A stretch of 62,290 nt of DNA, taken from Lachnospiraceae bacterium (lineage in GTDB: Bacteria; Bacillota; Clostridia; Lachnospirales; Lachnospiraceae). The notes beneath the pieces were generated by a model. It did not search any database. It had not been told where the DNA came from and saw only the letters and a list, made by a program, of their open reading frames with translations. Each line of letters begins with the position of its first letter. The stretch's first letter is position 1. Shown here piece by piece: positions 1-62,290 of the stretch. The position numbers were made by a program, and so were the translations under genes. The stretch is from contig JAFRVD010000039.1 of NCBI GenBank assembly GCA_017441825.1, forward strand, positions 1 through 62,290, written 5' to 3'.

Positions 1-1
1 T

Positions 2-73
2 GCGCGAGTAGTAGAGTGGTACTACGCCTCCTTGCCAAGGAGGAGTTCGCGGGTTCGATCCCCGTCTCGCGCT
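2..73 (+). tRNA. tRNA-Gly (anticodon GCC)
   Basis: The acceptor stem GCGCGAG pairs with CTCGCGC, followed by discriminator T. The anticodon arm CCTCC-TTGCCAA-GGAGG presents GCC, and the T arm contains GGTTCGATCC. CCA is not encoded. A T-run follows at 75-80 and may end the transcript. It is the only plus-strand tRNA here and lies one base inside the window edge, so its promoter is out of view. Confidence 0.95.
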
Positions 74-90
74 CTTTTTTATGCCTGAAA

Positions 91-127
91 ACACAGGGCT
101 ATGGCATTTCATGCCATAGCCCTGTGT
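91..127 (-). terminator. Hairpin terminator after the first MATE gene
   Basis: A perfect 17-bp inverted repeat (91-107 with 111-127) has a 3-nt loop and begins directly next to the MATE stop codon at 128-130. On the minus strand it is followed by TTTT. It also lies just after the tRNA-Gly T-run, so it may separate the two convergent transcripts. Confidence 0.85.
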
Positions 128-1543
128 TTATTTCATCTTTATTCCGTATTTCTCCCGGAATTCAGGGAGTGCGGCCTGCCCCTCAGGCGTTACCGGGCGG
201 ATCCATCGGCCCGAGTACATATGGATCTGCATCAGGATGAACCTGATGGGCTCGTCCACATAGATCAGCGCGAACAGAAGAATGAGCGTCGTGCCGAATA
301 CCTTATAGTTCAGCAGAAGGATCGGCAGCACCAGTACGTACATGAAGACGATCTCCATTACGGTCCCGGTCACGGAATCGCCGGCGGACCGGTACGTATC
401 GTTCTGGACCCAGTTCATGAGACGGAGGACCGCCACCCCTCCAAAGACAAGGAGGAGCTTCGAGCCGATCTCAAGCGACTCTCCGGAAAGGCCCATCGCG
501 CGGAGGATCGGAAGCTTCACGCACTGGAGGATCAGGCTGAGTAAAAGCATCGCGGATCCCGTAAGATATACGATCCGTTTTGCCCGCGCCCAGGCGTCCT
601 CATGCTCTCCCGCTCCCACGGCCTTGCCGACCAGGATCGATGCGGCGCTCGAAAAGCCTGAGAAGAACCCGATGAACAGGCCTTCGATGGTCCGAAAGAC
701 CGCAACGGCTGCAATGGCCGGCTCCGACTGGTGCCCGAGCACGATGTTCACGATCATGGTGCTCACGCCGATCAGGATCTCGTTTGCGAGGATCGGCAGG
801 CACTTCCTTATGAACAGCTTCGCGTGCTCGGCTTTCCAGCGGAAATGCGCGCGGAAATGGAACAGGTACGGGTATTTCCGGATGGCTGCAAGGATATAGA
901 TGAGCGCGGCGTTCACGAGGCTCGCGCTCACTGTGGCAACGGCGGCGCCCTGCACGCCTAACGCCGGCAGGCCGAAGCGGCCGAAGATCAGGACCCAGTT
1001 CAGGAAAATATTCGTAAGGACAGATACGATGGAAGCCGCAAGCGGGATCCGCACATGCTCCGTACAGCGGAGAAGCGGGCTTGCGGACATGGTGAGCGTC
1101 ACAAGGGGATACGAAAAACCGACGATCCGTAGATACTTTACGCCGATCTCGCGGATCGCTTCCTTGTCCGTATAGAGGGCCATGACCTGCTCCGGGAAGA
1201 ATACCGCAAGAATGCCGAAAATGATCCCGACAGTCATGACGCATGTCAGCATCATTCCGTACGAGCGGTCGATCCCGGCCTCATCCTTCGCGCCCCAGTA
1301 CTGGGAGATGAACAGCATGCCGCCCGCGGCAAAGCCGAAGAAGGACGCGAACATGAGTGATGAGAACTGCGCGCAGAGGCCCACGGCCGCCACGGTCTTC
1401 TCCCCGAGGGAAGCGATCATCATCGTATCGATCATGCTGCCCGTGGTCGTAAGAAGGCTCTGAAGCGCAATAGGGATGGCAATTACTGCCACCCCTTTGA
1501 TAAATGTTTTCCAGTCAAAAGCCTGTTTTCTTCGTAAAGTCAT
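128..1543 (-). CDS. MATE family efflux transporter
   Basis: This 471-residue polytopic membrane protein has the usual length and two-bundle hydrophobic pattern of MATE (multi-antimicrobial extrusion) pumps. The N-terminal helix contains IPIALQSLLTTTGSMIDTMM, and the second bundle begins around residue 240 with ANEILIGVSTMIVN. MATE pumps use an Na+ or H+ gradient to export cationic compounds; the substrate cannot be told from sequence. It is the last gene of the minus-strand run after DUF1667, 45 bp away, and ends at a strong hairpin. The ATG at 1543 has no obvious strong ribosome binding site. A second, distinct MATE gene lies at 38326-39684. Confidence 0.9.
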   Translation of the reverse strand: MTLRRKQAFDWKTFIKGVAVIAIPIALQSLLTTTGSMIDTMMIASLGEKTVAAVGLCAQFSSLMFASFFGFAAGGMLFISQYWGAKDEAGIDRSYGMMLTCVMTVGIIFGILAVFFPEQVMALYTDKEAIREIGVKYLRIVGFSYPLVTLTMSASPLLRCTEHVRIPLAASIVSVLTNIFLNWVLIFGRFGLPALGVQGAAVATVSASLVNAALIYILAAIRKYPYLFHFRAHFRWKAEHAKLFIRKCLPILANEILIGVSTMIVNIVLGHQSEPAIAAVAVFRTIEGLFIGFFSGFSSAASILVGKAVGAGEHEDAWARAKRIVYLTGSAMLLLSLILQCVKLPILRAMGLSGESLEIGSKLLLVFGGVAVLRLMNWVQNDTYRSAGDSVTGTVMEIVFMYVLVLPILLLNYKVFGTTLILLFALIYVDEPIRFILMQIHMYSGRWIRPVTPEGQAALPEFREKYGIKMK

Positions 1544-1588
1544 ATGGATGTCCCGTTATTTATGCCAATAGGTTTTCTGCCACGGAAG

Positions 1589-1954
1589 TCAGAGGACCTC
1601 CCTGGTCGCGATGACCGGTACGCCGGTCCCCGCGGCGTTTTCCACGATCACGTCGCCTATGTGCACCGGCGCGTCCACGGCAACGTCCTTTAAGGCCTTT
1701 ACAACGTCAAAGATCTTCCCCTTCGGAATGTCCGACGCCGTCTTCACGGACACCGTTTTTGCCCCGTTTTGAGCGTTTCTGAGGACGACTGATGAGGTAA
1801 CGATCCTTGTAGGGTTCGTGACCTCTTTGCGGCCATATTCGGCGCCACGCGGGCAGGTATTGCCGGTCACGGAGACGACCTCGTCCCCGTCAAGCGTGAC
1901 AGTAAGAGGGCAGCCCATCGGGCAGTTGATGCAGATCAGATTCCGTACTTCCAT
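1589..1954 (-). CDS. DUF1667 four-cysteine protein of the glycerol operon
   Basis: A 121-residue protein with cysteines at 8, 11, 15 and 34 (CxxCxxxC, then CPRG), a pattern that suggests a bound Fe-S cluster or zinc. This matches DUF1667, a small family usually encoded next to GlpA/GlpB-like FAD oxidoreductases in Clostridia and Thermotogales. Here it sits 1 bp after the FAD/NAD oxidoreductase gene, so the two are almost certainly co-translated. By context it is a likely third subunit or electron-transfer partner of an anaerobic glycerol-3-phosphate dehydrogenase. That role is inferred from neighbours and has not been shown from the sequence. Confidence 0.88.
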   Translation of the reverse strand: MEVRNLICINCPMGCPLTVTLDGDEVVSVTGNTCPRGAEYGRKEVTNPTRIVTSSVVLRNAQNGAKTVSVKTASDIPKGKIFDVVKALKDVAVDAPVHIGDVIVENAAGTGVPVIATREVL

Positions 1955-1955
1955 C

Positions 1956-3221
1956 TTACGCCTCCTCTACCCGGATCGTGATATCCCTGACGTCCGGATG
2001 CGCTTCAAACATGGATTTTTTAAAGACCAGCTCCTCCATTTCGCCCGGCGCCATGATCTGGCGGCGTCTTCTTAAGACCCGTTCACCGTCTAAATAGAGA
2101 CAAACATAGCGGTCCTTCATAACGCTTCCCACCCGGAAGCGGACAGTGAGCTGCTCCGGAAGCTTTGCGGGGTCAATGGTGCACGGCACCGTATAGCGCG
2201 GGCCGCCCTCCACATGGATCGGAAGCTCCTTCGAACGGTCCTCCGGGACCTCTCCCCGTACGAATTTTGCCGCGTTCCGGCCGGCCATCGCCGCCTCCTC
2301 GGACACGTAATCCACAAGGTCGTGCACATGGAGCACATTCCCGCAGGCAAAGATGCCGGGAACGGACGTTTCCAGCTGCTCGTTCACTGTGGGCCCGCTG
2401 GTCACGCGCGAAAGCTCGACGCCCGCAGTCTTCGAAAGCTCATTTTCAGGCAGCAGACCCACGGACAGGAGGAGCGTATCACAGCTGTAATACTCTTCCG
2501 TCCCGGGGATCGGCTTATTATGGGAATCCACTTCGGCAATGGTCACGCCGGTCACGCGCTCCCGTCCCTCAATATCTACCACAGTATGGGAGAGCTTCAG
2601 CGGGATGCCGTAATCGTCAAGGCACTGCACGATGTTCCGCTTGAGTCCGCCGGAGTACGGCATGAGCTCCGCCACCACCTTGACCTTCGCGCCTTCCAGC
2701 GTCATGCGCCGCGCCATGATGAGGCCGATATCGCCGGAGCCCAGGATCACGACCTCGCGGCCCGGCATATAGCCTTCCATGTTCACAAGCCGCTGCGCCG
2801 TACCCGCGGAGTAGATGCCCGCAGGACGGTAGCCCGGGATGTTCAGCGCGCCGCGGCTCCGCTCCCGGCAGCCCATCGCCAGAATGACCGCACCGGCCTC
2901 CACGGAAAACAAACCGTCCGTCCGGTTCATGGCGGTCACAACACGCTCGGGGCTGATGTCCATAACCATGGTGTTCAGCCTGTATTCGATCTTCTTTTCC
3001 ACTACCTGATCGATGAACCGCTTCGCATATTCCGGACCTGTGAGCTCTTCCTTGAAGGTGTGGAGCCCGAAGCCGTTGTGGATGCACTGGTTCAGGATGC
3101 CGCCCAGCTCCTTGTCGCGCTCCAGGATCAGGATACTTCTTTCTCCTTCATCGTAGGCCGCCGATGCCGCCGCGAGTCCCGCGGGGCCGCCTCCGATGAT
3201 CACGATATTATACTTTTCCAT
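1956..3221 (-). CDS. NAD(P)/FAD-dependent oxidoreductase, GlpB-like partner
   Basis: A 421-residue flavoprotein with an N-terminal FAD Rossmann motif (IIGGGPAGLAAA, residues 7-18) and a second nucleotide-binding motif (VILGSGDIGL) near residue 158. A late motif GIFACGNVLHVHDLVDYV resembles the C-terminal FAD motif of the pyridine-nucleotide disulfide oxidoreductase superfamily, but no redox CxxxxC is seen. Related proteins pair with the GlpA-like dehydrogenase and DUF1667 and probably pass electrons from glycerol-3-phosphate oxidation to NAD(P) or another acceptor. The start ATG at 3221 lies 18 bp after the upstream stop. The partnership is inferred from operon order. Confidence 0.88.
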   Translation of the reverse strand: MEKYNIVIIGGGPAGLAAASAAYDEGERSILILERDKELGGILNQCIHNGFGLHTFKEELTGPEYAKRFIDQVVEKKIEYRLNTMVMDISPERVVTAMNRTDGLFSVEAGAVILAMGCRERSRGALNIPGYRPAGIYSAGTAQRLVNMEGYMPGREVVILGSGDIGLIMARRMTLEGAKVKVVAELMPYSGGLKRNIVQCLDDYGIPLKLSHTVVDIEGRERVTGVTIAEVDSHNKPIPGTEEYYSCDTLLLSVGLLPENELSKTAGVELSRVTSGPTVNEQLETSVPGIFACGNVLHVHDLVDYVSEEAAMAGRNAAKFVRGEVPEDRSKELPIHVEGGPRYTVPCTIDPAKLPEQLTVRFRVGSVMKDRYVCLYLDGERVLRRRRQIMAPGEMEELVFKKSMFEAHPDVRDITIRVEEA

Positions 3222-3239
3222 ACCTATCTCGATCTCCCC

Positions 3240-4676
3240 TCAGATCCTGTCCTTGGCCGTGCCGACGATGTACTTCGATCCGCCGCCCGTCTTCGTGATC
3301 TCGCTCTCCGGAACATTGAGCTCGCGCGCCAGGATCTCTATGACCCTCGGCGAACAGAAGCCCGCCTGGCACCGTCCCATGCCCGCGCGCACGCGCCGCT
3401 TAACGGCGTCCAGGTCCCGCGCGCCTAAAGGCCGACGGATCGCGTCCAGGATCTCTCCTTCGGACACAGACTCGCACCGGCAGATGATCTGCCCGTATGC
3501 GGGCTCACGTTTTATGAGTTCGTTGCGTTCTTCAGGAGACAGCGTCTTTGCGTCCAGGATACCCTTCCGCTCTCCTTTGAAGTCCTCATTCCGGGAGAGG
3601 CCAAGCTTCTCCGCAATGAGGTCCGACATATGGAGGCCGATGGCCGGCGCCGATGAAAGGCCCGGGGATTCAATGCCCGCACAGTCAAAGAAGCCGGGTG
3701 CGTCCGCGCACTCCCCGAGGATGAATTCATGCCTCGCTTCATGTGCGCGGAGGCCCGCAAAGGAAGTGATGACCTGCCTGAGGGGGATATCCTTCATCGC
3801 GAGGCCGGACTTTTCAGTGACGTCCTGAAGGCCGGCCGCGGTGGTATTGACGCCTTCCTTGTCCTCAATGTCGAGCGCAGTGGGACCCACAATAACGTTT
3901 CCGTGCACCGTGGGGCTCACCAGTACGCCCTTGCCGAACTTGCCGGGCAGCTGGAAAACGGTATGCCTGACGTACCCTTCCGCAGCGTGGTCGAGGAGCA
4001 TGTACTCGCCCTTTCTCGGGACGATCGTCATCTTCTCTTCGCTCACCATGTTGTGGATCACGTCCGCATAGACACCCGCCGCGTTCACGACGGCCTTTGC
4101 TTCAACAGTCCCCTGATTCGTCTCGATCACATACCCGTTTTCCGTCCTCCGGACTTCAAGGACCTCCGTATTCAGGCGGAACTCCACGCCGTTCGTGTAC
4201 GCGTTTTCCGCGAGTGCGATGGTCAGGCCAAAGGGGCAGACGATGGCGCCTGTGGGCGCCCAGAGTGCCGCAACAGCGTTGTCCGAGACGTTCGGCTCGA
4301 GGTCCTTGAGCTCGGTCCTGCCGATGACACGGAGATCCTCAACCCCGTTCGCGACGCCGTTCCGGTAAAGGTCCCAGAGCTTCGGCAGGTCTTCCTCAGA
4401 AAGGCAGACCACCAGGCTCCCGCACCGGTCATACGCGAAATCAAGCTCCTTCGAGAGCGGCTCCATCATGAGGCTGCCCTCCACGTTGTATTTCGCCATG
4501 AGCGATCCGTTCTCCGCGTCATAGCCGGCGTGGACGATCGCGCTGTTCGCTTTTGACGTACCTGTACAGACGTCGCTGCCGCGCTCCAGTACGCACGCAT
4601 TTACTTCATAGCGCGCAAGATACCGCGCCACTGCGCAGCCGGTCACGCCTGCGCCGATAATCACTACATCATACAT
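3240..4676 (-). CDS. FAD-dependent glycerol-3-phosphate dehydrogenase (GlpA-like) with [2Fe-2S] domain
   Basis: A 478-residue protein with an N-terminal FAD-binding motif (VVIIGAGVTGCAVARYL) and a DAO-type oxidase fold. A C-terminal BFD-like domain has cysteines 399, 401, 436 and 441 (CRC...CQAGFC), the expected ligands for a [2Fe-2S] cluster. This layout is that of anaerobic GlpA and of the related LhgO family. Lying 2 bp after glpK, it most likely oxidises the G3P made by GlpK to dihydroxyacetone phosphate. L-2-hydroxyglutarate oxidase is the main alternative by homology, but the glycerol kinase next door argues for G3P. Confidence 0.87.
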   Translation of the reverse strand: MYDVVIIGAGVTGCAVARYLARYEVNACVLERGSDVCTGTSKANSAIVHAGYDAENGSLMAKYNVEGSLMMEPLSKELDFAYDRCGSLVVCLSEEDLPKLWDLYRNGVANGVEDLRVIGRTELKDLEPNVSDNAVAALWAPTGAIVCPFGLTIALAENAYTNGVEFRLNTEVLEVRRTENGYVIETNQGTVEAKAVVNAAGVYADVIHNMVSEEKMTIVPRKGEYMLLDHAAEGYVRHTVFQLPGKFGKGVLVSPTVHGNVIVGPTALDIEDKEGVNTTAAGLQDVTEKSGLAMKDIPLRQVITSFAGLRAHEARHEFILGECADAPGFFDCAGIESPGLSSAPAIGLHMSDLIAEKLGLSRNEDFKGERKGILDAKTLSPEERNELIKREPAYGQIICRCESVSEGEILDAIRRPLGARDLDAVKRRVRAGMGRCQAGFCSPRVIEILARELNVPESEITKTGGGSKYIVGTAKDRI

Positions 4677-4678
4677 GA

Positions 4679-6181
4679 TCAGTCTTCGTCCTCCTCTGCC
4701 CAGGCACGCGCGCGGTCAACCGCCTTGGCCCAGCCTCTGAGTTTTTTCTGCCTGAATTCTTCAGAAACGTCCGGCTTGAAAACAGTGTCGATCCGCCAGT
4801 TTCTGATGATCTCGTTTTCACTTTCAAAATAGCCTACGGCAAGTCCCGCAAGGTACGCTGCACCCATGGCCGTAGTCTCCACGGAGTACGGGCGGTACAC
4901 CGGCTCCGCGATCATATCCGCCTGGAACTGCATCAGGAGGTCGTTTGCCGAAGCGCCGCCGTCGACTTTCAATGCGGTGATGGGCACGTCCGCGTCTGCC
5001 TCCATCGCGCGGAGGACGTCGCAGGTCTGGTAGACCATGGACTCAAGCGTCGCGCGGATGATGTGGTACTTATTCACGCCGCGGGTCAGCCCGACAATGG
5101 CCCCTCTCGCATACGGGTCCCAGTGCGGCGCGCCTAAACCCGTAAAGGCCGGCACCACGTAGCACCCGTTCGTATCCTTGACCTTTCTCGCAAAGTATTC
5201 GGAGTCCGGCGCGCTGTCGAGGATCTTAAGCTCGTCCCGGAGCCACTGGATGGCGGAGCCCGCCACAAAGATGGAACCTTCCAGGGCGTACGTGACCTCG
5301 CCGCCAAGTCCCCAGGCAATGGTAGTCACCAGGCCGTTTTTGGAAAACACCGGGGCGTTTCCGGTATTCATGAGCAGGAATCCGCCGGTACCATACGTAT
5401 TCTTGACGTCGCCCTTATTAAAGCACGCCTGGCCGAACAGCGCGGACTGCTGGTCTCCGGCCGCGCCTGAAATGCGGATGGGCCCGTCAAAGATCTCGGG
5501 CGCCGTCTCCCCGTAGACACAGGAATTCGGCCTGACTTCGGGCAGGATGCAGGCCGGGATATCCATCTCGCGGAGGATGTCCTCGTCCCAGCAGAGCTTC
5601 GTAATGTTGAACAGCATGGTGCGGGAAGCGTTCGAATAGTCCGTCACATGGACACGGCCGCCCGTGAGCTTCCAGATGAGCCAGGTCTCAACCGTCCCGA
5701 ACAGCACCTGTCCGGCTTCGGCCATCTCACGCGCGCCGGGGACGTTCTCGAGCATCCAGCGGATCTTGGTCCCGGAGAAATACGGGTCGATCACAAGTCC
5801 GGTCTTTTCCCGGTATGGCTCTGTGAGCCCCTTCTTCACGAGGGAATCGCAGTAGCCCGCAGTCCTTCTGTCCTGCCACACAATGGCGTGGCAGATGGGC
5901 TCTCCCGTATTTTTGTTCCAGAGAATAGCCGTCTCGCGCTGGTTCGTGATGCCGATCGCGGCGATGTCCTCCGCCTTCGCACCGGCCTTCATCATGGCTT
6001 CGTTTGCCACAGCGTATTGCGTGAGCCAGATCTCCGTGGCGTCATGCTCTACCCAGCCCGGCTTCGGGAAATACTGGGTGAACTCCTTCTGCGCCATGCT
6101 GACGATACTGCCCTTTTTATCAAAGAGGATGCACCGGTTCGACGTAGTGCCGGAATCCAGTGCCATAATGTATGATGCCAT
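4679..6181 (-). CDS. glpK: Glycerol kinase
   Basis: A 500-residue FGGY-family kinase of standard length. The N-terminal phosphate-binding loop reads [14 protein letters not shown], the FGGY-type signature [14 protein letters not shown] is present, and the C-terminal ATPase segment includes [19 protein letters not shown]. GlpK phosphorylates glycerol to sn-glycerol-3-phosphate in the cytoplasm, trapping glycerol and feeding the dehydrogenase encoded immediately downstream. It follows uxuA by 72 bp containing a small hairpin. No glycerol facilitator gene is visible nearby, so uptake must be encoded elsewhere or occur by diffusion. Confidence 0.97.
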
Positions 6182-6211
6182 GCCCGCTCCCTTCAGGTTT
6201 TCCTGATGCGA

Positions 6212-6238
6212 GAGGCGAAGGCCCGCAGCCTGCGCCTC
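6212..6238 (-). other. Intercistronic hairpin between uxuA and glpK
   Basis: GAGGCG (6212-6217) pairs with CGCCTC (6233-6238), and the inner AGGC pairs with GCCT around a 5-nt loop. No T-tract follows on the minus strand, so this is more likely an RNA-stability or processing structure than a terminator. It would let uxuA and glpK levels differ within one transcript. Confidence 0.5.
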
Positions 6239-6253
6239 ATATGCTCCATGGAC

Positions 6254-7231
6254 TTATCTCAGTCCGAGGTCCTTTTCCACAGCCTCCATGAGGCCGTACA
6301 TGTAGCCCGTAGCCACCAGGTTGCCCAGGATGGCGTAGCCCGGGTTGTTGTTGTCATCGCCGTACATGGTCGGTACGTGGTCCGGACGCATGACGCCCGA
6401 GAAGCCGACCTCGTAATACGCCTTCATGCAGGCATACATATCGGTCTGTCCGTCATGATGCCAGGCCTCGCGGAAGTGGTTCTTATCGCCCACGATGTCG
6501 CGGAAGTGCGCGAAATGGAGCGTCCCGTTTTCAGAGAAACGGTGGATGCAGGCGGGGATGTCTTCGCCCATCGCCGCAAAGTTGCCCTGGCAGAGGCAGA
6601 TGCCGTTGTATTCGGACTGCACGATCTGAGTGACCTCGTACATGGCGTCCGCAGAAGTCAGGATACGGTCCAGGCCGCCCAGATGGTCAATGGGCGGATC
6701 GTCCGGATGAATGGCGAGCCTGACGCCGGTCTTTTCGGCAACAGGGACGACCTTCTTCAGGAAGTACTCCAGGTTGCACCAGAGCTGGTCCTTCGAAATG
6801 GTCACTCCGGCCATGGGCGGCAGGTCCTTCACGGCATCGATATCGAATTCACTGACTAAAGCGCCGCCCGCGAGCGGAACGTTCGTGGAGGTGCGGAACC
6901 AGCCCCAGACCGGCATCCAGTTGTAGCAGACACAGGGGACGCCCAGACGGCCGAGGTTTTCAAGAAGCGTACAGAAATGCGCGATCTCTTCGTCACGGTT
7001 ATCACGTCCAAGCTTTACTCCGTCGATGAACCCGATGCCCTCCAGCACGGCCCATTCCATCCCGGCATCCTTCACTTCCTGAGCTTTCTCGCGCAGGACG
7101 CCGTAGTCCCAGACGTTCGCGTACGGCTGGTACTTCCTGGGATTCGGCCCGGTCACCGCGTACTTTATGCCCAGCTGCTGTGCGTAATGCTTTAACGGTT
7201 CATTAAAGATATAAGCTACTTTTACTGACAT
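6254..7231 (-). CDS. uxuA: Mannonate dehydratase (UxuA type)
   Basis: A 325-residue TIM-barrel protein of the xylose-isomerase-like superfamily. UxuA motifs appear in order: HPDDPP (175-180), CLCQGNF (212-218), HFRD (242-245), HHDGQTDM (258-265) and RPDHVP (282-287), which supply metal and substrate ligands. UxuA dehydrates D-mannonate to 2-keto-3-deoxygluconate in glucuronate breakdown. The ATG at 7231 is chosen because GGAGGACAA lies just upstream; the longer frame to 7381 has a non-homologous N-terminus. No uxuB, uxaC or kdgK is nearby, so its position at the head of a glycerol operon is odd. It is slightly shorter than E. coli UxuA. Confidence 0.88.
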   Translation of the reverse strand: MSVKVAYIFNEPLKHYAQQLGIKYAVTGPNPRKYQPYANVWDYGVLREKAQEVKDAGMEWAVLEGIGFIDGVKLGRDNRDEEIAHFCTLLENLGRLGVPCVCYNWMPVWGWFRTSTNVPLAGGALVSEFDIDAVKDLPPMAGVTISKDQLWCNLEYFLKKVVPVAEKTGVRLAIHPDDPPIDHLGGLDRILTSADAMYEVTQIVQSEYNGICLCQGNFAAMGEDIPACIHRFSENGTLHFAHFRDIVGDKNHFREAWHHDGQTDMYACMKAYYEVGFSGVMRPDHVPTMYGDDNNNPGYAILGNLVATGYMYGLMEAVEKDLGLR

Positions 7232-7303
7232 GATTATTTGTCCTCCTTCCATGTCATGCAGGGGAGTCTCACGTCTTCCCTGTACTGCTGTTTGTGATGC
7301 ACA

Positions 7304-7342
7304 AAGAGGCCTCGGATACACTGCTGTGATCTTTGGCCTCTT
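7304..7342. other. Inverted repeat in the uxuA leader region
   Basis: AAGAGGCC (7304-7311) pairs with GGCCTCTT (7335-7342) around a 23-nt loop, in the 183-bp gap between the upstream gene and uxuA. On the plus strand it is followed by GTTTTTCTTG; on the minus strand the tail is only TTTGTG. It could end transcription of the upstream gene or act as a control structure for uxuA. No convincing promoter was seen in this gap. Confidence 0.35.
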
Positions 7343-7414
7343 GTTTTTCTTGTTCTCACCGGCACTCACAGGCCGGATCATTCCATTGTTTCAAGCGGCC
7401 GGCATGGAACTCTT

Positions 7415-8278
7415 TCATGAGTTGGGGTCTTCAGTAAACTCCTGAGTCTCAAAGGACTCGCTCTCTCCGTCCGTCTCTTCCTGTTCGTCCCGGCTTTCTG
7501 AAGTCTCCGGTGCTTCAGTGGACGCACCGTCATAATCATGAATATCGGTGTTGTCCTCTTTCTCCTTGTCTCCGTTCAGCATGGAGATCAGATACTTCAG
7601 GTCTTCATTGGCATCACAGGCTTCCTTGAGTTCCCGCTCGACCTGTTCCTTCAGTCCCTGAACGATCTCGGACTGCTCCGTCTGCTCTATATAGGTCTGG
7701 AATTCGCCGCTGACTTCCTTGCTGTAAATGTAATAATGACCGTCCTCGTCCTTTACCACAATGAAGTGATTCAGCGAGGGTGCTCCTGTATTGATCCCGT
7801 TAAAGAAGATATCGTACTTGACGTAAACGACAAAATAATTATCCGTGATCCCGGGGATCACATAGGTTCTGAAATTATCATACCGCGAAATAAACTGCGT
7901 CTCATCCACCAGATCCGCCTCATTGAAAGGCTCGTCCGTATCTACGATCTTATTCAGTTCTTCCGCATCGTTATCGATCTTCGCGTCATAGAACCGGTCG
8001 ATCAGGGAATCCACGTTTACCTGGTCCACAGCCGCAATGGACGGCTCTGTGGGCTTTGTCTCCGTGCTTTCCGTATCGATCTCTATGACGGACTGCTGCT
8101 CTTCATCATCCGTGTCGCCGTTTTCCGGCACCGCATCCGACTGTTTGTTCGTTTCATCCGGCACGATCTTGCTTTTTCCCGCAAAAACGATAACTCCGAC
8201 TACGATCAGGGCGCCTATCAGCAATACCGCTGCGTACGGGATCAGTCTGCGCAGCATGGTCTGTGTTTTTTTTGTCAT
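7415..8278 (-). CDS. Membrane-anchored extracellular protein of unknown function
   Basis: A 287-residue protein with a basic N-terminus, one hydrophobic segment (about residues 12-33, PYAAVLLIGALIVVGVIVF) and a soluble extracellular part. The first stretch after the membrane segment is Asp/Glu/Thr-rich and low complexity. A globular middle (about 85-225) has repeated aromatic/beta features such as FRTYVIPGITDNYFVVYVKY, and the C-terminus is again acidic. The pattern resembles many Clostridial hypothetical cell-surface proteins; no named family was recognised. It has its own well-formed promoter (8367-8395) and ends 183 bp before uxuA. Confidence 0.75.
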   Translation of the reverse strand: MTKKTQTMLRRLIPYAAVLLIGALIVVGVIVFAGKSKIVPDETNKQSDAVPENGDTDDEEQQSVIEIDTESTETKPTEPSIAAVDQVNVDSLIDRFYDAKIDNDAEELNKIVDTDEPFNEADLVDETQFISRYDNFRTYVIPGITDNYFVVYVKYDIFFNGINTGAPSLNHFIVVKDEDGHYYIYSKEVSGEFQTYIEQTEQSEIVQGLKEQVERELKEACDANEDLKYLISMLNGDKEKEDNTDIHDYDGASTEAPETSESRDEQEETDGESESFETQEFTEDPNS

Positions 8279-8366
8279 GAAAAAAACCTCTCGGGATACA
8301 AAATTCCGTATCGCGATCTCTCAAATAAATCTTTTTTGCTCCACTGTGTCAGAGTGAACCTTTATA

Positions 8367-8395
8367 ATATTACTACCTGTGTACGTTTTTGTCAA
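8367..8395 (-). promoter_or_regulatory. Sigma-A type promoter for the 7415-8278 gene
   Basis: On the minus strand a perfect -35 TTGACA (8390-8395) is separated by 17 bp from TAATAT (8367-8372). Transcription would start near 8360, giving an untranslated leader of about 80 nt. This makes the downstream gene independent of DUF5688. The rest of the 8279-8475 gap shows nothing else convincing. Confidence 0.75.
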
Positions 8396-8475
8396 CCAAA
8401 GAGGGCGTATGGGTCTTCCCCCACCGGCGGAAGGCAACAGGCTGAAGGGCTCGCAGACGGGGTACCGGCGTGTGC

Positions 8476-9387
8476 TCAGGCGATCTCCAGCCGGTCCTCA
8501 GCGAGAGAATACCTGTACACACTGTCTGAAAGAATATCCTCCGGCCGGAGCTCGCTCCTGTTGATCCCGTACACAAATTCCCGGACAAAATCCGCGTGGC
8601 CTTTTCCCTGTTCCCGCATGACGAGGAGTTCATGGATACTGGACGGCACTACAAGAAGGTCTGCGGAGAGGTCCTTCGCAAGATCACGTACAAGGTCCGA
8701 ATAAAGGATCGCACCGGCACCGTAATAGCACTGCCTGTTCGAGAGGACGTAGATTTCGGGAAGCTCCCTGCCTGCCGGGTCCATAGCCGTACCGGTGTCC
8801 CGGGCTGAAGGCCCGATGAAATCGTGCATGTTCCGGAGCGATGCGCCAAGGTATTTCCTCGAATTTTCCCGGGCCCGATCAAAAAGCTCATCCTCCGTTA
8901 TGCCGAGCTTTTCGAACAGTGCGCGGGGCATGACCGATATCGCCTGCGGGTCCCCGTTCTCTTCATCATCCAGCAGGATCACGCCGATGGTCACCACAAG
9001 GTCCAGAAATTCTCTTGAAAGGAACTCGGAAAGCATATTTTCATTCCCGGCGCGGCCCACCAGCCGGAGCACGGCGTGGCTTAAGACGTATTCCCGGTCA
9101 TCGAGAAGAACGCCGGTGAGTGCCTTCGGTGCCTGCACCTGCAGGATCTTCCAGGCCGCATCCGCCAGGTTATTGAACGATTCCCCCTCAATGTAAGCAT
9201 CATAAAAAAGGTCCACGTAGACGACAGGGGAAATAACGGCATCCTTCTCCTTTTCATTATGCAGGATGAGTGCCGGCCTGTTCACACTGTTGTTTTTTTT
9301 AATTTGATCCACTCTTACGGAATATCCCGGGGAAACGCGGGCGTTCAGATTATCGATCAGCCTGGACTGAAATTCAGATTTGTTCAT
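8476..9387 (-). CDS. DUF5688 family protein
   Basis: A 303-residue protein recognised as DUF5688 from its N-terminal NKSEFQSRLIDNLNARV region and its C-terminal block, where YVLSNRQCYYGAGAILY is followed by VVPSSIHELLV and NRSELRPEDILSDSVY. The family is common, often multicopy, in Lachnospiraceae and its function is unknown; it looks cytoplasmic. The start at 9387 is used because GGAAAGG precedes that ATG. The longer frame to 9486 would run through tRNA-Arg and is rejected. It may be co-transcribed with the tRNA, since no hairpin separates them clearly. Confidence 0.88.
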   Translation of the reverse strand: MNKSEFQSRLIDNLNARVSPGYSVRVDQIKKNNSVNRPALILHNEKEKDAVISPVVYVDLFYDAYIEGESFNNLADAAWKILQVQAPKALTGVLLDDREYVLSHAVLRLVGRAGNENMLSEFLSREFLDLVVTIGVILLDDEENGDPQAISVMPRALFEKLGITEDELFDRARENSRKYLGASLRNMHDFIGPSARDTGTAMDPAGRELPEIYVLSNRQCYYGAGAILYSDLVRDLAKDLSADLLVVPSSIHELLVMREQGKGHADFVREFVYGINRSELRPEDILSDSVYRYSLAEDRLEIA

Positions 9388-9428
9388 GAAATGCCTTTCC
9401 GGGCGGAAGGCACATATAAATGGGAAAA

Positions 9429-9500
9429 TGCGTCTGAGAGGAATCGAACCTCCGCACCCGGCTCCGGAGGCCGGTGCTCTATCCACTGAGCTACAGACGC
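9429..9500 (-). tRNA. tRNA-Arg (anticodon CCG)
   Basis: On the minus strand the acceptor GCGTCTG pairs with CAGACGC, with discriminator A. The anticodon arm CCGGC-CTCCGGA-GCCGG exposes CCG, decoding CGG, and the T arm GGTTCGATTCC is intact. CCA is not encoded. A strong promoter lies directly upstream. Confidence 0.95.
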
Positions 9501-9508
9501 ATGAGAGT

Positions 9509-9537
9509 ATTTTACTCTACTCGGCAGTATTTTTCAA
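9509..9537 (-). promoter_or_regulatory. Promoter of tRNA-Arg
   Basis: On the minus strand TTGAAA (9532-9537), a 17-bp spacer and TAAAAT (9509-9514) form a near-consensus sigma-A promoter. The predicted start near 9502 leaves only about two leader bases before the mature tRNA 5' end. Confidence 0.75.
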
Positions 9538-9581
9538 GTATTTCTTCACTGTTCCGGAAAAGAGGCTTCACTCCTCCCGTT

Positions 9582-10094
9582 TTACCGGTTTTTCGAAGTT
9601 TTACCTGTCTTTCTCCTGAAGAAGAACAGGACCGGCCGCTCCAGGATCCGTTTCAGGCGTACCTGGAAGGGATCGGTTTCCGGGGCAACCGGACGCACTA
9701 AAAAGCTCCGGATGCCGGCGTTGTTCGCGCCAAGGACGTCGGTCAGGATCTGGTCGCCGATGAAAAGCGTCTCTTCCTTTTTGGTCTCCATGGCCGCCAT
9801 GGCCGCAAGGTACCCTTTCCGGAGAGGCTTCCCCGCCTTGCAGGTAAACTCCGCGCCAACGCGCTCCGCAAAAGGACGCACCCGCTTCTCATTATTGTTC
9901 GAGATGAGACACGTCCTGAAGCCGGACTCTTTCAGCATTCTGAAAAAGGCCTCCGTGCGGCCATCCGCAGGCGCCCCGTGCGGGACCAGCGTGTTGTCGA
10001 TGTCAAAAATGATCCCGCGGACGCCCCTCCCGTATTCACGGGCATACGGAACGTCCTCCACGCTGTCAAAGATCTCCTCAGGATACAATCTCAT
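9582..10094 (-). CDS. yqeG: YqeG family HAD IIIA-type phosphatase
   Basis: A 170-residue HAD-superfamily protein. Motif I is FDIDNTLV (Asp31 and Asp33), SNN in LISNNNEKR is motif II, and the GKPLRKGYL and FIGDQILTDVLGAN segments supply motifs III and IV. Members are putative phosphatases conserved in Firmicutes, often near ribosome-maturation or replication genes; the substrate is unknown. It starts 4 bp after nrdR and so belongs to that transcription unit. The C-terminus is very basic (RRKTGKTSKNR). Confidence 0.9.
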   Translation of the reverse strand: MRLYPEEIFDSVEDVPYAREYGRGVRGIIFDIDNTLVPHGAPADGRTEAFFRMLKESGFRTCLISNNNEKRVRPFAERVGAEFTCKAGKPLRKGYLAAMAAMETKKEETLFIGDQILTDVLGANNAGIRSFLVRPVAPETDPFQVRLKRILERPVLFFFRRKTGKTSKNR

Positions 10095-10098
10095 CCGC

Positions 10099-10557
10099 TC
10101 ACTTATTTCCCTTCAGAAGCTTAGTGATCTCCTGCGCAAACGTATCCACGTCCTTGAACTCGCGGTACACGCTGGCAAAACGGACGTATGCGACCGCGTC
10201 CGTATCATAGAGACGGCTCATGATGATCTCGCCGATCATGGACGAAGGAACCTCCATCCTGCCCGTGTTGAAGAGCTGGCTTTCGAGGTCGTCCAGGATC
10301 GCGGAGACCTGCTCCACGGACACAGGGCGCTTGTGGCAGGCCAGACGGATGCCGGCCTCGGCCTTTTCTCTGTCATAGGGCTCTCTGGACTGGTCCTTCT
10401 TGATGACCATGAGAGGGAAAGTCTCCAGGCGTTCATAGGTCGTAAAGCGCTTTGCGCAGTTCACGCACTCACGGCGCCTGCGGATGGCGTTCTGCTCCTC
10501 CGCGGGTCTGGAATCGATGACTTTGGTATCTTCACTGTTGCAGAATGGACAACGCAT
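10099..10557 (-). CDS. nrdR: Transcriptional repressor NrdR
   Basis: A 152-residue protein with an N-terminal zinc ribbon (Cys3, Cys6, Cys31, Cys34) and a following ATP-cone domain (about residues 49-139). NrdR senses ATP/dATP and represses ribonucleotide reductase genes at NrdR boxes. The start at 10557 is supported by GAGGTGAC just upstream and by exact alignment with the family N-terminus (MRCPFCNSEDTKVIDSR); the frame to 10587 adds ten unrelated residues. No nrd genes lie in the window, so it must act in trans. Confidence 0.96.
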   Translation of the reverse strand: MRCPFCNSEDTKVIDSRPAEEQNAIRRRRECVNCAKRFTTYERLETFPLMVIKKDQSREPYDREKAEAGIRLACHKRPVSVEQVSAILDDLESQLFNTGRMEVPSSMIGEIIMSRLYDTDAVAYVRFASVYREFKDVDTFAQEITKLLKGNK

Positions 10558-10587
10558 TTTTGTCACCTCGGGTTTCGATACGTTCAC

Positions 10588-10611
10588 GCAGGAGGCATAA
10601 CCGCCTCCTGC
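10588..10611. other. Hairpin between the small membrane gene and nrdR
   Basis: GCAGGAGGC (10588-10596) pairs perfectly with GCCTCCTGC (10603-10611) around a 6-nt loop. No T-tract follows on either strand, so it is more likely an intercistronic processing or stability structure than a terminator. Confidence 0.5.
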
Positions 10612-10617
10612 ATTACG

Positions 10618-10899
10618 TCAGTGCATAAATGAAAAGTCAAGAAGGAAAATGAATATGAAAAACACAGCCGCGAAAATAAAGCCCACAAGGAGCGCTGCCT
10701 TCAGCGCGCCCCACATGTACATGCGGCTCTCCTGCCTGGTCATCTGGTACGGCGCTTCGCTGCCGCCCGCGCCGTTTCCTTCGCCGGAGGCTTCCGGCGC
10801 GTCAGGAGACGGCTTCTGGTACCAGGGCATGCCTTCCACGTTCATATTGACGATGGTGCGGCCATCGTCGCCTTCCGGAAGTCTCGGGTCTCTCTTCAT
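10618..10899 (-). CDS. Small tail-anchored membrane protein, unknown
   Basis: A 93-residue protein with a Gly/Pro/Ser-rich hydrophilic N-terminal 60 residues and one strong C-terminal membrane helix (about 66-90: AALLVGFIFAAVFFIFIFLL) that ends almost at the stop codon. This is the topology of a tail-anchored protein with its head in the cytoplasm. AGGAG lies 12 nt before the ATG. It sits between oppF and nrdR. No family was recognised; it may be lineage-specific. Confidence 0.65.
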   Translation of the reverse strand: MKRDPRLPEGDDGRTIVNMNVEGMPWYQKPSPDAPEASGEGNGAGGSEAPYQMTRQESRMYMWGALKAALLVGFIFAAVFFIFIFLLDFSFMH

Positions 10900-10962
10900 T
10901 AATACTGTCTGCTCCTGAAAGCCGTACAGGCGCTTTCCGCGTCCGCCCGGCTTGTTTTGATG

Positions 10963-11997
10963 TTACGTATCTTTTGCTTCGTCGCTCATGGCCGGCTCTT
11001 TTTCTTCAGGCGTCAGCGCGTCCATGTTGTAAAGATGGCACGCACACCAGTGGCCGGGCTCGACCTCCTGCCATTCAGGGGCTTTCACCGTGCAGGCAGC
11101 CATGCACTTCTCACAGCGCGTATGGAACTTGCAGCCCTTGGGCGGGTTGGCCGGAGAAGGAATGGAACCGGGCAGGATCACGCGGTCGATCTTGACGTCC
11201 GGATCCGGCACCGGGATGGCTGAGAACAGCGCCTTGGTGTACGGATGCAGCGGGTTCGCGAAGATTTCGTCGGTCTCCGCGAATTCGACCATGTTGCCCA
11301 GGTACATGACGCCTACGGTATCCGAAATGTGTTCAACGACCGAAAGGTCGTGGGAAATGAACAGATACGTGAGGCCGTAGTCCTTCTGGAGCTTTTTCAG
11401 GAGGTTGATGATCTGCGCCTGGATGGAAACGTCCAGGGCGGAAACGGGTTCGTCGCAGACGATAAAGTCCGGTGAAAGCGCAAGCGCACGCGCGATGCAG
11501 ATACGCTGCCGTTGGCCGCCGGAGAATTCGTGCGGGTAACGGTCCTTGTAGTACGGCGGAAGGCCGCAGACCTCCATGACGCGGGTGATGTAATCGTCGA
11601 ACTCTTCCTCGGGCACGATGCCGTGCTCACGGACTGCCTCGCCGATGATCTCACCGACGGGAAGACGCGGGGAAAGCGACGAATACGGGTCCTGGAAAAC
11701 GATCTGGATCCTCGGGCGGATCCTTCTGAGCTCTTCCTTGGAGAGGTCGTTGAGGTCCTGGCCGTCAAAGATCACCTGGCCGTCCGTACGCTCAAGAAGC
11801 CTGAGGATCGTTCTGCCGGTGGTGGATTTGCCGCATCCCGACTCACCCACAAGGCCCATCGTCTGGCCGCGCTTGATCTGGAAGGAGATCCCGTCTACCG
11901 CGTAGACATAGCCGACTGTGTGCTTGAAGAAGCCGGCTTTGATCGGGAACCATTTTTTCAGGTCCTTTACTTCTAACAAAACTTCAGATTCAGCCAT
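10963..11997 (-). CDS. oppF: Oligopeptide ABC transporter ATP-binding protein OppF
   Basis: A 344-residue ABC ATPase with Walker A GESGCGKST (about 51-59), Q-loop QDPYSSLSPR, signature SGGQRQRICIARA and Walker B FIVCDEPVSALD. A C-terminal oligopeptide/dipeptide (HPY) extension carries a cysteine cluster (HTRCEKCMAAC and HWCAC), as in OppF and DppF proteins whose C-terminus can bind an Fe-S cluster. It is the second motor subunit of the peptide importer. Its start directly abuts the oppD stop, so translation is probably coupled. Confidence 0.95.
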   Translation of the reverse strand: MAESEVLLEVKDLKKWFPIKAGFFKHTVGYVYAVDGISFQIKRGQTMGLVGESGCGKSTTGRTILRLLERTDGQVIFDGQDLNDLSKEELRRIRPRIQIVFQDPYSSLSPRLPVGEIIGEAVREHGIVPEEEFDDYITRVMEVCGLPPYYKDRYPHEFSGGQRQRICIARALALSPDFIVCDEPVSALDVSIQAQIINLLKKLQKDYGLTYLFISHDLSVVEHISDTVGVMYLGNMVEFAETDEIFANPLHPYTKALFSAIPVPDPDVKIDRVILPGSIPSPANPPKGCKFHTRCEKCMAACTVKAPEWQEVEPGHWCACHLYNMDALTPEEKEPAMSDEAKDT

Positions 11998-13200
11998 TTA
12001 CAGATCCTCCACATTCACAGACTTCGGATAACCCAGCACTTCGCCTTCGTCAAAGTAGCGCCAGCAGGAAACGACGTGCGTGTCGCTGATCCGGATCTCC
12101 GGCGGATAGTCTCCGCTGCAGCGGTCGCAGTGCATCTCGCAGCGATCCTTATAATAGCAGTAGTTCGGCATATCGACCGGGTTCGGAACGGAACCGGGGA
12201 TATTGTAAAGCTCCTCCACCTTCTTGCCGACCACAGGCTTTGAACGCATCAGGCCGATGGTGTACGGATGGGAAGGATGATGGAAAATATCGTCCGCAGT
12301 GCCTTTTTCGATGACGCGGCCCGCGTACATGACGACCACGTAGTCCGCCATGCCTGCCACAACGCCAAGGTCGTGGGTGATCAGCATGATGGACGACTGC
12401 AGCCTGTCCTTCAGGTTCTGAAGAAGGTCCAGGATCTGTGCCTGGATGGTCACGTCCAGCGCCGTGGTGGGCTCGTCGGCAATAATCAGAGTGGGCGAGC
12501 ACGCTAATGCGATGGCGATCATGACACGCTGCCGCATACCGCCGGACAGCTCGTGCGGATACATTTTGTATACGCCCTCTTTGTTCGCGATGCCGACCAT
12601 GTCCAGCATCTCGAGCGTTCTCTCCTTGATCTGCTCTTCCGTCCAGTCCGGGTTATGGAGCTTCAGCACTTCATCGACCTGCGCGCCGATCCTGAAGACC
12701 GGGTTCAGGGACGTCATGGGCTCCTGGAAGATCATAGAGATCCGGTTGCCGCGGATCTTCTCCATGATCTCGTTTGGTGTATTCACGATATTGTACGCCG
12801 TGCCGTCGTCCTTGTTGAAGCGGATCTCACCGCCCACTACCTGGCCCTGCGGCCTCTGAAGAAGCTGCATCAGGGAAAGGCTCGTGACGGATTTGCCGCA
12901 GCCGGACTCGCCCACAACGCCTACGGTGGAGCACTTGGGCACGTTGAAGGTGACGCCGTCCACGGCCTTGACCGTGCCGGCATCCGTGAAGAAGTACGTG
13001 CAGACATTGTCGAACTCAACAACGTTGCCTTCGTCCTTCATCTTTGTGGTATAAAGGTTCTCATCCTTGTTCGCGTCCGCACGCTGCTTTTCAAGCCTCT
13101 TCGTTACGCGGCGGTTGTACTTGGTGATTCTTCTGGACTCACGCGCGGAAAGGTAAGAAGCGCCTTTTTTCTTCGATCCGTTTTTGGTATTCTCAGCCAT
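11998..13200 (-). CDS. oppD: Oligopeptide ABC transporter ATP-binding protein OppD
   Basis: A 400-residue ABC ATPase with Walker A GESGCGKSV, EPMTSLNP in the Q-loop region, signature ELSGGMRQRVMIAIAL and Walker B IIADEPTTALD, plus the C-terminal peptide-transporter extension. It is longer than a typical OppD (about 330-350 residues) because of a strongly basic N-terminal tail of about 60 residues (KKKGASYLSARESRRITK) before the ATPase domain. The tail could interact with membrane lipid or nucleic acid; that is speculation. It follows oppC by 12 bp. Confidence 0.94.
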   Translation of the reverse strand: MAENTKNGSKKKGASYLSARESRRITKYNRRVTKRLEKQRADANKDENLYTTKMKDEGNVVEFDNVCTYFFTDAGTVKAVDGVTFNVPKCSTVGVVGESGCGKSVTSLSLMQLLQRPQGQVVGGEIRFNKDDGTAYNIVNTPNEIMEKIRGNRISMIFQEPMTSLNPVFRIGAQVDEVLKLHNPDWTEEQIKERTLEMLDMVGIANKEGVYKMYPHELSGGMRQRVMIAIALACSPTLIIADEPTTALDVTIQAQILDLLQNLKDRLQSSIMLITHDLGVVAGMADYVVVMYAGRVIEKGTADDIFHHPSHPYTIGLMRSKPVVGKKVEELYNIPGSVPNPVDMPNYCYYKDRCEMHCDRCSGDYPPEIRISDTHVVSCWRYFDEGEVLGYPKSVNVEDL

Positions 13201-13212
13201 ACTCTTACCCCC

Positions 13213-15294
13213 TTATCTCTTGGCCTTCGGGTCATATGCGTCACGAAGACCGTCGCCTACGAAGTTGAAAGCAATAACTGTGAAGCAGATCAGAAGACCG
13301 ACCGGGATCCAGATAAATGCATAGTGCGCCATAGCCGACGAGGAGGACACGGAGTTGATGATGGTGCCCCAGGTCGCGAGCGGATGCTTAACACCAAGTC
13401 CTAAGAAGGACAGGGTGGATTCCATGATGATGACGCCGCCGATACCCATGGTAGCCGTAACAATGAGCTGCGGCATGACGTTCGGGATCAGGTGGTGGAA
13501 AATACGGTCCTTGACCTTGATGCCGGTGGATTCCGCCGCGATCATGAACTCCTGCTCACGGAGAGACAGGATCTGGCCGCGGACCAGACGTGCCACGCCG
13601 GCCCAGCCCATAATACCGAGGGCTGCCATCATGATGAACAGACGGACGTACGTGCCAAGGCGCATCGCGTCCATCATGGCGCCTAAGATGATCATGATGG
13701 GCATGGAAGGCAGGCAGTAGAAAATATCCACGAGCCTCATGATGACCATGTCGACCCAGCCGCCGTAATAGCCGGCCAGACCGCCCATGATGATGCCGAG
13801 GAACGTCTCCAGGAAGATAACGACAAAGCCGACCATGAGAGATACACGGCCGCCGTACATGATACGTGAAAGCACGTCGAAGCCGTCGCCGTCCGTACCG
13901 AGGATGTGGTCCTTGCTGGGAGACGCGAAGCGGTCGATGATGTAGATGACCTGGTCGCAGTTCAGCACGAACTCGCCGGTATCACGCTGCGTGATCTCGA
14001 TCTCGGTGTCATTGTACAGGACGTTGCCTTCATCGTCGCGGGCCACCACGCCGGTCTCGGAATCCTGCATGGGAAGCTGATAATTCATCTTCCCGGACTT
14101 TTTGCCTTCCGCCTGCATTTCCACGATCGTTTCAGCAACGGCCTGCTTGAGGTCAAAGGCCATGCTGTCTTCGCCGGAATAACGGCGGACCGCAAAGGTA
14201 GTGAATTCCGCGTAATCTTTACCGTCCGCGTCGTAAACGATCAGGGCTTCTTCGCCGTCAGGCTTAACCGTAAAGGATTCTCCGTCTGCTTCGAATTTGC
14301 CGGTAGTATACGCGTTATAGAGCGCGCCGGCCTTGAATTCATCACTGAGCTTCTTCCCGGTCTCATACGCGTCCACAATAAATCTGGAGTAGACCTGTGC
14401 AGGCGTATCGGAAAGGATCTCATAAACCGTAGCGCTCGTCTTCCCGTAGGATACCGCATATTCGGCGTCTCCCACAGTAAAATCAGCTGCTCCGGCTTCC
14501 ACCGCTTCGTTCGCGGCGTCTTCAAAAGCCGCGTCCTTCTCATCGCCGGCGTAGTTCAGGCCGTCCATGACAGCCGTGACTTCCCATTCGATCTTGGATT
14601 TCTTCTTCACGGAATACAGGACGCCTTCAAATTCGACTTCCTGATCCGTGGTCGTCTTCTTGGTGACTGCTTTTTTCAGTGCAGCCTCCAGGCCGTCCAC
14701 TTCATTGCCCTTGAAGTTCATCTGGCCTTTAATGGGGTTGAATATGCCCAGTGAGGTAACGCTTTCACCGATCGTGCAGACCTCTTCGGTCTCCGCAGTT
14801 CCGACAGTGTAGACTTCATTGCCGAGCTTACGGATCAGATAGGGATCTCCTTCCTTTCCGAATACGATACGGACGTCCTCGCCCAGCACGATCATGGACT
14901 TGATGTTTGAGTTCATTGCGGTACGGACGGTACGCTCGAGCTCGACAGACCCGTCGACTTCATAGCCGTTGTACGCGGTGTTTTCTTTTGCAAGCGCATA
15001 GTTCACACGCTCGGAGCTGTATTTACGGAAGATCTGCTTCTGGCCGTACGCATAGAACAGCGGCCCGACAAAGGAGAACAGGAACAGGATGATCAGAGTA
15101 ACGGATCCGAATACCGCAAGACGGTTCCTGATGAAACGCTTGAACACCTGGCGTCCGGGAGAAAGGACCTTGACACGGGTGACGTCGTCCAGCTTCTTTT
15201 CGCCGTTTTCGTTCAGGTTTGTTTCCCCGTTGGCGATCTGCTCCGCCTTCTGTTTTTTCAGAGCTTCATTTAAATCGTATTTACTGATAGACAT
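13213..15294 (-). CDS. oppC: Oligopeptide ABC transporter permease OppC with a giant extracellular insertion
   Basis: A 693-residue permease, about twice the usual 300-350. Residues about 50-80 form the first membrane helix (LAVFGSVTLIILFLFSFVGP). The familiar OppC body begins at residue 463 (HILGTDGDGFDVLSRI), with the EAA-type loop GIKVKDRIFHHLIPNVMPQL later. Between them lie about 380 soluble residues on the outer face, rich in charged beta-hairpin-like segments (EVEFEGVLYSVKKKSKIEW; FTVGDAEYAVSYGKTSATV). Similar inserted permeases are, from memory, known in Clostridia but poorly characterised. The insert may receive the peptide-binding protein, which here lacks a lipid anchor. Confidence 0.92.
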   Translation of the reverse strand: MSISKYDLNEALKKQKAEQIANGETNLNENGEKKLDDVTRVKVLSPGRQVFKRFIRNRLAVFGSVTLIILFLFSFVGPLFYAYGQKQIFRKYSSERVNYALAKENTAYNGYEVDGSVELERTVRTAMNSNIKSMIVLGEDVRIVFGKEGDPYLIRKLGNEVYTVGTAETEEVCTIGESVTSLGIFNPIKGQMNFKGNEVDGLEAALKKAVTKKTTTDQEVEFEGVLYSVKKKSKIEWEVTAVMDGLNYAGDEKDAAFEDAANEAVEAGAADFTVGDAEYAVSYGKTSATVYEILSDTPAQVYSRFIVDAYETGKKLSDEFKAGALYNAYTTGKFEADGESFTVKPDGEEALIVYDADGKDYAEFTTFAVRRYSGEDSMAFDLKQAVAETIVEMQAEGKKSGKMNYQLPMQDSETGVVARDDEGNVLYNDTEIEITQRDTGEFVLNCDQVIYIIDRFASPSKDHILGTDGDGFDVLSRIMYGGRVSLMVGFVVIFLETFLGIIMGGLAGYYGGWVDMVIMRLVDIFYCLPSMPIMIILGAMMDAMRLGTYVRLFIMMAALGIMGWAGVARLVRGQILSLREQEFMIAAESTGIKVKDRIFHHLIPNVMPQLIVTATMGIGGVIIMESTLSFLGLGVKHPLATWGTIINSVSSSSAMAHYAFIWIPVGLLICFTVIAFNFVGDGLRDAYDPKAKR

Positions 15295-15306
15295 ACCGGC
15301 ACCTCC

Positions 15307-16299
15307 TTAGTCTGCCAGCCGTACACGCGGGTCGACCGCACCGTACAGCAGGTCTGAGATCAGATTGCCCAACAGGGTCAATATTGAAAGGAAGGCCAGA
15401 TAGAACATCGTAAACGGAATATCGGCCTGGGTCATCGAGGTATAGGAAGCATAGCCGATGCCGCGGATACTGAACAGCGTTTCCGTAATGAGCGCACCGG
15501 AGAACAGGCCCGGCAGCGAACCGCCCAGCATGGTGACTAACGGAATGAGCGTATTCCGGAAAGCATGCTTATTGATAACCTCCTTCTCAGGAACGCCCTT
15601 CGCGCGGGCAGTACGGATATAGTCGGAGTTCAGGACTTCCAGCATGTTCGTACGCGTATAACGCATCAGGCCGCCGATACTGATGATGATCAGGGTGATG
15701 GACGGAAGGACAAAGTGCTTCGCAATATCCAGGATCTGACCGAAACGGGACAGCTCGCCGTAATCACGGCCCTGCATGCCGGAAATATCAAACCAGCCCA
15801 GCTTGACCGCGAACACGTATTTCAGAAGCGTAGCCAGGAAGAAGGTCGGCATGGAGATGCATACCATGGCGACGACGGTGGTGAAATAGTCCGTAAAGCT
15901 GTACTGTTTCCTTGCCGCGCTGATTCCGAGAGGGATCGCGATCAGGAGCTCGAAAATGAACGAGATCAGGCTCAGGATGAAGCTGTACCATACGGTATTG
16001 TGGAATTCCTGTGTGACAGGAAGGGTCCAGGCCCAGGAATCGCCCCAGTTGCCCGTGACCGCGCTCTTCAGCCATGTAAAGTAGCCGAGGACGATACCCT
16101 TGTCCATACCGTACTGGGCGTTCAGGTCCGCCAGCCATTCCGAATAACTCTTGTTTGCACCGGGACGGGAAGCAAGCTCTCTTGCCTTCGTCTCCAGGAA
16201 GCCGCCCGGCATATTGTACATCAGCACGTAGATCAGGAACATTACAAAGAACAGGATGATCGCGCTGTACAATAGGCGTTTGATCGTATACTTCGCCAT
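15307..16299 (-). CDS. oppB: Oligopeptide ABC transporter permease OppB
   Basis: A 330-residue permease of normal length. It has an N-terminal helix (LLYSAIILFFVMFLIYVLM), a long outer loop containing SWAWTLPVTQEFHNTV, five further membrane segments, and the EAA-type cytoplasmic loop TARAKGVPEKEVINKHAFRN that contacts the ATPases. It pairs with OppC to form the channel. It is separated from oppA by 208 bp carrying two RNA hairpins and from oppC by 12 bp. Confidence 0.95.
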   Translation of the reverse strand: MAKYTIKRLLYSAIILFFVMFLIYVLMYNMPGGFLETKARELASRPGANKSYSEWLADLNAQYGMDKGIVLGYFTWLKSAVTGNWGDSWAWTLPVTQEFHNTVWYSFILSLISFIFELLIAIPLGISAARKQYSFTDYFTTVVAMVCISMPTFFLATLLKYVFAVKLGWFDISGMQGRDYGELSRFGQILDIAKHFVLPSITLIIISIGGLMRYTRTNMLEVLNSDYIRTARAKGVPEKEVINKHAFRNTLIPLVTMLGGSLPGLFSGALITETLFSIRGIGYASYTSMTQADIPFTMFYLAFLSILTLLGNLISDLLYGAVDPRVRLAD

Positions 16300-16366
16300 A
16301 CTAATTCTCCAATCTCAGGTATCTTTGTTCGGGATCTCTCCCACGGCCCGTGCATTACAGACTCGC

Positions 16367-16421
16367 GCGGACACATCCGTTCCCCGGAAACAGCCGGTGT
16401 CCGAAAAACGGATCTGTCCGC
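16367..16421 (-). other. Long hairpin in the oppA-oppB intergenic region
   Basis: GCGGACA-x-ATCCGTT (plus 16367-16373 and 16375-16381) pairs with AACGGAT-x-TGTCCGC (16407-16413 and 16415-16421), a 14-bp stem with one mismatch. No T-tract follows. With the next hairpin it occupies the oppA-oppB gap and probably controls how much of the oppA message continues into oppBCDF. Confidence 0.6.
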
Positions 16422-16449
16422 GTCCCATAATATCTGTTAGAGCACAAGT

Positions 16450-16473
16450 GGGAAGGGGCCGAAGCCCCTTCCC
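16450..16473 (-). other. GC-rich hairpin just after oppA
   Basis: GGGAAGGGGC (16450-16459) pairs with GCCCCTTCCC (16464-16473) around a CGAA tetraloop, a 10-bp perfect stem 35 bp past the oppA stop. The minus-strand tail lacks a T-run, so it is best read as a partial terminator or 3'-end stabiliser that keeps oppA mRNA in excess over the permease genes. Confidence 0.65.
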
Positions 16474-16507
16474 ATGCCGTTAAGCAGTGAAACTATGTGA
16501 TTTCGGA

Positions 16508-18802
16508 TTACTTCGCTTCAAGCTTCTCAAGCTCAGCCATCCAGCCCCAGTAAGGAGTCATATCCTTGGGCATGGAGTCGATATTGACGCGCTCGGTAGA
16601 AGCGATGGTGCAGTCTTTCCTCTGGTAGGTCGGAAGCTCGCAGCCCCAATCCATGATGATCTCCATAGCCTCTTTGTAGATGGACTTACGCTCTTCGGTA
16701 TCAGCACTTGCACGGCCTGCAACGATGAGTTCATCAAGAGCCTCATCATCAACAGCGTAGTGGTTGGAGTTCGTGCCGTTGCCATGAGCATTGTCGCTGT
16801 GGTAAACCTGAGTCATATCCGGGTCAACGGAAGCCTGCCATGCAGCAGCCCACATCATAGCGGAGTTTGCTTCAAGCTGGTTGTTCCAGACAGAGGTCAC
16901 AACGTCGTTCACCTGAAGGGTGATGCCAAGCTCTGCAAGAACTTCGGAAGCGGCAACAACGATGCCGTATGCCGGATGGTCCTGCTCGCCCTGGCCGGGG
17001 ATCATGACTTCCCAGGTATCCTCAACGTCAACAAACTTGCCCTGCTCTTCATCATAGGTGAAGCCTGCAGCCTGGAACCAGGTGATGGCAGCTGCCTTAG
17101 CTGCTTCATACTTCTCCTCGTCGGTCATGTCATCGGTGTAGATGGTATTGCCGTCTGCGTCAACAGAGTAAGCTAACTTGTAGCCTTCGTCTGCCGGCTT
17201 CGGAGCAGCCCAGGAAGTATTGGAGATGGGGTACTGGATGACCGCTGCGCGGTCGCCGTAGTAAGAGTTGATGACGGTGTCGCGGTATACTGCGAACAGG
17301 GTCATGAAGCCCTTACGAAGAGCCTTGGACTCATCGCTGCCCGGATCGTCGTCGATGTTGACAAGGTCAGCATTGATGCCGATATAGCCGTAGCCGCGGT
17401 AGTCTACAAGGTAGGTGGTAACTACGTCGCCGTTCAGTTCGCCGCCGTTCGCATCCTTAATAGCGTTAAGGGTGTTGTCGTTGACGGACGGAGAAGAGAT
17501 ATCGAAGGAACCGGAAACAGTACCCGGGACATAGTCGGAATCAACAGACTCCTGGAACAGGAAGGTCTTGACTGCCGGAGCGCCAAGGTAGTAGTCTTCG
17601 TTCGCGGTGAAGGTTGCAACACCGTTCTCGTAGCCTTCGAAGATGTACGGGCCGCAGCCAAGAGGCTGGGTGGTAACAGCCTTAACGCCGGAAAGGTCAC
17701 CCTTTACGAAGCCGAAGCTGTTGTTGTCGTAATCGTACAGGTCAGCATCGCCGTAGTAATGAAGCGGAGCTACGGTGAAAGCCATGCTGTAGATAGCGGT
17801 TGCGTCATAAGACGTCATGTGAATGGTCATGGTGTAGTCGCCGGTCTTTTCGATACCGGTGATGCTGGCAGCGCTCTCACCAGTGTTGACACCGGCTTCG
17901 AATTCAGCGCCAAGAGCAGCGATGGTCAGGCTGAGACGGGTAGAACCTGCAGATTCAACAGATTCAGCTTCTTCCGTGGTCTCGTATGCTGCAACGATCG
18001 CATCCCAGAAATCCTGAGCGGTAGCGCCTTCGGGAAGATCCGTGAAGCCCCAGGTAGCAGCGGTAACTTCTACCGGGTCGTCAGGAGAGTTGTAGCCCTT
18101 GCTTACACAGTAGTCAAGAATCTCCTGTGCGAAGTCAGCGCCAGCCTGATTGTTGTAGTAATCCCAGAAAGCGTTGTACTGGTCTTCCGTCCAAAGCTCG
18201 GTCTCTTCATAGCCGGCATCGCCTGCTGCAAAGATCGCGTTGCCGCGGGAATCCATACCGCTTCTGTACTCTTCCATGCCTTCGATCGGAAGTGCATAGA
18301 TGGTGCTGGATCCGTCGTAAGTCGGGTCGCAGCAGACGTAGATACCGAAGATCACGTCGTCGATGGTCGCTTCAACGCCGTCAGAGAACTTGACGCCTTC
18401 ACGCATCGTCAGGAAGTAATCAACAGTGCCGTCGTCGTTCTGAACGACTTCAACGTCGCCCATGCCATCGTAATGGTAAACGGTGCCGTTGTATTCACGG
18501 TCTTCACCTTCAATACCATGCTCTACGATAGCGCCGCCGCGGTCAGATGCAAGCAGGGAGCCGGTAACCATGCTCACGACTTCTGCATCATAAACGGTGG
18601 TGTAGAAGAACGGGCTGAACTTCTGGCCGAAGGTAGAGGTAGCGTAAACCAGCTTGCCTGCGCCTTCTTCAGCAGCAGCTTCTTCTTCAACAGTCTCTTC
18701 TTCAGCTTCGCCTTCGGTCTCTTCAGCAGCTGCGGTTACAGCCATGGAGAATACCATAACGAGAGCAAGAAGGAGTGCGAGAATCTTGGAAAACTTCTTC
18801 AT
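16508..18802 (-). CDS. oppA: Oligopeptide-binding protein OppA-like, non-lipoprotein form
   Basis: A 764-residue solute-binding protein of the SBP_bac_5 family, longer than a typical OppA (about 540). The signal peptide (residues 1 to about 26, ILALLLALVMVFSMAVTAAA) has no lipobox cysteine. It is followed by a Glu/Ala-rich linker (27-48) before the binding fold begins near KLVYATSTFGQKFSPFFY. Late motifs include SVDPDMTQVYHSDNAHG. Without a lipid anchor it would be secreted or held by another partner, which is unusual in a monoderm. A strong GAGGAGG site precedes the ATG, inside the end of the upstream gene, with which it overlaps by ATGA. Confidence 0.93.
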   Translation of the reverse strand: MKKFSKILALLLALVMVFSMAVTAAAEETEGEAEEETVEEEAAAEEGAGKLVYATSTFGQKFSPFFYTTVYDAEVVSMVTGSLLASDRGGAIVEHGIEGEDREYNGTVYHYDGMGDVEVVQNDDGTVDYFLTMREGVKFSDGVEATIDDVIFGIYVCCDPTYDGSSTIYALPIEGMEEYRSGMDSRGNAIFAAGDAGYEETELWTEDQYNAFWDYYNNQAGADFAQEILDYCVSKGYNSPDDPVEVTAATWGFTDLPEGATAQDFWDAIVAAYETTEEAESVESAGSTRLSLTIAALGAEFEAGVNTGESAASITGIEKTGDYTMTIHMTSYDATAIYSMAFTVAPLHYYGDADLYDYDNNSFGFVKGDLSGVKAVTTQPLGCGPYIFEGYENGVATFTANEDYYLGAPAVKTFLFQESVDSDYVPGTVSGSFDISSPSVNDNTLNAIKDANGGELNGDVVTTYLVDYRGYGYIGINADLVNIDDDPGSDESKALRKGFMTLFAVYRDTVINSYYGDRAAVIQYPISNTSWAAPKPADEGYKLAYSVDADGNTIYTDDMTDEEKYEAAKAAAITWFQAAGFTYDEEQGKFVDVEDTWEVMIPGQGEQDHPAYGIVVAASEVLAELGITLQVNDVVTSVWNNQLEANSAMMWAAAWQASVDPDMTQVYHSDNAHGNGTNSNHYAVDDEALDELIVAGRASADTEERKSIYKEAMEIIMDWGCELPTYQRKDCTIASTERVNIDSMPKDMTPYWGWMAELEKLEAK

Positions 18803-19386
18803 TCTTTAAGTTCCTCCTCTTTTTTTATGTTATCGGCAGGATCGGGTGCTCCCCCCTCCGTTTCGGAAAACCGGATGCGGTGCCTCATGGAAAAGAGAAC
18901 GGCGGATGATGCCAGGATAACCACATATGGAATGTAAAAAAGCGTGTCCGCAGGGGTGTCCCCCACACGGATCGAGTAAACGAGGTGGCCGATGAGCCCC
19001 AGGACCGCCAGGATGGCCGTTGCAATGAGTACCGCCGGGTATCTCCCCTCGGTCTTGTCCCTGTGCTCGCGCGTCACGGTCTCCTTTGCCGTAAGCAGCC
19101 GCCACAGCGAGGCCAGCGCAAGAAGCAGCGGGATCATCATGAAGACGGCCGGTCCGGACACATACCAGACGTGCATGCACGGCGCGTTCACAAAAAGCAT
19201 GAAAAGATGCGCCGCAACGATGACCAGTGTGAGTACCGTAAACCAGATCCTGGTCTCCCGGATCCTTTCAGGCTCCGTAAAGGAAAAGCGTGGTCCTACG
19301 TAATGCGCCGTGGTCTTCTGCCGTTTTGTGACCGGGTTGTATTCCACGTCGATCTTGTAATCGCCCACATACTTTTTTGAGACCAT
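18799..19386 (-). CDS. Four-helix membrane protein upstream of oppA
   Basis: A 195-residue protein with a hydrophilic N-terminal 50 residues, about four membrane helices (IWFTVLTLVIVAAHLFMLF; VFMMIPLLLALASLWRLL; AVLIATAILAVLGLIGHLV; LFYIPYVVILASSAVLF) and a charged cytoplasmic tail ending KKEEELKE. The ATG at 19386 has GGGTGG upstream; a GTG at 19410 in the same frame is less likely. Its stop overlaps the oppA start (ATGA), and the codons for its last residues form oppA's ribosome binding site. No family was recognised. Context suggests a link to the Opp system. Confidence 0.75.
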   Translation of the reverse strand: MVSKKYVGDYKIDVEYNPVTKRQKTTAHYVGPRFSFTEPERIRETRIWFTVLTLVIVAAHLFMLFVNAPCMHVWYVSGPAVFMMIPLLLALASLWRLLTAKETVTREHRDKTEGRYPAVLIATAILAVLGLIGHLVYSIRVGDTPADTLFYIPYVVILASSAVLFSMRHRIRFSETEGGAPDPADNIKKEEELKE

Positions 19387-19415
19387 AAACCACCCGTAAA
19401 AAAGAATCACTTAAT

Positions 19416-19444
19416 ACTTTAACACAAAGAAATGCGCAATGCAA
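19416..19444 (-). promoter_or_regulatory. Putative promoter of the opp operon
   Basis: On the minus strand TTGCAT (19439-19444), a 17-bp spacer and TAAAGT (19416-19421) with an extended TG-T just before it. It lies 30 bp upstream of the first gene. The -35 box is weak and the extended -10 compensates. Confidence 0.55.
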
Positions 19445-19501
19445 GCGAAAAAAAGCAGGGCAGTTTTCGTGTTCAGTATGAATTATCTACAAAAGAACGA
19501 A

Positions 19502-21097
19502 TTAAAATTCGGACATATTGCCGAACTCGGACAGTTTCAGCGCGGGATTCCGCTCCTCCACCATCCGGACGGACCAGCTGTTGATAAACAGAAGCAGCGG
19601 CTGGTCGTTAAGGTCCGTGATGCGCTTCATGTCGGACGTGCCCTGGATCCGCGCGGGGTCGATCTCGTGCGGGTTCACGATCCAGCGGATGTACTCGTAC
19701 GGGAGCTGCTCCATCGCAATCTCCACGTGGTACTCGTTCTCCAGCCGGAACTTGAGCACGTCGAACTGCAGCACGCCCACGGCACCCACTATGATCTCCT
19801 CGAGCCCGGCGTTCACTTCCTTGAAGATCTGCACTGCGCCTTCCAGCGCGATCTGGTACACGCCCTTCGTGAACTGCTTCCTCTTCATGGTGTCCGCCTG
19901 ACGTATGCGGCAGAAGTGGTCCGGCGCGAACGTCGGGATGCCGCCGAAGCGGAACTTCCGTCCCGGTGTCACGATGGTATCGCCTATATGGAAGATGCCC
20001 GGGTCGAAGATGCCGATGATATCGCCGGCATACGCTTCTTCCACGATCTTCCGCTCCTCCGCCATCATCTGCTGCGGCTGGGTGAGCCGGATGTTCCGCT
20101 CGCCCTGGACGTAATAGACCTCCATCCCTGCTTCAAATTTTCCGGAGACGATCCGCATGAACGCGATCCTGTCCCGGTGAGCTTTGTTCATATTTGCCTG
20201 GATCTTGAAGACGAAGGCTGAAAAATCCGGGTCGAACGGGGAGACCACGCCTTCCGAGGAATTCCGGGCCATCGGCGGATAGGTCATCGCGAGGAAGTGG
20301 TTGAGGAAGTTCTCCACGCCGAAGTTTGTAAGGGCCGAGCCGAAGAACACCGGCGACTGGAGGCCGTTACTGACCTTTTCGAGGTCGAACTCCTCTGCGG
20401 CGCCGTCTAAGAGCTCCAGGTCCTCCTGAAGCTTCTCATACGCAGCCTTCCCGATCACGCCCTCGGCGTCCGAAAGCGCCACGCGCTCCGTCTCGAGCTC
20501 GTGCTTTCCGGAATCCGCCGCGAAGAACTTCGTGATCTCGTCCGTGGTGCGGTCATAGACGCCCTGGAAGCTTTTGCCGGAGCCGATGGGCCACGTGATG
20601 GGGCAGGTCCGGATCCCGAGGATCCGCTCGATCTCGTCCATGAGCTCGAACGGGTCGTTGATCTCGCGGTCCATCTTGTTGATGAACGTGAAGATCGGGA
20701 TGTGCCTGAGCACGCAGACCTTGAACAGCTTGATGGTCTGCGGCTCCACGCCCTTTGCGCCGTCTATCACCATGACCGCGGAATCCGCCGCCATCAGCGT
20801 GCGGTACGTGTCCTCGGAAAAGTCCTGGTGGCCGGGCGTGTCCAGGATGTTGATGCAGTATCCTTCATATTCAAACTGGAGGACGGAGCTCGTGACGGAA
20901 ATACCTCTCTGCTTTTCGATCTCCATCCAGTCGGATACCGCGTGCTTCTGTGTCTTTCTGCCCTTGACGGAGCCTGCGGTGTTGATGGCTCCGCCGTAGA
21001 GCAGAAATTTTTCCGTGAGAGTCGTCTTGCCGGCGTCAGGATGGCTGATGATGGCAAACGTCCTTCTTTTTGTGATCTCCTGATCGTAATTCCCCAT
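19502..21097 (-). CDS. prfC: Peptide chain release factor 3
   Basis: A 531-residue translational GTPase matching RF3 in length and order: G1 loop SHPDAGKTTLTEKFLLYGG, G3 DTPGHQDFSEDTYR, G4 NKMDRE, followed by the RF3-specific domains (GVGVLQFDVLKFRLENEY-like block near residue 445). RF3 releases RF1/RF2 from the ribosome after peptide release, using GTP. The upstream M3 peptidase stop is 9 bp away; the ribosome binding site is weak (AAGG), suggesting coupling to pepF translation. Confidence 0.96.
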   Translation of the reverse strand: MGNYDQEITKRRTFAIISHPDAGKTTLTEKFLLYGGAINTAGSVKGRKTQKHAVSDWMEIEKQRGISVTSSVLQFEYEGYCINILDTPGHQDFSEDTYRTLMAADSAVMVIDGAKGVEPQTIKLFKVCVLRHIPIFTFINKMDREINDPFELMDEIERILGIRTCPITWPIGSGKSFQGVYDRTTDEITKFFAADSGKHELETERVALSDAEGVIGKAAYEKLQEDLELLDGAAEEFDLEKVSNGLQSPVFFGSALTNFGVENFLNHFLAMTYPPMARNSSEGVVSPFDPDFSAFVFKIQANMNKAHRDRIAFMRIVSGKFEAGMEVYYVQGERNIRLTQPQQMMAEERKIVEEAYAGDIIGIFDPGIFHIGDTIVTPGRKFRFGGIPTFAPDHFCRIRQADTMKRKQFTKGVYQIALEGAVQIFKEVNAGLEEIIVGAVGVLQFDVLKFRLENEYHVEIAMEQLPYEYIRWIVNPHEIDPARIQGTSDMKRITDLNDQPLLLFINSWSVRMVEERNPALKLSEFGNMSEF

Positions 21098-21106
21098 AGT
21101 TCTGTT

Positions 21107-22777
21107 TCAAGCCTTTTTTTCCAGTGCTTCCACGAGTTCCTTGATGGTGCCGTCTTCGAACGGGCTGTTTAAGCCGACGGCCTTAAGCTCGTTCCTGTAG
21201 AAATCGGACGCGGACAGGCGGCACAGCTTGAGATAGGATTCCCAGGCGGCCTTGTAGTTTTCGTCCATCTTTACCTTGTACTGCATCGCACAAACAGACG
21301 CGAGCACATAGTCGATGTAGTAGAACGGGCTGTTGAAGATGTGCTGCTGCCGCTGCCACCAGCCGCCTTCTCCGAAGAACGGGTCGTCCTCGTAGTCTAA
21401 ATGCGGGCGGTAGGTATGCTCGAGCTCCTTCCAGAGCGCTTTCCGCTCCTTCGGGGTCATATCCGGGTTCTCATACACGACGTGCTGGAATTCATCGACC
21501 ATGCAGCCATACGGCACGAAGATCGCGGAATCCGCGAGGTGCATCGTGAGGTAGTCGTCCGAGCGGTCGCCGAAGAAATCCTTCATCCAGCCGTACGTGA
21601 AGTACTCCATGGACATGGAGTGGATCTCCGCGGTCTCCATCGTGATGTCCGCATGCTCGCGGATCGGGTCGTTCCTCGTGAGGAACCCCTGGAACGCGTG
21701 GCCGCATTCGTGAGTGATCACATCCACGTCTCCGGACGTGCCGTTAAAGTTCGCGAAAATGAACGGGGATTTGTAGTTTTCGATGAAGGTCATGTACCCG
21801 CCCTGCTGTTTGGTGGGACGGCCGTACACGTCGAACAGCTCGTTCTCCATCATGAAGTCGAAGAACTCACTGGTCTCCGGGGACAGCTCATGGTACATCT
21901 TCTGGCCGGCCAGCAGGATCTCCTCGGGCGTGCCCGTGGGCGCCGGGTTGCCGTTCGGGAAGTACATGTCGTTATCGTAGTATTTAAGCGTGTCAAGTCC
22001 TAAGCGCTTCCTCCGGTCCTCATGGAGCCTGGTCGCAAACGGCACAAAGCTTTCCTTGACCTGCTTCCGGAAGTTCTCCACGTCCTCGCGGCCGTAGTCG
22101 TTCCGGTTCATGCGGTAGTAGCCGAGCTCGACGTAGTTCTTGTAGCCCATGATGTGCGCCATTTCGGTGCGGAGCTTCACGAGCTTGTCGTAGATTTCGT
22201 CGATCTCATCGGTGACAGTCAGGAAATAGTCCGACGCCGCTTTCCACGCGGCCTTTCGGACGGAACGGTCGCCGTCCGTCATGTACTTCCGGATCATCGT
22301 CAGGTTGCACTCTTCTCCATTGAAGGGGATCTTCGCGTTTGCGAGGAGCTTCATGTAGCGGGTCGTGAGCGCGTTTTCCTCCTGCATGGAGGGGATCAGC
22401 TTTTCATCGAAGGCCTTCAGCGCGATCTCGATATTCCTGAACGCGACCGGACCGATCTTCTCTTCCATATACGGACGATACGGAGACTCGAACAGCACCT
22501 TCTGGTACATGTTCATGTAGTTCTCAAGCTCCGGCAGCATCATGTCGTAATAATCCTGCTCTTTTTCATAGAACTCGTCCGTGGTGTCGATCCCGTGGCG
22601 GATGGACGCGATCACGATGTTGGTCATGATGTCCGCGCGCACCTTGTACATATCTTCGTGCACGGCAAAGAGTTCCTCACCGGACTGCGCGTTCTTCGCG
22701 CGCGTAAGGAGCGCCGTGAGCTTCTCAATTGTTTCGTCCCGGTCTACCCTCTGATAGGGCATTTCACTGAATTTCAT
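21107..22777 (-). CDS. pepF: M3 family oligoendopeptidase
   Basis: A 556-residue zinc metallopeptidase of the M3B family with the HExxH motif HECGH (His356, Glu357, His360) and a downstream Glu about 25 residues later in the MTMETAEIHSM region. No signal peptide, so it is cytoplasmic. It is expected to cut imported oligopeptides of roughly 7-17 residues, which fits the Opp importer two genes away and pyroglutamyl peptidase nearby. AAGGAGGAAAC precedes the ATG. It follows ppk by 74 bp containing a palindromic hairpin. The exact subtype (PepF versus a PepF-like clade) is uncertain. Confidence 0.92.
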   Translation of the reverse strand: MKFSEMPYQRVDRDETIEKLTALLTRAKNAQSGEELFAVHEDMYKVRADIMTNIVIASIRHGIDTTDEFYEKEQDYYDMMLPELENYMNMYQKVLFESPYRPYMEEKIGPVAFRNIEIALKAFDEKLIPSMQEENALTTRYMKLLANAKIPFNGEECNLTMIRKYMTDGDRSVRKAAWKAASDYFLTVTDEIDEIYDKLVKLRTEMAHIMGYKNYVELGYYRMNRNDYGREDVENFRKQVKESFVPFATRLHEDRRKRLGLDTLKYYDNDMYFPNGNPAPTGTPEEILLAGQKMYHELSPETSEFFDFMMENELFDVYGRPTKQQGGYMTFIENYKSPFIFANFNGTSGDVDVITHECGHAFQGFLTRNDPIREHADITMETAEIHSMSMEYFTYGWMKDFFGDRSDDYLTMHLADSAIFVPYGCMVDEFQHVVYENPDMTPKERKALWKELEHTYRPHLDYEDDPFFGEGGWWQRQQHIFNSPFYYIDYVLASVCAMQYKVKMDENYKAAWESYLKLCRLSASDFYRNELKAVGLNSPFEDGTIKELVEALEKKA

Positions 22778-22797
22778 AGTTTCCTCCTTTATGCTTT

Positions 22798-22816
22798 GCA
22801 GCCGGATCCCGGCTGC
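22798..22816. other. Palindromic hairpin between ppk and pepF
   Basis: GCAGCCGG (22798-22805) pairs with CCGGCTGC (22809-22816) around 3 nt. On the minus strand, the direction of transcription here, no T-run follows. It is probably an intercistronic RNA structure. Confidence 0.45.
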
Positions 22817-22851
22817 CGTCTGGTTTTTTCAGGTTTCGGAGAATAGCTCCG

Positions 22852-25833
22852 TTACAAGCCGTCCTCCGAATAGGCGCGCTCATAGAACAGCTCCTGGGAG
22901 TTCACCTCCGGCTCGTCCGCAGCAGGAACGCGCTTCCGGTAGATGCCGTCCGGGCACTGCTCGCGGGCTTTGACGTTATCTTGAAGCTGCAGGCTGAAGA
23001 TCCGGTGGATCTTTTCGCGAAGCTCCGGCTCCTCCACGGGCGCCGCCACCTCCACGCGCCGAAGCGTGTTCCTGGTCATGAAGTCCGCGGAAGCGATATA
23101 TACGCGCTCGCGCTCGGGCGTCCCGAAAATGTAGATCCTGGCGTGCTCCAGGAACCGTCCGACGATGGAGATCAGATGGATATTGTCCGTCTTCTCCGGA
23201 ATGGCAGAATGGAGACAGCTGATCCCCCGGACGATCATGTCGATCTTTACGCCGGCCGCGGACGCTTCGATGAGCTTGTCGATGATGTCCTTGTCCGTGA
23301 TGGAGTTCAGCTTGAGGCCGATGTACGCCGGCCGTCCCGCCTTTTTCTCTTCGATCTCAAAGTCGATCATCTCTATGATGCGGTTTTGGAGGCCGAGCGG
23401 CGATACCAGAAGCTTTTCAAACTCCGTCGGGAGCTCCTCAAGGCTCAGCGCCTGGAAGACGCGCACCGCGTCCAGGCCGATATTTTCCTTTGCGGTCATG
23501 AAGCAGAGGTCCGTATAGAGCCTCGCCGTATTTTCATTGTAGTTTCCGGTGCCGATCTGAGTGATGAACTCGGTCTTCCCGTCGCGTACGCGGGTGACCA
23601 GAAGGAGCTTCGAATGTACCTTGTACGGGCCGAGGCCGTACATCACATGACACCCCGCGTCCTCCAGCATGTGGGACCAGTGGATATTATTTTCCTCGTC
23701 GAAGCGGGCCTTAAGCTCCACCAGGACGTCCACCTGCTTGCCGGCTTCCGACGCCGCGACCAGTGCGCTCACGATCTGGCTGTTCTTTGCAAGCCTGTAG
23801 AGCGTCATGCGGATGGAGACCACGTCGGGGTCGCGGGCCGCTTCCTGTAAGAGCGTGATGGTCGGATTCATGCGCTCGTACGGATAGTAGAGCAGCACGT
23901 CGTGCTCAAGCACCTGGTCGATGACCGGACGGTTTTCGTCAAGGCTCACCGGCCGCTGCGGCTGACGGCGCTCGTAGAAGAGCTCCGGGTTTGTGCTGTA
24001 CAGTGTGTTCCGGAACGTCCCGAGGAAGGAAAGGTCCAGCGGCCGCTCCGTGAGGAAGGCCTGCTCCTCCGGGAGGTCGAGCTCATTGCAGAGCCTCGAA
24101 ATGGTCTTCTTGTTCATGGACCGCGTGTATTCCAGACGGACCGGCGCAAGACGCTTCCGGCTCCTGATGAGCTTCTGCATGAGCTCGCGGTAGTCGAGGT
24201 CTTCGTCGTAAATATTATCCGCGTCGATATCGGCGTTCCGCGTGATGCGGACGACGGCCTTTTCGCCGACCGTATAGGAGCGGAACACGAGCGGCAGGAA
24301 GTGCAGGATCAGCTCCTCCGCGAGCATGTATTCGCCCTTGTGCGTCCTGATGGGGATCAGGCGGTTTAATGAACGCACGGAGCACGCGACCATGCCGATG
24401 CGGTCGCGCTCACCCTTTTTGCCGAGCATGCAGAACGCGTACAGGTCTTCGTTTTCAAGGAAGGGGAAGGGCTGCTTCTTGGTCACCACCACGGGGGACA
24501 GAAGCGGCAGGACCTCCGCCTTGAAGAACGCTTCCAGGTATGCGGCCTCGCTCTTCTCAAGAGAGGCGAAATTCGTCAGGCGGATGCCGTAGTTCCGAAG
24601 GCCTGCCATGCAGTCGCGGAACGCTTCCGCGTTCCGCGGGGAGAGCCTTCGGACCCTTTTCGAGATCGCGCTGATCTGCTCCCTGGAAGTCATGAAGGTC
24701 TTATTGTCCCGTACGCTAGGGTCCAGGATCATCTGGTCGTGAAGGGAGCCTACACGGACCATGAAAAATTCATCCAGGTTGGTCTGGTAGATGGAGAGGA
24801 AGCTCAGCCGTTCACCGAGGGGGTTTGTGGAATCCTCCGCCTCCTCCATCACGCGTTCGTTGAATTTGAGCCAGGAGAGCTCGCGGTTTTCAAAACACTC
24901 CGTATCCTGCTTCTTCGCCTTTTTGCCGCTCAGGATGACGGTGTTGCTGGAATCCGGCTCTTCTCTCGTGGCTAAAGGAACGGCGGTCCCAGGGATCTGG
25001 GCAGTACCTGATACGGACAGGCCGTCCCGGATCATGTCTTCCGCACGGGAAAGCGCTTCGATGTCCTGTGCGGACCGGACCTTCTCCTTCTTTACGGATG
25101 CCTCCGGGAGGGCTTTTTCTTTCTTCTTGTCCTTCTCCGGTTTTATCTTGTCTTTCTTCTTTCCCATAGTCTTTTCCGTTTCTTCCCGGGCTTCGGATGG
25201 TTCCTGTATCAGGGATGTTTCGTGGACAGCAGTTTCCTGAGTTTCAGGCGTTTCATGTGCTGCTCTCTCAGGTTCAGGTGCCTCACGGGCTGCAGTCGTA
25301 GGTTCAGGTGCCTCGTGGGATGGTCTCTCAGATTCAGGTGCCTCGTGCACTGCCGGTTCCCTATACACTGAAGTTCCTTCCTGTACAGGAGATCCAGCCT
25401 GTTCTTTGTTTATGATCTGAGCTTCAGCTTCTGCTGGTACGCCTGTTTTTTCCAGTACCCGGGGTTCTGTCTGTCTTTCGGCTTCTTTCTGAGCTTCAGC
25501 TTCTTTCTGTCTCTCTATTTCTTTCTGAGCTTCAGCTTCTTTCAGTGCCTCAGCTTCTTTCTCAGCTTCAGCTTCTTTCTGTACCGCTGCTTCTTTCTGC
25601 GCCTTAATTTCTATCTGTGCCTCAGATACAAATATAGCTTCATCAGGAGCAGCCTTTTCCCCGGCCGTCTGATCAAAAACCTCCCGGACCGGCTGACCTC
25701 CAGTCTCCCGGACCGGCAGATCCCGGGCTTTCCGGACCGGCCAGTTCGCTGCCCCCGAGGCGGCAGCCGGATATTCTTTTTTCAGATCTCTCTTCAGGAA
25801 TCGTTTCCTGAAAACGGCTCTTCTCGTTCTCAT
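22852..25833 (-). CDS. ppk1: Polyphosphate kinase 1 with a ~310-residue repetitive N-terminal extension
   Basis: A 993-residue protein. The last 680 residues or so are a standard Ppk1: the N domain starts ENRELSWLKFNERVMEEA at about residue 314, the phosphorylated-histidine region contains YKVHSKLLLVTR, and HARIYIFG belongs to the second phospholipase-D-like half. Ppk1 reversibly makes polyphosphate from ATP. The first 313 residues are unusual: a basic start, a KEAEAQKE-type repeat (about 75-120), HEAPEPE-type repeats (about 160-205) and a Lys-rich stretch (GKKKDKIKPEKDKKKEK). The start at 25833 is chosen because AGGAGAGGAC precedes it; the ATG at 25881 lies almost at the predicted transcription start. 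Confidence 0.92.
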   Translation of the reverse strand: MRTRRAVFRKRFLKRDLKKEYPAAASGAANWPVRKARDLPVRETGGQPVREVFDQTAGEKAAPDEAIFVSEAQIEIKAQKEAAVQKEAEAEKEAEALKEAEAQKEIERQKEAEAQKEAERQTEPRVLEKTGVPAEAEAQIINKEQAGSPVQEGTSVYREPAVHEAPESERPSHEAPEPTTAAREAPEPERAAHETPETQETAVHETSLIQEPSEAREETEKTMGKKKDKIKPEKDKKKEKALPEASVKKEKVRSAQDIEALSRAEDMIRDGLSVSGTAQIPGTAVPLATREEPDSSNTVILSGKKAKKQDTECFENRELSWLKFNERVMEEAEDSTNPLGERLSFLSIYQTNLDEFFMVRVGSLHDQMILDPSVRDNKTFMTSREQISAISKRVRRLSPRNAEAFRDCMAGLRNYGIRLTNFASLEKSEAAYLEAFFKAEVLPLLSPVVVTKKQPFPFLENEDLYAFCMLGKKGERDRIGMVACSVRSLNRLIPIRTHKGEYMLAEELILHFLPLVFRSYTVGEKAVVRITRNADIDADNIYDEDLDYRELMQKLIRSRKRLAPVRLEYTRSMNKKTISRLCNELDLPEEQAFLTERPLDLSFLGTFRNTLYSTNPELFYERRQPQRPVSLDENRPVIDQVLEHDVLLYYPYERMNPTITLLQEAARDPDVVSIRMTLYRLAKNSQIVSALVAASEAGKQVDVLVELKARFDEENNIHWSHMLEDAGCHVMYGLGPYKVHSKLLLVTRVRDGKTEFITQIGTGNYNENTARLYTDLCFMTAKENIGLDAVRVFQALSLEELPTEFEKLLVSPLGLQNRIIEMIDFEIEEKKAGRPAYIGLKLNSITDKDIIDKLIEASAAGVKIDMIVRGISCLHSAIPEKTDNIHLISIVGRFLEHARIYIFGTPERERVYIASADFMTRNTLRRVEVAAPVEEPELREKIHRIFSLQLQDNVKAREQCPDGIYRKRVPAADEPEVNSQELFYERAYSEDGL
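25471..25614 (-). repeat. Tandem KEAEAQ-type coding repeat in ppk1
   Basis: About 144 bp encode imperfect hexapeptide-like units (QKEAEA, EKEAEA, LKEAEA, QKEIER, QKEAEA, QKEAER). At DNA level the unit is close to TTCTTTCTGAGCTTCAGC and its variants. It predicts a charged coiled coil or rigid helix. Such DNA can change length by slippage. Confidence 0.75.
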
Positions 25834-25892
25834 ACTGCCTGTCCTCTCCTGTGGATCGGGCTCTGACCCGTAATACGGCATTGTAATAAATT

Positions 25893-25901
25893 ATTATAGC
25901 A
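25893..25901 (-). promoter_or_regulatory. Extended -10 promoter of ppk1
   Basis: On the minus strand TGC-TATAAT (25901-25893) is a perfect extended -10, with no good -35. Transcription would begin near 25886, only about 5 nt before the first in-frame ATG (25881), which supports the second ATG (25833) as the real start. Confidence 0.6.
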
Positions 25902-25939
25902 TAAAATCTGCCATGTACATCCTGTTTTTTCAAATTCTG

Positions 25940-25968
25940 TAGTCAATTTCTCCGGAAACCGATATAAT
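25940..25968 (+). promoter_or_regulatory. Promoter of the formyl-THF cyclo-ligase/pcp pair
   Basis: TAGTCA (25940-25945), a 17-bp spacer and a perfect TATAAT (25963-25968), followed by AAAGGAGG and an ATG at 25990. It is divergent from the ppk1 promoter; the two -10 boxes are about 65 bp apart. Confidence 0.65.
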
Positions 25969-25989
25969 AAGCGTGAAAGGAGGCTGACC

Positions 25990-26568
25990 ATGGATCTTCA
26001 GTTAAGCAAAAAGGAACTTCGCAGGGAGTTTATGGCTAAGAGAAAAGCGCTCGCAGCCGCGGAATGGGAAAAGATCAGCGCCTGGATGACGGACCGTCTT
26101 TTCACACTTCCGGCTTTCGCCGATGCAGACTCTGTCTTCTGCTTCTTCGGCATGGCGCACGAGCCGGATACGAAGAAGATCCTCTGTGAGGTCCTCCGCC
26201 GCGGGAAGCATCTCGCAATGCCACGGATCGAAGGAAAGGGACTGATGACCGCCCGTGAAGTTACGGATCTTTCTTCACTTCGCCCGGGCTCCTTCGGGAT
26301 CCCCGAGCCTTCCGAAGAAGCCCCTGTTGTCCCGGCGGGTGAGCTCTCCCTGATCCTGGTCCCCGGCCTCGCCTTTACCGAAGCCGGCTTCCGCTTAGGT
26401 CACGGCGGCGGCTTTTACGACCGGTATCTGCCGGAAACACAGTGCCCCGCCATCGGCCTCTGCCCGGAGCAGTTCATAACAGATGAGCTCCCCATCGGCG
26501 CCTATGACGTCCGCATCCCCTTTGTCCTCACAGAATCACGCCTGATCATCACCGGAGAATATATATGA
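25990..26568 (+). CDS. 5-formyltetrahydrofolate cyclo-ligase
   Basis: A 192-residue enzyme matching the 5-FTHF cyclo-ligase (MTHFS) family. It has an N-terminal basic helix KKELRREFMAKRKAL, the middle block VLRRGKHLAMPRIEG and the nucleotide-binding signature LGHGGGFYDRYL near residue 137. It converts 5-formyl-THF to 5,10-methenyl-THF using ATP, recycling folate. The start has a strong AAAGGAGG. The stop overlaps the pcp start by ATGA, so the two are translationally coupled. Confidence 0.95.
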   Translation: MDLQLSKKELRREFMAKRKALAAAEWEKISAWMTDRLFTLPAFADADSVFCFFGMAHEPDTKKILCEVLRRGKHLAMPRIEGKGLMTAREVTDLSSLRPGSFGIPEPSEEAPVVPAGELSLILVPGLAFTEAGFRLGHGGGFYDRYLPETQCPAIGLCPEQFITDELPIGAYDVRIPFVLTESRLIITGEYI

Positions 26569-27146
26569 AAAAACTGCTGATTACCTGCTTTGAGCCCTTT
26601 GGAGGCGATGACACGAATGCCTCCCTGGAAGCCGTGACCCGCCTTCCGGATACGATCAATGACTGGAAGCTTACGCGCCTCACGGTCCCCGTGGTCTTTG
26701 GAGAGTGCGCCGTCCCGGTTCTTACGGCCATCGATTCACTCCGCCCGGACGCCGTGCTCCTCACCGGCCAGGCCGCCGGAAGGAAAGTCGTGACGCCCGA
26801 ACGTTACGCGCACAACCTGCGCTTCGGACGGATCCCGGACAACGCCGGGAACGCGCCGATGGACGTACCCGTAGCGGACGGACCGGACGCGCTCGTCTCA
26901 ACGATTAACGTCCGCAGGCTTGCCGCAGCCATCCGTGAAAGCGGAGTGCCTGCCGAAGTCTCCCTGTCCGCCGGTGCGTACGTCTGCAACGACCTGTATT
27001 ACCAGGTGCTCCTCGCCGCAAATGGAAAAAGCAGGCCGCTTCCGGTCTGCTTCATCCACGTACCGTCTTTATCCGACGGTTATTCTTTTGAAGAACTATC
27101 CATAGCGCTTCAGGCTGCTGTCCTTGCACTTGATGATGTTACCTGA
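26565..27146 (+). CDS. pcp: Pyroglutamyl-peptidase I
   Basis: A 193-residue cysteine peptidase of family C15. Catalytic residues are visible: Glu79 (VVTPERYA), Cys141 (SAGAYVCNDLYY) and His165 (CFIHVPSL); the N-terminal ITCFEPFGGDDTNAS is also typical. It removes N-terminal pyroglutamate from peptides in the cytoplasm, complementing the Opp importer and the M3 peptidase. Its TGA stop directly abuts the stop of the convergent C40 peptidase gene, with no room for a terminator between them. Confidence 0.95.
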   Translation: MKKLLITCFEPFGGDDTNASLEAVTRLPDTINDWKLTRLTVPVVFGECAVPVLTAIDSLRPDAVLLTGQAAGRKVVTPERYAHNLRFGRIPDNAGNAPMDVPVADGPDALVSTINVRRLAAAIRESGVPAEVSLSAGAYVCNDLYYQVLLAANGKSRPLPVCFIHVPSLSDGYSFEELSIALQAAVLALDDVT

Positions 27147-28577
27147 TCAGTCCGCATAGGACCGTGCGCAGATGGGTTCACGGTAGAAGGCCTCGCGGAC
27201 CTGGATACCGGTGGATTCGTTTCCTGCGTGAACGATCTGGCCGTTGCCGATGTACATCGCAACGTGGCCGACGTTCGGATACGTGTTGTTGTTCGGGTAG
27301 AACAGGAGGTCGCCGGGCTGGATCTGGTCGAGCGGAACCGCGCGCCCGCCGTTCATCTGGCCTGCCGGGGTGTATGACGGAAGGCGGATGCCAAAATGGT
27401 CATACACAAGATAGGTGAAGCCGGAGCAGTCGGTGCCGGTGACAAGGCTCCTGCCGCCGTGGACGTACGGATTACCCACAAACTGAAGGGCATATGCGAC
27501 GATCGCGTTCCGGAGCTCGCTGTTCGTGACTGCGGGCTGTGCCGGTGCAGGCGGTGTAGTAGAACTCACCGGAGGCTGGGGCTGTGCCGGTGCAGGCGTT
27601 GAGTTGCCTGCGGGAGCCGGCGTATTGGCTGCAGGTGCCGGGGTGTTGGCTGCTACACTTGCTGCCTGCTCCTGCTGCCTGGACTCAGCCAGATACTGCT
27701 GGTACTGCTGTTCTTCTTCCGCTGCCTTGGATTCTGCAAGCCACTGCTCGTACTGTTCCTGGGCGATCCTTGCAGCCTCGATCCGGGCAAGCTGTACCTG
27801 GACGAGCCGGTTCTCTTCTTCCATCGTAATGGCCGTCTTGAACTCGGTACGGATGTCCAGATATTCTGCCTTCACGTAGCCCGTGGTGCCGTCGTCCGTG
27901 TCGATCTCAGCCCAGCCATCGTCGGTCAGGCCTATGACCAGCACTTCCACGCCGGGCATGAACACGGTGTAGATATTATTGGGATCCGAGCTGTCCGGTG
28001 CAGAACGGACGTTCAGGCCGTCCTCGGAAAGCACGATGCCCTTTTTGATGCCGACTTCTTCTCTTTTCGCTTCTGCTTCTTCTCCAGTCAGGAAAAATTC
28101 AGCCTTGATGTAGCCGCGGACTTCGCCGGACTGCATGAGGTACCAGACGCCGTCGCCCTGTTCGGAGACGTCGAGGATCTCCGCGGCGCAGTTGTTGTAG
28201 ATCTTGCCGACCACTTCGTAGTTCGTGGAGGGGCCGGAACGGACGTTTACGGCGTTCTCGCACTGCGCAAGCGCAGTGAGGCCGATGTGTTCGTCCTGAG
28301 TCTCCGTGACCTCTTCTGCGGGCTCATTTGAAACGGGTCCTCTCGGAATATACGACTGTACAGCTTCTGTAGGCTCTTCCATGACGAGCGCCGTCTCAGG
28401 CGGCAGCGTCTCTTCGGGGGCGGCCACTTCATCGACGAGGTATTCCTGAACCTCCTGTGTGACGGTGTCTTCCGCTGCACGCTGAATCTTTGTATTCGTA
28501 ACAGCCATGGCCGTGATCACGACCGCGGCGCCTGCTGAGATCAGTATGGCTGTAGCAGCAATATATTTCTTAATCAT
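27147..28577 (-). CDS. Secreted NlpC/P60 (C40) cell-wall hydrolase with SH3 domains
   Basis: A 476-residue exported protein. An N-terminal signal or anchor helix (IAATAILISAGAAVVITAMAV) is followed by an acidic linker and two bacterial SH3 domains (about 95-165 and 172-250; ALAQCENAVNVRSGPSTNYE and GLNVRSAPDSSDPNN). A Gln/Glu-rich helix and a Pro/Ala linker (PAPAANTPAPAGNSTPAP) follow. The C-terminal NlpC/P60 domain has catalytic Cys384 (TDCSGFTYL), His438 (VGHVAMYIG) and His450 (IVHAGN). It probably cuts D-Glu-mDAP stem peptides during growth. The promoter carries a WalR-like box. Confidence 0.94.
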   Translation of the reverse strand: MIKKYIAATAILISAGAAVVITAMAVTNTKIQRAAEDTVTQEVQEYLVDEVAAPEETLPPETALVMEEPTEAVQSYIPRGPVSNEPAEEVTETQDEHIGLTALAQCENAVNVRSGPSTNYEVVGKIYNNCAAEILDVSEQGDGVWYLMQSGEVRGYIKAEFFLTGEEAEAKREEVGIKKGIVLSEDGLNVRSAPDSSDPNNIYTVFMPGVEVLVIGLTDDGWAEIDTDDGTTGYVKAEYLDIRTEFKTAITMEEENRLVQVQLARIEAARIAQEQYEQWLAESKAAEEEQQYQQYLAESRQQEQAASVAANTPAPAANTPAPAGNSTPAPAQPQPPVSSTTPPAPAQPAVTNSELRNAIVAYALQFVGNPYVHGGRSLVTGTDCSGFTYLVYDHFGIRLPSYTPAGQMNGGRAVPLDQIQPGDLLFYPNNNTYPNVGHVAMYIGNGQIVHAGNESTGIQVREAFYREPICARSYAD

Positions 28578-28662
28578 AACAGATCCCTTTCAATATCTTG
28601 TATGCGGGTTCCGCCTCCACTGCAAGCCATGAGACTTCCCGCCTATATTCTTTTACAAACAT

Positions 28663-28691
28663 ATAGTACCAAACCAGATTTTTCTTGTCAA
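28663..28691 (-). promoter_or_regulatory. Promoter of the C40 hydrolase
   Basis: On the minus strand a perfect TTGACA (28686-28691), a 17-bp spacer and TACTAT (28663-28668). Transcription would begin near 28656, leaving a leader of about 80 nt. Confidence 0.75.
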
Positions 28692-28697
28692 GATATT

Positions 28698-28714
28698 GTC
28701 ACAATTTTGTAACA
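28698..28714 (-). promoter_or_regulatory. WalR-like box upstream of the C40 hydrolase
   Basis: On the minus strand TGTTAC-AAAAT-TGTGAC matches the WalR direct-repeat consensus TGTWAH-N5-TGTWAH at 11 of 12 half-site positions. It lies 6 bp upstream of the -35 box, an activator position. WalRK controls autolysins in Bacilli, and the regulated gene here is of that kind. The regulator itself is not in the window. Confidence 0.5.
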
Positions 28715-28806
28715 TTTTCTTTTTCCAGGGAATCAAAGCTGCGAATCAGGGCGGATCGCGGGAGTGCGCAGCACGGGGCACTCCCTGGAAAACTGATCGA
28801 AAAATC

Positions 28807-28832
28807 AAAGGCCCGGCATCCGCCGGGCCTTT
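28807..28832 (-). terminator. Terminator of tRNA-Gln
   Basis: AAAGGCCCGGC (28807-28817) pairs with GCCGGGCCTTT (28822-28832) around ATCC. On the minus strand it is followed by GATTTTTC. It lies 3 bp past the tRNA 3' end. Confidence 0.85.
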
Positions 28833-28835
28833 ACG

Positions 28836-28908
28836 CAGCGCTACCAGGATTCGAACCTGGAAAATGACGGAGTCAGAGTCCGTTGCCTTACCATTTGGCG
28901 ATAGCGCT
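28836..28908 (-). tRNA. tRNA-Gln (anticodon CTG)
   Basis: On the minus strand the acceptor AGCGCTA pairs with TAGCGCT, with discriminator G. The anticodon arm ACGGA-CTCTGAC-TCCGT exposes CTG, decoding CAG, and the T arm is GGTTCGAATCC. It has its own promoter and terminator, so it is a stand-alone gene. Confidence 0.94.
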
Positions 28909-28930
28909 ATGTCCTTTTGACAACAAAGGG

Positions 28931-28959
28931 ATTATATATGAGTCTCAGGAAAAAATCAA
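28931..28959 (-). promoter_or_regulatory. Promoter of tRNA-Gln
   Basis: On the minus strand TTGATT (28954-28959), a 17-bp spacer and a perfect TATAAT (28931-28936). The start would fall near 28924, about 16 nt before the mature tRNA. Confidence 0.8.
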
Positions 28960-29068
28960 GCACTTTTTTATTTTCGGATGAAAAAACAGAAAAATACCCG
29001 AGATATGTAACTGCCGCTGGCCAATTCCTGTCATTAAAGGTATCCTGTGATATGGAAAGGAGCTCACA

Positions 29069-29908
29069 ATGAAAAAACGGGTCTTACTTATTACGGCTGC
29101 AGCGGTACTGTTCGCAGCAGGCTGCATCACGGTTTCTGCGAAGAAAGGAAACCAGATCTTTAACGGCATGACGCTTGATGATTCGGCCCTCATCTTCTGC
29201 AGTGAAGAAGAAGGGACCTCGTATCAGGTCAGCGTCATGTATCAGCACGATGATCTGAAGTCTGAATTCCTCAAGGCATTATCCGCGGTTAAGGCGGAGG
29301 AAGCGGAAAACTGGAGTTTTGACGACCTCACATATCCGATCTACGGGTTTTCGCTGATGAATGCGGAAAGATTCACCACCAGTTTCGCATGGTCCAACGG
29401 ATTTCTGTTCACTCAGGACGGAAAAAAATACAAATTCGATTACAACTTTGAAGAGATCCTCACGGGTTATCCGTTTGATGAAAGCTGGGAAAACGGGAAT
29501 CCGGCCCAGTTCCCCTGCGCAAGACAGTATATGCTTCAGGACGGCGTCTGGAATACGGACTTCATGGGCGTCGGGCAGGAGCCCGAAAACAAATACGACG
29601 TGGATTATGAAGTGACCGGCATCGATGGAGACAAGCTCACGGTCCGCTTCACGAACCATATGGACGAGAACTACTTCTTTGGAGAGTATTACATGCTCCA
29701 GGTGCTGGTGGACGGCACGTGGTATTCCGTCCCGCCCGCCGAAGATATGATGTTCCATGACCTCGGCTATGAACTCGCCCCGGACCAGTCGTACGACATG
29801 ACCTATTGGATCGGTCCCTACGGCGACCTCCCCGCGGGCCATTACCGGGTGCTCAACAGCATTGGCACCCCCACGTGCGACTTCGCCGCGGAATTCGACC
29901 TCCCGTGA
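29069..29908 (+). CDS. Lipoprotein with C-terminal immunoglobulin-like domain
   Basis: A 279-residue exported protein with signal peptide and lipobox AAGC (Cys19). The middle (about 30-190) is unrecognised. The last 90 residues, around LQVLVDGTWYSVPPAEDM and DLPAGHYRVLNS, resemble the bacterial Ig-like Big_14-type domain common in Clostridial surface lipoproteins. AAAGGAG precedes the ATG. It stands alone on the plus strand between tRNA-Gln and a structured repeat element. Surface binding or sensing is plausible, with no direct evidence. Confidence 0.78.
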   Translation: MKKRVLLITAAAVLFAAGCITVSAKKGNQIFNGMTLDDSALIFCSEEEGTSYQVSVMYQHDDLKSEFLKALSAVKAEEAENWSFDDLTYPIYGFSLMNAERFTTSFAWSNGFLFTQDGKKYKFDYNFEEILTGYPFDESWENGNPAQFPCARQYMLQDGVWNTDFMGVGQEPENKYDVDYEVTGIDGDKLTVRFTNHMDENYFFGEYYMLQVLVDGTWYSVPPAEDMMFHDLGYELAPDQSYDMTYWIGPYGDLPAGHYRVLNSIGTPTCDFAAEFDLP

Positions 29909-29931
29909 CCATTCTGACGGAGCTTTCGTCG

Positions 29932-29977
29932 CAACGGTCACTCCGTGAGCAGAAAATCCTCACTCCGTGATCCGTTG
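29932..29977 (+). repeat. Two 11-bp dyads 22 bp apart inside an outer inverted repeat
   Basis: TCACTCCGTGA occurs twice (29938-29948 and 29960-29970), a 22-bp period, and each copy is itself a dyad (TCAC-TCC-GTGA). Both lie between CAACGG (29932-29937) and CCGTTG (29972-29977). As RNA this could fold into a three-way junction; as DNA it could be a paired operator. It sits 24 bp past the lipoprotein stop. Confidence 0.5.
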
Positions 29978-30008
29978 CCTCCTCAGCTCCTGTGTACCGT
30001 AACACGCA

Positions 30009-30171
30009 GGCGGTCAAGGGAGGCCGTATGGATCCATGGAGGGGGCTCGGCGGTCTCGGCAGTTAATGAGGCAAGCGCGCAGCGCGCAGGCGAATTTAAT
30101 GCCGTTAGGGACACCGCCGCTGTGCGAGAGCAGTACCCCGGAGTGGACCATATGGACGACCGCAGCCCGCC
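30009..30171 (+). ncRNA. Structured repeat element, copy 1
   Basis: Closing helix GGCGG/CCGCC (30009-30013 with 30167-30171). Second helix CCGTATGG(A)TCCA with TGGACCATATGG (30024-30036 with 30144-30155). Inner helices are CTCG/CGAG, GCGGT/ACCGC and CGGCA/TGCCG. The run 30130-30155 is identical over 26 nt to 62005-62030 in copy 2, while inner helix sequences differ between copies but keep pairing. Strand is assigned by analogy with copy 2. No confident promoter was found for this copy. It is followed by a strong terminator hairpin. It could be a small RNA or a palindromic mobile repeat. Confidence 0.55.
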
Positions 30172-30183
30172 GTCACTATAGAA

Positions 30184-30214
30184 CGCCCCCTGGGACCTCA
30201 GGTCCCGGGGGGCG
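30184..30214. terminator. Bidirectional terminator
   Basis: CGCCCCCTGGGACC (30184-30197) pairs with GGTCCCGGGGGGCG (30201-30214) with one T-G wobble and a TCA loop. CTTTGTTTATTT follows on the plus strand. It separates the structured element from the convergent gene ending at 30235. The remaining bases between 29909 and 30234 hold only the two repeat features described here. Confidence 0.8.
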
Positions 30215-30234
30215 CTTTGTTTATTTCAGCCGTG

Positions 30235-32163
30235 TTATTTCAGGAAGCCCTCCTGCGAGTCGCCCTCAAAGTCGCCCCGCTCTCCGGCCTCGATGTAGTA
30301 TTCGTAATCCGCCTCAAAGACGTACCAGTCGGTAGTGGAATAGATGCCATCCTTACCGAAGGCCTCTTCGTCCGAGATCCACTCTTCGCCCTCCGCGGTC
30401 TTCAGGATGTACGTACCGCAGGGGAACGTGACGATCTCGGTAGTGTTCGGCTGGAGCACGACAAAGAACTGCTCTGTGCCGTCCGTCCGGAGAAGCCGGA
30501 ACGCAGCCGCGAGGTCCTCAGACTCGAGCCGCAGGTCGCATTCGCCGGGACCGTACACACCGGTGTCGCCGGGAATGTCCGTGGGCGGGATCCACTCGTC
30601 CTCTTCATCCTCTTCGTCTTCTTCATCCTCTTCGTCAGCGTCTTCGTCTTCATCGGCTTCCTCATCATACCAGGAAAGCCAGTAGGCGGTGTCCACGTCT
30701 TCCGTTAAGATCCAGTAGTTGTCCGAGTCATACTCGTACCAGAGCCAGCCGCCCGCAACGCCTTTGATGTACCGGGGATTGTCGATGTCCGAGAACAGCT
30801 CGGACTCCGGCTCCTCAGCCTCAAGGTCTGAAACAAAGATGTACCTGCCGGTCAGCGTCTCTTCACTGTCCTCGTCCGGGGCCCAGTCTTCCACATAGCC
30901 GTCGTAGTAGGCCTTGTCTCCTGCAACAAACATTCCCCGGGTATCGTACGGCTTGCCCAGAGCTCGGATATTGCCTTCCGGGTCCACCGCGGAGACCACA
31001 TAGAGATAATCGCCGTAATCGTCCCGAAGGTACGGCTCTTCTTCGTCATCCGTATCGATCTGGTCAACAAAGATGAGCTCGTCCTGATACACTGCGAGGT
31101 ACTCGCCGTTCTGCACGGAGACCACACGGAAGCCGACCATCTCAAGGTACTCGTCGCGGGTCATTCCGGACTCGTCCTCTTCTCCTTCGGGCTCTTCTCC
31201 CTCGGTCTCTTCCTCGGGTTCTTCTTCCGGCTCTTCTGTCTCGTCCTTCTTTTCGCTCCGGCCGAAGACACCTTTCCTGTCTTCTTCCTCTTCAGTCTCT
31301 TCCGGCGTCTCTTCCTCCGCATCGTCCGCGTCATCCGCGTCATAGTTTACGGGACCCGCGATCAGACGGTACACGTCTTCATAGTCGTCGTTGGTATTCC
31401 ACAGGTTGACGTAGAGAACGTCTCCCGCAAATGCATAATCCGAAACTTCCCACATCCATGAGAAGCCCTCTTCGTTTTCTTCCTCAACCGTGCTGTAATC
31501 CCAGGCGCTGAAATAGACTTCTGCTTCCTCTTCTTCACCGTCCCACCGCATCAGGTCTCCGGCTTCAATAAAGAAAAGATAACCGTCGCGGAAGCACGGC
31601 GCGCTGATGGGATATCCGTACGGAGACTCGTAGAACGTCTCGATCTCATCCGTCTCCGGATCCAGCTTCATTACGGCATATTCTTCGAGATCACAGAAAT
31701 AGAGCGCTCCATCGTCGCCAAAGCTGAGCCAGGCACACGGGGATTCGTACAGGACTTCCTCCTTGTCCACCGGGTGCTCGTCAAGCGGGAGCTCCACGCG
31801 CCGGAGTGACTGGGGCTCCGGCATATCCTCTTCATCTTCATAGAGGTCCGGGTAGATGCCGAAATAATCCGTATAGTCATACCACATTTCGTCCGGAACA
31901 TAGTAAATATACGTCCCGTCCGAGACCATGTTTTTGCCCGAGAGCGTTACCAGAGGATCGATCCCGTCCTCTTCCTCTGTCTCTTCATTGTCCTCCGCTT
32001 CCTCTGCATCTTCCGCTTCTTCTGTAAGCTCCGCATCCTCCGGGGCTTCCGTCTCTTCTTCGAAACGAACTCCCGGCATGACCTTTGCCGATGCCGGAAC
32101 AGCCGTTCCGGCAAGCAGAAGCACTGCCATGAGTAATGCCGCCCATGTCCTGAATCTTCTCAT
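30235..32163 (-). CDS. Secreted, very acidic protein with repeated beta-propeller-like segments
   Basis: A 642-residue exported protein with a signal peptide (AALLMAVLLLAGTAVPASA, cleavage near 26). Glu/Asp-rich low-complexity blocks occur after the signal (about 40-70), in the middle (about 270-335, EETEEEEDRKGVFG) and near 525-545 (a run of DE pairs). Between them are repeating segments such as MVSDGTYIYYVPDE, WLSFGDDGALYFCDLEEYAV and GYLFFIEAGDLMRWDG, the style of DUF5050-like propeller repeats. The C-terminal 100 residues form another compact domain. Function unknown; calcium or wall binding by the acidic blocks is a guess. Confidence 0.75.
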   Translation of the reverse strand: MRRFRTWAALLMAVLLLAGTAVPASAKVMPGVRFEEETEAPEDAELTEEAEDAEEAEDNEETEEEDGIDPLVTLSGKNMVSDGTYIYYVPDEMWYDYTDYFGIYPDLYEDEEDMPEPQSLRRVELPLDEHPVDKEEVLYESPCAWLSFGDDGALYFCDLEEYAVMKLDPETDEIETFYESPYGYPISAPCFRDGYLFFIEAGDLMRWDGEEEEAEVYFSAWDYSTVEEENEEGFSWMWEVSDYAFAGDVLYVNLWNTNDDYEDVYRLIAGPVNYDADDADDAEEETPEETEEEEDRKGVFGRSEKKDETEEPEEEPEEETEGEEPEGEEDESGMTRDEYLEMVGFRVVSVQNGEYLAVYQDELIFVDQIDTDDEEEPYLRDDYGDYLYVVSAVDPEGNIRALGKPYDTRGMFVAGDKAYYDGYVEDWAPDEDSEETLTGRYIFVSDLEAEEPESELFSDIDNPRYIKGVAGGWLWYEYDSDNYWILTEDVDTAYWLSWYDEEADEDEDADEEDEEDEEDEEDEWIPPTDIPGDTGVYGPGECDLRLESEDLAAAFRLLRTDGTEQFFVVLQPNTTEIVTFPCGTYILKTAEGEEWISDEEAFGKDGIYSTTDWYVFEADYEYYIEAGERGDFEGDSQEGFLK

Positions 32164-32280
32164 TTCTTTCCTCCTTACACTCAGTACAGGTCCTGCCGGG
32201 CTTACCCGGCTGTTACGGCGCGAGGCGTTCCCGCTTCACGTCTTCCGCCATATATTGTTCTGACAGTTTCCTGTCTGTTT

Positions 32281-32901
32281 CTAAAAGAAAAACGGGTTCA
32301 TCCGTATTTCCCGGCCGATCCCTGTGGAAGGTCCGTGCCCCGGCACCACAATGGTGTCCGGCGGCAGTGTGAATAATGTTTCCCGGATGGCGGAAAGAAG
32401 CTGCCGCTCCTCCTCCGAGGATTCTGTCCGCCCGATGGAGCCCGCAAACAGCGTATCTCCGGCGAACACCGTCTTTTCCTCCGGAATATAGTAACACACG
32501 CTGCCCGGCGTATGTCCCGGCACCAGAAGCACCCGGATCCCTGTAAGATAGGGGAGCTCTTCCCCGTCGTGTACCAGGCGGTCCGCCTGTACGGTCACCT
32601 CCCGGTGCATATAGGGCCGCGCAAGGTTCCTCTCAGGATCTTCGAGAAGCGCTGCGTCGTATTCTCCGATGAGGACAGGCGCCTTAAGCTTATCCCGGAC
32701 GGCATCCACCGCCATGACGTGGTCAAAATGGCCGTGCGTGAGAAGGATCGCTTTGATCTTCGCACCGGTCTTTTCCACCGCTGCCAGGATCTTTTCCGCC
32801 TGCGCGCCCGGGTCGATGAGCACGCCCTCCCGCGTCTCTTCATCGTATACGATGCAGCAGTTCACGCCGAGTACGCCGACGCTTACGACTTCCGTGATCA
32901 T
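32281..32901 (-). CDS. Metallo-beta-lactamase fold hydrolase, glyoxalase II-like
   Basis: A 206-residue MBL-fold enzyme with metal motif THGHFDH (His56, His58, Asp60, His61), followed by VPGHTPGSVCYY, GDTLFAGSIGRTE and GHGPSTG, which give the remaining ligands. The size and pattern fit YcbL/GloB-type thioester hydrolases (hydroxyacylglutathione hydrolase-like). Clostridia generally lack glutathione, so the true thiol substrate is open. It overlaps the upstream nitroreductase gene by 4 bp, so both form one operon. Confidence 0.9.
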   Translation of the reverse strand: MITEVVSVGVLGVNCCIVYDEETREGVLIDPGAQAEKILAAVEKTGAKIKAILLTHGHFDHVMAVDAVRDKLKAPVLIGEYDAALLEDPERNLARPYMHREVTVQADRLVHDGEELPYLTGIRVLLVPGHTPGSVCYYIPEEKTVFAGDTLFAGSIGRTESSEEERQLLSAIRETLFTLPPDTIVVPGHGPSTGIGREIRMNPFFF

Positions 32902-33494
32902 ATATAAGTGACCTCATTGCCGGTCCGCGGAAGCGGCGTCCTTACAGGGAGGCCGTCCGGCGTATCCGGATAACCCACGGCCACCGCGCCGTAGATCCGC
33001 TCTCCGTCGCGCAGGCCGTGCTTTTTTAAGAATTCCGTGACGCGCGTGTTTTCATTGAGCCACTTCAGCTGATTGATCCAGCAGGAGCCCAGATCCAGCG
33101 CGTTCGCCATGATCATCATGTTTTCAAGGCAGCAGCTTACGTCCGCGATGTTATTGCTGTAATCAGCCCTGTTCGCAAGCGCGACGAGCGCCGCCGCGTT
33201 ATAGTGGAACACATAGCCGCCTTTTTTGGAGGCCCTGATGGAATTCGCGAGAGACTTGTACATGCCCTTGGTGATCTCCATCTTAGAAAATTCTTCCGCG
33301 GCAAGCTCCGCAAGCTCTTTAAGAACCTCCTTATCCTGAAAAACCAGGAAATGAGAGGTCTGATTGTTTCCTCCGCTGGGCGCATAGCGTCCCGCTTCAA
33401 TAACCTCTTTTAACAGATCTTCCGGAAGTTCTTTCTCAAGAAACCTTCTGGTACTCCGTCTTGATTTGATAAATTCAAGCATTCCGTCCTTCAT
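32898..33494 (-). CDS. Nitroreductase family protein
   Basis: A 198-residue FMN-dependent nitroreductase-fold protein. The N-terminal block SRRSTRRFLEKELPEDLL binds the FMN phosphate, AGRYAPSGGNNQTSHF is the second conserved block and GSCWINQLKWL the later one. These enzymes reduce nitro groups, quinones or flavins with NAD(P)H. GGAGGTGC precedes the ATG. It is encoded 42 bp after the flavin oxidoreductase and overlaps the MBL hydrolase, giving a small redox/detoxification operon. Confidence 0.92.
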   Translation of the reverse strand: MKDGMLEFIKSRRSTRRFLEKELPEDLLKEVIEAGRYAPSGGNNQTSHFLVFQDKEVLKELAELAAEEFSKMEITKGMYKSLANSIRASKKGGYVFHYNAAALVALANRADYSNNIADVSCCLENMMIMANALDLGSCWINQLKWLNENTRVTEFLKKHGLRDGERIYGAVAVGYPDTPDGLPVRTPLPRTGNEVTYI

Positions 33495-33536
33495 GTGTGC
33501 ACCTCCTGTCAGTCCCTCTCTGCATGAACGTCGGAT

Positions 33537-34604
33537 TTACTCCTCAACTCCGCGTGCTTTTGCCGCCGGGCAGAAATGGTTCTTCACAGGGCCGTAGCGG
33601 CAGCGGAGGCACCCTCTGCACTTCTCATACGGCGTGCCGTACAGGATGGCCTCGGAAAGCGCCGGGTCCGCAAGAAGGCCGCAGGCGATATCCACCGTAT
33701 CCACAAGATCGTTTTCGATCAGGTACCTGGCAAGCTCCGGCGTCCGGATCCCGTTCACTGTGGAGACCGGGACGATGCCGCGGAACTTTTCGTGCATATG
33801 CACACCCATCGCGCAGATGCTGTTATATGGAAGCGACGGGTCGTGCGGGAAATTCTTCGGGTCTTCAAATCCGCACGAGATCTGAAGATAATCACAGCCC
33901 GCCTCTACGTAATATCCGCAGATCTCCTGAGCCTCTTCTTCAGTGGGGTCAAAGCCTGACGCCCGCATGGAAATGATAAAGTCCTCTCCGCAGGCATCGC
34001 GGACGGCCCGGATCACTTCGCAGCCGAACCGTGCGCGTCCTTCGGCGTTTCCGCCGTATTCGTCCGTCCTCTTATTGAGCGCGGACGCAAAGTTGTTGAT
34101 CACGTAGTTGTGGCAGGCATGCATCTGAACGCCGTCATAGCCGGCCTTTTTCGCGCGCACCGCCGCGTCACGGAACTGAAGTACCGCTTTATGGATCTCT
34201 TCCACGGTCATCTCCGCCGCCATACCGTCGCGCCATTCCGTAACGGACGGACCGCGCCTCGGACCGCAGGCGGGATGCGTGCCGTATCCGCCGTAGTGGA
34301 GCTGCGGGATGACCAGCGCACCGTATGCGTGGACCGCGTCTGCGAGCTTTTTGTGCCCTTCGATCTGAGCGTCGTCCCAAAGACCGATCTGGGTGGGCGA
34401 AAGCCGTGCGTCCTTGGCGACGCAGGTCGCCTCCACACAGATAAGGCCGGCGCCGTGCTCCGCACGCGCTGCATAGTGGCGTACGGACCGCTCCGTCACG
34501 ACTCCGCTGTCGTCCGTCCAGTCAAATTTGTCCGTGGGCGCCATGGTGATCCTGTTCTTAGCTGTTTTCGTGCCGATCTTTACAGGTGAATCTACTCTGG
34601 CCAT
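33537..34604 (-). CDS. NADH:flavin oxidoreductase (Old Yellow Enzyme family) with a C-terminal Cys cluster
   Basis: A 355-residue TIM-barrel flavoprotein. Family motifs are the KNRITMAP start, the substrate-binding HACHNYVINNF, and FASALNKRTDEYGG. The last 30 residues hold cysteines 329, 332, 335 and 345 (CRGCLRC then C), the [4Fe-4S] arrangement found in 2,4-dienoyl-CoA reductase-like members, yet the second NAD(P)H/FAD domain of that group is absent. Electrons would need a separate partner. It has its own promoter (34692-34719). Confidence 0.88.
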   Translation of the reverse strand: MARVDSPVKIGTKTAKNRITMAPTDKFDWTDDSGVVTERSVRHYAARAEHGAGLICVEATCVAKDARLSPTQIGLWDDAQIEGHKKLADAVHAYGALVIPQLHYGGYGTHPACGPRRGPSVTEWRDGMAAEMTVEEIHKAVLQFRDAAVRAKKAGYDGVQMHACHNYVINNFASALNKRTDEYGGNAEGRARFGCEVIRAVRDACGEDFIISMRASGFDPTEEEAQEICGYYVEAGCDYLQISCGFEDPKNFPHDPSLPYNSICAMGVHMHEKFRGIVPVSTVNGIRTPELARYLIENDLVDTVDIACGLLADPALSEAILYGTPYEKCRGCLRCRYGPVKNHFCPAAKARGVEE

Positions 34605-34648
34605 GTAACTCCTCCGTTCCGGGTTTCCGTTTCATCCGGCTGAAATAT

Positions 34649-34692
34649 TGATAAGCACAGCGCAATGCCATATACTGCCGCTGTGCTTATCA
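34649..34692. other. 14-bp perfect inverted repeat at the flavin oxidoreductase transcription start
   Basis: TGATAAGCACAGCG (34649-34662) is the exact reverse complement of CGCTGTGCTTATCA (34679-34692), with a 16-nt loop. It touches the -10 box and covers the predicted start site. It could be an operator, a 5' stabilising hairpin, or a terminator for the upstream PHP gene; the minus-strand tail is only weakly T-rich. Confidence 0.65.
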
Positions 34693-34719
34693 TTATACCA
34701 TGGACCTTGAATTTTACAA
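34692..34719 (-). promoter_or_regulatory. Promoter of the flavin oxidoreductase operon
   Basis: On the minus strand TTGTAA (34714-34719), a 16-bp spacer and a perfect TATAAT (34692-34697), directly after the end of the PHP gene at 34721. The start would fall near 34685, inside the inverted repeat. Confidence 0.6.
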
Positions 34720-34720
34720 A

Positions 34721-35545
34721 TCATTTTTCCTGTACGAACGGGCGGAACCGGTCCGCCTCCGTGAGCCCAAGTTCCCGCACCCAGGTGGCGTGCTCCGAAG
34801 CGCAGAAGCCAAACGACTTCGGGTGGTGCGCGTCAGAGCCAAAGTAGAATTTGCACCCGCAGTCCTTCGCGATCCTGTACGGACGGAGGATCTTCTCAAG
34901 CTCTTCCGGCGTATAGTCATTAATAGGTGTATTCAGTTCAATACCGATCCCCACGGAAGCCGCTTTCTTAAACTGGTCCGTATAGACCGCGTCCGGGATC
35001 CCGTCAAAAAGCTTAATGTGGTTTTCCCACTGGTTCTCATAGCCCGCCGCAAGCGTACACGTCATATGGGCAAGCCCCATCTTACGGAACGGGTAGTTTC
35101 TCTCAAGCAGCCGGTCTACGCGCTCCACAAGAAGCTCCCGGCGTCTTTCAAGATTCCCCCAGTCCTCGTCACTGATGGTAAAGCCCTGCATATGAAGATG
35201 CGTGGTGGGCACGATGATGAACTCGAAACGCCCGAAGTTTTCCTCGGCAAGGCCGAGCCGGAAGTCCTTGTCCATGTCTGTTTCACAGCCGAAATGCATG
35301 CTGACGTCCGGGTCCTCCGGAAGCGGAAGGCCCTGCTCCACATGTTCTATGTCCTGAGGCCGGTACCAGTCGCTTGCACCGGGCACGGCCGCATCCCACA
35401 GATGGTCCGTTATGCAGACCTCCGTAAGGCCGTTTTCCCGGGCGTACTGAAGGATCCTCTCCGGCGTCTCCTCAGGATCCGCCGAACAGGATGATAAAAA
35501 TGTGTGAATGTGATAATCCTGACTGAAACGAAACGACTCTTCCAC
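34721..35545 (-). CDS. PHP-domain phosphatase (histidinol-phosphatase-like)
   Basis: A 274-residue PHP-fold protein. The metal-binding HIH motif is at His12/His14 (DYHIHTFLSS), further ligands lie in CITDHLWD and MHFGCETDMD, and the C-terminal motif is YFGSDAHHPK. Members include HisK-type histidinol phosphatase and other phosphoesterases. No histidine-biosynthesis genes are nearby, so the substrate is unassigned. Its start directly follows the stop of the coiled-coil gene. Confidence 0.85.
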   Translation of the reverse strand: MEESFRFSQDYHIHTFLSSCSADPEETPERILQYARENGLTEVCITDHLWDAAVPGASDWYRPQDIEHVEQGLPLPEDPDVSMHFGCETDMDKDFRLGLAEENFGRFEFIIVPTTHLHMQGFTISDEDWGNLERRRELLVERVDRLLERNYPFRKMGLAHMTCTLAAGYENQWENHIKLFDGIPDAVYTDQFKKAASVGIGIELNTPINDYTPEELEKILRPYRIAKDCGCKFYFGSDAHHPKSFGFCASEHATWVRELGLTEADRFRPFVQEK

Positions 35546-35962
35546 TTACGTCCCCCTTTTCTCCGCAAGCTCCCGAAGCCGCGCGCCCAGCGCTTCTTCG
35601 TAAAGCCTGAGCGACGCGAGCTCGGACAGCATTTCCCGGACCTCCCGCTCGGACGCCGTATACGCGTCCTCCGTTAAAGCCGTCTCCTCGAAATGCCGGA
35701 GCCTGCGCTCATAATCTTCCATTTCTTCCCTGATCCGCCGGTCGAGCGCCTTTAAATTCGGCTCCCTCCCGTTCCGTACCGCGTCCGCAATATAGCGGAC
35801 CAGCTTCTGCTTCCGGATGCACCGGACTTCCTCACGGGCCACTTCCATGAGAAGCTCCCCGTATGAGCCCGTATACTTACCTACCGCGTCCCTCACGTCC
35901 CTGTGGAGACGCACCTGTTCCGTCTTTACAAACACGCTGTCGTCAAACCGTAATGCTTCCAT
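35546..35962 (-). CDS. Small charged helical protein, unknown
   Basis: A 138-residue protein that looks almost wholly alpha-helical, rich in Arg and Glu, with coiled-coil-like heptads (EDYERRLRHFEETALTEDAY; MLSELASLRLYEEALGARLR). No signal or membrane segment. It abuts the PHP gene with no gap, so the two are probably co-translated. No family was recognised. Confidence 0.65.
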   Translation of the reverse strand: MEALRFDDSVFVKTEQVRLHRDVRDAVGKYTGSYGELLMEVAREEVRCIRKQKLVRYIADAVRNGREPNLKALDRRIREEMEDYERRLRHFEETALTEDAYTASEREVREMLSELASLRLYEEALGARLRELAEKRGT

Positions 35963-36106
35963 GTCCGTTCCTCCCGAAAATAGGCTTTTATGACCAGACC
36001 CAAGTGGTTTCCTGTTTCATCTGCCACTAACATACCACAGGTATCTGTCCAAAAATCTTCCCAGCAAGAGCGGATCCCGAACATTTTTTCGATCTCAAAC
36101 GATCCG

Positions 36107-36122
36107 GTCCGGTTTTCCGGAC
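36107..36122. other. Short hairpin after the SIS gene
   Basis: GTCCGG (36107-36112) pairs with CCGGAC (36117-36122) around TTTT, 20 bp past the SIS stop. It may weakly end the ROK-SIS transcript. The rest of 35963-36141 shows no clear promoter or gene. Confidence 0.35.
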
Positions 36123-36141
36123 TTTTACGGCTGATAAATAT

Positions 36142-37209
36142 TTACCAGTGTGTTTTGAAATAACTGTCCATTACCGTGTGATCATGCGGAAGGGTCGTGT
36201 CGATCCCCTTGTCCTCCGCAAGGAAATAAGCCATCGTCTGCACGGCGCCGGACAGCGCGAGGCAGTCAAAATCATTGCCCGGAAGCTCCACAAGAAGATC
36301 GTCCCCGGAAACTGTAACCGGTCCTGCGATGTACCCGCTTCCGAACGTCTCCTTCGTATACCGCGTGAGTGCCAGCGCCTTCTCCTTTTCGTGCCGGCCG
36401 TCGCATAAGACGATCACCAGGTGTTCGCTGCCGTAGCCGTAATTCGGCCCGTGCAGCCCCTCCTCGAGCTCATAGCCGAAGGCTGCGATGTACGGGACCT
36501 CCCAAAACTTGACCGACGCCTCCTGTGCGACCCCGGAGAGCGCGCCGGCACCGGTAAAAATCACGCACCGCGACCCCCAGAACTTTTCTTCATGCGCGCG
36601 TACCCACTCTTCTGCACGCTTTGTGACGTCCTTGTGGTACGCCGGCACCCTGGCCGCCTCATGAAGATATTCATGGAACGCCTTTTCAGAGAGATACCCG
36701 CGCGCCCGGCCGACGTGCATCGCAAGCAGCATGAGGTCGAGGACACTTCCCGTATACCCGATGGTCCGCATGAGGTACTCCTCCGGGCCTAAATTCATTA
36801 GCACATGGCAGGCGGACGCTTTTGCGATGGGCGTTTCTCCGGACTCGGTAAGGGCAGCGGTCCAGTATCCGAGCTCCATGAGCCGGTCCATGACCTGCCG
36901 CACCACCTTAGACGTCCCCGTCTGCGAGACGAACACGTAGAGCGCGTCCCGGCCGAGCACCGCGTCCGGCGACGCCGCTTCGTTCGGATACACTGCGCGC
37001 ACAATGAGCCCCGCCGCCTTTTCCATGAATGGCCGCGCCGTGACCGATACCGTATTGGAGGTCCCGGAGCCGATCAGCACGATCTCCCGAAGCTGTTCCG
37101 CCTTTCCCGAAAGATAACAGTCAAAGTCACGGAACGCCTCTTCCTGTCCCGAAAGGATCCGTTCGATCACGGAAGGGATCCTGTGTATGCAGTCAAGTAA
37201 TGTGATCAT
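36142..37209 (-). CDS. SIS-domain sugar isomerase-like protein
   Basis: A 355-residue protein with two SIS (sugar isomerase) domains. The first has IVLIGSGTSNTVSVTARPFM with VFVSQTGTSKVVRQVM, and the second has VIFTGAGALSGVAQEASVKF. This is the GlmS isomerase/AgaS/FrlB-like layout without a glutaminase domain. The likely substrate is a phosphorylated amino sugar or ketosamine. It overlaps the ROK kinase gene by 4 bp, so kinase and isomerase or deglycase probably act in sequence on one sugar. Confidence 0.88.
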   Translation of the reverse strand: MITLLDCIHRIPSVIERILSGQEEAFRDFDCYLSGKAEQLREIVLIGSGTSNTVSVTARPFMEKAAGLIVRAVYPNEAASPDAVLGRDALYVFVSQTGTSKVVRQVMDRLMELGYWTAALTESGETPIAKASACHVLMNLGPEEYLMRTIGYTGSVLDLMLLAMHVGRARGYLSEKAFHEYLHEAARVPAYHKDVTKRAEEWVRAHEEKFWGSRCVIFTGAGALSGVAQEASVKFWEVPYIAAFGYELEEGLHGPNYGYGSEHLVIVLCDGRHEKEKALALTRYTKETFGSGYIAGPVTVSGDDLLVELPGNDFDCLALSGAVQTMAYFLAEDKGIDTTLPHDHTVMDSYFKTHW

Positions 37210-38177
37210 ATGATCCTCCCGTCTTCATCTCCGTAGCCTAAGCCTATGGCTGCCGCGCCGTAAAGTCCCGCGAGCCCGGGGTCCAGCCCGGTCAGGACGA
37301 TGCCGCGCTCAAGATGTGAAAGCGCTTTCGGCGACACGTTCTCCCGGATCTCCTGAAGGACTGCGGGGTCCGACACGAGCCCGCCACCCAGCACGACGAT
37401 CTCAGGGGAAAGGACACAGGTGAGGTTCGAGATCAGGAGCGCTGCGCTCTTTATGAGCCGCCCGCGCACGCGTTCCGCGAGAGGATCTCCGCACCTTGCA
37501 GCCTGAAATAAGGCCTCCCCCGTGAGCGCCGAAGCCCCCGGCTCCCCGGAAGCACCTGTCTTCCCATCAGTCCCCGCAAACAACATCGAATCGGAATACT
37601 GTTCCTTAAGGAGCTCCGCCTGGTACCGGATCCCCATGCCGGACGCCTGCAGCTCGACGTGAGGCCCGTTCCCGTCCATGAAGTCCATGAAGCCGACCTC
37701 GCCGGCAAAGCCGTCCGTCCCGCGCACGACCCGCCCGTTCGATATGATCCCCGCAGCAAGCCCCGTGCCGATGTTGAGGTAAACGACGTCCCGCATTCCC
37801 TTCGCGGCGCCGTACAAAGTCTCCGCAAGCACCGTGCACTTCACGTCATTGTCGATCCGGCAGTCGAGCCCCAGCTCGTCCCGGATGACCGGTGCAGCGG
37901 AAAGCACCGGATCTTCAGGATCATGGCCCGTGAACACACGCCGGAACGGGTCAGCCACGTCATTGACGCCGATCCCGATACACTCCGGCCGGGCGCCGTC
38001 CCGGTATCCGTACGTTTCCTCATAAGTGCGGACCGCCCGTACGACCTGCATTATCCGCTCCCTCTTCGGGGCATCGTATGACGGTACCCGAAGCACGTTG
38101 ACGACCGTGCCGTCCGAAAGGACCTCCGCTATGAGGATCTTGGTTCCGCCAAGGTCCGCTGCCAGACATTTTTCCAT
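37206..38177 (-). CDS. ROK family sugar kinase-like protein lacking the zinc motif
   Basis: A 323-residue protein of the ROK/hexokinase-actin fold. The N-terminal phosphate-binding motif is LAADLGGTKILIAEV, the catalytic-base region is RIDNDVKCTVLAE, and NIGTGLAAGIISNGRVVRG is the second phosphate loop. The usual ROK zinc motif (CxCGxxGC after EVGH) is missing; the region reads EVGFMDFMDGNGPHVELQA. Substrate recognition may therefore differ from that of glucokinases or NagK. The start at 38177 is set by AGGAGGGATCGC. It forms an operon with the SIS gene. Confidence 0.87.
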   Translation of the reverse strand: MEKCLAADLGGTKILIAEVLSDGTVVNVLRVPSYDAPKRERIMQVVRAVRTYEETYGYRDGARPECIGIGVNDVADPFRRVFTGHDPEDPVLSAAPVIRDELGLDCRIDNDVKCTVLAETLYGAAKGMRDVVYLNIGTGLAAGIISNGRVVRGTDGFAGEVGFMDFMDGNGPHVELQASGMGIRYQAELLKEQYSDSMLFAGTDGKTGASGEPGASALTGEALFQAARCGDPLAERVRGRLIKSAALLISNLTCVLSPEIVVLGGGLVSDPAVLQEIRENVSPKALSHLERGIVLTGLDPGLAGLYGAAAIGLGYGDEDGRII

Positions 38178-38222
38178 GCGATCCCTCCTGGTAGACAAAC
38201 TCAGAAAGCAATACTTATTTAC

Positions 38223-38231
38223 AGTATAGCA
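38223..38231 (-). promoter_or_regulatory. Extended -10 promoter of the ROK-SIS operon
   Basis: On the minus strand TGC-TATACT (38231-38223), about 45 bp upstream of the ROK start; the -35 box is poor. It is divergent from the MATE promoter. Confidence 0.5.
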
Positions 38232-38257
38232 GAAGAAATCCTTTTCCGCACTTCCTC

Positions 38258-38286
38258 TTGAAAACTTTCATACCCTGTGTTACGCT
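38258..38286 (+). promoter_or_regulatory. Putative promoter of the second MATE gene
   Basis: TTGAAA (38258-38263), a 17-bp spacer and TACGCT (38281-38286) with an extended TG-T. The -10 box is weak apart from the extension. It is followed by AGCAGGAG and the ATG at 38326. Confidence 0.45.
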
Positions 38287-38325
38287 TTTTTGTGTCTTAA
38301 TCAAAACCACAGCAGGAGTCCGTCG

Positions 38326-39684
38326 ATGAAGAATCTGTCCCGTACCGAAAACCGGATCACTGAGGGAAGCATCCCCAAGGGTGTGCTTCTCTATTTCTTT
38401 CCCATTTTCATCGGCTCCATGTTCCAGCAGCTCTACAATACCGCCGATACGGTCATCGTCGGGCGGTTCGTCGGAACGCAGGCTCTTGCGTCCGTGGGCG
38501 GGTCCGCGGGCCAGGTCTCTGCCATCATGCTGTGGCTTTTGGGCGGCATCTCGAGCGGCGCGACCGTTACGGCGGCGCAGCATTACGGCGCGAAAAACTT
38601 CGGGGAGCTGCACCGCGACATCCATAACGGGTATGCGCTGGCAGTGATCGGCAGCGTTCTCTTCGCAGTGTGCGGCATCATTTTCATTCCGTCCGTTTTC
38701 CGGCTCATGGACACTCCTGAGGAGCTGATGCAGGGCTCCCTGACCTACGTCCGCATTATCTTCGCGGGACTGCCTGTAAGCTTCCTCTACAACATGGGCT
38801 CCGGCATCCTCCGTGCGCTCGGAGATTCCAAGCGGCCCCTCTATTATCTCATCATCTGCTGCGTCATCAATATCGTGCTGGACCTCCTCTTTGTGGTCGT
38901 CTTCCGCCTTTCGGTCGTTGGCGTTGCGCTTGCAACAGTGCTTGCGCAGTGCGTGAGCGCAGTCCTCGTGACCATAAACATCATGCGCCTCGATCCCGTG
39001 TACGCGCTGCGGCTTCGGAAGATCCGCATTTACGCGGACGTCATGAAGGCCCAGCTCCGCATCGGCCTGCCCGGCGGTTTCCAGAGCGCCATGTACGGCA
39101 TCTCGAACATCATCATTCAGACGGCCATCAACGGGTTCGGGACGAGCACCATCGCCGCGTATACCACCTATTCCAAGCTGGACGCGGTGTACTGGCTCGT
39201 GAGCGGCGCGTTCGGCCTGTCCGCAACCACATTCGTCGGGCAGAATTTCGGCGCGAAAAACATGGACCGTGTGAAAAAGGGTACGTTCTTCACCCTTGCC
39301 ATGGAATGCGGAGCCGCCGTGCTTCTTTCCGCACTCCTCATCATTTTCGCGCGTCCGCTTTTTTCGATCTTTACGAAGGACGAGTCCGTCATTGAGATCG
39401 GCTGCGAGCTCCTTCGGACCATCACGCCGTTCTATCTGTTCTACTCCTGCGCGAATATCTTAGGTGCCTCGCTCCGCGGCATGGGACGGACACTCGTGTC
39501 CGCGCTCGTCACCCTCACCGGCATCTGCCTGTTCCGGGTCGCCTGGATCTACATTGCGGTGCCCTTAAAGCCCGAGCTTTCCACCATTGCGCTGTCCTTC
39601 CCCATCAGCTGGTTCCTGACGGCGCTCCTTTTTGCGGTGTATTACCTCTTCGCGTGGAAAAAGATCCGGTCGGAGTTTACGTGA
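38326..39684 (+). CDS. MATE family efflux transporter (second copy)
   Basis: A 452-residue polytopic protein of the MATE family. The first bundle begins YFFPIFIGSMFQQLYNTADT, with the VGRFVGTQALASVG block. The second bundle contains GLPGGFQSAMYGISNIIIQ. It belongs to the NorM/DinF-like clade and is clearly different in sequence from the pump at 128-1543. It is a single-gene plus-strand unit with its own promoter and a strong terminator. The ATG at 38326 is preferred over an upstream TTG because AGCAGGAG lies 8 bp before it. Confidence 0.92.
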   Translation: MKNLSRTENRITEGSIPKGVLLYFFPIFIGSMFQQLYNTADTVIVGRFVGTQALASVGGSAGQVSAIMLWLLGGISSGATVTAAQHYGAKNFGELHRDIHNGYALAVIGSVLFAVCGIIFIPSVFRLMDTPEELMQGSLTYVRIIFAGLPVSFLYNMGSGILRALGDSKRPLYYLIICCVINIVLDLLFVVVFRLSVVGVALATVLAQCVSAVLVTINIMRLDPVYALRLRKIRIYADVMKAQLRIGLPGGFQSAMYGISNIIIQTAINGFGTSTIAAYTTYSKLDAVYWLVSGAFGLSATTFVGQNFGAKNMDRVKKGTFFTLAMECGAAVLLSALLIIFARPLFSIFTKDESVIEIGCELLRTITPFYLFYSCANILGASLRGMGRTLVSALVTLTGICLFRVAWIYIAVPLKPELSTIALSFPISWFLTALLFAVYYLFAWKKIRSEFT

Positions 39685-39742
39685 GAGGATTTTCCACTCA
39701 CGAAGCGGCCATTACCTCTAAAGGCTCCGTCCGTATAGAAAG

Positions 39743-39773
39743 ACCCCCGGGACCCGAGGTCCCGGGGGTTTTT
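39743..39773. terminator. Bidirectional terminator between MATE and the RNase Z-like gene
   Basis: ACCCCCGGGACC (39743-39754) pairs perfectly with GGTCCCGGGGGT (39758-39769) around CGA, followed by TTTTT on the plus strand and TCTTTCT on the minus strand. It closely resembles the terminator at 30184-30214. Confidence 0.9.
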
Positions 39774-39774
39774 G

Positions 39775-40506
39775 TCACAGATCGACCATGCGTCCGTCCG
39801 TCGCGAAGATGACCGGGACGGTCCCGTCAAGCTCCCGCGCGAGATGCCGGCAGCTCTCCTCATACCGGGGAGAGTAATGGTTGAAGCAGAAAAGCTTCGG
39901 CGGGTGTTCACGGAGCGGCGCCTCATAGAGCATGGCGTCAAAGTGCGCGCATTCCGCCGCTGCAAAGTCAAAAACATGAGATTCCGCGAACCGGGCGTAG
40001 TCGTCCAAGGGTCCGGTCTCGTGCTTCATATCTCCCGTGAAAAGGGCCTTTTTGCCCTCCGCTTCCAGTAAGAAAGCATATGATACGTCGATATGCCCGG
40101 TCCGGAAAGCCGTCACCCTGAGCACACCGTCGTCGTAGAAAACGCCTTCCCGGATAACCCGGAACTCGAGGTCGTCCCGAAGCGCGACCCCGTTCAGGGA
40201 AAGCCACGGCCGGAGCGCGTCCGGGACCCCCGGCTTCGGCACATAGAATACCGGCGAAGCTTCTTTATAATACCAGGAGAGCAGATCGGCAAAGTGGACG
40301 AGCCCGTCCGTATGATCTCCGTGGAGATGCGTGATAAAGACCGCGGCAACTGCTTCCGGGCGGAGGCCCATCGTCACGAGGTCATCTATGGGATTCGTCC
40401 CTGCATCTATAAGGTACTTCTTTCCTCCCGCTTCGATCAGCGAAGAGGAGCATTTCCGGTTTGCCTCAGGCACGCCGTGGCTCGTTCCGAAAAAAGTGAT
40501 CCTCAC
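39775..40506 (-). CDS. Metallo-beta-lactamase fold protein, RNase Z-like
   Basis: A 243-residue MBL-fold protein with an RNase Z/ElaC-style N-terminus (FFGTSHGVPEANRKCSSSLI) and metal motif THLHGDH (His60, His62, Asp64, His65). Further ligands lie in LFTGDMKHETG and CFNHYSPRYEES. It is shorter than canonical RNase Z (about 305) and lacks an obvious exosite arm, so it may be a related hydrolase, for example phosphodiesterase-like, and not the tRNA 3' processing enzyme. It overlaps the upstream TPM gene by 4 bp. Confidence 0.85.
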   Translation of the reverse strand: MRITFFGTSHGVPEANRKCSSSLIEAGGKKYLIDAGTNPIDDLVTMGLRPEAVAAVFITHLHGDHTDGLVHFADLLSWYYKEASPVFYVPKPGVPDALRPWLSLNGVALRDDLEFRVIREGVFYDDGVLRVTAFRTGHIDVSYAFLLEAEGKKALFTGDMKHETGPLDDYARFAESHVFDFAAAECAHFDAMLYEAPLREHPPKLFCFNHYSPRYEESCRHLARELDGTVPVIFATDGRMVDL

Positions 40507-41627
40507 GGGTTCTTATCCTCCTCTTCATCGTTCAGGAAGGCCTCGTACTCTTTTCTTTCCTCCTTCAGGAAGCTTTCGTATTCCTCACTCCCCGGGTAGT
40601 CTTCCGCACTTTCCTTCGCCGTGGTGTCGATGACCCCGCTCCCCTCATCCTTCTTCTTGTCCTTCCGGATCAGGGAGTACGCATAGAGCCCGACCGCCGT
40701 CGCGATGAGCGCCGCAAGCGCAAGCTTCCACGTAGTGCTGAACCACTTCGACTCCTTGCTGTTCATGATGGAGTCCGCAGTGCTCTTAAAGGTCTCGGTA
40801 AAGATGGTGCCGACCTTTCGTCCGTTGTACTCAGACCAGTAACGTTCAAGGTAATTCCAGAAGATCTCTACGGCCTCGGCGTCCATCACAGAGGGGACCT
40901 GGGTTCCGTTCGCATACGCGGCGGCGCTGTCAGAGCCGTCCGACCGGCTGCCCATGTAAAAGACCACAAGGAAGATATCCTGCCTCGTAAAGTGGCTGTC
41001 ATAGTAGTCCTCGGCCCAGTCGATCCTCTCATCTTCCGTCGCGAGGCTGCCGTCATTCGCCTTCACATAGATAAACGGCTGCACGCCGGTCTTTTTAAAG
41101 AAATACTGGAGGTCAGACGCCGTCCCTGAAACGTTGCTGATCACGCCGCATTCGTCGATGACGCACTCGTTCATATACGCGTTTCCGGAGTCCAGCTTTT
41201 CCCGGATCCGGTCCGACTTGTACTCGGTCACCGTCTCGTGCGTGTTTCCGCTCCCGCACGAGCAGCTGCAGTTTTCGAGGGCCGATCCCAGCATGAACAG
41301 CATGATCAGGATGACGATCACGGTGAGGCACCCGCAGCCTCCTCCGTTTCCGTTTTTCGCGCTTCTCCTGCCGCTGTTTCTTCCGGCCAGGAAGATAAAC
41401 GGCCACCAGCCCATGCCTCCGCCGCCTCCGCCGGAGCGCCGCGGACCGCCGCCAAAGCCGCCCATTCCGCCGCCGCGGGAACCGCCGCCTAAGCCGCCCA
41501 TACCTCCGCGGGAGCCGCCAAAACCTCCCATTCCGCCGCCGCGGGAGCCGCCGCCAAAGCCGCCGCCCATCGAATGGCCTCCGCCGCGGTGTCCTCCCAT
41601 TGAATGTCCGCCGCCAGATGCTGCCAT
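40503..41627 (-). CDS. TPM-domain membrane protein with a Gly-rich N-terminus
   Basis: A 374-residue protein. The first 85 residues or so are Gly/Ser/Arg/Met repeats (GGFGGGSRGGGMGGFGG). A membrane helix follows with clustered cysteines (CLTVIVILIMLFMLGSALEN, then CSCSCG). The extracellular domain (about 150-300) looks like a TPM domain (GVQPFIYVKANDG; DIFLVVFYMGSRSDG). A second helix lies near 315 (LALAALIATAVGLYAYSLI), with an acidic tail after it. TPM proteins are linked to membrane quality control or phosphatase-like roles. AAAGGAG supports the ATG at 41627. The upstream region has tandem dyads. Confidence 0.8.
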   Translation of the reverse strand: MAASGGGHSMGGHRGGGHSMGGGFGGGSRGGGMGGFGGSRGGMGGLGGGSRGGGMGGFGGGPRRSGGGGGGMGWWPFIFLAGRNSGRRSAKNGNGGGCGCLTVIVILIMLFMLGSALENCSCSCGSGNTHETVTEYKSDRIREKLDSGNAYMNECVIDECGVISNVSGTASDLQYFFKKTGVQPFIYVKANDGSLATEDERIDWAEDYYDSHFTRQDIFLVVFYMGSRSDGSDSAAAYANGTQVPSVMDAEAVEIFWNYLERYWSEYNGRKVGTIFTETFKSTADSIMNSKESKWFSTTWKLALAALIATAVGLYAYSLIRKDKKKDEGSGVIDTTAKESAEDYPGSEEYESFLKEERKEYEAFLNDEEEDKNP

Positions 41628-41645
41628 GAACCACTCCTTTCCCGT

Positions 41646-41701
41646 CAGGCACATGCCTGTCCGCACTCTTTTTACAACAGGCACATGCCTGTCCGCACTC
41701 T
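41646..41701. repeat. Two 24-bp direct repeats, each with a 14-bp dyad, 32 bp apart
   Basis: CAGGCACATGCCTGTCCGCA plus CTCT occurs at 41646-41669 and again at 41678-41701. Each copy contains CAGGCA-CA-TGCCTG, a perfect 6+6 dyad. The 32-bp period equals three helical turns, as expected for tandem regulator sites, and they lie just upstream of the TPM gene start. No CRISPR feature: only two copies and no cas genes. Confidence 0.75.
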
Positions 41702-41836
41702 CTGATTTAACACAAAATACTCAAAAAACAGCTTTTTCAGCCGTATTCAGGGAAACTGTTCAATATCTCCCCAAAAAACACATAACCTTAAAAAAGTCTT
41801 CACAAATTAAACATACTTTCACGTTATGATTCAGGT

Positions 41837-41922
41837 GTACTCGAACAGAGTACTTCAAGCAAATCCCTGTCGCTTGAACTTTTCATACCCATGTCTGATG
41901 AATTCAGACTCCCTTTTCTTTT
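41837..41922 (+). ncRNA. Candidate orphan small RNA
   Basis: A TATGAT box at 41825-41830 would start transcription at about 41837, exactly at the first of three successive hairpins: GTACTC/GAGTAC (41837-41853), TTCAAGC/GCTTGAA (about 41854-41878) and GTCTGA/TCAGAC (41893-41909). The last is followed by CCCTTTTCTTTT (to 41922), a terminator-like ending. No plus-strand gene lies downstream, so it is not a leader. The -35 is weak. A 32-codon frame (41826-41924) covers it but has no ribosome binding site. No known RNA family was recognised. Confidence 0.45.
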
Positions 41923-41926
41923 AGGA

Positions 41927-41951
41927 ACGGCCGGCTTGAGCACCCGGCCGT
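41927..41951. terminator. GC-rich hairpin after the small-RNA candidate
   Basis: ACGGCCGG (41927-41934) pairs with CCGGCCGT (41944-41951), followed by TTTCG on the plus strand. It could be a second terminator for the plus-strand RNA. The interval 41702-41836 is AT-rich and shows no clear minus-strand promoter for the TPM gene. Confidence 0.45.
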
Positions 41952-41978
41952 TTCGCATGTTCCGGGGTGCCTGAATAT

Positions 41979-42001
41979 GAGCGCCTTTTCCGGCGGCGCT
42001 C
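41979..42001 (-). terminator. Hairpin just past the hemZ stop
   Basis: GAGCGCC (41979-41985) pairs with GGCGCTC (41995-42001), starting 7 bp past the hemZ stop codon. The minus-strand tail (ATATTC) is only weakly suited to termination. Confidence 0.45.
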
Positions 42002-42008
42002 TTTCCGT

Positions 42009-43442
42009 TCAGGAAAACAGCTCTTCCTTCCGTCTCAGCATTTCATCTATGTTCTCTATATAGGTATCCACGTTTTTGACGTTCTCCGCCCGCGTGATCA
42101 GGTCTCCCTGCACGCGCTTCGTGGTCGCGCCGGCGCCTAACGCAAGGATCGTCTGTACCTCCTCCATGATGAGGATGTTGTAGATCCCCTCTTTCCCCGG
42201 CCGTGCAAAGCCCGTGTTCTCGAGATTTCCGGCCATGTTCTTCTGCCGGTAGAGGTAATACGGCGCCTGTCCGATCTCAGAAAGATACCGTGCGCACATC
42301 CGCATCACTTCCTCGGTCGTCTCCATCGTATAGCCCTTGTACGCGTCCTTCATGATATTGAGCCGCGCCGCGCGCTTCACTGCAAGCGAGTGTACCGTCA
42401 CGTTGTCCGGTGAAAGCTTCACGATCTCCCGCATGGTCGATTCCACATCGGCGGCATCCTCCCCGGGAAGCCCGAGGATCAGGTCCATGTTGACGTTGTC
42501 AAAGCCTAAGGACCGTGCAAGTGCGTACGCGTTTTTCACGTCCTCCACCGTATGCCGCCGGCCGATGAGGTCAAGCGTCCGCTGATGCATGGTCTGCGGA
42601 TTGATGGAGATGCGGCTCACCGGGTATTTCTTCAGTACGCGAAGCTTCTCCTCCGTCACGCTGTCCGGGCGGCCCGCTTCCACGGTCCACTCGAGGAGCG
42701 AAGAAAGGTCGAAGGTCTTTGAGACCTCCCGAAGCAGGAAGTCCATGGCCTCCGGAGGAAGCGTGGTGGGAGTCCCGCCGCCGAAATAGATGGTATTCAG
42801 CTTTTTCCCGCGGAAATGCTCTCCCGCCCACCGGATCTCGCGCATCAGTGTGTCCAGATACTCCGGGACGCGCGCTTCATAGCAGCTGATCGGGTAGGAC
42901 GTGAAGGAGCAGTACAGGCAGGTGGTCGGGCAGAACGGGATGCCTATGTACAGGCTGTACCCGTCCTCGTAATCGATCTTCTCAAGGAGCGAAAGCTCCC
43001 TTTTCGCGATAGCGAGCGCAAGTGCGGCTTTCTCCTCTGAAACGAGGAGCGTCTCCGTCATGTGGGCCAGAATTTCACCGTCTGTCTTCCCTTCGCGGAG
43101 CATCGCCATGGGGATCTTGGTCGGGCGGATGCCCGTAAGCGTTCCCCACGGGAGCGAAAGTCCGGTATCCCCTCTCAGGATCCCGTAAAGCGCGCGCTTC
43201 AAGACTGTCTTCGCGCGGGAGCGGTCGGAAAGATCGAGGAGAACATCGGCGCATTCCGTACGTCCGTCCCGCGAAAAAGAAAGCCTGCACGGCGTCGGGT
43301 CTCCGTCGCCGTACAGGACTGAAAGTGCGGTCCCGGCTCCGTCCTTCTCCGTGCCTGTCGTTATTTCGGCACCCGGATAAAAGGCCATGAGAAGACCCCG
43401 GATATCATATTCAAAAACCGGACGGTTCATGAATAATCTCAT
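42009..43442 (-). CDS. hemZ: HemZ-type radical SAM coproporphyrinogen dehydrogenase-like protein
   Basis: A 477-residue radical SAM protein with the cluster motif CPTTCLYC (Cys171, Cys175, Cys178) after a 165-residue N-terminal domain, the arrangement of Bacillus HemZ. The SAM-binding GGG appears as YFGGGTPTTLP, and VNMDLILGLPGE is the later HemN-family motif. HemZ-like proteins are annotated as oxygen-independent coproporphyrinogen oxidases, though some HemN relatives are heme chaperones or methyltransferases. No other heme gene is nearby. It follows rel by 23 bp, a conserved Clostridial arrangement. GGAG lies 11 nt before the ATG. Confidence 0.9.
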   Translation of the reverse strand: MRLFMNRPVFEYDIRGLLMAFYPGAEITTGTEKDGAGTALSVLYGDGDPTPCRLSFSRDGRTECADVLLDLSDRSRAKTVLKRALYGILRGDTGLSLPWGTLTGIRPTKIPMAMLREGKTDGEILAHMTETLLVSEEKAALALAIAKRELSLLEKIDYEDGYSLYIGIPFCPTTCLYCSFTSYPISCYEARVPEYLDTLMREIRWAGEHFRGKKLNTIYFGGGTPTTLPPEAMDFLLREVSKTFDLSSLLEWTVEAGRPDSVTEEKLRVLKKYPVSRISINPQTMHQRTLDLIGRRHTVEDVKNAYALARSLGFDNVNMDLILGLPGEDAADVESTMREIVKLSPDNVTVHSLAVKRAARLNIMKDAYKGYTMETTEEVMRMCARYLSEIGQAPYYLYRQKNMAGNLENTGFARPGKEGIYNILIMEEVQTILALGAGATTKRVQGDLITRAENVKNVDTYIENIDEMLRRKEELFS

Positions 43443-43465
43443 ATTGAATTGTACTCCTTTATGTG

Positions 43466-45760
43466 TCAGCCCGCGGTCCGTTCAATATCCATGATCCCGG
43501 GGATCATGCGGAGCTTCGCGATCAGCTGGTTCACTTCGTCTATGCTGGACACCTCAAAGCTCATGATGATGGTGGCGGTACCCTGCTTGTTCACGCGGGA
43601 CGAAGCCGCCTGGATGTCGATGTTGCTTTCGGTCATGATCCTGGTGATGTCCGCGAACATGCCGATCCTGTTGTTGCAGTAGATCTGGATGCTGGTCTCG
43701 TACTTCCCGCCGGCGCCCTGGTCCACGGAATCCGACCAGTCCGCGGGGATCAGCCGCACCTTTTCATCGTCCGGAAGCGACAGGATGTTCGGGCAGTCCG
43801 TCCGGTGGATCGAAATGCCGCGCCCGCGCGTAATGTAGCCGATGATCTCATCGCCGGGGACCGGACTGCAGCAGCGCGAGAAGCGGACCGAAAGGTCATG
43901 GAGACCCCGGACCGTGATCCCGCGGTCGTCCTTCGTAGTCCGCACACGGACCTTGCTGCTCTCCTCGATGTTCTTTAAGATGTCCTCGTCGGTCAGCGCC
44001 GCCTGCGTCTCCTTCCGGAGTTCTTCAAGGAGCTTGTTTACGACCTGGCCTTCCTTGAGGCCGCCGTGTCCCACAGACGCAAGCACGCCGTCCCAGTCAG
44101 GATAGTGGTACTTTTTCAGCGTCGCTTCTATGTATTTGGGCTTCAGGATGTCTTCCTGCTTAATGCCCTTCTGCCGGCAGTAAGTCTGCAGCGCTTCACG
44201 ACCGCGCACGATATTGTCCTCGCGGTTCTGCGCCTTGAACCACTGGTTGATCTTGTTCTTGGCCTGCGAGCTCTTCACGATCTTCAGCCAGTCGCGGCTG
44301 GGACCCCTCGAATTCTGAGAGGTCAGGATCTCCACACGGTCCCCGTTCTGGATCTCGTACTCAATGGGCACGAGGTATCCGTTCACCTTCGCACCGACCA
44401 TCCGGTTTCCGACCGCCGAGTGGATCGCGTACGCGAAGTCCACCGTATTCGACCCTGCGGGCAGCGTCTTGACCTCGCCCTTGGGGGTGAAGGCATACAC
44501 GGAACCCGAGAACAGGTTGAGATCGTCCTTTAAAAGGTTCAGGAACTCGTGGCTGTCGCTGGTCTGCCAGTCCATGATGGAGCGGAGCCACTGAAGCTTC
44601 GCTTCTTCGTCGTTCGTGCCGGCCGTGACAGACCCTTTCTCCTTGTATTTCCAGTGCGCGGCGATGCCGTATTCCGCCGTCCGGTGCATCTCGAACGTGC
44701 GGATCTGGATCTCAAAGGGCGTGCCGGAGGAACCGATCACCGTGGTGTGCAGCGACTGGTACATGTTCGGCTTGGGCATCGCGATGTAATCCTTGAACCG
44801 GCCCGGGAGCGGGGTGTACATGTCGTGCACGACGCCTAACGCCGCGTAGCAGTCCCGGACGTTGTCCACAAGGATGCGGATCGCGAAAATATCGTAGATC
44901 TGGTCCAGCGTCTTGCTCTGCTGGACCATCTTTCTGTAAATGCTGAATAAATGCTTCGCGCGGCCGCTGATCTCAGCGCGGACGCCCTCTTCCTCGAGAC
45001 GCTCCGCGATCTCCGCCTTGCGCTCGGCAATAAAGATGCTGCGCTCCTCTTCGCTTAAGGTCAGCTTTTCAGTGAGCTCCTCGAAGACGTCCGGGTGCAG
45101 GACCGCAAGCGAACGGTCGTCGAGCTCCACCTTGAGCTTTGAAATACCAAGCCGGGACGCGATGGGAGAGAAGATCTCCATCGTCTCCTTGGCCTTCTCC
45201 TGCTGCTTGGCTTCCGACCAGTACTGGTTGGTGCGCATGTTGTGGAGACGGTCCGCCAGCTTGACCAGGATGACGCGGATATCCTTCGCCATGGCGATGA
45301 ACATCTTGCGGAGATTTTCCGCCTGGATATCCTCCTTGCTCATGCCCCAGTCGATCTGGGTCAGCTTGGTGACGCCTTCCACAAGCTCCGCGACTTCACG
45401 CCCGAATTTCTGTTCAAGGTCCTGGAAAGTCACTCCGGTGTCCTCGAGGACGTCGTGCAGGAGCCCCGCCTGGATGGTCTCCTTGTCGAGCTCGAGCTCC
45501 GCAAGGATGAGCGCGACGTTGACCGGATGGATGATGTAGGGCTCGCCGGAACGGCGGAGCTGTCCTTCATGGGCGGCCTTGGCTACGTTGTACGCCTCGA
45601 CAATGCCGCTCAGGTCGTCCGAGGGATGATATTTACGGATCTCGTCAAGAAGAAGCGTGAGGAGTTCGTCCGGAGACAGAAACTCCGAATGGACCGGCAG
45701 CTTGGCTTCCGGGATGATGGTCTTGTTTACCTGTTCGCTGCTCATGTGTCTTTCGCCCAT
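43466..45760 (-). CDS. rel: Bifunctional (p)ppGpp synthetase/hydrolase Rel
   Basis: A 764-residue long RSH enzyme. In order: HD hydrolase domain with LLHDVLEDTG (His102-Asp103 pair), synthetase domain with the RxKD motif RFKDYIAMPKPNMYQSLHTT, TGS domain (FTPKGEVKTLPAGSNTVDFA), a central helical/zinc-finger-like part, and a C-terminal ACT domain (YCNNRIGMFADITRIM). Intact HD and RxKD motifs indicate a bifunctional Rel. AAAGGAGGAGC sets the start at 45760. It has its own promoter overlapping the recJ stop. The apt gene commonly found between recJ and rel in Clostridia is absent. Confidence 0.96.
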   Translation of the reverse strand: MGERHMSSEQVNKTIIPEAKLPVHSEFLSPDELLTLLLDEIRKYHPSDDLSGIVEAYNVAKAAHEGQLRRSGEPYIIHPVNVALILAELELDKETIQAGLLHDVLEDTGVTFQDLEQKFGREVAELVEGVTKLTQIDWGMSKEDIQAENLRKMFIAMAKDIRVILVKLADRLHNMRTNQYWSEAKQQEKAKETMEIFSPIASRLGISKLKVELDDRSLAVLHPDVFEELTEKLTLSEEERSIFIAERKAEIAERLEEEGVRAEISGRAKHLFSIYRKMVQQSKTLDQIYDIFAIRILVDNVRDCYAALGVVHDMYTPLPGRFKDYIAMPKPNMYQSLHTTVIGSSGTPFEIQIRTFEMHRTAEYGIAAHWKYKEKGSVTAGTNDEEAKLQWLRSIMDWQTSDSHEFLNLLKDDLNLFSGSVYAFTPKGEVKTLPAGSNTVDFAYAIHSAVGNRMVGAKVNGYLVPIEYEIQNGDRVEILTSQNSRGPSRDWLKIVKSSQAKNKINQWFKAQNREDNIVRGREALQTYCRQKGIKQEDILKPKYIEATLKKYHYPDWDGVLASVGHGGLKEGQVVNKLLEELRKETQAALTDEDILKNIEESSKVRVRTTKDDRGITVRGLHDLSVRFSRCCSPVPGDEIIGYITRGRGISIHRTDCPNILSLPDDEKVRLIPADWSDSVDQGAGGKYETSIQIYCNNRIGMFADITRIMTESNIDIQAASSRVNKQGTATIIMSFEVSSIDEVNQLIAKLRMIPGIMDIERTAG

Positions 45761-45812
45761 GGTGCTCCTCCTTTCTGAGTTATCTTCGTGAAAATAAAAA
45801 CGATTTCCAAAT

Positions 45813-45841
45813 ATTATACACGTTTTTGTGCGATTCTGCAA
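45813..45841 (-). promoter_or_regulatory. Promoter of rel overlapping the recJ stop codon
   Basis: On the minus strand TTGCAG (45836-45841), a 17-bp spacer and a perfect TATAAT (45813-45818). The recJ stop codon (45814-45816) lies inside the -10 box. Transcription would begin near 45806, about 45 nt before the rel ATG. Confidence 0.7.
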
Positions 45842-47598
45842 TATGCCTGTATTACGATCTGTATACTCTTTTGTCCCATGTATTCATTGACGGACGGGTA
45901 ATAGCAGAAGGCGATATCGAGGCTGTTCGGGAGACCCCGCATCGCGCGGGAAAGCGCTTCTTCCCCGTAGGTCTCCCGGATCCAGGAGAGCATGCTCTCC
46001 GCTTCGTTGAAGTAGAGGGCGTCCCGCGGTACGCCCGATTCGTCCGCGACCAGCATCTTGAGCGAGTTCCGGTTCTTCCCGATCACGCGCATCTCAAGGA
46101 TCTTAAAATGAGTCATCGCGAACACCGGCTTTACGTTCGCAACGCCGAACGGCCCGATGACCTCGAGCTCCCGGATCATCCTTTCGGAGAGTGCGGACAT
46201 CGGCACCAGGGCGTCTATCCACCGCTTGTAGAGAAGGTCGTCCTCCGTAAGCGTGCACGCCGAATTCAGCGCTTCGCGAAGGGGCTCGAGCGCGTCCGTA
46301 CCGATCGTCATGCCGGCAGCCATCGCGTGGCCGCCGAGCCTTTTTGTGAGCGCTTTATGGGGCATCAGCCCGTTCATCATGTGGTACTCCGGGATGGACC
46401 TGCCGGATCCCTTCAGCCCCTCCTCCGTGTGTGTAAAAACGATCACCGGCCGGTTGTATTTTTCCTTGAGCCGTCCGGCGATGATCCCGACCACGCTCTC
46501 ATGCGTATCCTGAAGCTCAATGAGGAGGATCCTGTCGTTCATGCCGCGTTCCGCGAGATACGCTTCCGCCTCCCGGAAGCCGTCCTCCGTCATTTTTTTC
46601 CGCTCTTCATTGAGCGCGCGTAAGCTTTCCGCAAGCGGCGCCGCATCCTGGAGGCTCCCCGCATGCAGGAGGTCGAACGCCGGACGGACGCCTGAGAGCC
46701 GTCCCGCCGCATTGAAGCACGGCCCGATAATAAAGCCGATGTGGTACGCGTCCACCCCCTGGGGCTCGATCCCGCAGGCGTCCATCAGCGCGCGAAGGCC
46801 GGGCTTTTTCGTCTCTCGGAGGCGCGCAAGACCCTCCTTCACGATGATCCGGTTCTCTCCCTGAAGAGGCACCACGTCCGCGACCGTTGCGATGGCTGCG
46901 TATTCATAGAGCTTTTCGAGCTCCTCCTTCGGGACTCCGAACTCCTCATAGAGTACGGAGATCAGCCGGAGCGCGACACCGGCGCCGCAGAGGTCCTTAA
47001 AGGGATAAGTACAGCCCGGCTGCTTCGGATCGATTACGGCGTCCGCGTCCGGCAGAAGGTACGTGCGGTTTCCGGACGCATCCTCCGTGAACTGGACCTC
47101 GTGATGGTCCGTCACGACAACCTTAAGTCCCTGCTCCTTTGCATAAAGGACCTCCGGACCCGCTGCAATACCGTTGTCGCAGGTCAGGATCAGCCTGCAG
47201 CCGTCCGCCTTCGCTTCATCGATGATCCGCCGGTTGATCCCGTAGCCCTCGCGCACGCGGTCCGGGGTATAGAGCCGCGCGGTCCCGCCTAATGTACGGA
47301 TGCCCTCGTAGAGGATCTCGCCGGCAAAGATGCCGTCGTCGTCAAAGTCACTGGCGATCGCAACAGGGACGCCCGTCCGGACAGCCTCCGACAGAAGCGC
47401 AGCACCTTCCTTCATGCCCTTTAAAGACAGCGGGTCGTTAAGATCCGCCATGGTCCCGTAAAGGTACAGCCGGGCCTCCTCAAGCGTCGTTATTCCGCGG
47501 TTTCGCATGAGACGCGCGGACAGGGGGCTTATATCAAGCTCCCTGCTCCACAGGTCGAAATCTGCCTTTTTTGTATGTTCGATCCAGCGTTCGTTCAT
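45814..47598 (-). CDS. recJ: Single-stranded-DNA-specific exonuclease RecJ
   Basis: A 594-residue DHH/DHHA1-family nuclease. The first metal motif is SDFDDDGIFAG (Asp84 region), DNG is in LTCDNGIAAG, the DHH signature is VTDHHEVQ (164-166) and the DHHA1 glycine motif is GGHAMAAGM. RecJ degrades single-stranded DNA 5' to 3' in recombination and mismatch repair. AGAAGGGG precedes the ATG at 47598; an in-frame GTG at 47607 is less likely. It lies directly upstream of rel. Confidence 0.94.
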   Translation of the reverse strand: MNERWIEHTKKADFDLWSRELDISPLSARLMRNRGITTLEEARLYLYGTMADLNDPLSLKGMKEGAALLSEAVRTGVPVAIASDFDDDGIFAGEILYEGIRTLGGTARLYTPDRVREGYGINRRIIDEAKADGCRLILTCDNGIAAGPEVLYAKEQGLKVVVTDHHEVQFTEDASGNRTYLLPDADAVIDPKQPGCTYPFKDLCGAGVALRLISVLYEEFGVPKEELEKLYEYAAIATVADVVPLQGENRIIVKEGLARLRETKKPGLRALMDACGIEPQGVDAYHIGFIIGPCFNAAGRLSGVRPAFDLLHAGSLQDAAPLAESLRALNEERKKMTEDGFREAEAYLAERGMNDRILLIELQDTHESVVGIIAGRLKEKYNRPVIVFTHTEEGLKGSGRSIPEYHMMNGLMPHKALTKRLGGHAMAAGMTIGTDALEPLREALNSACTLTEDDLLYKRWIDALVPMSALSERMIRELEVIGPFGVANVKPVFAMTHFKILEMRVIGKNRNSLKMLVADESGVPRDALYFNEAESMLSWIRETYGEEALSRAMRGLPNSLDIAFCYYPSVNEYMGQKSIQIVIQAYCRIAQKRV

Positions 47599-47615
47599 AA
47601 ACAGCACCCCTTCTG

Positions 47616-49181
47616 TTATTCGTCCGAAACGGTGATCTTTGCGGCGGACTGCCCGTTCACAAGGATCGAGTACGTAGTGCCTGCCTTTAGCTCGGGAAGC
47701 GATATGAAAAGCGACCGGTATGCGCTTTCGGCCGAAAGGGTGACGAGGACGACTCCGTCCGCGTCAGTCACCTTGATCGCGTCACCCGACGCGCCTTCCG
47801 GAACCTTCGCAAGAAGGAAATGCTGCCTTTCCCCGCGGAACAGGTCTCCTGAAAGACCAAACTCACCTGCGGCAAGCACAGAGGTCCCGGAGAGTGCCGC
47901 CTTGCCGGTGACCCGGAACAGAAGGCCCTTTTCGCTCGACGGGCCGTTCACTATGAGCGTCCCGCCAAGAAGAGAAAGATCTCCGTTTGAATCGATCGCG
48001 TCTTCAACAGTCGAGAGGTATACCGTCCCTCCCCTGATCGTGACGTCCTCCTTTTCCGGACGCTGCTCCGCTGCCTCTTCGCCTTCTTCCAAAGCCGTCT
48101 TTCCGAAGGACGCGTTCAGCCCGTCATTCAGGGCCGTCACCCACAGAAAGCCGTCGTTCACATGGATCTCTGAAGCCTCGACCCCTTCCATGGATTCTTC
48201 GACGGCAGCCTCGCCGCCTTCCATCTGGAAGTAATTCCCGGCATGCATGCCGTCGTCCGAAGTACGGATCAAAAGCTTCCCGCCCGTTATGAAAATATCT
48301 CCGTCCGAGTGGAGGCCGTCTCCGAGGCTGTCCGTATGGACCTCCCCTCCGTCGATCTCAATAAAGCCCTTGGATTTCAACGCCTGCCCGTTTTCCGGTG
48401 TCTCTTCATCTTCATCGCTGAACCAGCCGTGAGGGCTGCTTTCACGCGCGCCGGCGCCGCCGCCCGCGTTCACGGTGATGCTGCCGCCCCGGACCACAAG
48501 CTCGTCCTTTCCGTAAAGCCCGTCGTCCGCGGCGGTCACCTCTATGACCCCCTCCATGATCTTCAGGGTATCCTTCGAAGTGATTCCGTCCTCTGCGCCT
48601 GCGTTCACCTTGAGCGTCCCGCTTCCGTTGATGACCAGATCCTCCCTGCTGTAAACGGCGGCGGTCAGCACTTCTCCGGAGGCTTCACCTTGCGTAACGT
48701 CCGTGATCACGTTCACCGTTCCCGGGGGAAGGCTTATGATGCACTTGTCCGCACACTCGATATAGAGAGGCGCAGTCTTCTTCCCTGTCAGTGTGACGCC
48801 GTTCAGAACGAGCCGTACGTCCGACTCCTTGAGGGAAGACACCCATATACAACCGTCAGAAAGCTTCCCGGAAAGGACGTAGGTCCCTTCCTTTGAGATT
48901 TTAACCACGTTTTTCGTGATTCCGACGCCTTCCGGATCCCCGGAGGTCACCTCAGACCCGTTGTCCCGGAGCAGGATCTCCGTATAGGCCCCGAGCTTAT
49001 AGTCCGTGTAGAAATCCTTGCCTTTATCCTCCGGGATCCTGTGTCCGGACATGGGAAGGACCGCCTCCTCTTCGGCGGCGGTCTCTTCGCGGACGTGGAT
49101 GTCGATCTCCGCACCCTTACAGGCGGAGACCGCGCACGTCATCATGATCAGCAGTAATAAAAAAACGGTTCGTTTTCTCAT
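47616..49181 (-). CDS. Carbohydrate-binding-domain lipoprotein (DUF4353-like)
   Basis: A 521-residue exported protein with lipobox VSAC (Cys21). The body is a long right-handed beta-helix-like array in which short segments recur: TLKVNAGAEDGITSKDTLKI, VIEVTAADDGLYGKDELVV, GFIEIDGGEVHTDSLGDGLH, KLLIRTSDDGMHAGNYF, FLWVTALNDGLNASFG. This DGxx repeat is typical of DUF4353, usually annotated as carbohydrate-binding domain-containing. The ATG at 49181 has a poor ribosome binding site and lies 10 bp after the ABC exporter stop, suggesting coupled translation. A surface or glycan-related role is inferred. Confidence 0.85.
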   Translation of the reverse strand: MRKRTVFLLLLIMMTCAVSACKGAEIDIHVREETAAEEEAVLPMSGHRIPEDKGKDFYTDYKLGAYTEILLRDNGSEVTSGDPEGVGITKNVVKISKEGTYVLSGKLSDGCIWVSSLKESDVRLVLNGVTLTGKKTAPLYIECADKCIISLPPGTVNVITDVTQGEASGEVLTAAVYSREDLVINGSGTLKVNAGAEDGITSKDTLKIMEGVIEVTAADDGLYGKDELVVRGGSITVNAGGGAGARESSPHGWFSDEDEETPENGQALKSKGFIEIDGGEVHTDSLGDGLHSDGDIFITGGKLLIRTSDDGMHAGNYFQMEGGEAAVEESMEGVEASEIHVNDGFLWVTALNDGLNASFGKTALEEGEEAAEQRPEKEDVTIRGGTVYLSTVEDAIDSNGDLSLLGGTLIVNGPSSEKGLLFRVTGKAALSGTSVLAAGEFGLSGDLFRGERQHFLLAKVPEGASGDAIKVTDADGVVLVTLSAESAYRSLFISLPELKAGTTYSILVNGQSAAKITVSDE

Positions 49182-49191
49182 AGGCACACTG

Positions 49192-51087
49192 TTATTCGAG
49201 CTCAAAGGCTCCTGTGTAGAGCTGATAGTATTTGCCGCGTTCGGCGATCAGCTGTTCGTGAGTACCGCGTTCGATGATCACACCGTGCTCCAGCACCATG
49301 ATCACGTCCGAATTACGGACCGTGGACAGGCGGTGGGCGATCACAAAGACCGTGCGGTTCTGCATCAGTTTGTCCATTCCGTGCTGTACAAGTGCCTCGG
49401 TGCGCGTGTCGATGGACGAAGTCGCCTCGTCCAGGATCATGACCGGCGGGTCGGCAATTGCCGCGCGCGCGATGGACAAAAGCTGCCGCTGCCCCTGCGA
49501 AAGGTTCGAGCCCGTGCCGTCGATGACCGTCTCATACCCCTCAGGCAGCCGCGAGATAAAGTCGTGCGCGTTCGCGAGCTTCGCGGCCTCCTCGACTTCC
49601 TCGTCTGAGGCGCCGAGCTTCCCGTAGCGGATGTTCTCGCGAATCGTACCGGTGAACAGGTTCACGTCCTGCAGCACGATCCCGAGCGATTTCCGGAGCG
49701 CGCCTTTTCTGATGTCGCGGACCGGGATGCCGTCGTACGTAATATCGCCCTGCTGGATATCGTAGAATCGGTTGATCAGGTTCGTAACGGTCGTCTTTCC
49801 CGCGCCTGTAGAGCCTACAAAAGCGACCTTCTGGCCCGGCTCCGCGTAAAGCGTGATGTCCTTTAAGACCTGCTTGTCCTCCACATAAGAGAAGTCCACA
49901 TGGCTCATCCGGACGTCGCCTTCCAGCTTGATATAAAAGTACGTGCCGTCCTTCTTCGGGACCTTCCAGGCCCACGTATGTGTAAGCTCCTCGCACTCCG
50001 TGAGCGTGCCGTCGGCGGCCTCCCGCGCGTTCACAAGCGTCACGGTGCCTTCATCTTCCTCAGGCGCTTCGTCCATGAGGTCGAATACACGCTTCGCGCC
50101 GGCCATTGCCATCACGATCGCATTGGTCTGCTGCGCCACGTTGTTCACTGTCTGGGTGAACGAGCGGGAAAGCTGCAGGAATGAAACGACGGTGCCTAAA
50201 GTCAGGAGAGATATCCCGGTAACGGTCAGGTTCGGGAGCTTAAAGGACACGAGGATCGCGCCCATAACTGCCAGAAGCACGTACTGGAGGTGTCCGAGGT
50301 TCATCATGACCGGGCCCATCATGGACGCAAAGGCGTTCGCGCGACGGGAAGCGCCGGCAAGCTCATTGTTGAACTTTACGAAGGCCTCAGTGGTCTCCTC
50401 CTCGTGATTGAACACCTTCACCACGCGCTGTCCGCTGATCATCTCCTCCACAAAGCCGTTCAGTTCGCCGATCCTTTCCTGCTGCTCCGTGAAGTATTTG
50501 CCCGATTTTCCGGCAATGCGGATGGTGACCTGCATCATGAGGAACACGAACAGCAACACAAAAAGCGTCATCCAGACGGATGAAATCAGCATGGAGACGA
50601 ACGTCACGAGGATGGTGATGGCGGTGGACACGAGGTTCGGGATGGTCTGCGAAAGCAGCTGCCGGAGCGTGTCCGTATCATTCGTGTAGTGCGACATGAC
50701 GTCGCCGTACGTGTTGACATCAAAATATTTGATGGGCAGCGTCTGCATGTGGCTGAACATGTCGTTCCGGATGTCGCGCTGGATGCTCTGCGTCATGACG
50801 GCAAAGATACGGCTGTTCACAAACTGCGCGAAAATGCCCGCAAGGAAGATGAGCGCGAGGACGCCGATGAATCCAAGGAGCGGACCACCGTCAAATCTGC
50901 CGGCTTCCGCCATCGGGACGATGTAGCGGTCGATCAGGGTCCCGAGCGCCATGGCTGAGACCACGCCTACAAGGGCGTTGATCACGATACAGACGAACGC
51001 GGCGGCGCACCGCAGTTTATAGCGGAGGAGGTAGCTGAGTACACGCTTAAGGACCTTAAAGTCCATCTTCTGCTTCTTATCTGTCAT
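49192..51087 (-). CDS. ABC exporter half-transporter (catalytic subunit of heterodimer)
   Basis: A 631-residue type IV ABC exporter half: six membrane helices (first about 18-60, LRCAAAFVCIVINALVGVVS) and a C-terminal ATPase with Walker A GSTGAGKTT, signature NLSQGQRQLLSIARA and Walker B VMILDEATSSID with the catalytic Glu present. An insert of about 45 residues between the membrane domain and the ATPase (ECEELTHTWAWKVPKKDGTY) is common in this clade. It overlaps the partner gene by 11 bp. The pair resembles TM287/288 and LmrCD-type heterodimers that export lipids or drugs. Confidence 0.93.
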   Translation of the reverse strand: MTDKKQKMDFKVLKRVLSYLLRYKLRCAAAFVCIVINALVGVVSAMALGTLIDRYIVPMAEAGRFDGGPLLGFIGVLALIFLAGIFAQFVNSRIFAVMTQSIQRDIRNDMFSHMQTLPIKYFDVNTYGDVMSHYTNDTDTLRQLLSQTIPNLVSTAITILVTFVSMLISSVWMTLFVLLFVFLMMQVTIRIAGKSGKYFTEQQERIGELNGFVEEMISGQRVVKVFNHEEETTEAFVKFNNELAGASRRANAFASMMGPVMMNLGHLQYVLLAVMGAILVSFKLPNLTVTGISLLTLGTVVSFLQLSRSFTQTVNNVAQQTNAIVMAMAGAKRVFDLMDEAPEEDEGTVTLVNAREAADGTLTECEELTHTWAWKVPKKDGTYFYIKLEGDVRMSHVDFSYVEDKQVLKDITLYAEPGQKVAFVGSTGAGKTTVTNLINRFYDIQQGDITYDGIPVRDIRKGALRKSLGIVLQDVNLFTGTIRENIRYGKLGASDEEVEEAAKLANAHDFISRLPEGYETVIDGTGSNLSQGQRQLLSIARAAIADPPVMILDEATSSIDTRTEALVQHGMDKLMQNRTVFVIAHRLSTVRNSDVIMVLEHGVIIERGTHEQLIAERGKYYQLYTGAFELE

Positions 51088-52843
51088 CGCTGCCGTCCCC
51101 CTTTCTCTGAGATTCGTATACCTCTCGGTAGATCGGGTTCTTATGAAGGAGCTCCTCGTGGGTGCCCACGGCGTTGACGGTGCCGCCGTCCATCACGATG
51201 ATCATGTCTGAATCCTGCACGGAGGAGATCCTCTGCGCAATGATGAGCTTGGTCGTCTCCGGAATGTATTCACGGAAGGACTGCTGGATCCGCGCGTCCG
51301 TTGCGGTATCCACCGCGGACGTGGAATCATCCAGGATCAGCACCTTCGGCTTCTTTAAAAGCGCACGGGCAATACAGAGACGCTGGCGCTGTCCGCCTGA
51401 CACGTTGCTGCCGCCCTGCTCGATATGCGTCTCATACTTGTCCGGGAGCTCTTCAATGAAGCTGTCCGCGGCGGCAAGCTTAAGTGCATGGTATATTTCT
51501 TCATCGGATGCGTTCGGGTCGCCCCAGCGCATGTTCTCCATGATGGTACCGGAGAACAGGACGTTCTTCTGGAGGACCATCGCCACTGCGTCCCGGAGGG
51601 CCTTGAGATCGTACTTCCGGACGTCCGTGCCGCCCACCCTGACCTCGCCGTCCGTCACGTCATAAAGACGCGGGATAAGCTGCACCAGAGTGGATTTGGA
51701 GGAGCCTGTTCCGCCGATGATGCCGACGGTCGCCCCGGACGGGATCATGAGATCGACGTCCCTTAAGCAGAGATTCCCTTCCTCTCCGCCGTAGCTGAAG
51801 TCCACTCCCCTGAATTCAATGGAGCCGTCCCGGGTCTCCTTAGCAGGATCCGCGGGATTTTTGATGGTGGTCTCCTCCGAGAGGACTTCGCTGATACGCC
51901 GCATGCTTTCTCTTGACATGATGATCATGACAAAGATCATAGACAGGCCCATGCAGGCCATCAGGATCTGCAGCGAATAAGAGATGATGGAGGTCAGAAG
52001 GCCTGTCGTGATCACGTCCCCCATGAAGGCGAACGTGACGGGCTCGCCGTTAACGACGTAGTGCGCGCCGATCCAGGCGACCAGCAGCATGGAGCCGTAG
52101 ACCACAAACATCATGATGGGCCCGGCCCAGGCCAGGATCTTTTCGATTTTTGAAAAGTCCCGAAAAAGCTCGTTGGATATGGAATTGAACTTGTCCCGCT
52201 CGTAATCCTCGCGGACGAAGCTCTTGACCACACGGATGCCGCGCAGGTTTTCCTGGACAATGTTGTTCATGCGGTCGTACTTTTTAAAGACGCGCGAAAA
52301 CATCGGGAACACCTTCTTCGCCAGCAGGATGAGCCCCGCAAACAGGACCGGGATGGCCGCGATCATGATGAGAGCGATCTTCCAGCTGATGACCATCGTC
52401 ATGATGATGGCAAAAAGCAGCGTAACCGGCGTGCGGACAGCCATCTTGATGGCCATCGTAAAGGTATTCTGGACGTTTGTAACGTCCGTTGTAGTACGGG
52501 TAATGAGCGAAGACGTTGAAAACTTGTCAATATTCGAAAAAGAGAACGTCTGGACGTTCCTGAACATGTCCTCTCTCAGGTTCTTTCCAAAGCCGGTGCC
52601 GGCCTTGGCGCCTAAGACCGCCCCGGCAAAGCCGAAGCACAGTGAGACGACCGCAAAGCTGATGAGGATCAGCCCGGTCTTTACGATATATTGGAGATCA
52701 GCGTTCGCAAAGCCGATATCTATGAGGTCTGCCATCTTTAAGGGAATCAGCATCTCCATGCCCACCTCGCCAAGCATGACGATCATGGTGAGTATGGCCG
52801 GACGCCTGAACTCCCGAAGGCTCTTCAGCAAACGTTTTACCAT
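51077..52843 (-). CDS. ABC exporter half-transporter (degenerate-site subunit of heterodimer)
   Basis: A 588-residue type IV ABC exporter half with six membrane helices and an ATPase domain. Walker A is GGTGSSKST, signature NVSGGQRQRLCIARA, and Walker B VLILDDSTSAVD, where Asp replaces the catalytic Glu. This substitution marks the non-hydrolysing nucleotide site of heterodimeric exporters and predicts asymmetric ATP use with the neighbouring subunit. GGAGG lies 13 nt before the ATG. The substrate is unknown; the downstream lipoprotein may be a partner or simply a neighbour. Confidence 0.93.
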   Translation of the reverse strand: MVKRLLKSLREFRRPAILTMIVMLGEVGMEMLIPLKMADLIDIGFANADLQYIVKTGLILISFAVVSLCFGFAGAVLGAKAGTGFGKNLREDMFRNVQTFSFSNIDKFSTSSLITRTTTDVTNVQNTFTMAIKMAVRTPVTLLFAIIMTMVISWKIALIMIAAIPVLFAGLILLAKKVFPMFSRVFKKYDRMNNIVQENLRGIRVVKSFVREDYERDKFNSISNELFRDFSKIEKILAWAGPIMMFVVYGSMLLVAWIGAHYVVNGEPVTFAFMGDVITTGLLTSIISYSLQILMACMGLSMIFVMIIMSRESMRRISEVLSEETTIKNPADPAKETRDGSIEFRGVDFSYGGEEGNLCLRDVDLMIPSGATVGIIGGTGSSKSTLVQLIPRLYDVTDGEVRVGGTDVRKYDLKALRDAVAMVLQKNVLFSGTIMENMRWGDPNASDEEIYHALKLAAADSFIEELPDKYETHIEQGGSNVSGGQRQRLCIARALLKKPKVLILDDSTSAVDTATDARIQQSFREYIPETTKLIIAQRISSVQDSDMIIVMDGGTVNAVGTHEELLHKNPIYREVYESQRKGDGSDDR

Positions 52844-52897
52844 TTCCGGATCTGTTCCTCCGTTTCAGCCGCAAATATTCTGCCATTCAAACTAAAT

Positions 52898-52932
52898 GAA
52901 CGGACAGGAAGACAGGGTCTTCCTATCCGTTC
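52898..52932 (-). terminator. Hairpin between potD and the ABC exporter operon
   Basis: GAACGGACAGGAAGAC (52898-52913) pairs with GTCTTCCTATCCGTTC (52917-52932) with one wobble, and the minus-strand tail reads ATTTAGTTTG. It lies 24 bp past the potD stop and ends the pot transcript. Confidence 0.8.
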
Positions 52933-52955
52933 CGTCATAAAGTATTATTCAGAGG

Positions 52956-54020
52956 TTACTTGACCTTCTTCCAGTACTCGTAGTACATATCCTCTGCGTC
53001 CTGTCCGAGATACAGGTACATTTCGCATCTTGACAGGGTCTCTTCATCCGGGAAGACGCCGGGATCCGAAAGGATCTCTTCGTCGATGTACTGCTCCGCC
53101 GCCTTGTTAGGCGTGGCGTACGTAATATATTCGAAGTTCCGGTAGGCGATGTCCGCGCGCAGCAGGAAATCGATCCACTTATGCGCGGCGTCCACATTGC
53201 CGCAGCCCTTCGTGATGACCCAGCCGTCGTACCAGACGTTTGAACCTTCCTTCGGAAGCACGTACTGAAGATCCGGATTCTCGTTCTTGCAGTACAGATA
53301 CTCGCCGGAATAAATGACGCCCAGAGCCGCCTCGCCCGCGATCATCTTGTCGCGCACTTCGTCGATGACGTACGCCTTGACAAGCGGATACTGCTCCTTT
53401 AAGAGTACCTGGCAGGCCTCGAGCTCTGCGGGATCCGTCGAATTCAGGGAATAGCCCAGCTTCTTCTCCGCCACCATGAACGCGTCGCGCACGCTGTCCT
53501 GCATCAGGATGCTGCCGGAATACTTTTCATCCCAGAGGATGTCCCAGCTGTCGACAGTATCGTCCACCAGGGTCGTATTGTAAAGGATACCCACCGTTCC
53601 CCAGCAGTACGGGATCATGTACTTGTTGCCCGGGTCGATCTGGTCGGACAGAATCTTCATGTACGCCTGATTCAGGTTGCCGCCGTTCTCAAGCTTCGAC
53701 CAGTCCACGGGCTGAAGGAGATCGTTCTCCATCATTTTTTTGACCATGTATTCGGACGGGCAGATCACGTCGTAAAGAGACGAGTCCGCTTCGATCCTCG
53801 GATACATTTCCTCATTGGTCGAGAACGTGTCGTACACGACCTTGATCCCGGTCTCTTCCTCGAATTCCGCGATCACGTCTTCGTCGATGTACTCGCCCCA
53901 GTTATAGACCTTGAGGACGTTCGATTCCTGTTTTTTGCCGGAACCGCCGCAGCCCGTAAGGACTGCCCCAAACATAAGGCCTGCGAGAACCGCACAGATC
54001 AGCATCACTTTTCTTTTCAT
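52956..54020 (-). CDS. potD: Spermidine/putrescine-binding lipoprotein PotD
   Basis: A 354-residue solute-binding protein with lipobox LTGC (Cys24). The mature N-terminus NVLKVYNWGEYIDEDVIAEF is typical of PotD/PotF, and YMIPYCWGTVGILYN carries conserved substrate-cleft aromatics. It delivers polyamines to PotBC. It is the last gene of a potABCD operon and overlaps potC by one base (TAATG). Confidence 0.95.
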   Translation of the reverse strand: MKRKVMLICAVLAGLMFGAVLTGCGGSGKKQESNVLKVYNWGEYIDEDVIAEFEEETGIKVVYDTFSTNEEMYPRIEADSSLYDVICPSEYMVKKMMENDLLQPVDWSKLENGGNLNQAYMKILSDQIDPGNKYMIPYCWGTVGILYNTTLVDDTVDSWDILWDEKYSGSILMQDSVRDAFMVAEKKLGYSLNSTDPAELEACQVLLKEQYPLVKAYVIDEVRDKMIAGEAALGVIYSGEYLYCKNENPDLQYVLPKEGSNVWYDGWVITKGCGNVDAAHKWIDFLLRADIAYRNFEYITYATPNKAAEQYIDEEILSDPGVFPDEETLSRCEMYLYLGQDAEDMYYEYWKKVK

Positions 54021-54811
54021 TATCTGTCCTTTACCTCCGTTTTTGAGCCCGTTGGGCTGAAATTGGTCAGAACAAGCAGGATGATGGCCGAAATGAACAT
54101 GATGGTGGACAACGCGTTCATGGACGGCTTGATCCCCCGCCGGATCTCTGAGTAAATGAGAGTGGAGATCGTATTGATCCCCGGTCCCTTCGTAAAATGG
54201 GTGATGATGAAGTCATCAAGGGACATCGTAAACGCCATGAGGAAGCCGGAAATGACGCCGGGCATGAGCTCCGGCAGCACGACCTTTAAAAAGGCCTTGA
54301 CCGGCTTCGCGCCAAGGTCCAGCGCGGCTTCATACGTCGACTGGTTCATCTGCCGGTACCGCGGCATGACGTTCACGATCACATACGGCACGTTGAAGCT
54401 GATGTGCGCAAGCAGTACCGTGGAGTACCCGAACGTGACGCCCACGGCGATGAACGCCAGCATGAGCGAAAGCCCGGTCACGAGGTCCGAATTCAGCATC
54501 GGAATGTTGTTGAGCGCCATGTACAGATTCCGGGTCCTGCCCTTTAAGGCCTGCAGGCCGATGCACGAGATCACGCCGATGACGGTCGCGATGAGTGCGG
54601 ACAGGAACGCAATGGTCAGCGTATTGTAGACGGCATCGCCGATCGACGCAGAATGGAAAAGCTCCTCATACCAGCGGACTGAGAAGCCCTGCCATTTGCG
54701 TCCGCGTCCTTCATTGAAGGAGTACACGATCAGCGTGACGATGGGTGCATAGAGGAAGACGAATACGATCGCGAGGTAAGCGTTTCCGAAAAAATTCTTC
54801 AGTTTTTTCAT
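54020..54811 (-). CDS. potC: Spermidine/putrescine ABC permease PotC
   Basis: A 263-residue permease with six membrane helices and the EAA loop YEAALDLGAKPVKAFLKVVL. The N-terminal VFVFLYAPIVTLIVYSFNEG is characteristic of PotC. It pairs with PotB. It overlaps both neighbours by one base (TGATG and TAATG), so translation is tightly coupled. Confidence 0.95.
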   Translation of the reverse strand: MKKLKNFFGNAYLAIVFVFLYAPIVTLIVYSFNEGRGRKWQGFSVRWYEELFHSASIGDAVYNTLTIAFLSALIATVIGVISCIGLQALKGRTRNLYMALNNIPMLNSDLVTGLSLMLAFIAVGVTFGYSTVLLAHISFNVPYVIVNVMPRYRQMNQSTYEAALDLGAKPVKAFLKVVLPELMPGVISGFLMAFTMSLDDFIITHFTKGPGINTISTLIYSEIRRGIKPSMNALSTIMFISAIILLVLTNFSPTGSKTEVKDR

Positions 54812-55623
54812 CAGGCCTCTTCCTCCTCTCCCAGTGTGTCATAGTGGTTGAGGATCGCCATGCTGACCAGAATGAAGATCATGAGCACGAAGGACAGGCC
54901 GGCGCCTAAGTTCCAGTTCGAGGCTGTGGAAAACTCCTGCTCGATGATGTTGCCGATCAGGAAGATCTTCCGTCCGCCCAGGAGATCGGAGACCACAAAC
55001 GTCGTGAGCGACGGAACGAATACCATTGTAATGCCCGAAACGATTCCCGGAAACGTGAGCGGCAGGATGACGTGCAGGTTTACCTGGCGCTCGTTCGCGC
55101 CTAAGTCGCGCGCAGCGTTCAGTGTGAAATCGTCGATCTTGGTCATCGCGTTGTATAACGGCAGAACCATGAACGGCAGGTAGTTGTAGACCATGCCGAG
55201 AAGGATCGCGCTGTACGTCCCAACGATGTTCCCCTTAAAGCCCATCTTCTGCATGAGGACGTACACCAGTCCGCCGTCGTCTAAAAGGTTCAGCCAGGCG
55301 TAGGTCCGGAGGAGGAAATTCATCCACATCGGCAGGATGAAGATGAAGATCACGAACGAGCTCTTTTTCAGGTTCGCCTTTCTCAGGATGAGCGCCAGCG
55401 GATACGCGATCACGAGGCAGATGGCCGTACAGATCACGGAAAGAAGCAGCGAAATAAGAAGCGGCTTCAGGTGCTCCGGGCGCGCGATCGCAAGCACGTG
55501 CTCAAGCGTAAACCCGCCGGTCTTCTTCTGGAAGCCGTACCACAGGATCATGAGGAGCGGAATGACCGTAAAGCCGATCATCCACACGAGGTACGGCAGG
55601 GAAAGCAGTTTTCTCTTATTCAT
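54811..55623 (-). CDS. potB: Spermidine/putrescine ABC permease PotB
   Basis: A 270-residue permease with six helices, a PotB-type start ([20 protein letters not shown]) and the EAA loop [20 protein letters not shown]. It overlaps potA by 8 bp. Confidence 0.95.
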
Positions 55624-56698
55624 CTACTCCCAGCGCCTCCTCGTCCTCAGACTGCGGCTTGTTCATGATCTGGATGTCAAACGGATCCACGTGGATGGAG
55701 ACTTTGGTCCCGACCGGGAACATGTCCGTGGAATGCACGAGCCACTCGTAGCCGTCAGGAGTGGTCACCTCCATCTCGTAATGGACGCCCTTGAAAATGA
55801 TGTGAGTCACAACACCGTCCAGCGAGCCCTTGCCCGGCGGAAGCAGGTCCACGTCCTCCGGACGGATGACCACGTCCACGGGCTTATTGATGCCGAAGCC
55901 CTTGTCTACACAGGGGAATTTCGCGCCGAAGATCTCCACCAGCTCGTCATGGAGGAACAGACCGTCCATGATGTTGGAATCGCCCACGAAGTCCGCAACG
56001 AACGCGTTCTCCGGCTCGTTGTAGATCATCTCCGGCGTGCCCATCTGCTGGATGTAGCCCTTGTTCATGACGACCACGGTGTCGGACATGGTCAGCGCCT
56101 CTTCCTGGTCGTGAGTGACGTACACAAACGTGATGCCGAGTTCGTTCTTTAAGCGGATCAGTTCGTACTGCATGTCCTGCCGGAGCTTTAAGTCGAGCGC
56201 GCCTAAAGGCTCGTCCAGAAGGAGGACCTTCGGCTCGTTCACGATGGCCCGCGCAATGGCGATACGCTGCTGCTGGCCGCCGGACAGCTGGTCGGGCATC
56301 CTTTTCTCATGCCTTTCGAGGTTCACGAGCCGGAGCGCGTATTTGATCTTGTCCCGGATGTAATCCTTCGTTTTCCCTTTGATCTTCAGGCCGAACGCAA
56401 TGTTCTCCTCCACGTTCAGGTGCGGGAACAGCGCGTATTTCTGGAAGACCGTATTCAGCTCGCGCTTATAGGGGGGCAGCGCCGTGATATCGCGGCCTTC
56501 AAAGAGCACCCGGCCTTCATTCGGCGTTTCAAAGCCGCCGATGATTCGGAGCGTGGTGGTCTTTCCGCAGCCGGACGGGCCAAGAAGCGTGATGAACTCA
56601 TTTTCATGGATATCCAGGCAAAGGTCATCCAGGATGTTATGGTTATCCTCAAACCTCTTGGTGATATGCTCAAGCTGAATGATCACATTCTCGTTCAA
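55616..56698 (-). CDS. potA: Spermidine/putrescine ABC transporter ATPase PotA
   Basis: A 360-residue ATPase with Walker [11 protein letters not shown]-loop [20 protein letters not shown], signature [15 protein letters not shown], Walker [12 protein letters not shown] and a C-terminal TOBE regulatory domain. It energises polyamine import. The start codon is TTG (56696-56698) with GAGGG 6 bp upstream; the frame has no ATG at the conserved N-terminus. No clear promoter was seen in the 108-bp gap after the serpin gene. The operon order is potA-B-C-D. Confidence 0.95.
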
Positions 56699-56752
56699 TT
56701 CGGTCCCTCTTTCTTTTTAAATGTCCGGCTCTCGATCCGGAGAATTAAAGCA

Positions 56753-56775
56753 GGCGGGAGAAATATCCTCCCGCC
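56753..56775 (-). terminator. Terminator of the serpin gene
   Basis: GGCGGGAG (56753-56760) pairs with CTCCCGCC (56768-56775) around AAATATC, with TGCTTTAATTC following on the minus strand. It separates the serpin from potABCD. Confidence 0.7.
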
Positions 56776-56806
56776 CGAAAAAGCTTTTTCTGTTCCCGTT
56801 TTACCT

Positions 56807-57928
56807 TTACTCTTCGTATTCCGAAAGCGGCTCCGGAGAAGTGACTGCGCCAATAAAGAGGGGCAGCGCACTTTGATTGTCCGTGATCATGTAAACAAAC
56901 GGGCGGTCTAAATATACGGTTGGATGCTCCTCAGGTGCTAACATGGCCATCATCTTCATGAGTACTGCGGTTGCCGCTGCGGCTTTAGTGCCTTCCTCAT
57001 CGACTTCGATGTGCGTCTTATGAAGCACCTCTCCGATCGTTAGAGGCGTATTAGAGATTTTATTAAAATCTGCCTTTGCCGAGAATGCGGTCGTAATGCC
57101 AAGCTTAATAAGCGAAGCATTCATCATCTCCGCGTAATCAAGCACATACTTCGGTATCATGACGTCTGTATCCTTGCGCTCAAGGTGCGCAAGATACGAC
57201 AGGAGCTTTTCTCCTGTCAGCGTGTTGATAAACGTCTCAAAATCAGTTCCTTCGTGAGGAAGGATGCCAATAAAGCTGTATGCGCCGCCGGCGTACGGCT
57301 TGATGAAGCCGTCCGCATCTTCAGCAAAGAATGCAGCCTTCTCGGTAGAGAACATGCCGGAAACTTCCTTTGTTTCACCCGAAAGCCCGGTAAAGGTATG
57401 AGCGCGGACACCGCTCTTTTCGAACGGAACAGCCCACTTCGCGTCAAACGCAAGCGCGTTAATGAGGACCATCTTGCTCTCGGGAGAGAGATGGTCGATG
57501 ATCTCCGGGATCATCCCGTCCGTCTTTTCACTGACCCACGCGTTGATCCGTTCCTTAGCCGCATCGTCAAACGGCAGGCTTTCGATCTCCGCCTTGTAGA
57601 GCTTTTCATTCTCCACCTTGAAGAGCTTCTTTACGACAAGCTCCTCCGGGAACCAGATCGAATCCGCGAAGCGGAACTTCGCGCGCTCGGAAGACGGCAG
57701 GCCCTCCGTGTACGAACAGAGGACTTCGTTGAATTCATCCGGTCCGAGCCCTCCGCCGATGGCCTTTAAGATCTCCTCCTGTGTTTCGCCTTCCGCGCCG
57801 TTTGCGCACATGGCAAGCGCGAGAGAGACAGAAAGAGGGGAAAGCATTACATCGGGCGCACCGGAGCAGGCTTCCTTAAGAAGGGATGCCGCAAATTCAA
57901 AATATGCACGACTGAAACGCTGATCCAT
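56807..57928 (-). CDS. Serpin (serine protease inhibitor) without signal peptide
   Basis: A 373-residue protein with the serpin fold. It has an N-terminal helix FSRAYFEFAASLLKEA, the NVMLSPLSVSLALAMCANGA-type shutter region, LINALAFDAKWAVPF, and the hinge EEGTKAAAAT (about 311-320). Numbering the hinge Gly as P15 puts P1 at Met327 and P1' at Ala328. The Ala-rich hinge predicts an inhibitory serpin, and Met at P1 suits elastase-, subtilisin- or chymotrypsin-like proteases. No signal peptide is visible, so it may act inside the cell. AGGTGGGTC supports the ATG at 57928. The promoter is a perfect consensus. Confidence 0.93.
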   Translation of the reverse strand: MDQRFSRAYFEFAASLLKEACSGAPDVMLSPLSVSLALAMCANGAEGETQEEILKAIGGGLGPDEFNEVLCSYTEGLPSSERAKFRFADSIWFPEELVVKKLFKVENEKLYKAEIESLPFDDAAKERINAWVSEKTDGMIPEIIDHLSPESKMVLINALAFDAKWAVPFEKSGVRAHTFTGLSGETKEVSGMFSTEKAAFFAEDADGFIKPYAGGAYSFIGILPHEGTDFETFINTLTGEKLLSYLAHLERKDTDVMIPKYVLDYAEMMNASLIKLGITTAFSAKADFNKISNTPLTIGEVLHKTHIEVDEEGTKAAAATAVLMKMMAMLAPEEHPTVYLDRPFVYMITDNQSALPLFIGAVTSPEPLSEYEE

Positions 57929-57981
57929 ATTGACCCACCTTTTCAAACGAAGAAAAAAGCCACTATTCTACCTGAAAATTG

Positions 57982-58010
57982 ATTATATAGTATCCTGTAT
58001 GAATTGTCAA
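57982..58010 (-). promoter_or_regulatory. Perfect consensus promoter of the serpin gene
   Basis: On the minus strand TTGACA (58005-58010), a 17-bp spacer and TATAAT (57982-57987), matching sigma-A consensus at all 12 positions. The start would fall near 57975. It is the strongest promoter in the window by sequence. Confidence 0.85.
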
Positions 58011-58016
58011 ATACCC

Positions 58017-58117
58017 CACAGGCTTCCCCCTCCGAGGGAAGGTGGCTGCCCGGGCTTTCCTTTACGGAAAGCCCTGTGGCAGCCGGATGAGGGGCAACTG
58101 AGGGCACGGATGAGGGC
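58017..58117. repeat. Palindromic intergenic repeat (CCTCATCCG...CCACCTTCCC type)
   Basis: On the minus strand, from high to low coordinate: a TGCCCTCATCCG-like start repeated twice, then GGCTGCC pairing with GGCAGCC, an inner GGGCTTTCC/GGAAAGCCC hairpin, then CCACCTTCCCTC with GAGGGGGAAG. This layout (CCTCATCCG, variable hairpin, CCACCTTCCCC, GGGGAAGGC) recurs between genes in many Clostridia from memory. It fills the PFP-serpin gap just upstream of the serpin promoter. It is probably a REP- or MITE-like element. Confidence 0.55.
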
Positions 58118-58118
58118 A

Positions 58119-59777
58119 TCAGCCCTTCTCGAGTGCCAGTGTCCTTGTCGTAATATCGCAGACCTCGGCCGGTCCGTAGTACTGGATGGCGCCGGGGTAA
58201 GTGAAGCAGGTGCCTACAGCCCACTCGTCGCGATGCGCCTCAAAGTACTTGAACGGCTTGCCGTCAAGCTCAACCAGAGCCTTCCGGATAACGGGCTTGT
58301 CCTCGCCGTTCCGGCGCTCGATGTTCATCATCTTCGTGATGGGCATGCCGCCCGCGACCCACTCTTCCGCCGGCTTCACGAGGTTGGAGACCTTGGAAAG
58401 ATATCCGGTGTAACCGTACTGGATGAGCATGAACGCGTTGTAGCCCAGGGAGTAGCAGTAGTCCGCGTCAAAGTTCGACGGGAATGCGCAGCGGCCTTCA
58501 TAGCCGAAGAAATGGTGCTGCTGGCCGAACTTGCCCTTGTAGGTGCCTGCCGCTTTTCTCTTCGCAAGCTCGTTCTTCACAAGCTCGGAGAACAGCTTCT
58601 CGGACTCAATGAGGGATACCTGGACGTTGCCGTGAGGGTCGCGTTCCAGGAAGAGCTGCTGCTGGATGCCTGCGGGAAGAATGTCGAATACTGCGAACGA
58701 TTCTGCCGTAAGGCCCTTCTTAATGAATTCATACTTTGCGGCCCAGTCGGGAAGCGCGTTGAATTCTTCAGTCTTGCTGCCCGCCAGAAGCTCGTTGATC
58801 TCCTTGATGAGGGCGGAGAATTCCGGAACAAATTCCACGATGCCTTCGGGAATGATGGCCACGCCGAAGTTCAGGCCCTGGTTGCCGCGCTTTTCAACAG
58901 CGTCCGCAATATAGTTCGTGATCTCCGCGATGGACATCTTCTTCTCAGCCACTTCCTCGCCGATCAGGCAGATATTGGGCTGCGTCTCGAGTGCGCACTC
59001 CAGTGCGACGTGGGATGCGGAACGGCCCATCACCTTGATGAAGTGCCAGTACTTCTTCGCGGAGTTCGAGTCACGCTCGATGTTGCCGATGAGCTCGCTG
59101 TAGGTCTTGGTAGCCGTGTCGAAGCCGAAGGAGCACTCAATGTCCTCGTTCTTCAGGTCGCCGTCGATGGTCTTCGGGCACCCGATGACCTGCACGCCCG
59201 TCTCATGCGCCGCGAAGTACTCCGCGAGCACCGCCGCGTTCGTGTTGGAGTCATCGCCGCCGATGATCACGATCGCCGTAATGCCGTGCTTTTTGCAGAC
59301 CTCCGCCGCAACTTCAAACTGCGCTTCAGTCTCGAGTTTGGTCCTGCCGGAGCCGATGATATCGAAGCCGCCGGTATTTCTGTATTCGTTGATATACTGG
59401 TCGTCAAAGATCAGGTAATCGTCATCGAGAAGTCCGCTCGGGCCGTTCTTGAAGCCGTACAGCACGTTCTCTGCACTTGCAGCCTTTAACGCATCATAGA
59501 TACCGCACACAACGTTGTGTCCGCCGGGAGCCTGCCCGCCGGATAAGATCACGCCCACGACCTGCTTTTTGGGAGCCGCGGTATTTTCACCCTTTTCAAA
59601 GGTGATCTCCTTCTTACCGTAGGTATTCGGGAACAGCGCCTTGATCTTTTCCTGATCCGCGACGCTTTCGGTCTCTGCGCCTTCCTTCACGCAGATGTCC
59701 TGTATGCCGTTCCGGAGCATGCCGGGAAGCTTGGGGGTATACTCGTATCTTGCCTTCTGAAGCGGTGAAAGGTTCAT
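58119..59777 (-). CDS. pfp: Diphosphate-fructose-6-phosphate 1-phosphotransferase (PPi-PFK)
   Basis: A 552-residue enzyme of the long PPi-PFK group. Motifs are [20 protein letters not shown], the GGDDSNTNA loop (Gly173-Asp176, whose second Asp marks PPi in place of ATP use), and [10 protein letters not shown] (201-210) with catalytic Asp205. It reversibly phosphorylates fructose-6-phosphate with pyrophosphate, saving ATP in an anaerobe. GAGGAGAGAATC precedes the ATG. It is a single-gene unit with its own promoter and a structured leader of about 90 nt. Confidence 0.96.
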
Positions 59778-59874
59778 GATTCTCTCCTCTTTATTTGATT
59801 GTTTTTGCTGACTGTTCTTGCGCGTCCGGGTCCCGGAAGGGATAAAATCCCCCGAGCATGGCCGCCAACTAAAT

Positions 59875-59903
59875 ATTATACACTATCCACTGTGGTTTTT
59901 GAA
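59875..59903 (-). promoter_or_regulatory. Promoter of the PPi-PFK gene
   Basis: On the minus strand TTCAAA (59898-59903), a 17-bp spacer and a perfect TATAAT (59875-59880). The leader to the ATG is about 90 nt and contains GGGAT-TTT-ATCCC and TCCGGG-AC-CCGGA mini-hairpins. Confidence 0.65.
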
Positions 59904-59966
59904 TAGATATTTTAAAAATGTTCCATATTTCGCATTCGTGCCGCAAAGCCTCCGGCTTACGCCTTC

Positions 59967-61673
59967 TTACGCCCTGACGGGCAGGATCACCGCCGATGGC
60001 GTCTTCCCGCCGTAGCACACCGTCTCTACAGCCGGCACCGTCTCACGGATGACCGACCAGACGCCCGCCTTGTTCGGGTGCACCGCGTACTCCGGGAAGT
60101 TCGACGAACTCACGTCCACACGGAGCCTCGAGCCTTTTTTCAGCATCCACGCCACGTCCCACGTTTCGATCCGGATCTTCACGAGCTCATTCGGCGTATA
60201 CGTGATGCGGTCCGGAGAGTCATTCCGGTACGCGAGAGTGGTGATGCCGTTCCGGATGTTGTAGGCCTCGCCGTTTTCAAAGACCTCCATGAGCTTTACG
60301 GTAAAGCAGGTGTCTTCGGCATCCGAACGTACATAGAGCTCCACGGCAGGCTTTCCGAGGATCGTGAGGTCTTCAGTGAGGGGCTCTGACACAAAGCTGA
60401 TAATATCCGGCCTTGAGTCGGGCCCCGGCTGCAGCCGCGAACCGACCTCCTGCTGGGACGCAAAGAGGGATTCCGCGCCGTGGGAACGCACCGGGTCCTC
60501 CGGGTCGTACGTGTAGCTGCGTTCAGCGGGCTCTCCGGGTTCAGGAAGAAGCGTGCCGCCCTCCCCCAGGTACAACCGTTTTTCGGCCTCAACCGGGACC
60601 GGATATTCGGGAAGCTCGATCCATTTGTCCGCGCCGATCACATACCAGCGGATCTTCCTTTCCGGCGTCTTCCCTTCCACGAGGATCTCGTAAAACCAGG
60701 CGAACATCTCCGGGACCTGTCTGCTCCACCCGTTCTGCTGGTCCGGGTGGCCGTAGATGGCCGGCTGGAAGCTGTGGTTCCACGGACCGATCTCAAGAGT
60801 AGACGTCCCGACGGCTTCCGGATTCAGTGCCGTGTAGCCGTGGAGGGCCGAGCCCAGATGGTGGTCGTACCAGCCTTCCACAATAAATACGGGATACGTC
60901 ACCTTCTCGGGAATTTCGCGGAGCTGCTTCCAGAGGCCTTCCTTCCAGTATTCATCAGTCCGCGACGTGTTCGTGATCCAGTCGCGGTACCACTGGAGTT
61001 TTCCGCCCCAGAGAGCTTCATCGACCTCGACCTGGGGCCGGTACGCAGCGCTTTCGAGGTAGTCCGCCTCGACCTTTCTTCCGGCGTTCCCCATGGCCCA
61101 GGCAGTCAGGATGTCCTGGCGGAACAACCCGTCCTTGTACGCAGAGGTGTGGCGGTTCGTGCCGTATACCGTGAGGTACATCGTTTTGAGCTTTTCAGGT
61201 ACAGCGTCCGCCATGATCCAGCCGGTGAACGCGAGGTAGCTGCCGCCCTGGTAGCCCATGACGAGGACGTCGTCGCGTGCTTCAAGGTATTGGAGGAGGG
61301 AGAGGCCATCGGCGCGGTCGTTGACGTTCGGTTCCCACACACCCTCGCTGCCGCCGGTGCCCCGGCACATCTGAAAGACGTAGGCGAAGCCCCGCTTCGC
61401 GTACTCGAGGGCCGTCGCGCGGCCGATCTCAATGTTATCCGCATAGCACGACCGCTGGACAATGGTTGGCCAGGCCTGCTTCTCCTTCGGCTTCGTGAAC
61501 CAGGTCCGGAGCCCGACCCCGTCTCCCGCGGGGAGCATCATCTCAGTGACCTCAATGTCCTCCTCCCCGTAGAGTACGGGGTACGGGAGGGCGTCGTAGG
61601 CCGCCTTCATCTCCTCCATCATCTTCGCTCTCCGGATATCGGTCTGGGAAAGCTCCTTTTTTTCTTCACTCAT
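59967..61673 (-). CDS. CocE/NonD family hydrolase
   Basis: A 568-residue alpha/beta hydrolase of the X-Pro dipeptidyl-peptidase/CocE group. The core begins TEMMLPAGDGVGLRTWFTKP, the nucleophile elbow is in GYQGGSYLAFTG, WYDHHLG and GPWNHSFQ come later, and a C-terminal jelly-roll domain (about 380-568, LPEYPVPVEAEKRLYLGEGG onward) follows. Members hydrolyse esters or act as acyl-peptide hydrolases or X-prolyl peptidases; a peptidase role would fit the peptide-use theme but is not shown. AGGGGGATAATAA supports the ATG at 61673. No signal peptide. Confidence 0.9.
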   Translation of the reverse strand: MSEEKKELSQTDIRRAKMMEEMKAAYDALPYPVLYGEEDIEVTEMMLPAGDGVGLRTWFTKPKEKQAWPTIVQRSCYADNIEIGRATALEYAKRGFAYVFQMCRGTGGSEGVWEPNVNDRADGLSLLQYLEARDDVLVMGYQGGSYLAFTGWIMADAVPEKLKTMYLTVYGTNRHTSAYKDGLFRQDILTAWAMGNAGRKVEADYLESAAYRPQVEVDEALWGGKLQWYRDWITNTSRTDEYWKEGLWKQLREIPEKVTYPVFIVEGWYDHHLGSALHGYTALNPEAVGTSTLEIGPWNHSFQPAIYGHPDQQNGWSRQVPEMFAWFYEILVEGKTPERKIRWYVIGADKWIELPEYPVPVEAEKRLYLGEGGTLLPEPGEPAERSYTYDPEDPVRSHGAESLFASQQEVGSRLQPGPDSRPDIISFVSEPLTEDLTILGKPAVELYVRSDAEDTCFTVKLMEVFENGEAYNIRNGITTLAYRNDSPDRITYTPNELVKIRIETWDVAWMLKKGSRLRVDVSSSNFPEYAVHPNKAGVWSVIRETVPAVETVCYGGKTPSAVILPVRA

Positions 61674-61717
61674 ATTTATTATCCCCCTGTGGTTCCGCTT
61701 TCTTGTATCTATTTTCA

Positions 61718-61747
61718 ACTATATCATACTGCTCCTGAAAAAGTCAC
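61718..61747 (-). promoter_or_regulatory. Putative promoter of the CocE-type gene
   Basis: On the minus strand GTGACT (61742-61747), an 18-bp spacer and TATAGT (61718-61723). It is moderately similar to consensus, about 45 bp upstream of the start. Confidence 0.45.
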
Positions 61748-61773
61748 GGAGAATTATCTTATTAACAGATTAT

Positions 61774-61782
61774 TGCCATAAT
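61774..61782 (+). promoter_or_regulatory. Possible extended -10 promoter of structured element copy 2
   Basis: TG-C-CATAAT (61774-61782) is a 5/6 match to the -10 with a TG extension. The predicted start, near 61789, coincides with the 5' edge of the structured element. The -35 is weak. Confidence 0.4.
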
Positions 61783-61784
61783 CA

Positions 61785-62045
61785 GGCGGGCAAGGGAGGC
61801 CATATGGTCCATCGTCTTGCACAGCTCAACGATGATCAGCGGCGGAAAGGAGAAATGTGTCTCGGACGTGCGGATTCGCGAGGCTAACGGACAGTGAGAA
61901 GCGTAGCTTCGAACGTGCAGGAGCTGCAGCGAATAAGCCGCATGCGACGAGTAGGAAACGCAGCGTTAGCACGGAGAGACACATTTTCCTGACGCCGCGT
62001 TCGTGCAGTACCCCGGAGTGGACCATATGGCGACCGACATCCGCC
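61785..62045 (+). ncRNA. Structured repeat element, copy 2
   Basis: Nested helices: GGCGG/CCGCC (61785-61789 with 62041-62045), CCATATGGTCCA/TGGACCATATGG (61800-61811 with 62019-62030, 12 bp perfect), TGCAC/GTGCA (61818-61822 with 62003-62007), GCGGCG/CGCCGC (61839-61844 with 61993-61998), AAATGTGTCTC/GAGACACATTT (61853-61863 with 61976-61986) and CGTGC/GCACG (61867-61871 with 61969-61973). It is longer than copy 1 because of the inner arm. Its 3' conserved run is identical to copy 1. It could be a long structured small RNA or a palindromic transposable repeat. ORFs inside it are considered spurious. Confidence 0.55.
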
Positions 62046-62062
62046 GTCACTTACGCAGCAAC

Positions 62063-62094
62063 AAAAAAACCGGATCAGTGAAAACTGATCCGGT
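62063..62094 (-). terminator. Terminator of the tRNA-Ile2/tRNA-Val transcript
   Basis: CCGGATCAGT (62070-62079) pairs perfectly with ACTGATCCGG (62084-62093) around GAAA. On the minus strand it is followed by seven T residues (plus A-run 62063-62069). Confidence 0.93.
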
Positions 62095-62102
62095 ATGATG
62101 AG

Positions 62103-62175
62103 TGGGACCTACAGGTCTCGAACCTGTGACCTCCTGCGCGTCAGGCAAGCGCTCTCCCAGCTGAGCTAAGGCCCC
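62103..62175 (-). tRNA. tRNA-Val (anticodon GAC)
   Basis: On the minus strand the acceptor GGGGCCT pairs with AGGTCCC (one G-T wobble), with discriminator A. The anticodon arm CTTGC-CTGACGC-GCAGG exposes GAC, and the T arm is GGTTCGAGACC. It is transcribed after tRNA-Ile2 and followed by a strong terminator. Confidence 0.95.
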
Positions 62176-62199
62176 CTGTTCAATTTTAGGGGGATCGAG

Positions 62200-62273
62200 T
62201 GGACCTTCAGGGACTCGAACCCGGGACCGACCGGTTATGAGCCGGTTGCTCTAACCAACTGAGCTAAAGGTCC
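62200..62273 (-). tRNA. tRNA with anticodon CAT, probably tRNA-Ile2
   Basis: On the minus strand the acceptor GGACCTT pairs with AAGGTCC, with discriminator A. The anticodon arm is ACCGG-CTCATAA-CCGGT. The CTCATAA loop and GGACCTT acceptor resemble tRNA-Ile2, whose C34 is changed to lysidine by TilS to read ATA, as I recall from B. subtilis and E. coli. The alternative is elongator tRNA-Met. It is not the initiator type. Its promoter lies beyond the window. Confidence 0.85.
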
Positions 62274-62290
62274 GTAATATTCCTCAGGAA

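Follow-up and report, generated by a model that had tools for sequence, protein, structure and literature searches.

Apparently nested folded repeats in Lachnospiraceae: a conserved three-way-junction core in a probable MITE-like element

Introduction

What kind of element is a 261-nt segment that folds back on itself beside two tRNA genes of a Lachnospiraceae bacterium: a structured RNA, or a mobile repeat? The segment (copy 2) lies near 61.8 kb of a 62,290-nt stretch of DNA (assembly GCA_017441825.1, contig JAFRVD010000039.1, positions 1 to 62,290), and this whole stretch is referred to here as the window. The initial annotation, made from the sequence alone, noted that the segment shares parts with a second locus at 30 kb (copy 1), and offered two readings: an RNA with a constant base and a variable arm, or a palindromic mobile repeat. 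Here, we compare the two copies with their relatives in the same genome and across the family Lachnospiraceae, using the name E1 for the shared element, and E2 and E3 for two further folded repeats found with it.

Materials and Methods

The first alignment of E1 copies (A1) was misaligned and left out of the models. Model R1 was built from the copies C11:30008, C30, C81 and C94 plus the shortened copy on C54. A first set of 53 copies gave 43 trimmed cores, of which 39 were aligned with MAFFT alone (alignment A6), leaving out one core with an insertion and three others; the core model R2 was built from A6. For strand comparisons, 172 copies were reduced to 169 by removal of identical cores. Flanking genes were called simply as open reading frames with a minimum length of 100 or 110 codons, and four copies inside open frames were left out of the count of gene distances and orientations. 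For the comparison of five E1 sites of the window's genome we used its nearest relative, genome G010, as found by a search (76% identity) with the gene at 59967-61673, which we take to encode a hydrolase.

Results

Two copies in the window

The segment 61785-62045 is the strong fold-back that had been proposed: with a few flanking bases (61780-62050), it folds at -121.1 kcal/mol (z -6.46), and none of 200 shuffles did as well. Copy 1 by itself has only modest stability (z -2.24), and 4 of 200 shuffles equalled it. The sharing between the two loci was confirmed, since the 3' strand GCAGTACCCCGGAGTGGACCATATGG is the same in every base at 30130 and 62005 and the outer arms pair in both copies. 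The inner arms, as also stated, are unrelated in sequence, that of copy 2 being the longer. The number of loci did not stand: allowing up to three mismatches, the 23-base 3' motif occurs at 10 places in the window's genome, several of them truncated, versus none for the reversed pattern. Features of both copies are listed in Table 1.

The idea that the two inner regions are variants of one arm of one RNA also had to be given up. The R2 core model scores 74.8 bits on copy 1 and has no match at the 61.8 kb copy. A genome search with the 116 inner bases of copy 2 finds just one further match, a separate relative at C93:22744 (82% identity over query positions 55-116) that lies outside any visible E1. 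Judged by its sequence, copy 2 is a chimera in which E3 sits inside the E1 arms and the E1 core has been replaced. E3 is also found free-standing at C93:22744 (locus L068, about 1331-1560). E2 has its own variable but paired outer stem and lies beside five E1 copies of the window's genome, in one case by its first half only (in the window and at L009, L010, L012 and L013).

The initial annotation further placed copy 2 between oppositely transcribed units, with a possible plus-strand promoter at its 5' edge. Both sides carry minus-strand genes instead, with one at 59967-61673 and two for tRNAs at 62103-62273. No plus-strand promoter passes a consensus scan, whose sole hit (61747-61718) reads on the minus strand and precedes the presumed hydrolase gene.

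Table 1. Coordinates of the repeat features and adjoining elements in the window
Feature	Position	Strand	Basis
5' arm of the E1 frame, copy 2 (GGCGGGCAAGGGAGGCCATATGGTCC)	61785..61810	+	Position; pairing with the 3' arm in the fold
Putative nested second repeat E3, in place of the E1 core (limits approximate)	61817..62004	+	C93:22744 relative lying outside E1; two conserved motifs, at 61849 and 61946; no E1 core there
3' arm of the E1 frame, copy 2, containing GCAGTACCCCGGAGTGGACCATATGG, the strand in common with copy 1	62005..62045	+	Sequence match with copy 1; recurrence in the genome
GTCAC left of copy 2, possible target repeat; once also in the G010 empty site	61743..61747	.	By eye
GTCAC at the right end of copy 2, equal to 61743-61747	62046..62050	.	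By eye
Copy 1, complete E1 (basal helix, conserved core and hairpin)	30008..30176	+	R1 match 30008-30175; R2 match 30033-30140, 74.8 bits
E2, further folded repeat 5' of copy 1	29916..29990	+	Sequence and fold
Terminator-like hairpin after the tRNA genes, adjoining the 3' end of copy 2	62069..62094	-	Predicted

A conserved core between changing arms

As seen in the 30 kb copy, the E1 core consists of a three-way junction, a stem with tandem G.A and a GNRA-type hairpin. Its consensus in A6 reads, from 5' to 3', CGGYACUUARYGAR, then a stem, then GARYUUAGURCCGYU, followed by a lower stem bulged on its 3' side and by the GNRA-type hairpin, with the basal helix closing the whole. The tandem G.A was found in all 39 cores of A6. 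A GNNA hairpin could be located in 138 of 169 E1 copies, and in 134 of these 138 its loop is of GNRA type.

Covariation lies above chance, as the structured reading had anticipated. Core pairs of A6 are formed in 88.9% of 817 cells, compared with 25.5-44.1% after shifting the partners by one, two or three columns, a comparison that favours the core structure in that it was derived from the very sequences tested. Two-sided changes occur at 17 of the 21 core pairs. None of 500 shuffles reached the covariation score of the core, and 22 of 500 reached its number of further pair types. The lower stem is paired in only 64.3% of cells.

In the folds of the first 53 copies, the basal helix changes in sequence from copy to copy and keeps its pairing. 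An orthologous pair of copies (L024 and L031b, with flanks about 85-90% identical) has almost equal cores and a basal helix that is altered on both strands and still paired. Among near-identical units of genome G215, three adjacent basal pairs vary; at two of these both bases always change together, and the third is paired in one case and unpaired in another. Across relatives, the core is the constant part of E1 and the long basal helix the changing one, the reverse of the constant base and variable arm first suggested. The L031b copy also has an insertion; at locus L031 (2000-2239), an E1 copy contains extra hairpins that its L024 ortholog lacks.

Distribution across the family

At E ≤ 0.001, R1 has six matches in the window's genome and finds E1 in 7 of 15 genomes of the genus and 19 of 397 genomes of the family. 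With R2 at the same threshold, 163 of 397 sampled Lachnospiraceae genomes (147 of 334 genera) were matched, so the further homologs whose absence was to have spoken against the element are many; about nine or ten candidates were scored per genome in these large searches and the counts are lower bounds, genome G041 being missed in the family search and matched in the class search. Ten of 391 genomes of the class were matched, all Lachnospiraceae, where absence outside the family means no close relatives, R2 having been trained on family genomes, some of them among those counted. In twelve genomes, picked because they had many copies or few contigs, the E1 matches number 15, 51, 18, 74, 19, 19, 14, 38, 4, 6, 16 and 34 (range 4-74).

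A pattern scan of GTDB contigs gave at least 118 stretches. One match is to the isolate Falcatimonas sp. MSJ-15. Most of the 80 titled matches among those listed belong by title to Lachnospiraceae, to genera that we take to be part of it, or to unplaced Clostridia, and some to Eubacteriaceae, Clostridiaceae or Firmicutes; three are Muribaculaceae or Bacteroides, by title only. A viral element was considered and rejected, as it rested on one pattern match (L114) with the poorest fold energy per base among 91 matches and none with a stricter pattern.

Some copies lie close together. Nearly identical tandem duplicates occur at L033 (1280-1430 and 1501-1651) and L063 (1317-1472 and 1501-1652). Among the matches listed for the twelve genomes, pairs within 600 bases were by eye divergent in at least 11 cases, convergent in none and tandem in at least two, and one convergent pair was seen 819 bases apart. 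A second set, which may share genomes with the first, has seven divergent, no convergent and one tandem pair within 700 bases. Such pairs are nearly always head to head (loci L122, L144, L167, L172, L183, L187 and L221). REP/REPIN sequences are likewise palindromic intergenic repeats, often in inverted doublets, with hairpins far shorter than E1. We rejected the inverted E1 doublet as one transposing unit, since the spacers of three doublets of genome G384 look unrelated.

Empty sites, ends and target duplications

E1 is MITE-like in being short, dispersed and multicopy, with no transposase gene of its own. In G010, the hydrolase-tRNA, rpmA-obg and secF-tgt spacers, with both neighbours matched, are without E1, and so are the sites after the MATE gene and after dut, with one neighbour matched each. 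By eye, copies in the window's genome have only short GTSACGG-like ends, and target duplications are not clear there.

The ends are better defined in genome G144, where the unit measures 197-206 bp with GGTAATTGCGAAACT-type inverted ends, both present in 11 of 12 copies. In these 11, the left and right flanks were compared for their longest common stretch, with one mismatch allowed. Its mean length is 8.0 bases, versus 5.6 in 110 mismatched pairings, and none of 20,000 permutations was as high; 4 of the 11 share at least 10 bases, the maximum in the control being 10. In this one genome, where they were tested, target duplications are about 8-12 bp. Among the 30 G144 loci read, out of 74 end-like sites, 11 have shorter units with the same ends, which look like internal deletions. 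One longer unit contains an ordinary metabolic gene, and no autonomous transposon with E1 ends was recognised in these loci. No recurrent neighbouring protein that could be a transposase-like partner was found among 133 E1 copies.

Genome G215 has seven near-identical units; their right flanks show no evident relation to one another, and on the left some units remain alike for a few tens of bases beyond the unit. At L134, L141, L150, L161 and L205, E1 lies within a longer unit with GGTAATTGCGAAA-like ends and an extra conserved hairpin on the 5' side.

Strand bias and host transcription

The E1 strand folds better than its complement in 51 of the 53 first-set copies and in 111 of the 169 unique copies. 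In-helix G.U pairs in the 169 copies number 180:259 (E1 strand:other) in the outer helix and 141:126 in the core; there is no excess on the E1 strand, and the outer-helix excess on the other strand is weakly significant (p 0.015). The same method gave 21:10 for 12 tRNAs and 325:97 for terminator-like hairpins, a control inflated by their having been picked by plus-strand fold.

When the copies are separated by gene context, outer-helix G.U pairs number 60:36 where both flanking genes are on the plus strand (39 copies) and 42:89 where both are on the minus strand (50 copies), as compared with 16:36 for plus,minus flanks (19 copies), 17:22 for minus,plus flanks (15 copies) and 45:76 for the 46 of 169 copies with no usable gene context. 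In a sign-flip test of G.U pairs against host transcription over 89 copies at 79 loci, clustered by locus and not by genome, 0 of 20,000 permutations equalled the outer helix, while the core gave p 0.28. In the basal helix, G.U pairing goes with the direction of host transcription, an asymmetry that could come from transcription-linked mutation instead of selection.

Promoter-like matches (up to two mismatches) directed toward E1 were found for 6 of 154 copies versus 21, 11 and 4 in three control directions, and are not in excess. Median distances from the core are 104 and 121 bases to the ends of converging or upstream genes, and 156 and 230 bases to gene starts. In the window's genome about 9 of 10 copies, judged by eye, suggested an orientation locked to gene ends; this was rejected at 65 to 51 elsewhere (right neighbour).

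Discussion

We consider it likely that the segment consists of nested non-coding interspersed repeats, E1 being a non-autonomous, MITE-like element of Lachnospiraceae that is co-transcribed with neighbouring genes, with E3 replacing its core at 61.8 kb. Of the two original readings, the palindromic mobile repeat is preferred because of the empty sites in G010 and the inverted ends and target duplications in G144. The two halves of an E1 of about 160-205 bp would form a long basal helix bearing the conserved three-way-junction core. The element would move as DNA, with a transposase presumably supplied in trans by another element, and would persist beside gene ends and terminators. It would be transcribed with the neighbouring gene and, whatever the orientation of its insertion, fold within the resulting RNA; at 61.8 kb, the second repeat would have taken the place of the core inside the E1 arms.

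The other original reading, in the form of a gene for a stand-alone non-coding RNA, trans-acting or enzyme-like and multicopy by happenstance, is not supported, because promoters toward E1 are not in excess and the E1 strand has no G.U bias, unlike terminators and tRNAs. We regard it as very unlikely: the strong covariation of the core, the invariant tandem G.A, the GNRA-type loops and the better fold of the E1 strand in the first set all agree with it, yet the fold preference drops to 111 of 169 copies in the larger set, and E1 sites are empty in G010. Those same empty sites tell against the possibility, drawn by analogy with other folded repeats, that the host keeps E1 as an mRNA 3'-end element (a stabiliser, processing site or terminator). 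The nearness of E1 to gene ends, basal-helix G.U pairs that track host transcription and arms that stay paired would fit such a role; however, orientation is nearly free outside the window's genome, the G.U asymmetry of the core is not significant, and the conserved strand-specific core is left unexplained, so that we think it unlikely, if less so than an RNA gene.

Movement through an RNA or single-stranded DNA intermediate, with the core as recognition fold or ribozyme, would account for a conserved core that tolerates nearly any basal helix, and the missing G.U bias agrees with it. GNNA hairpins and tandem G.A form stably in RNA and in single-stranded DNA alike. The inverted ends and target duplications of G144 nevertheless resemble double-stranded DNA transposition, none of the loci scanned matches a ribozyme or intron family in Rfam 15, and no enzyme recurs beside E1, which leaves this route very improbable. 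A chance palindrome, for which the modest stability of copy 1 alone might be cited, is practically negligible given the fold of copy 2 (z -6.46), the many homologs and the covariation.

Against the preferred reading of a mobile repeat stand the failure to recognise an autonomous partner in the G144 loci and the indistinct target duplications of the window's own copies. A core conserved over many genera with GNRA-type loops also exceeds the needs of a plain MITE and points to a structure that is being recognised, perhaps by the mobilising enzyme or in some RNA-level function. One picture that we hold tentatively, and think rather doubtful, is of a family-wide parasite mobilised via its conserved folded core instead of conserved ends, in which the arms could be rewritten together, the ends could change and other folded repeats such as E3 could be hosted.

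In line with the initial annotation, which recognised no named RNA family, Rfam 15, searched at the gathering score, has no match over the element in the window or at 23 other loci, and a known Rfam family was rejected as the identity of E1. We found no earlier description in the open-access literature or Rfam 15; E1 may be among the 3161 candidate RNAs that PMC8040213 lists in its supplements. By analogy, going by the published descriptions and without claiming membership in any of these families, E1 would work like the BOX, NEMIS and bcr repeats. BOX elements of Streptococcus pneumoniae, which the authors of PMC3049150 judged parasitic, are described there as small modular interspersed repeats that fold when transcribed; they are like E1 in their small size, inverted ends and target duplications, but have a different range and a varying number of inner boxB modules between constant ends, whereas in E1 the core is constant and the basal arms change. 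The NEMIS/Correia repeats of Neisseria, as described in PMC2229807, are short and non-autonomous with inverted ends, as E1 is, and are co-transcribed with their neighbours as long stem-loops; they differ in having constant ends, with RNase III processing proposed for them, against the changing basal arms of E1. In the Bacillus cereus group, the account in PMC3446304 describes intergenic repeat families (bcr1-bcr18), some MITE-like and some with conserved RNA folds, with about half of the copies inside mRNAs. By that description, they belong to another bacterial group, whereas E1 combines mobility and a conserved fold in one family.

Present in 163 of 397 sampled genomes with up to dozens of copies each, E1 places a folded sequence in many untranslated regions of major gut bacteria, and could easily be mistaken for a regulatory RNA in covariation screens. 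With its constant core and its freely changing yet paired arms, it lends itself naturally to testing how inverted repeats keep their complementarity.
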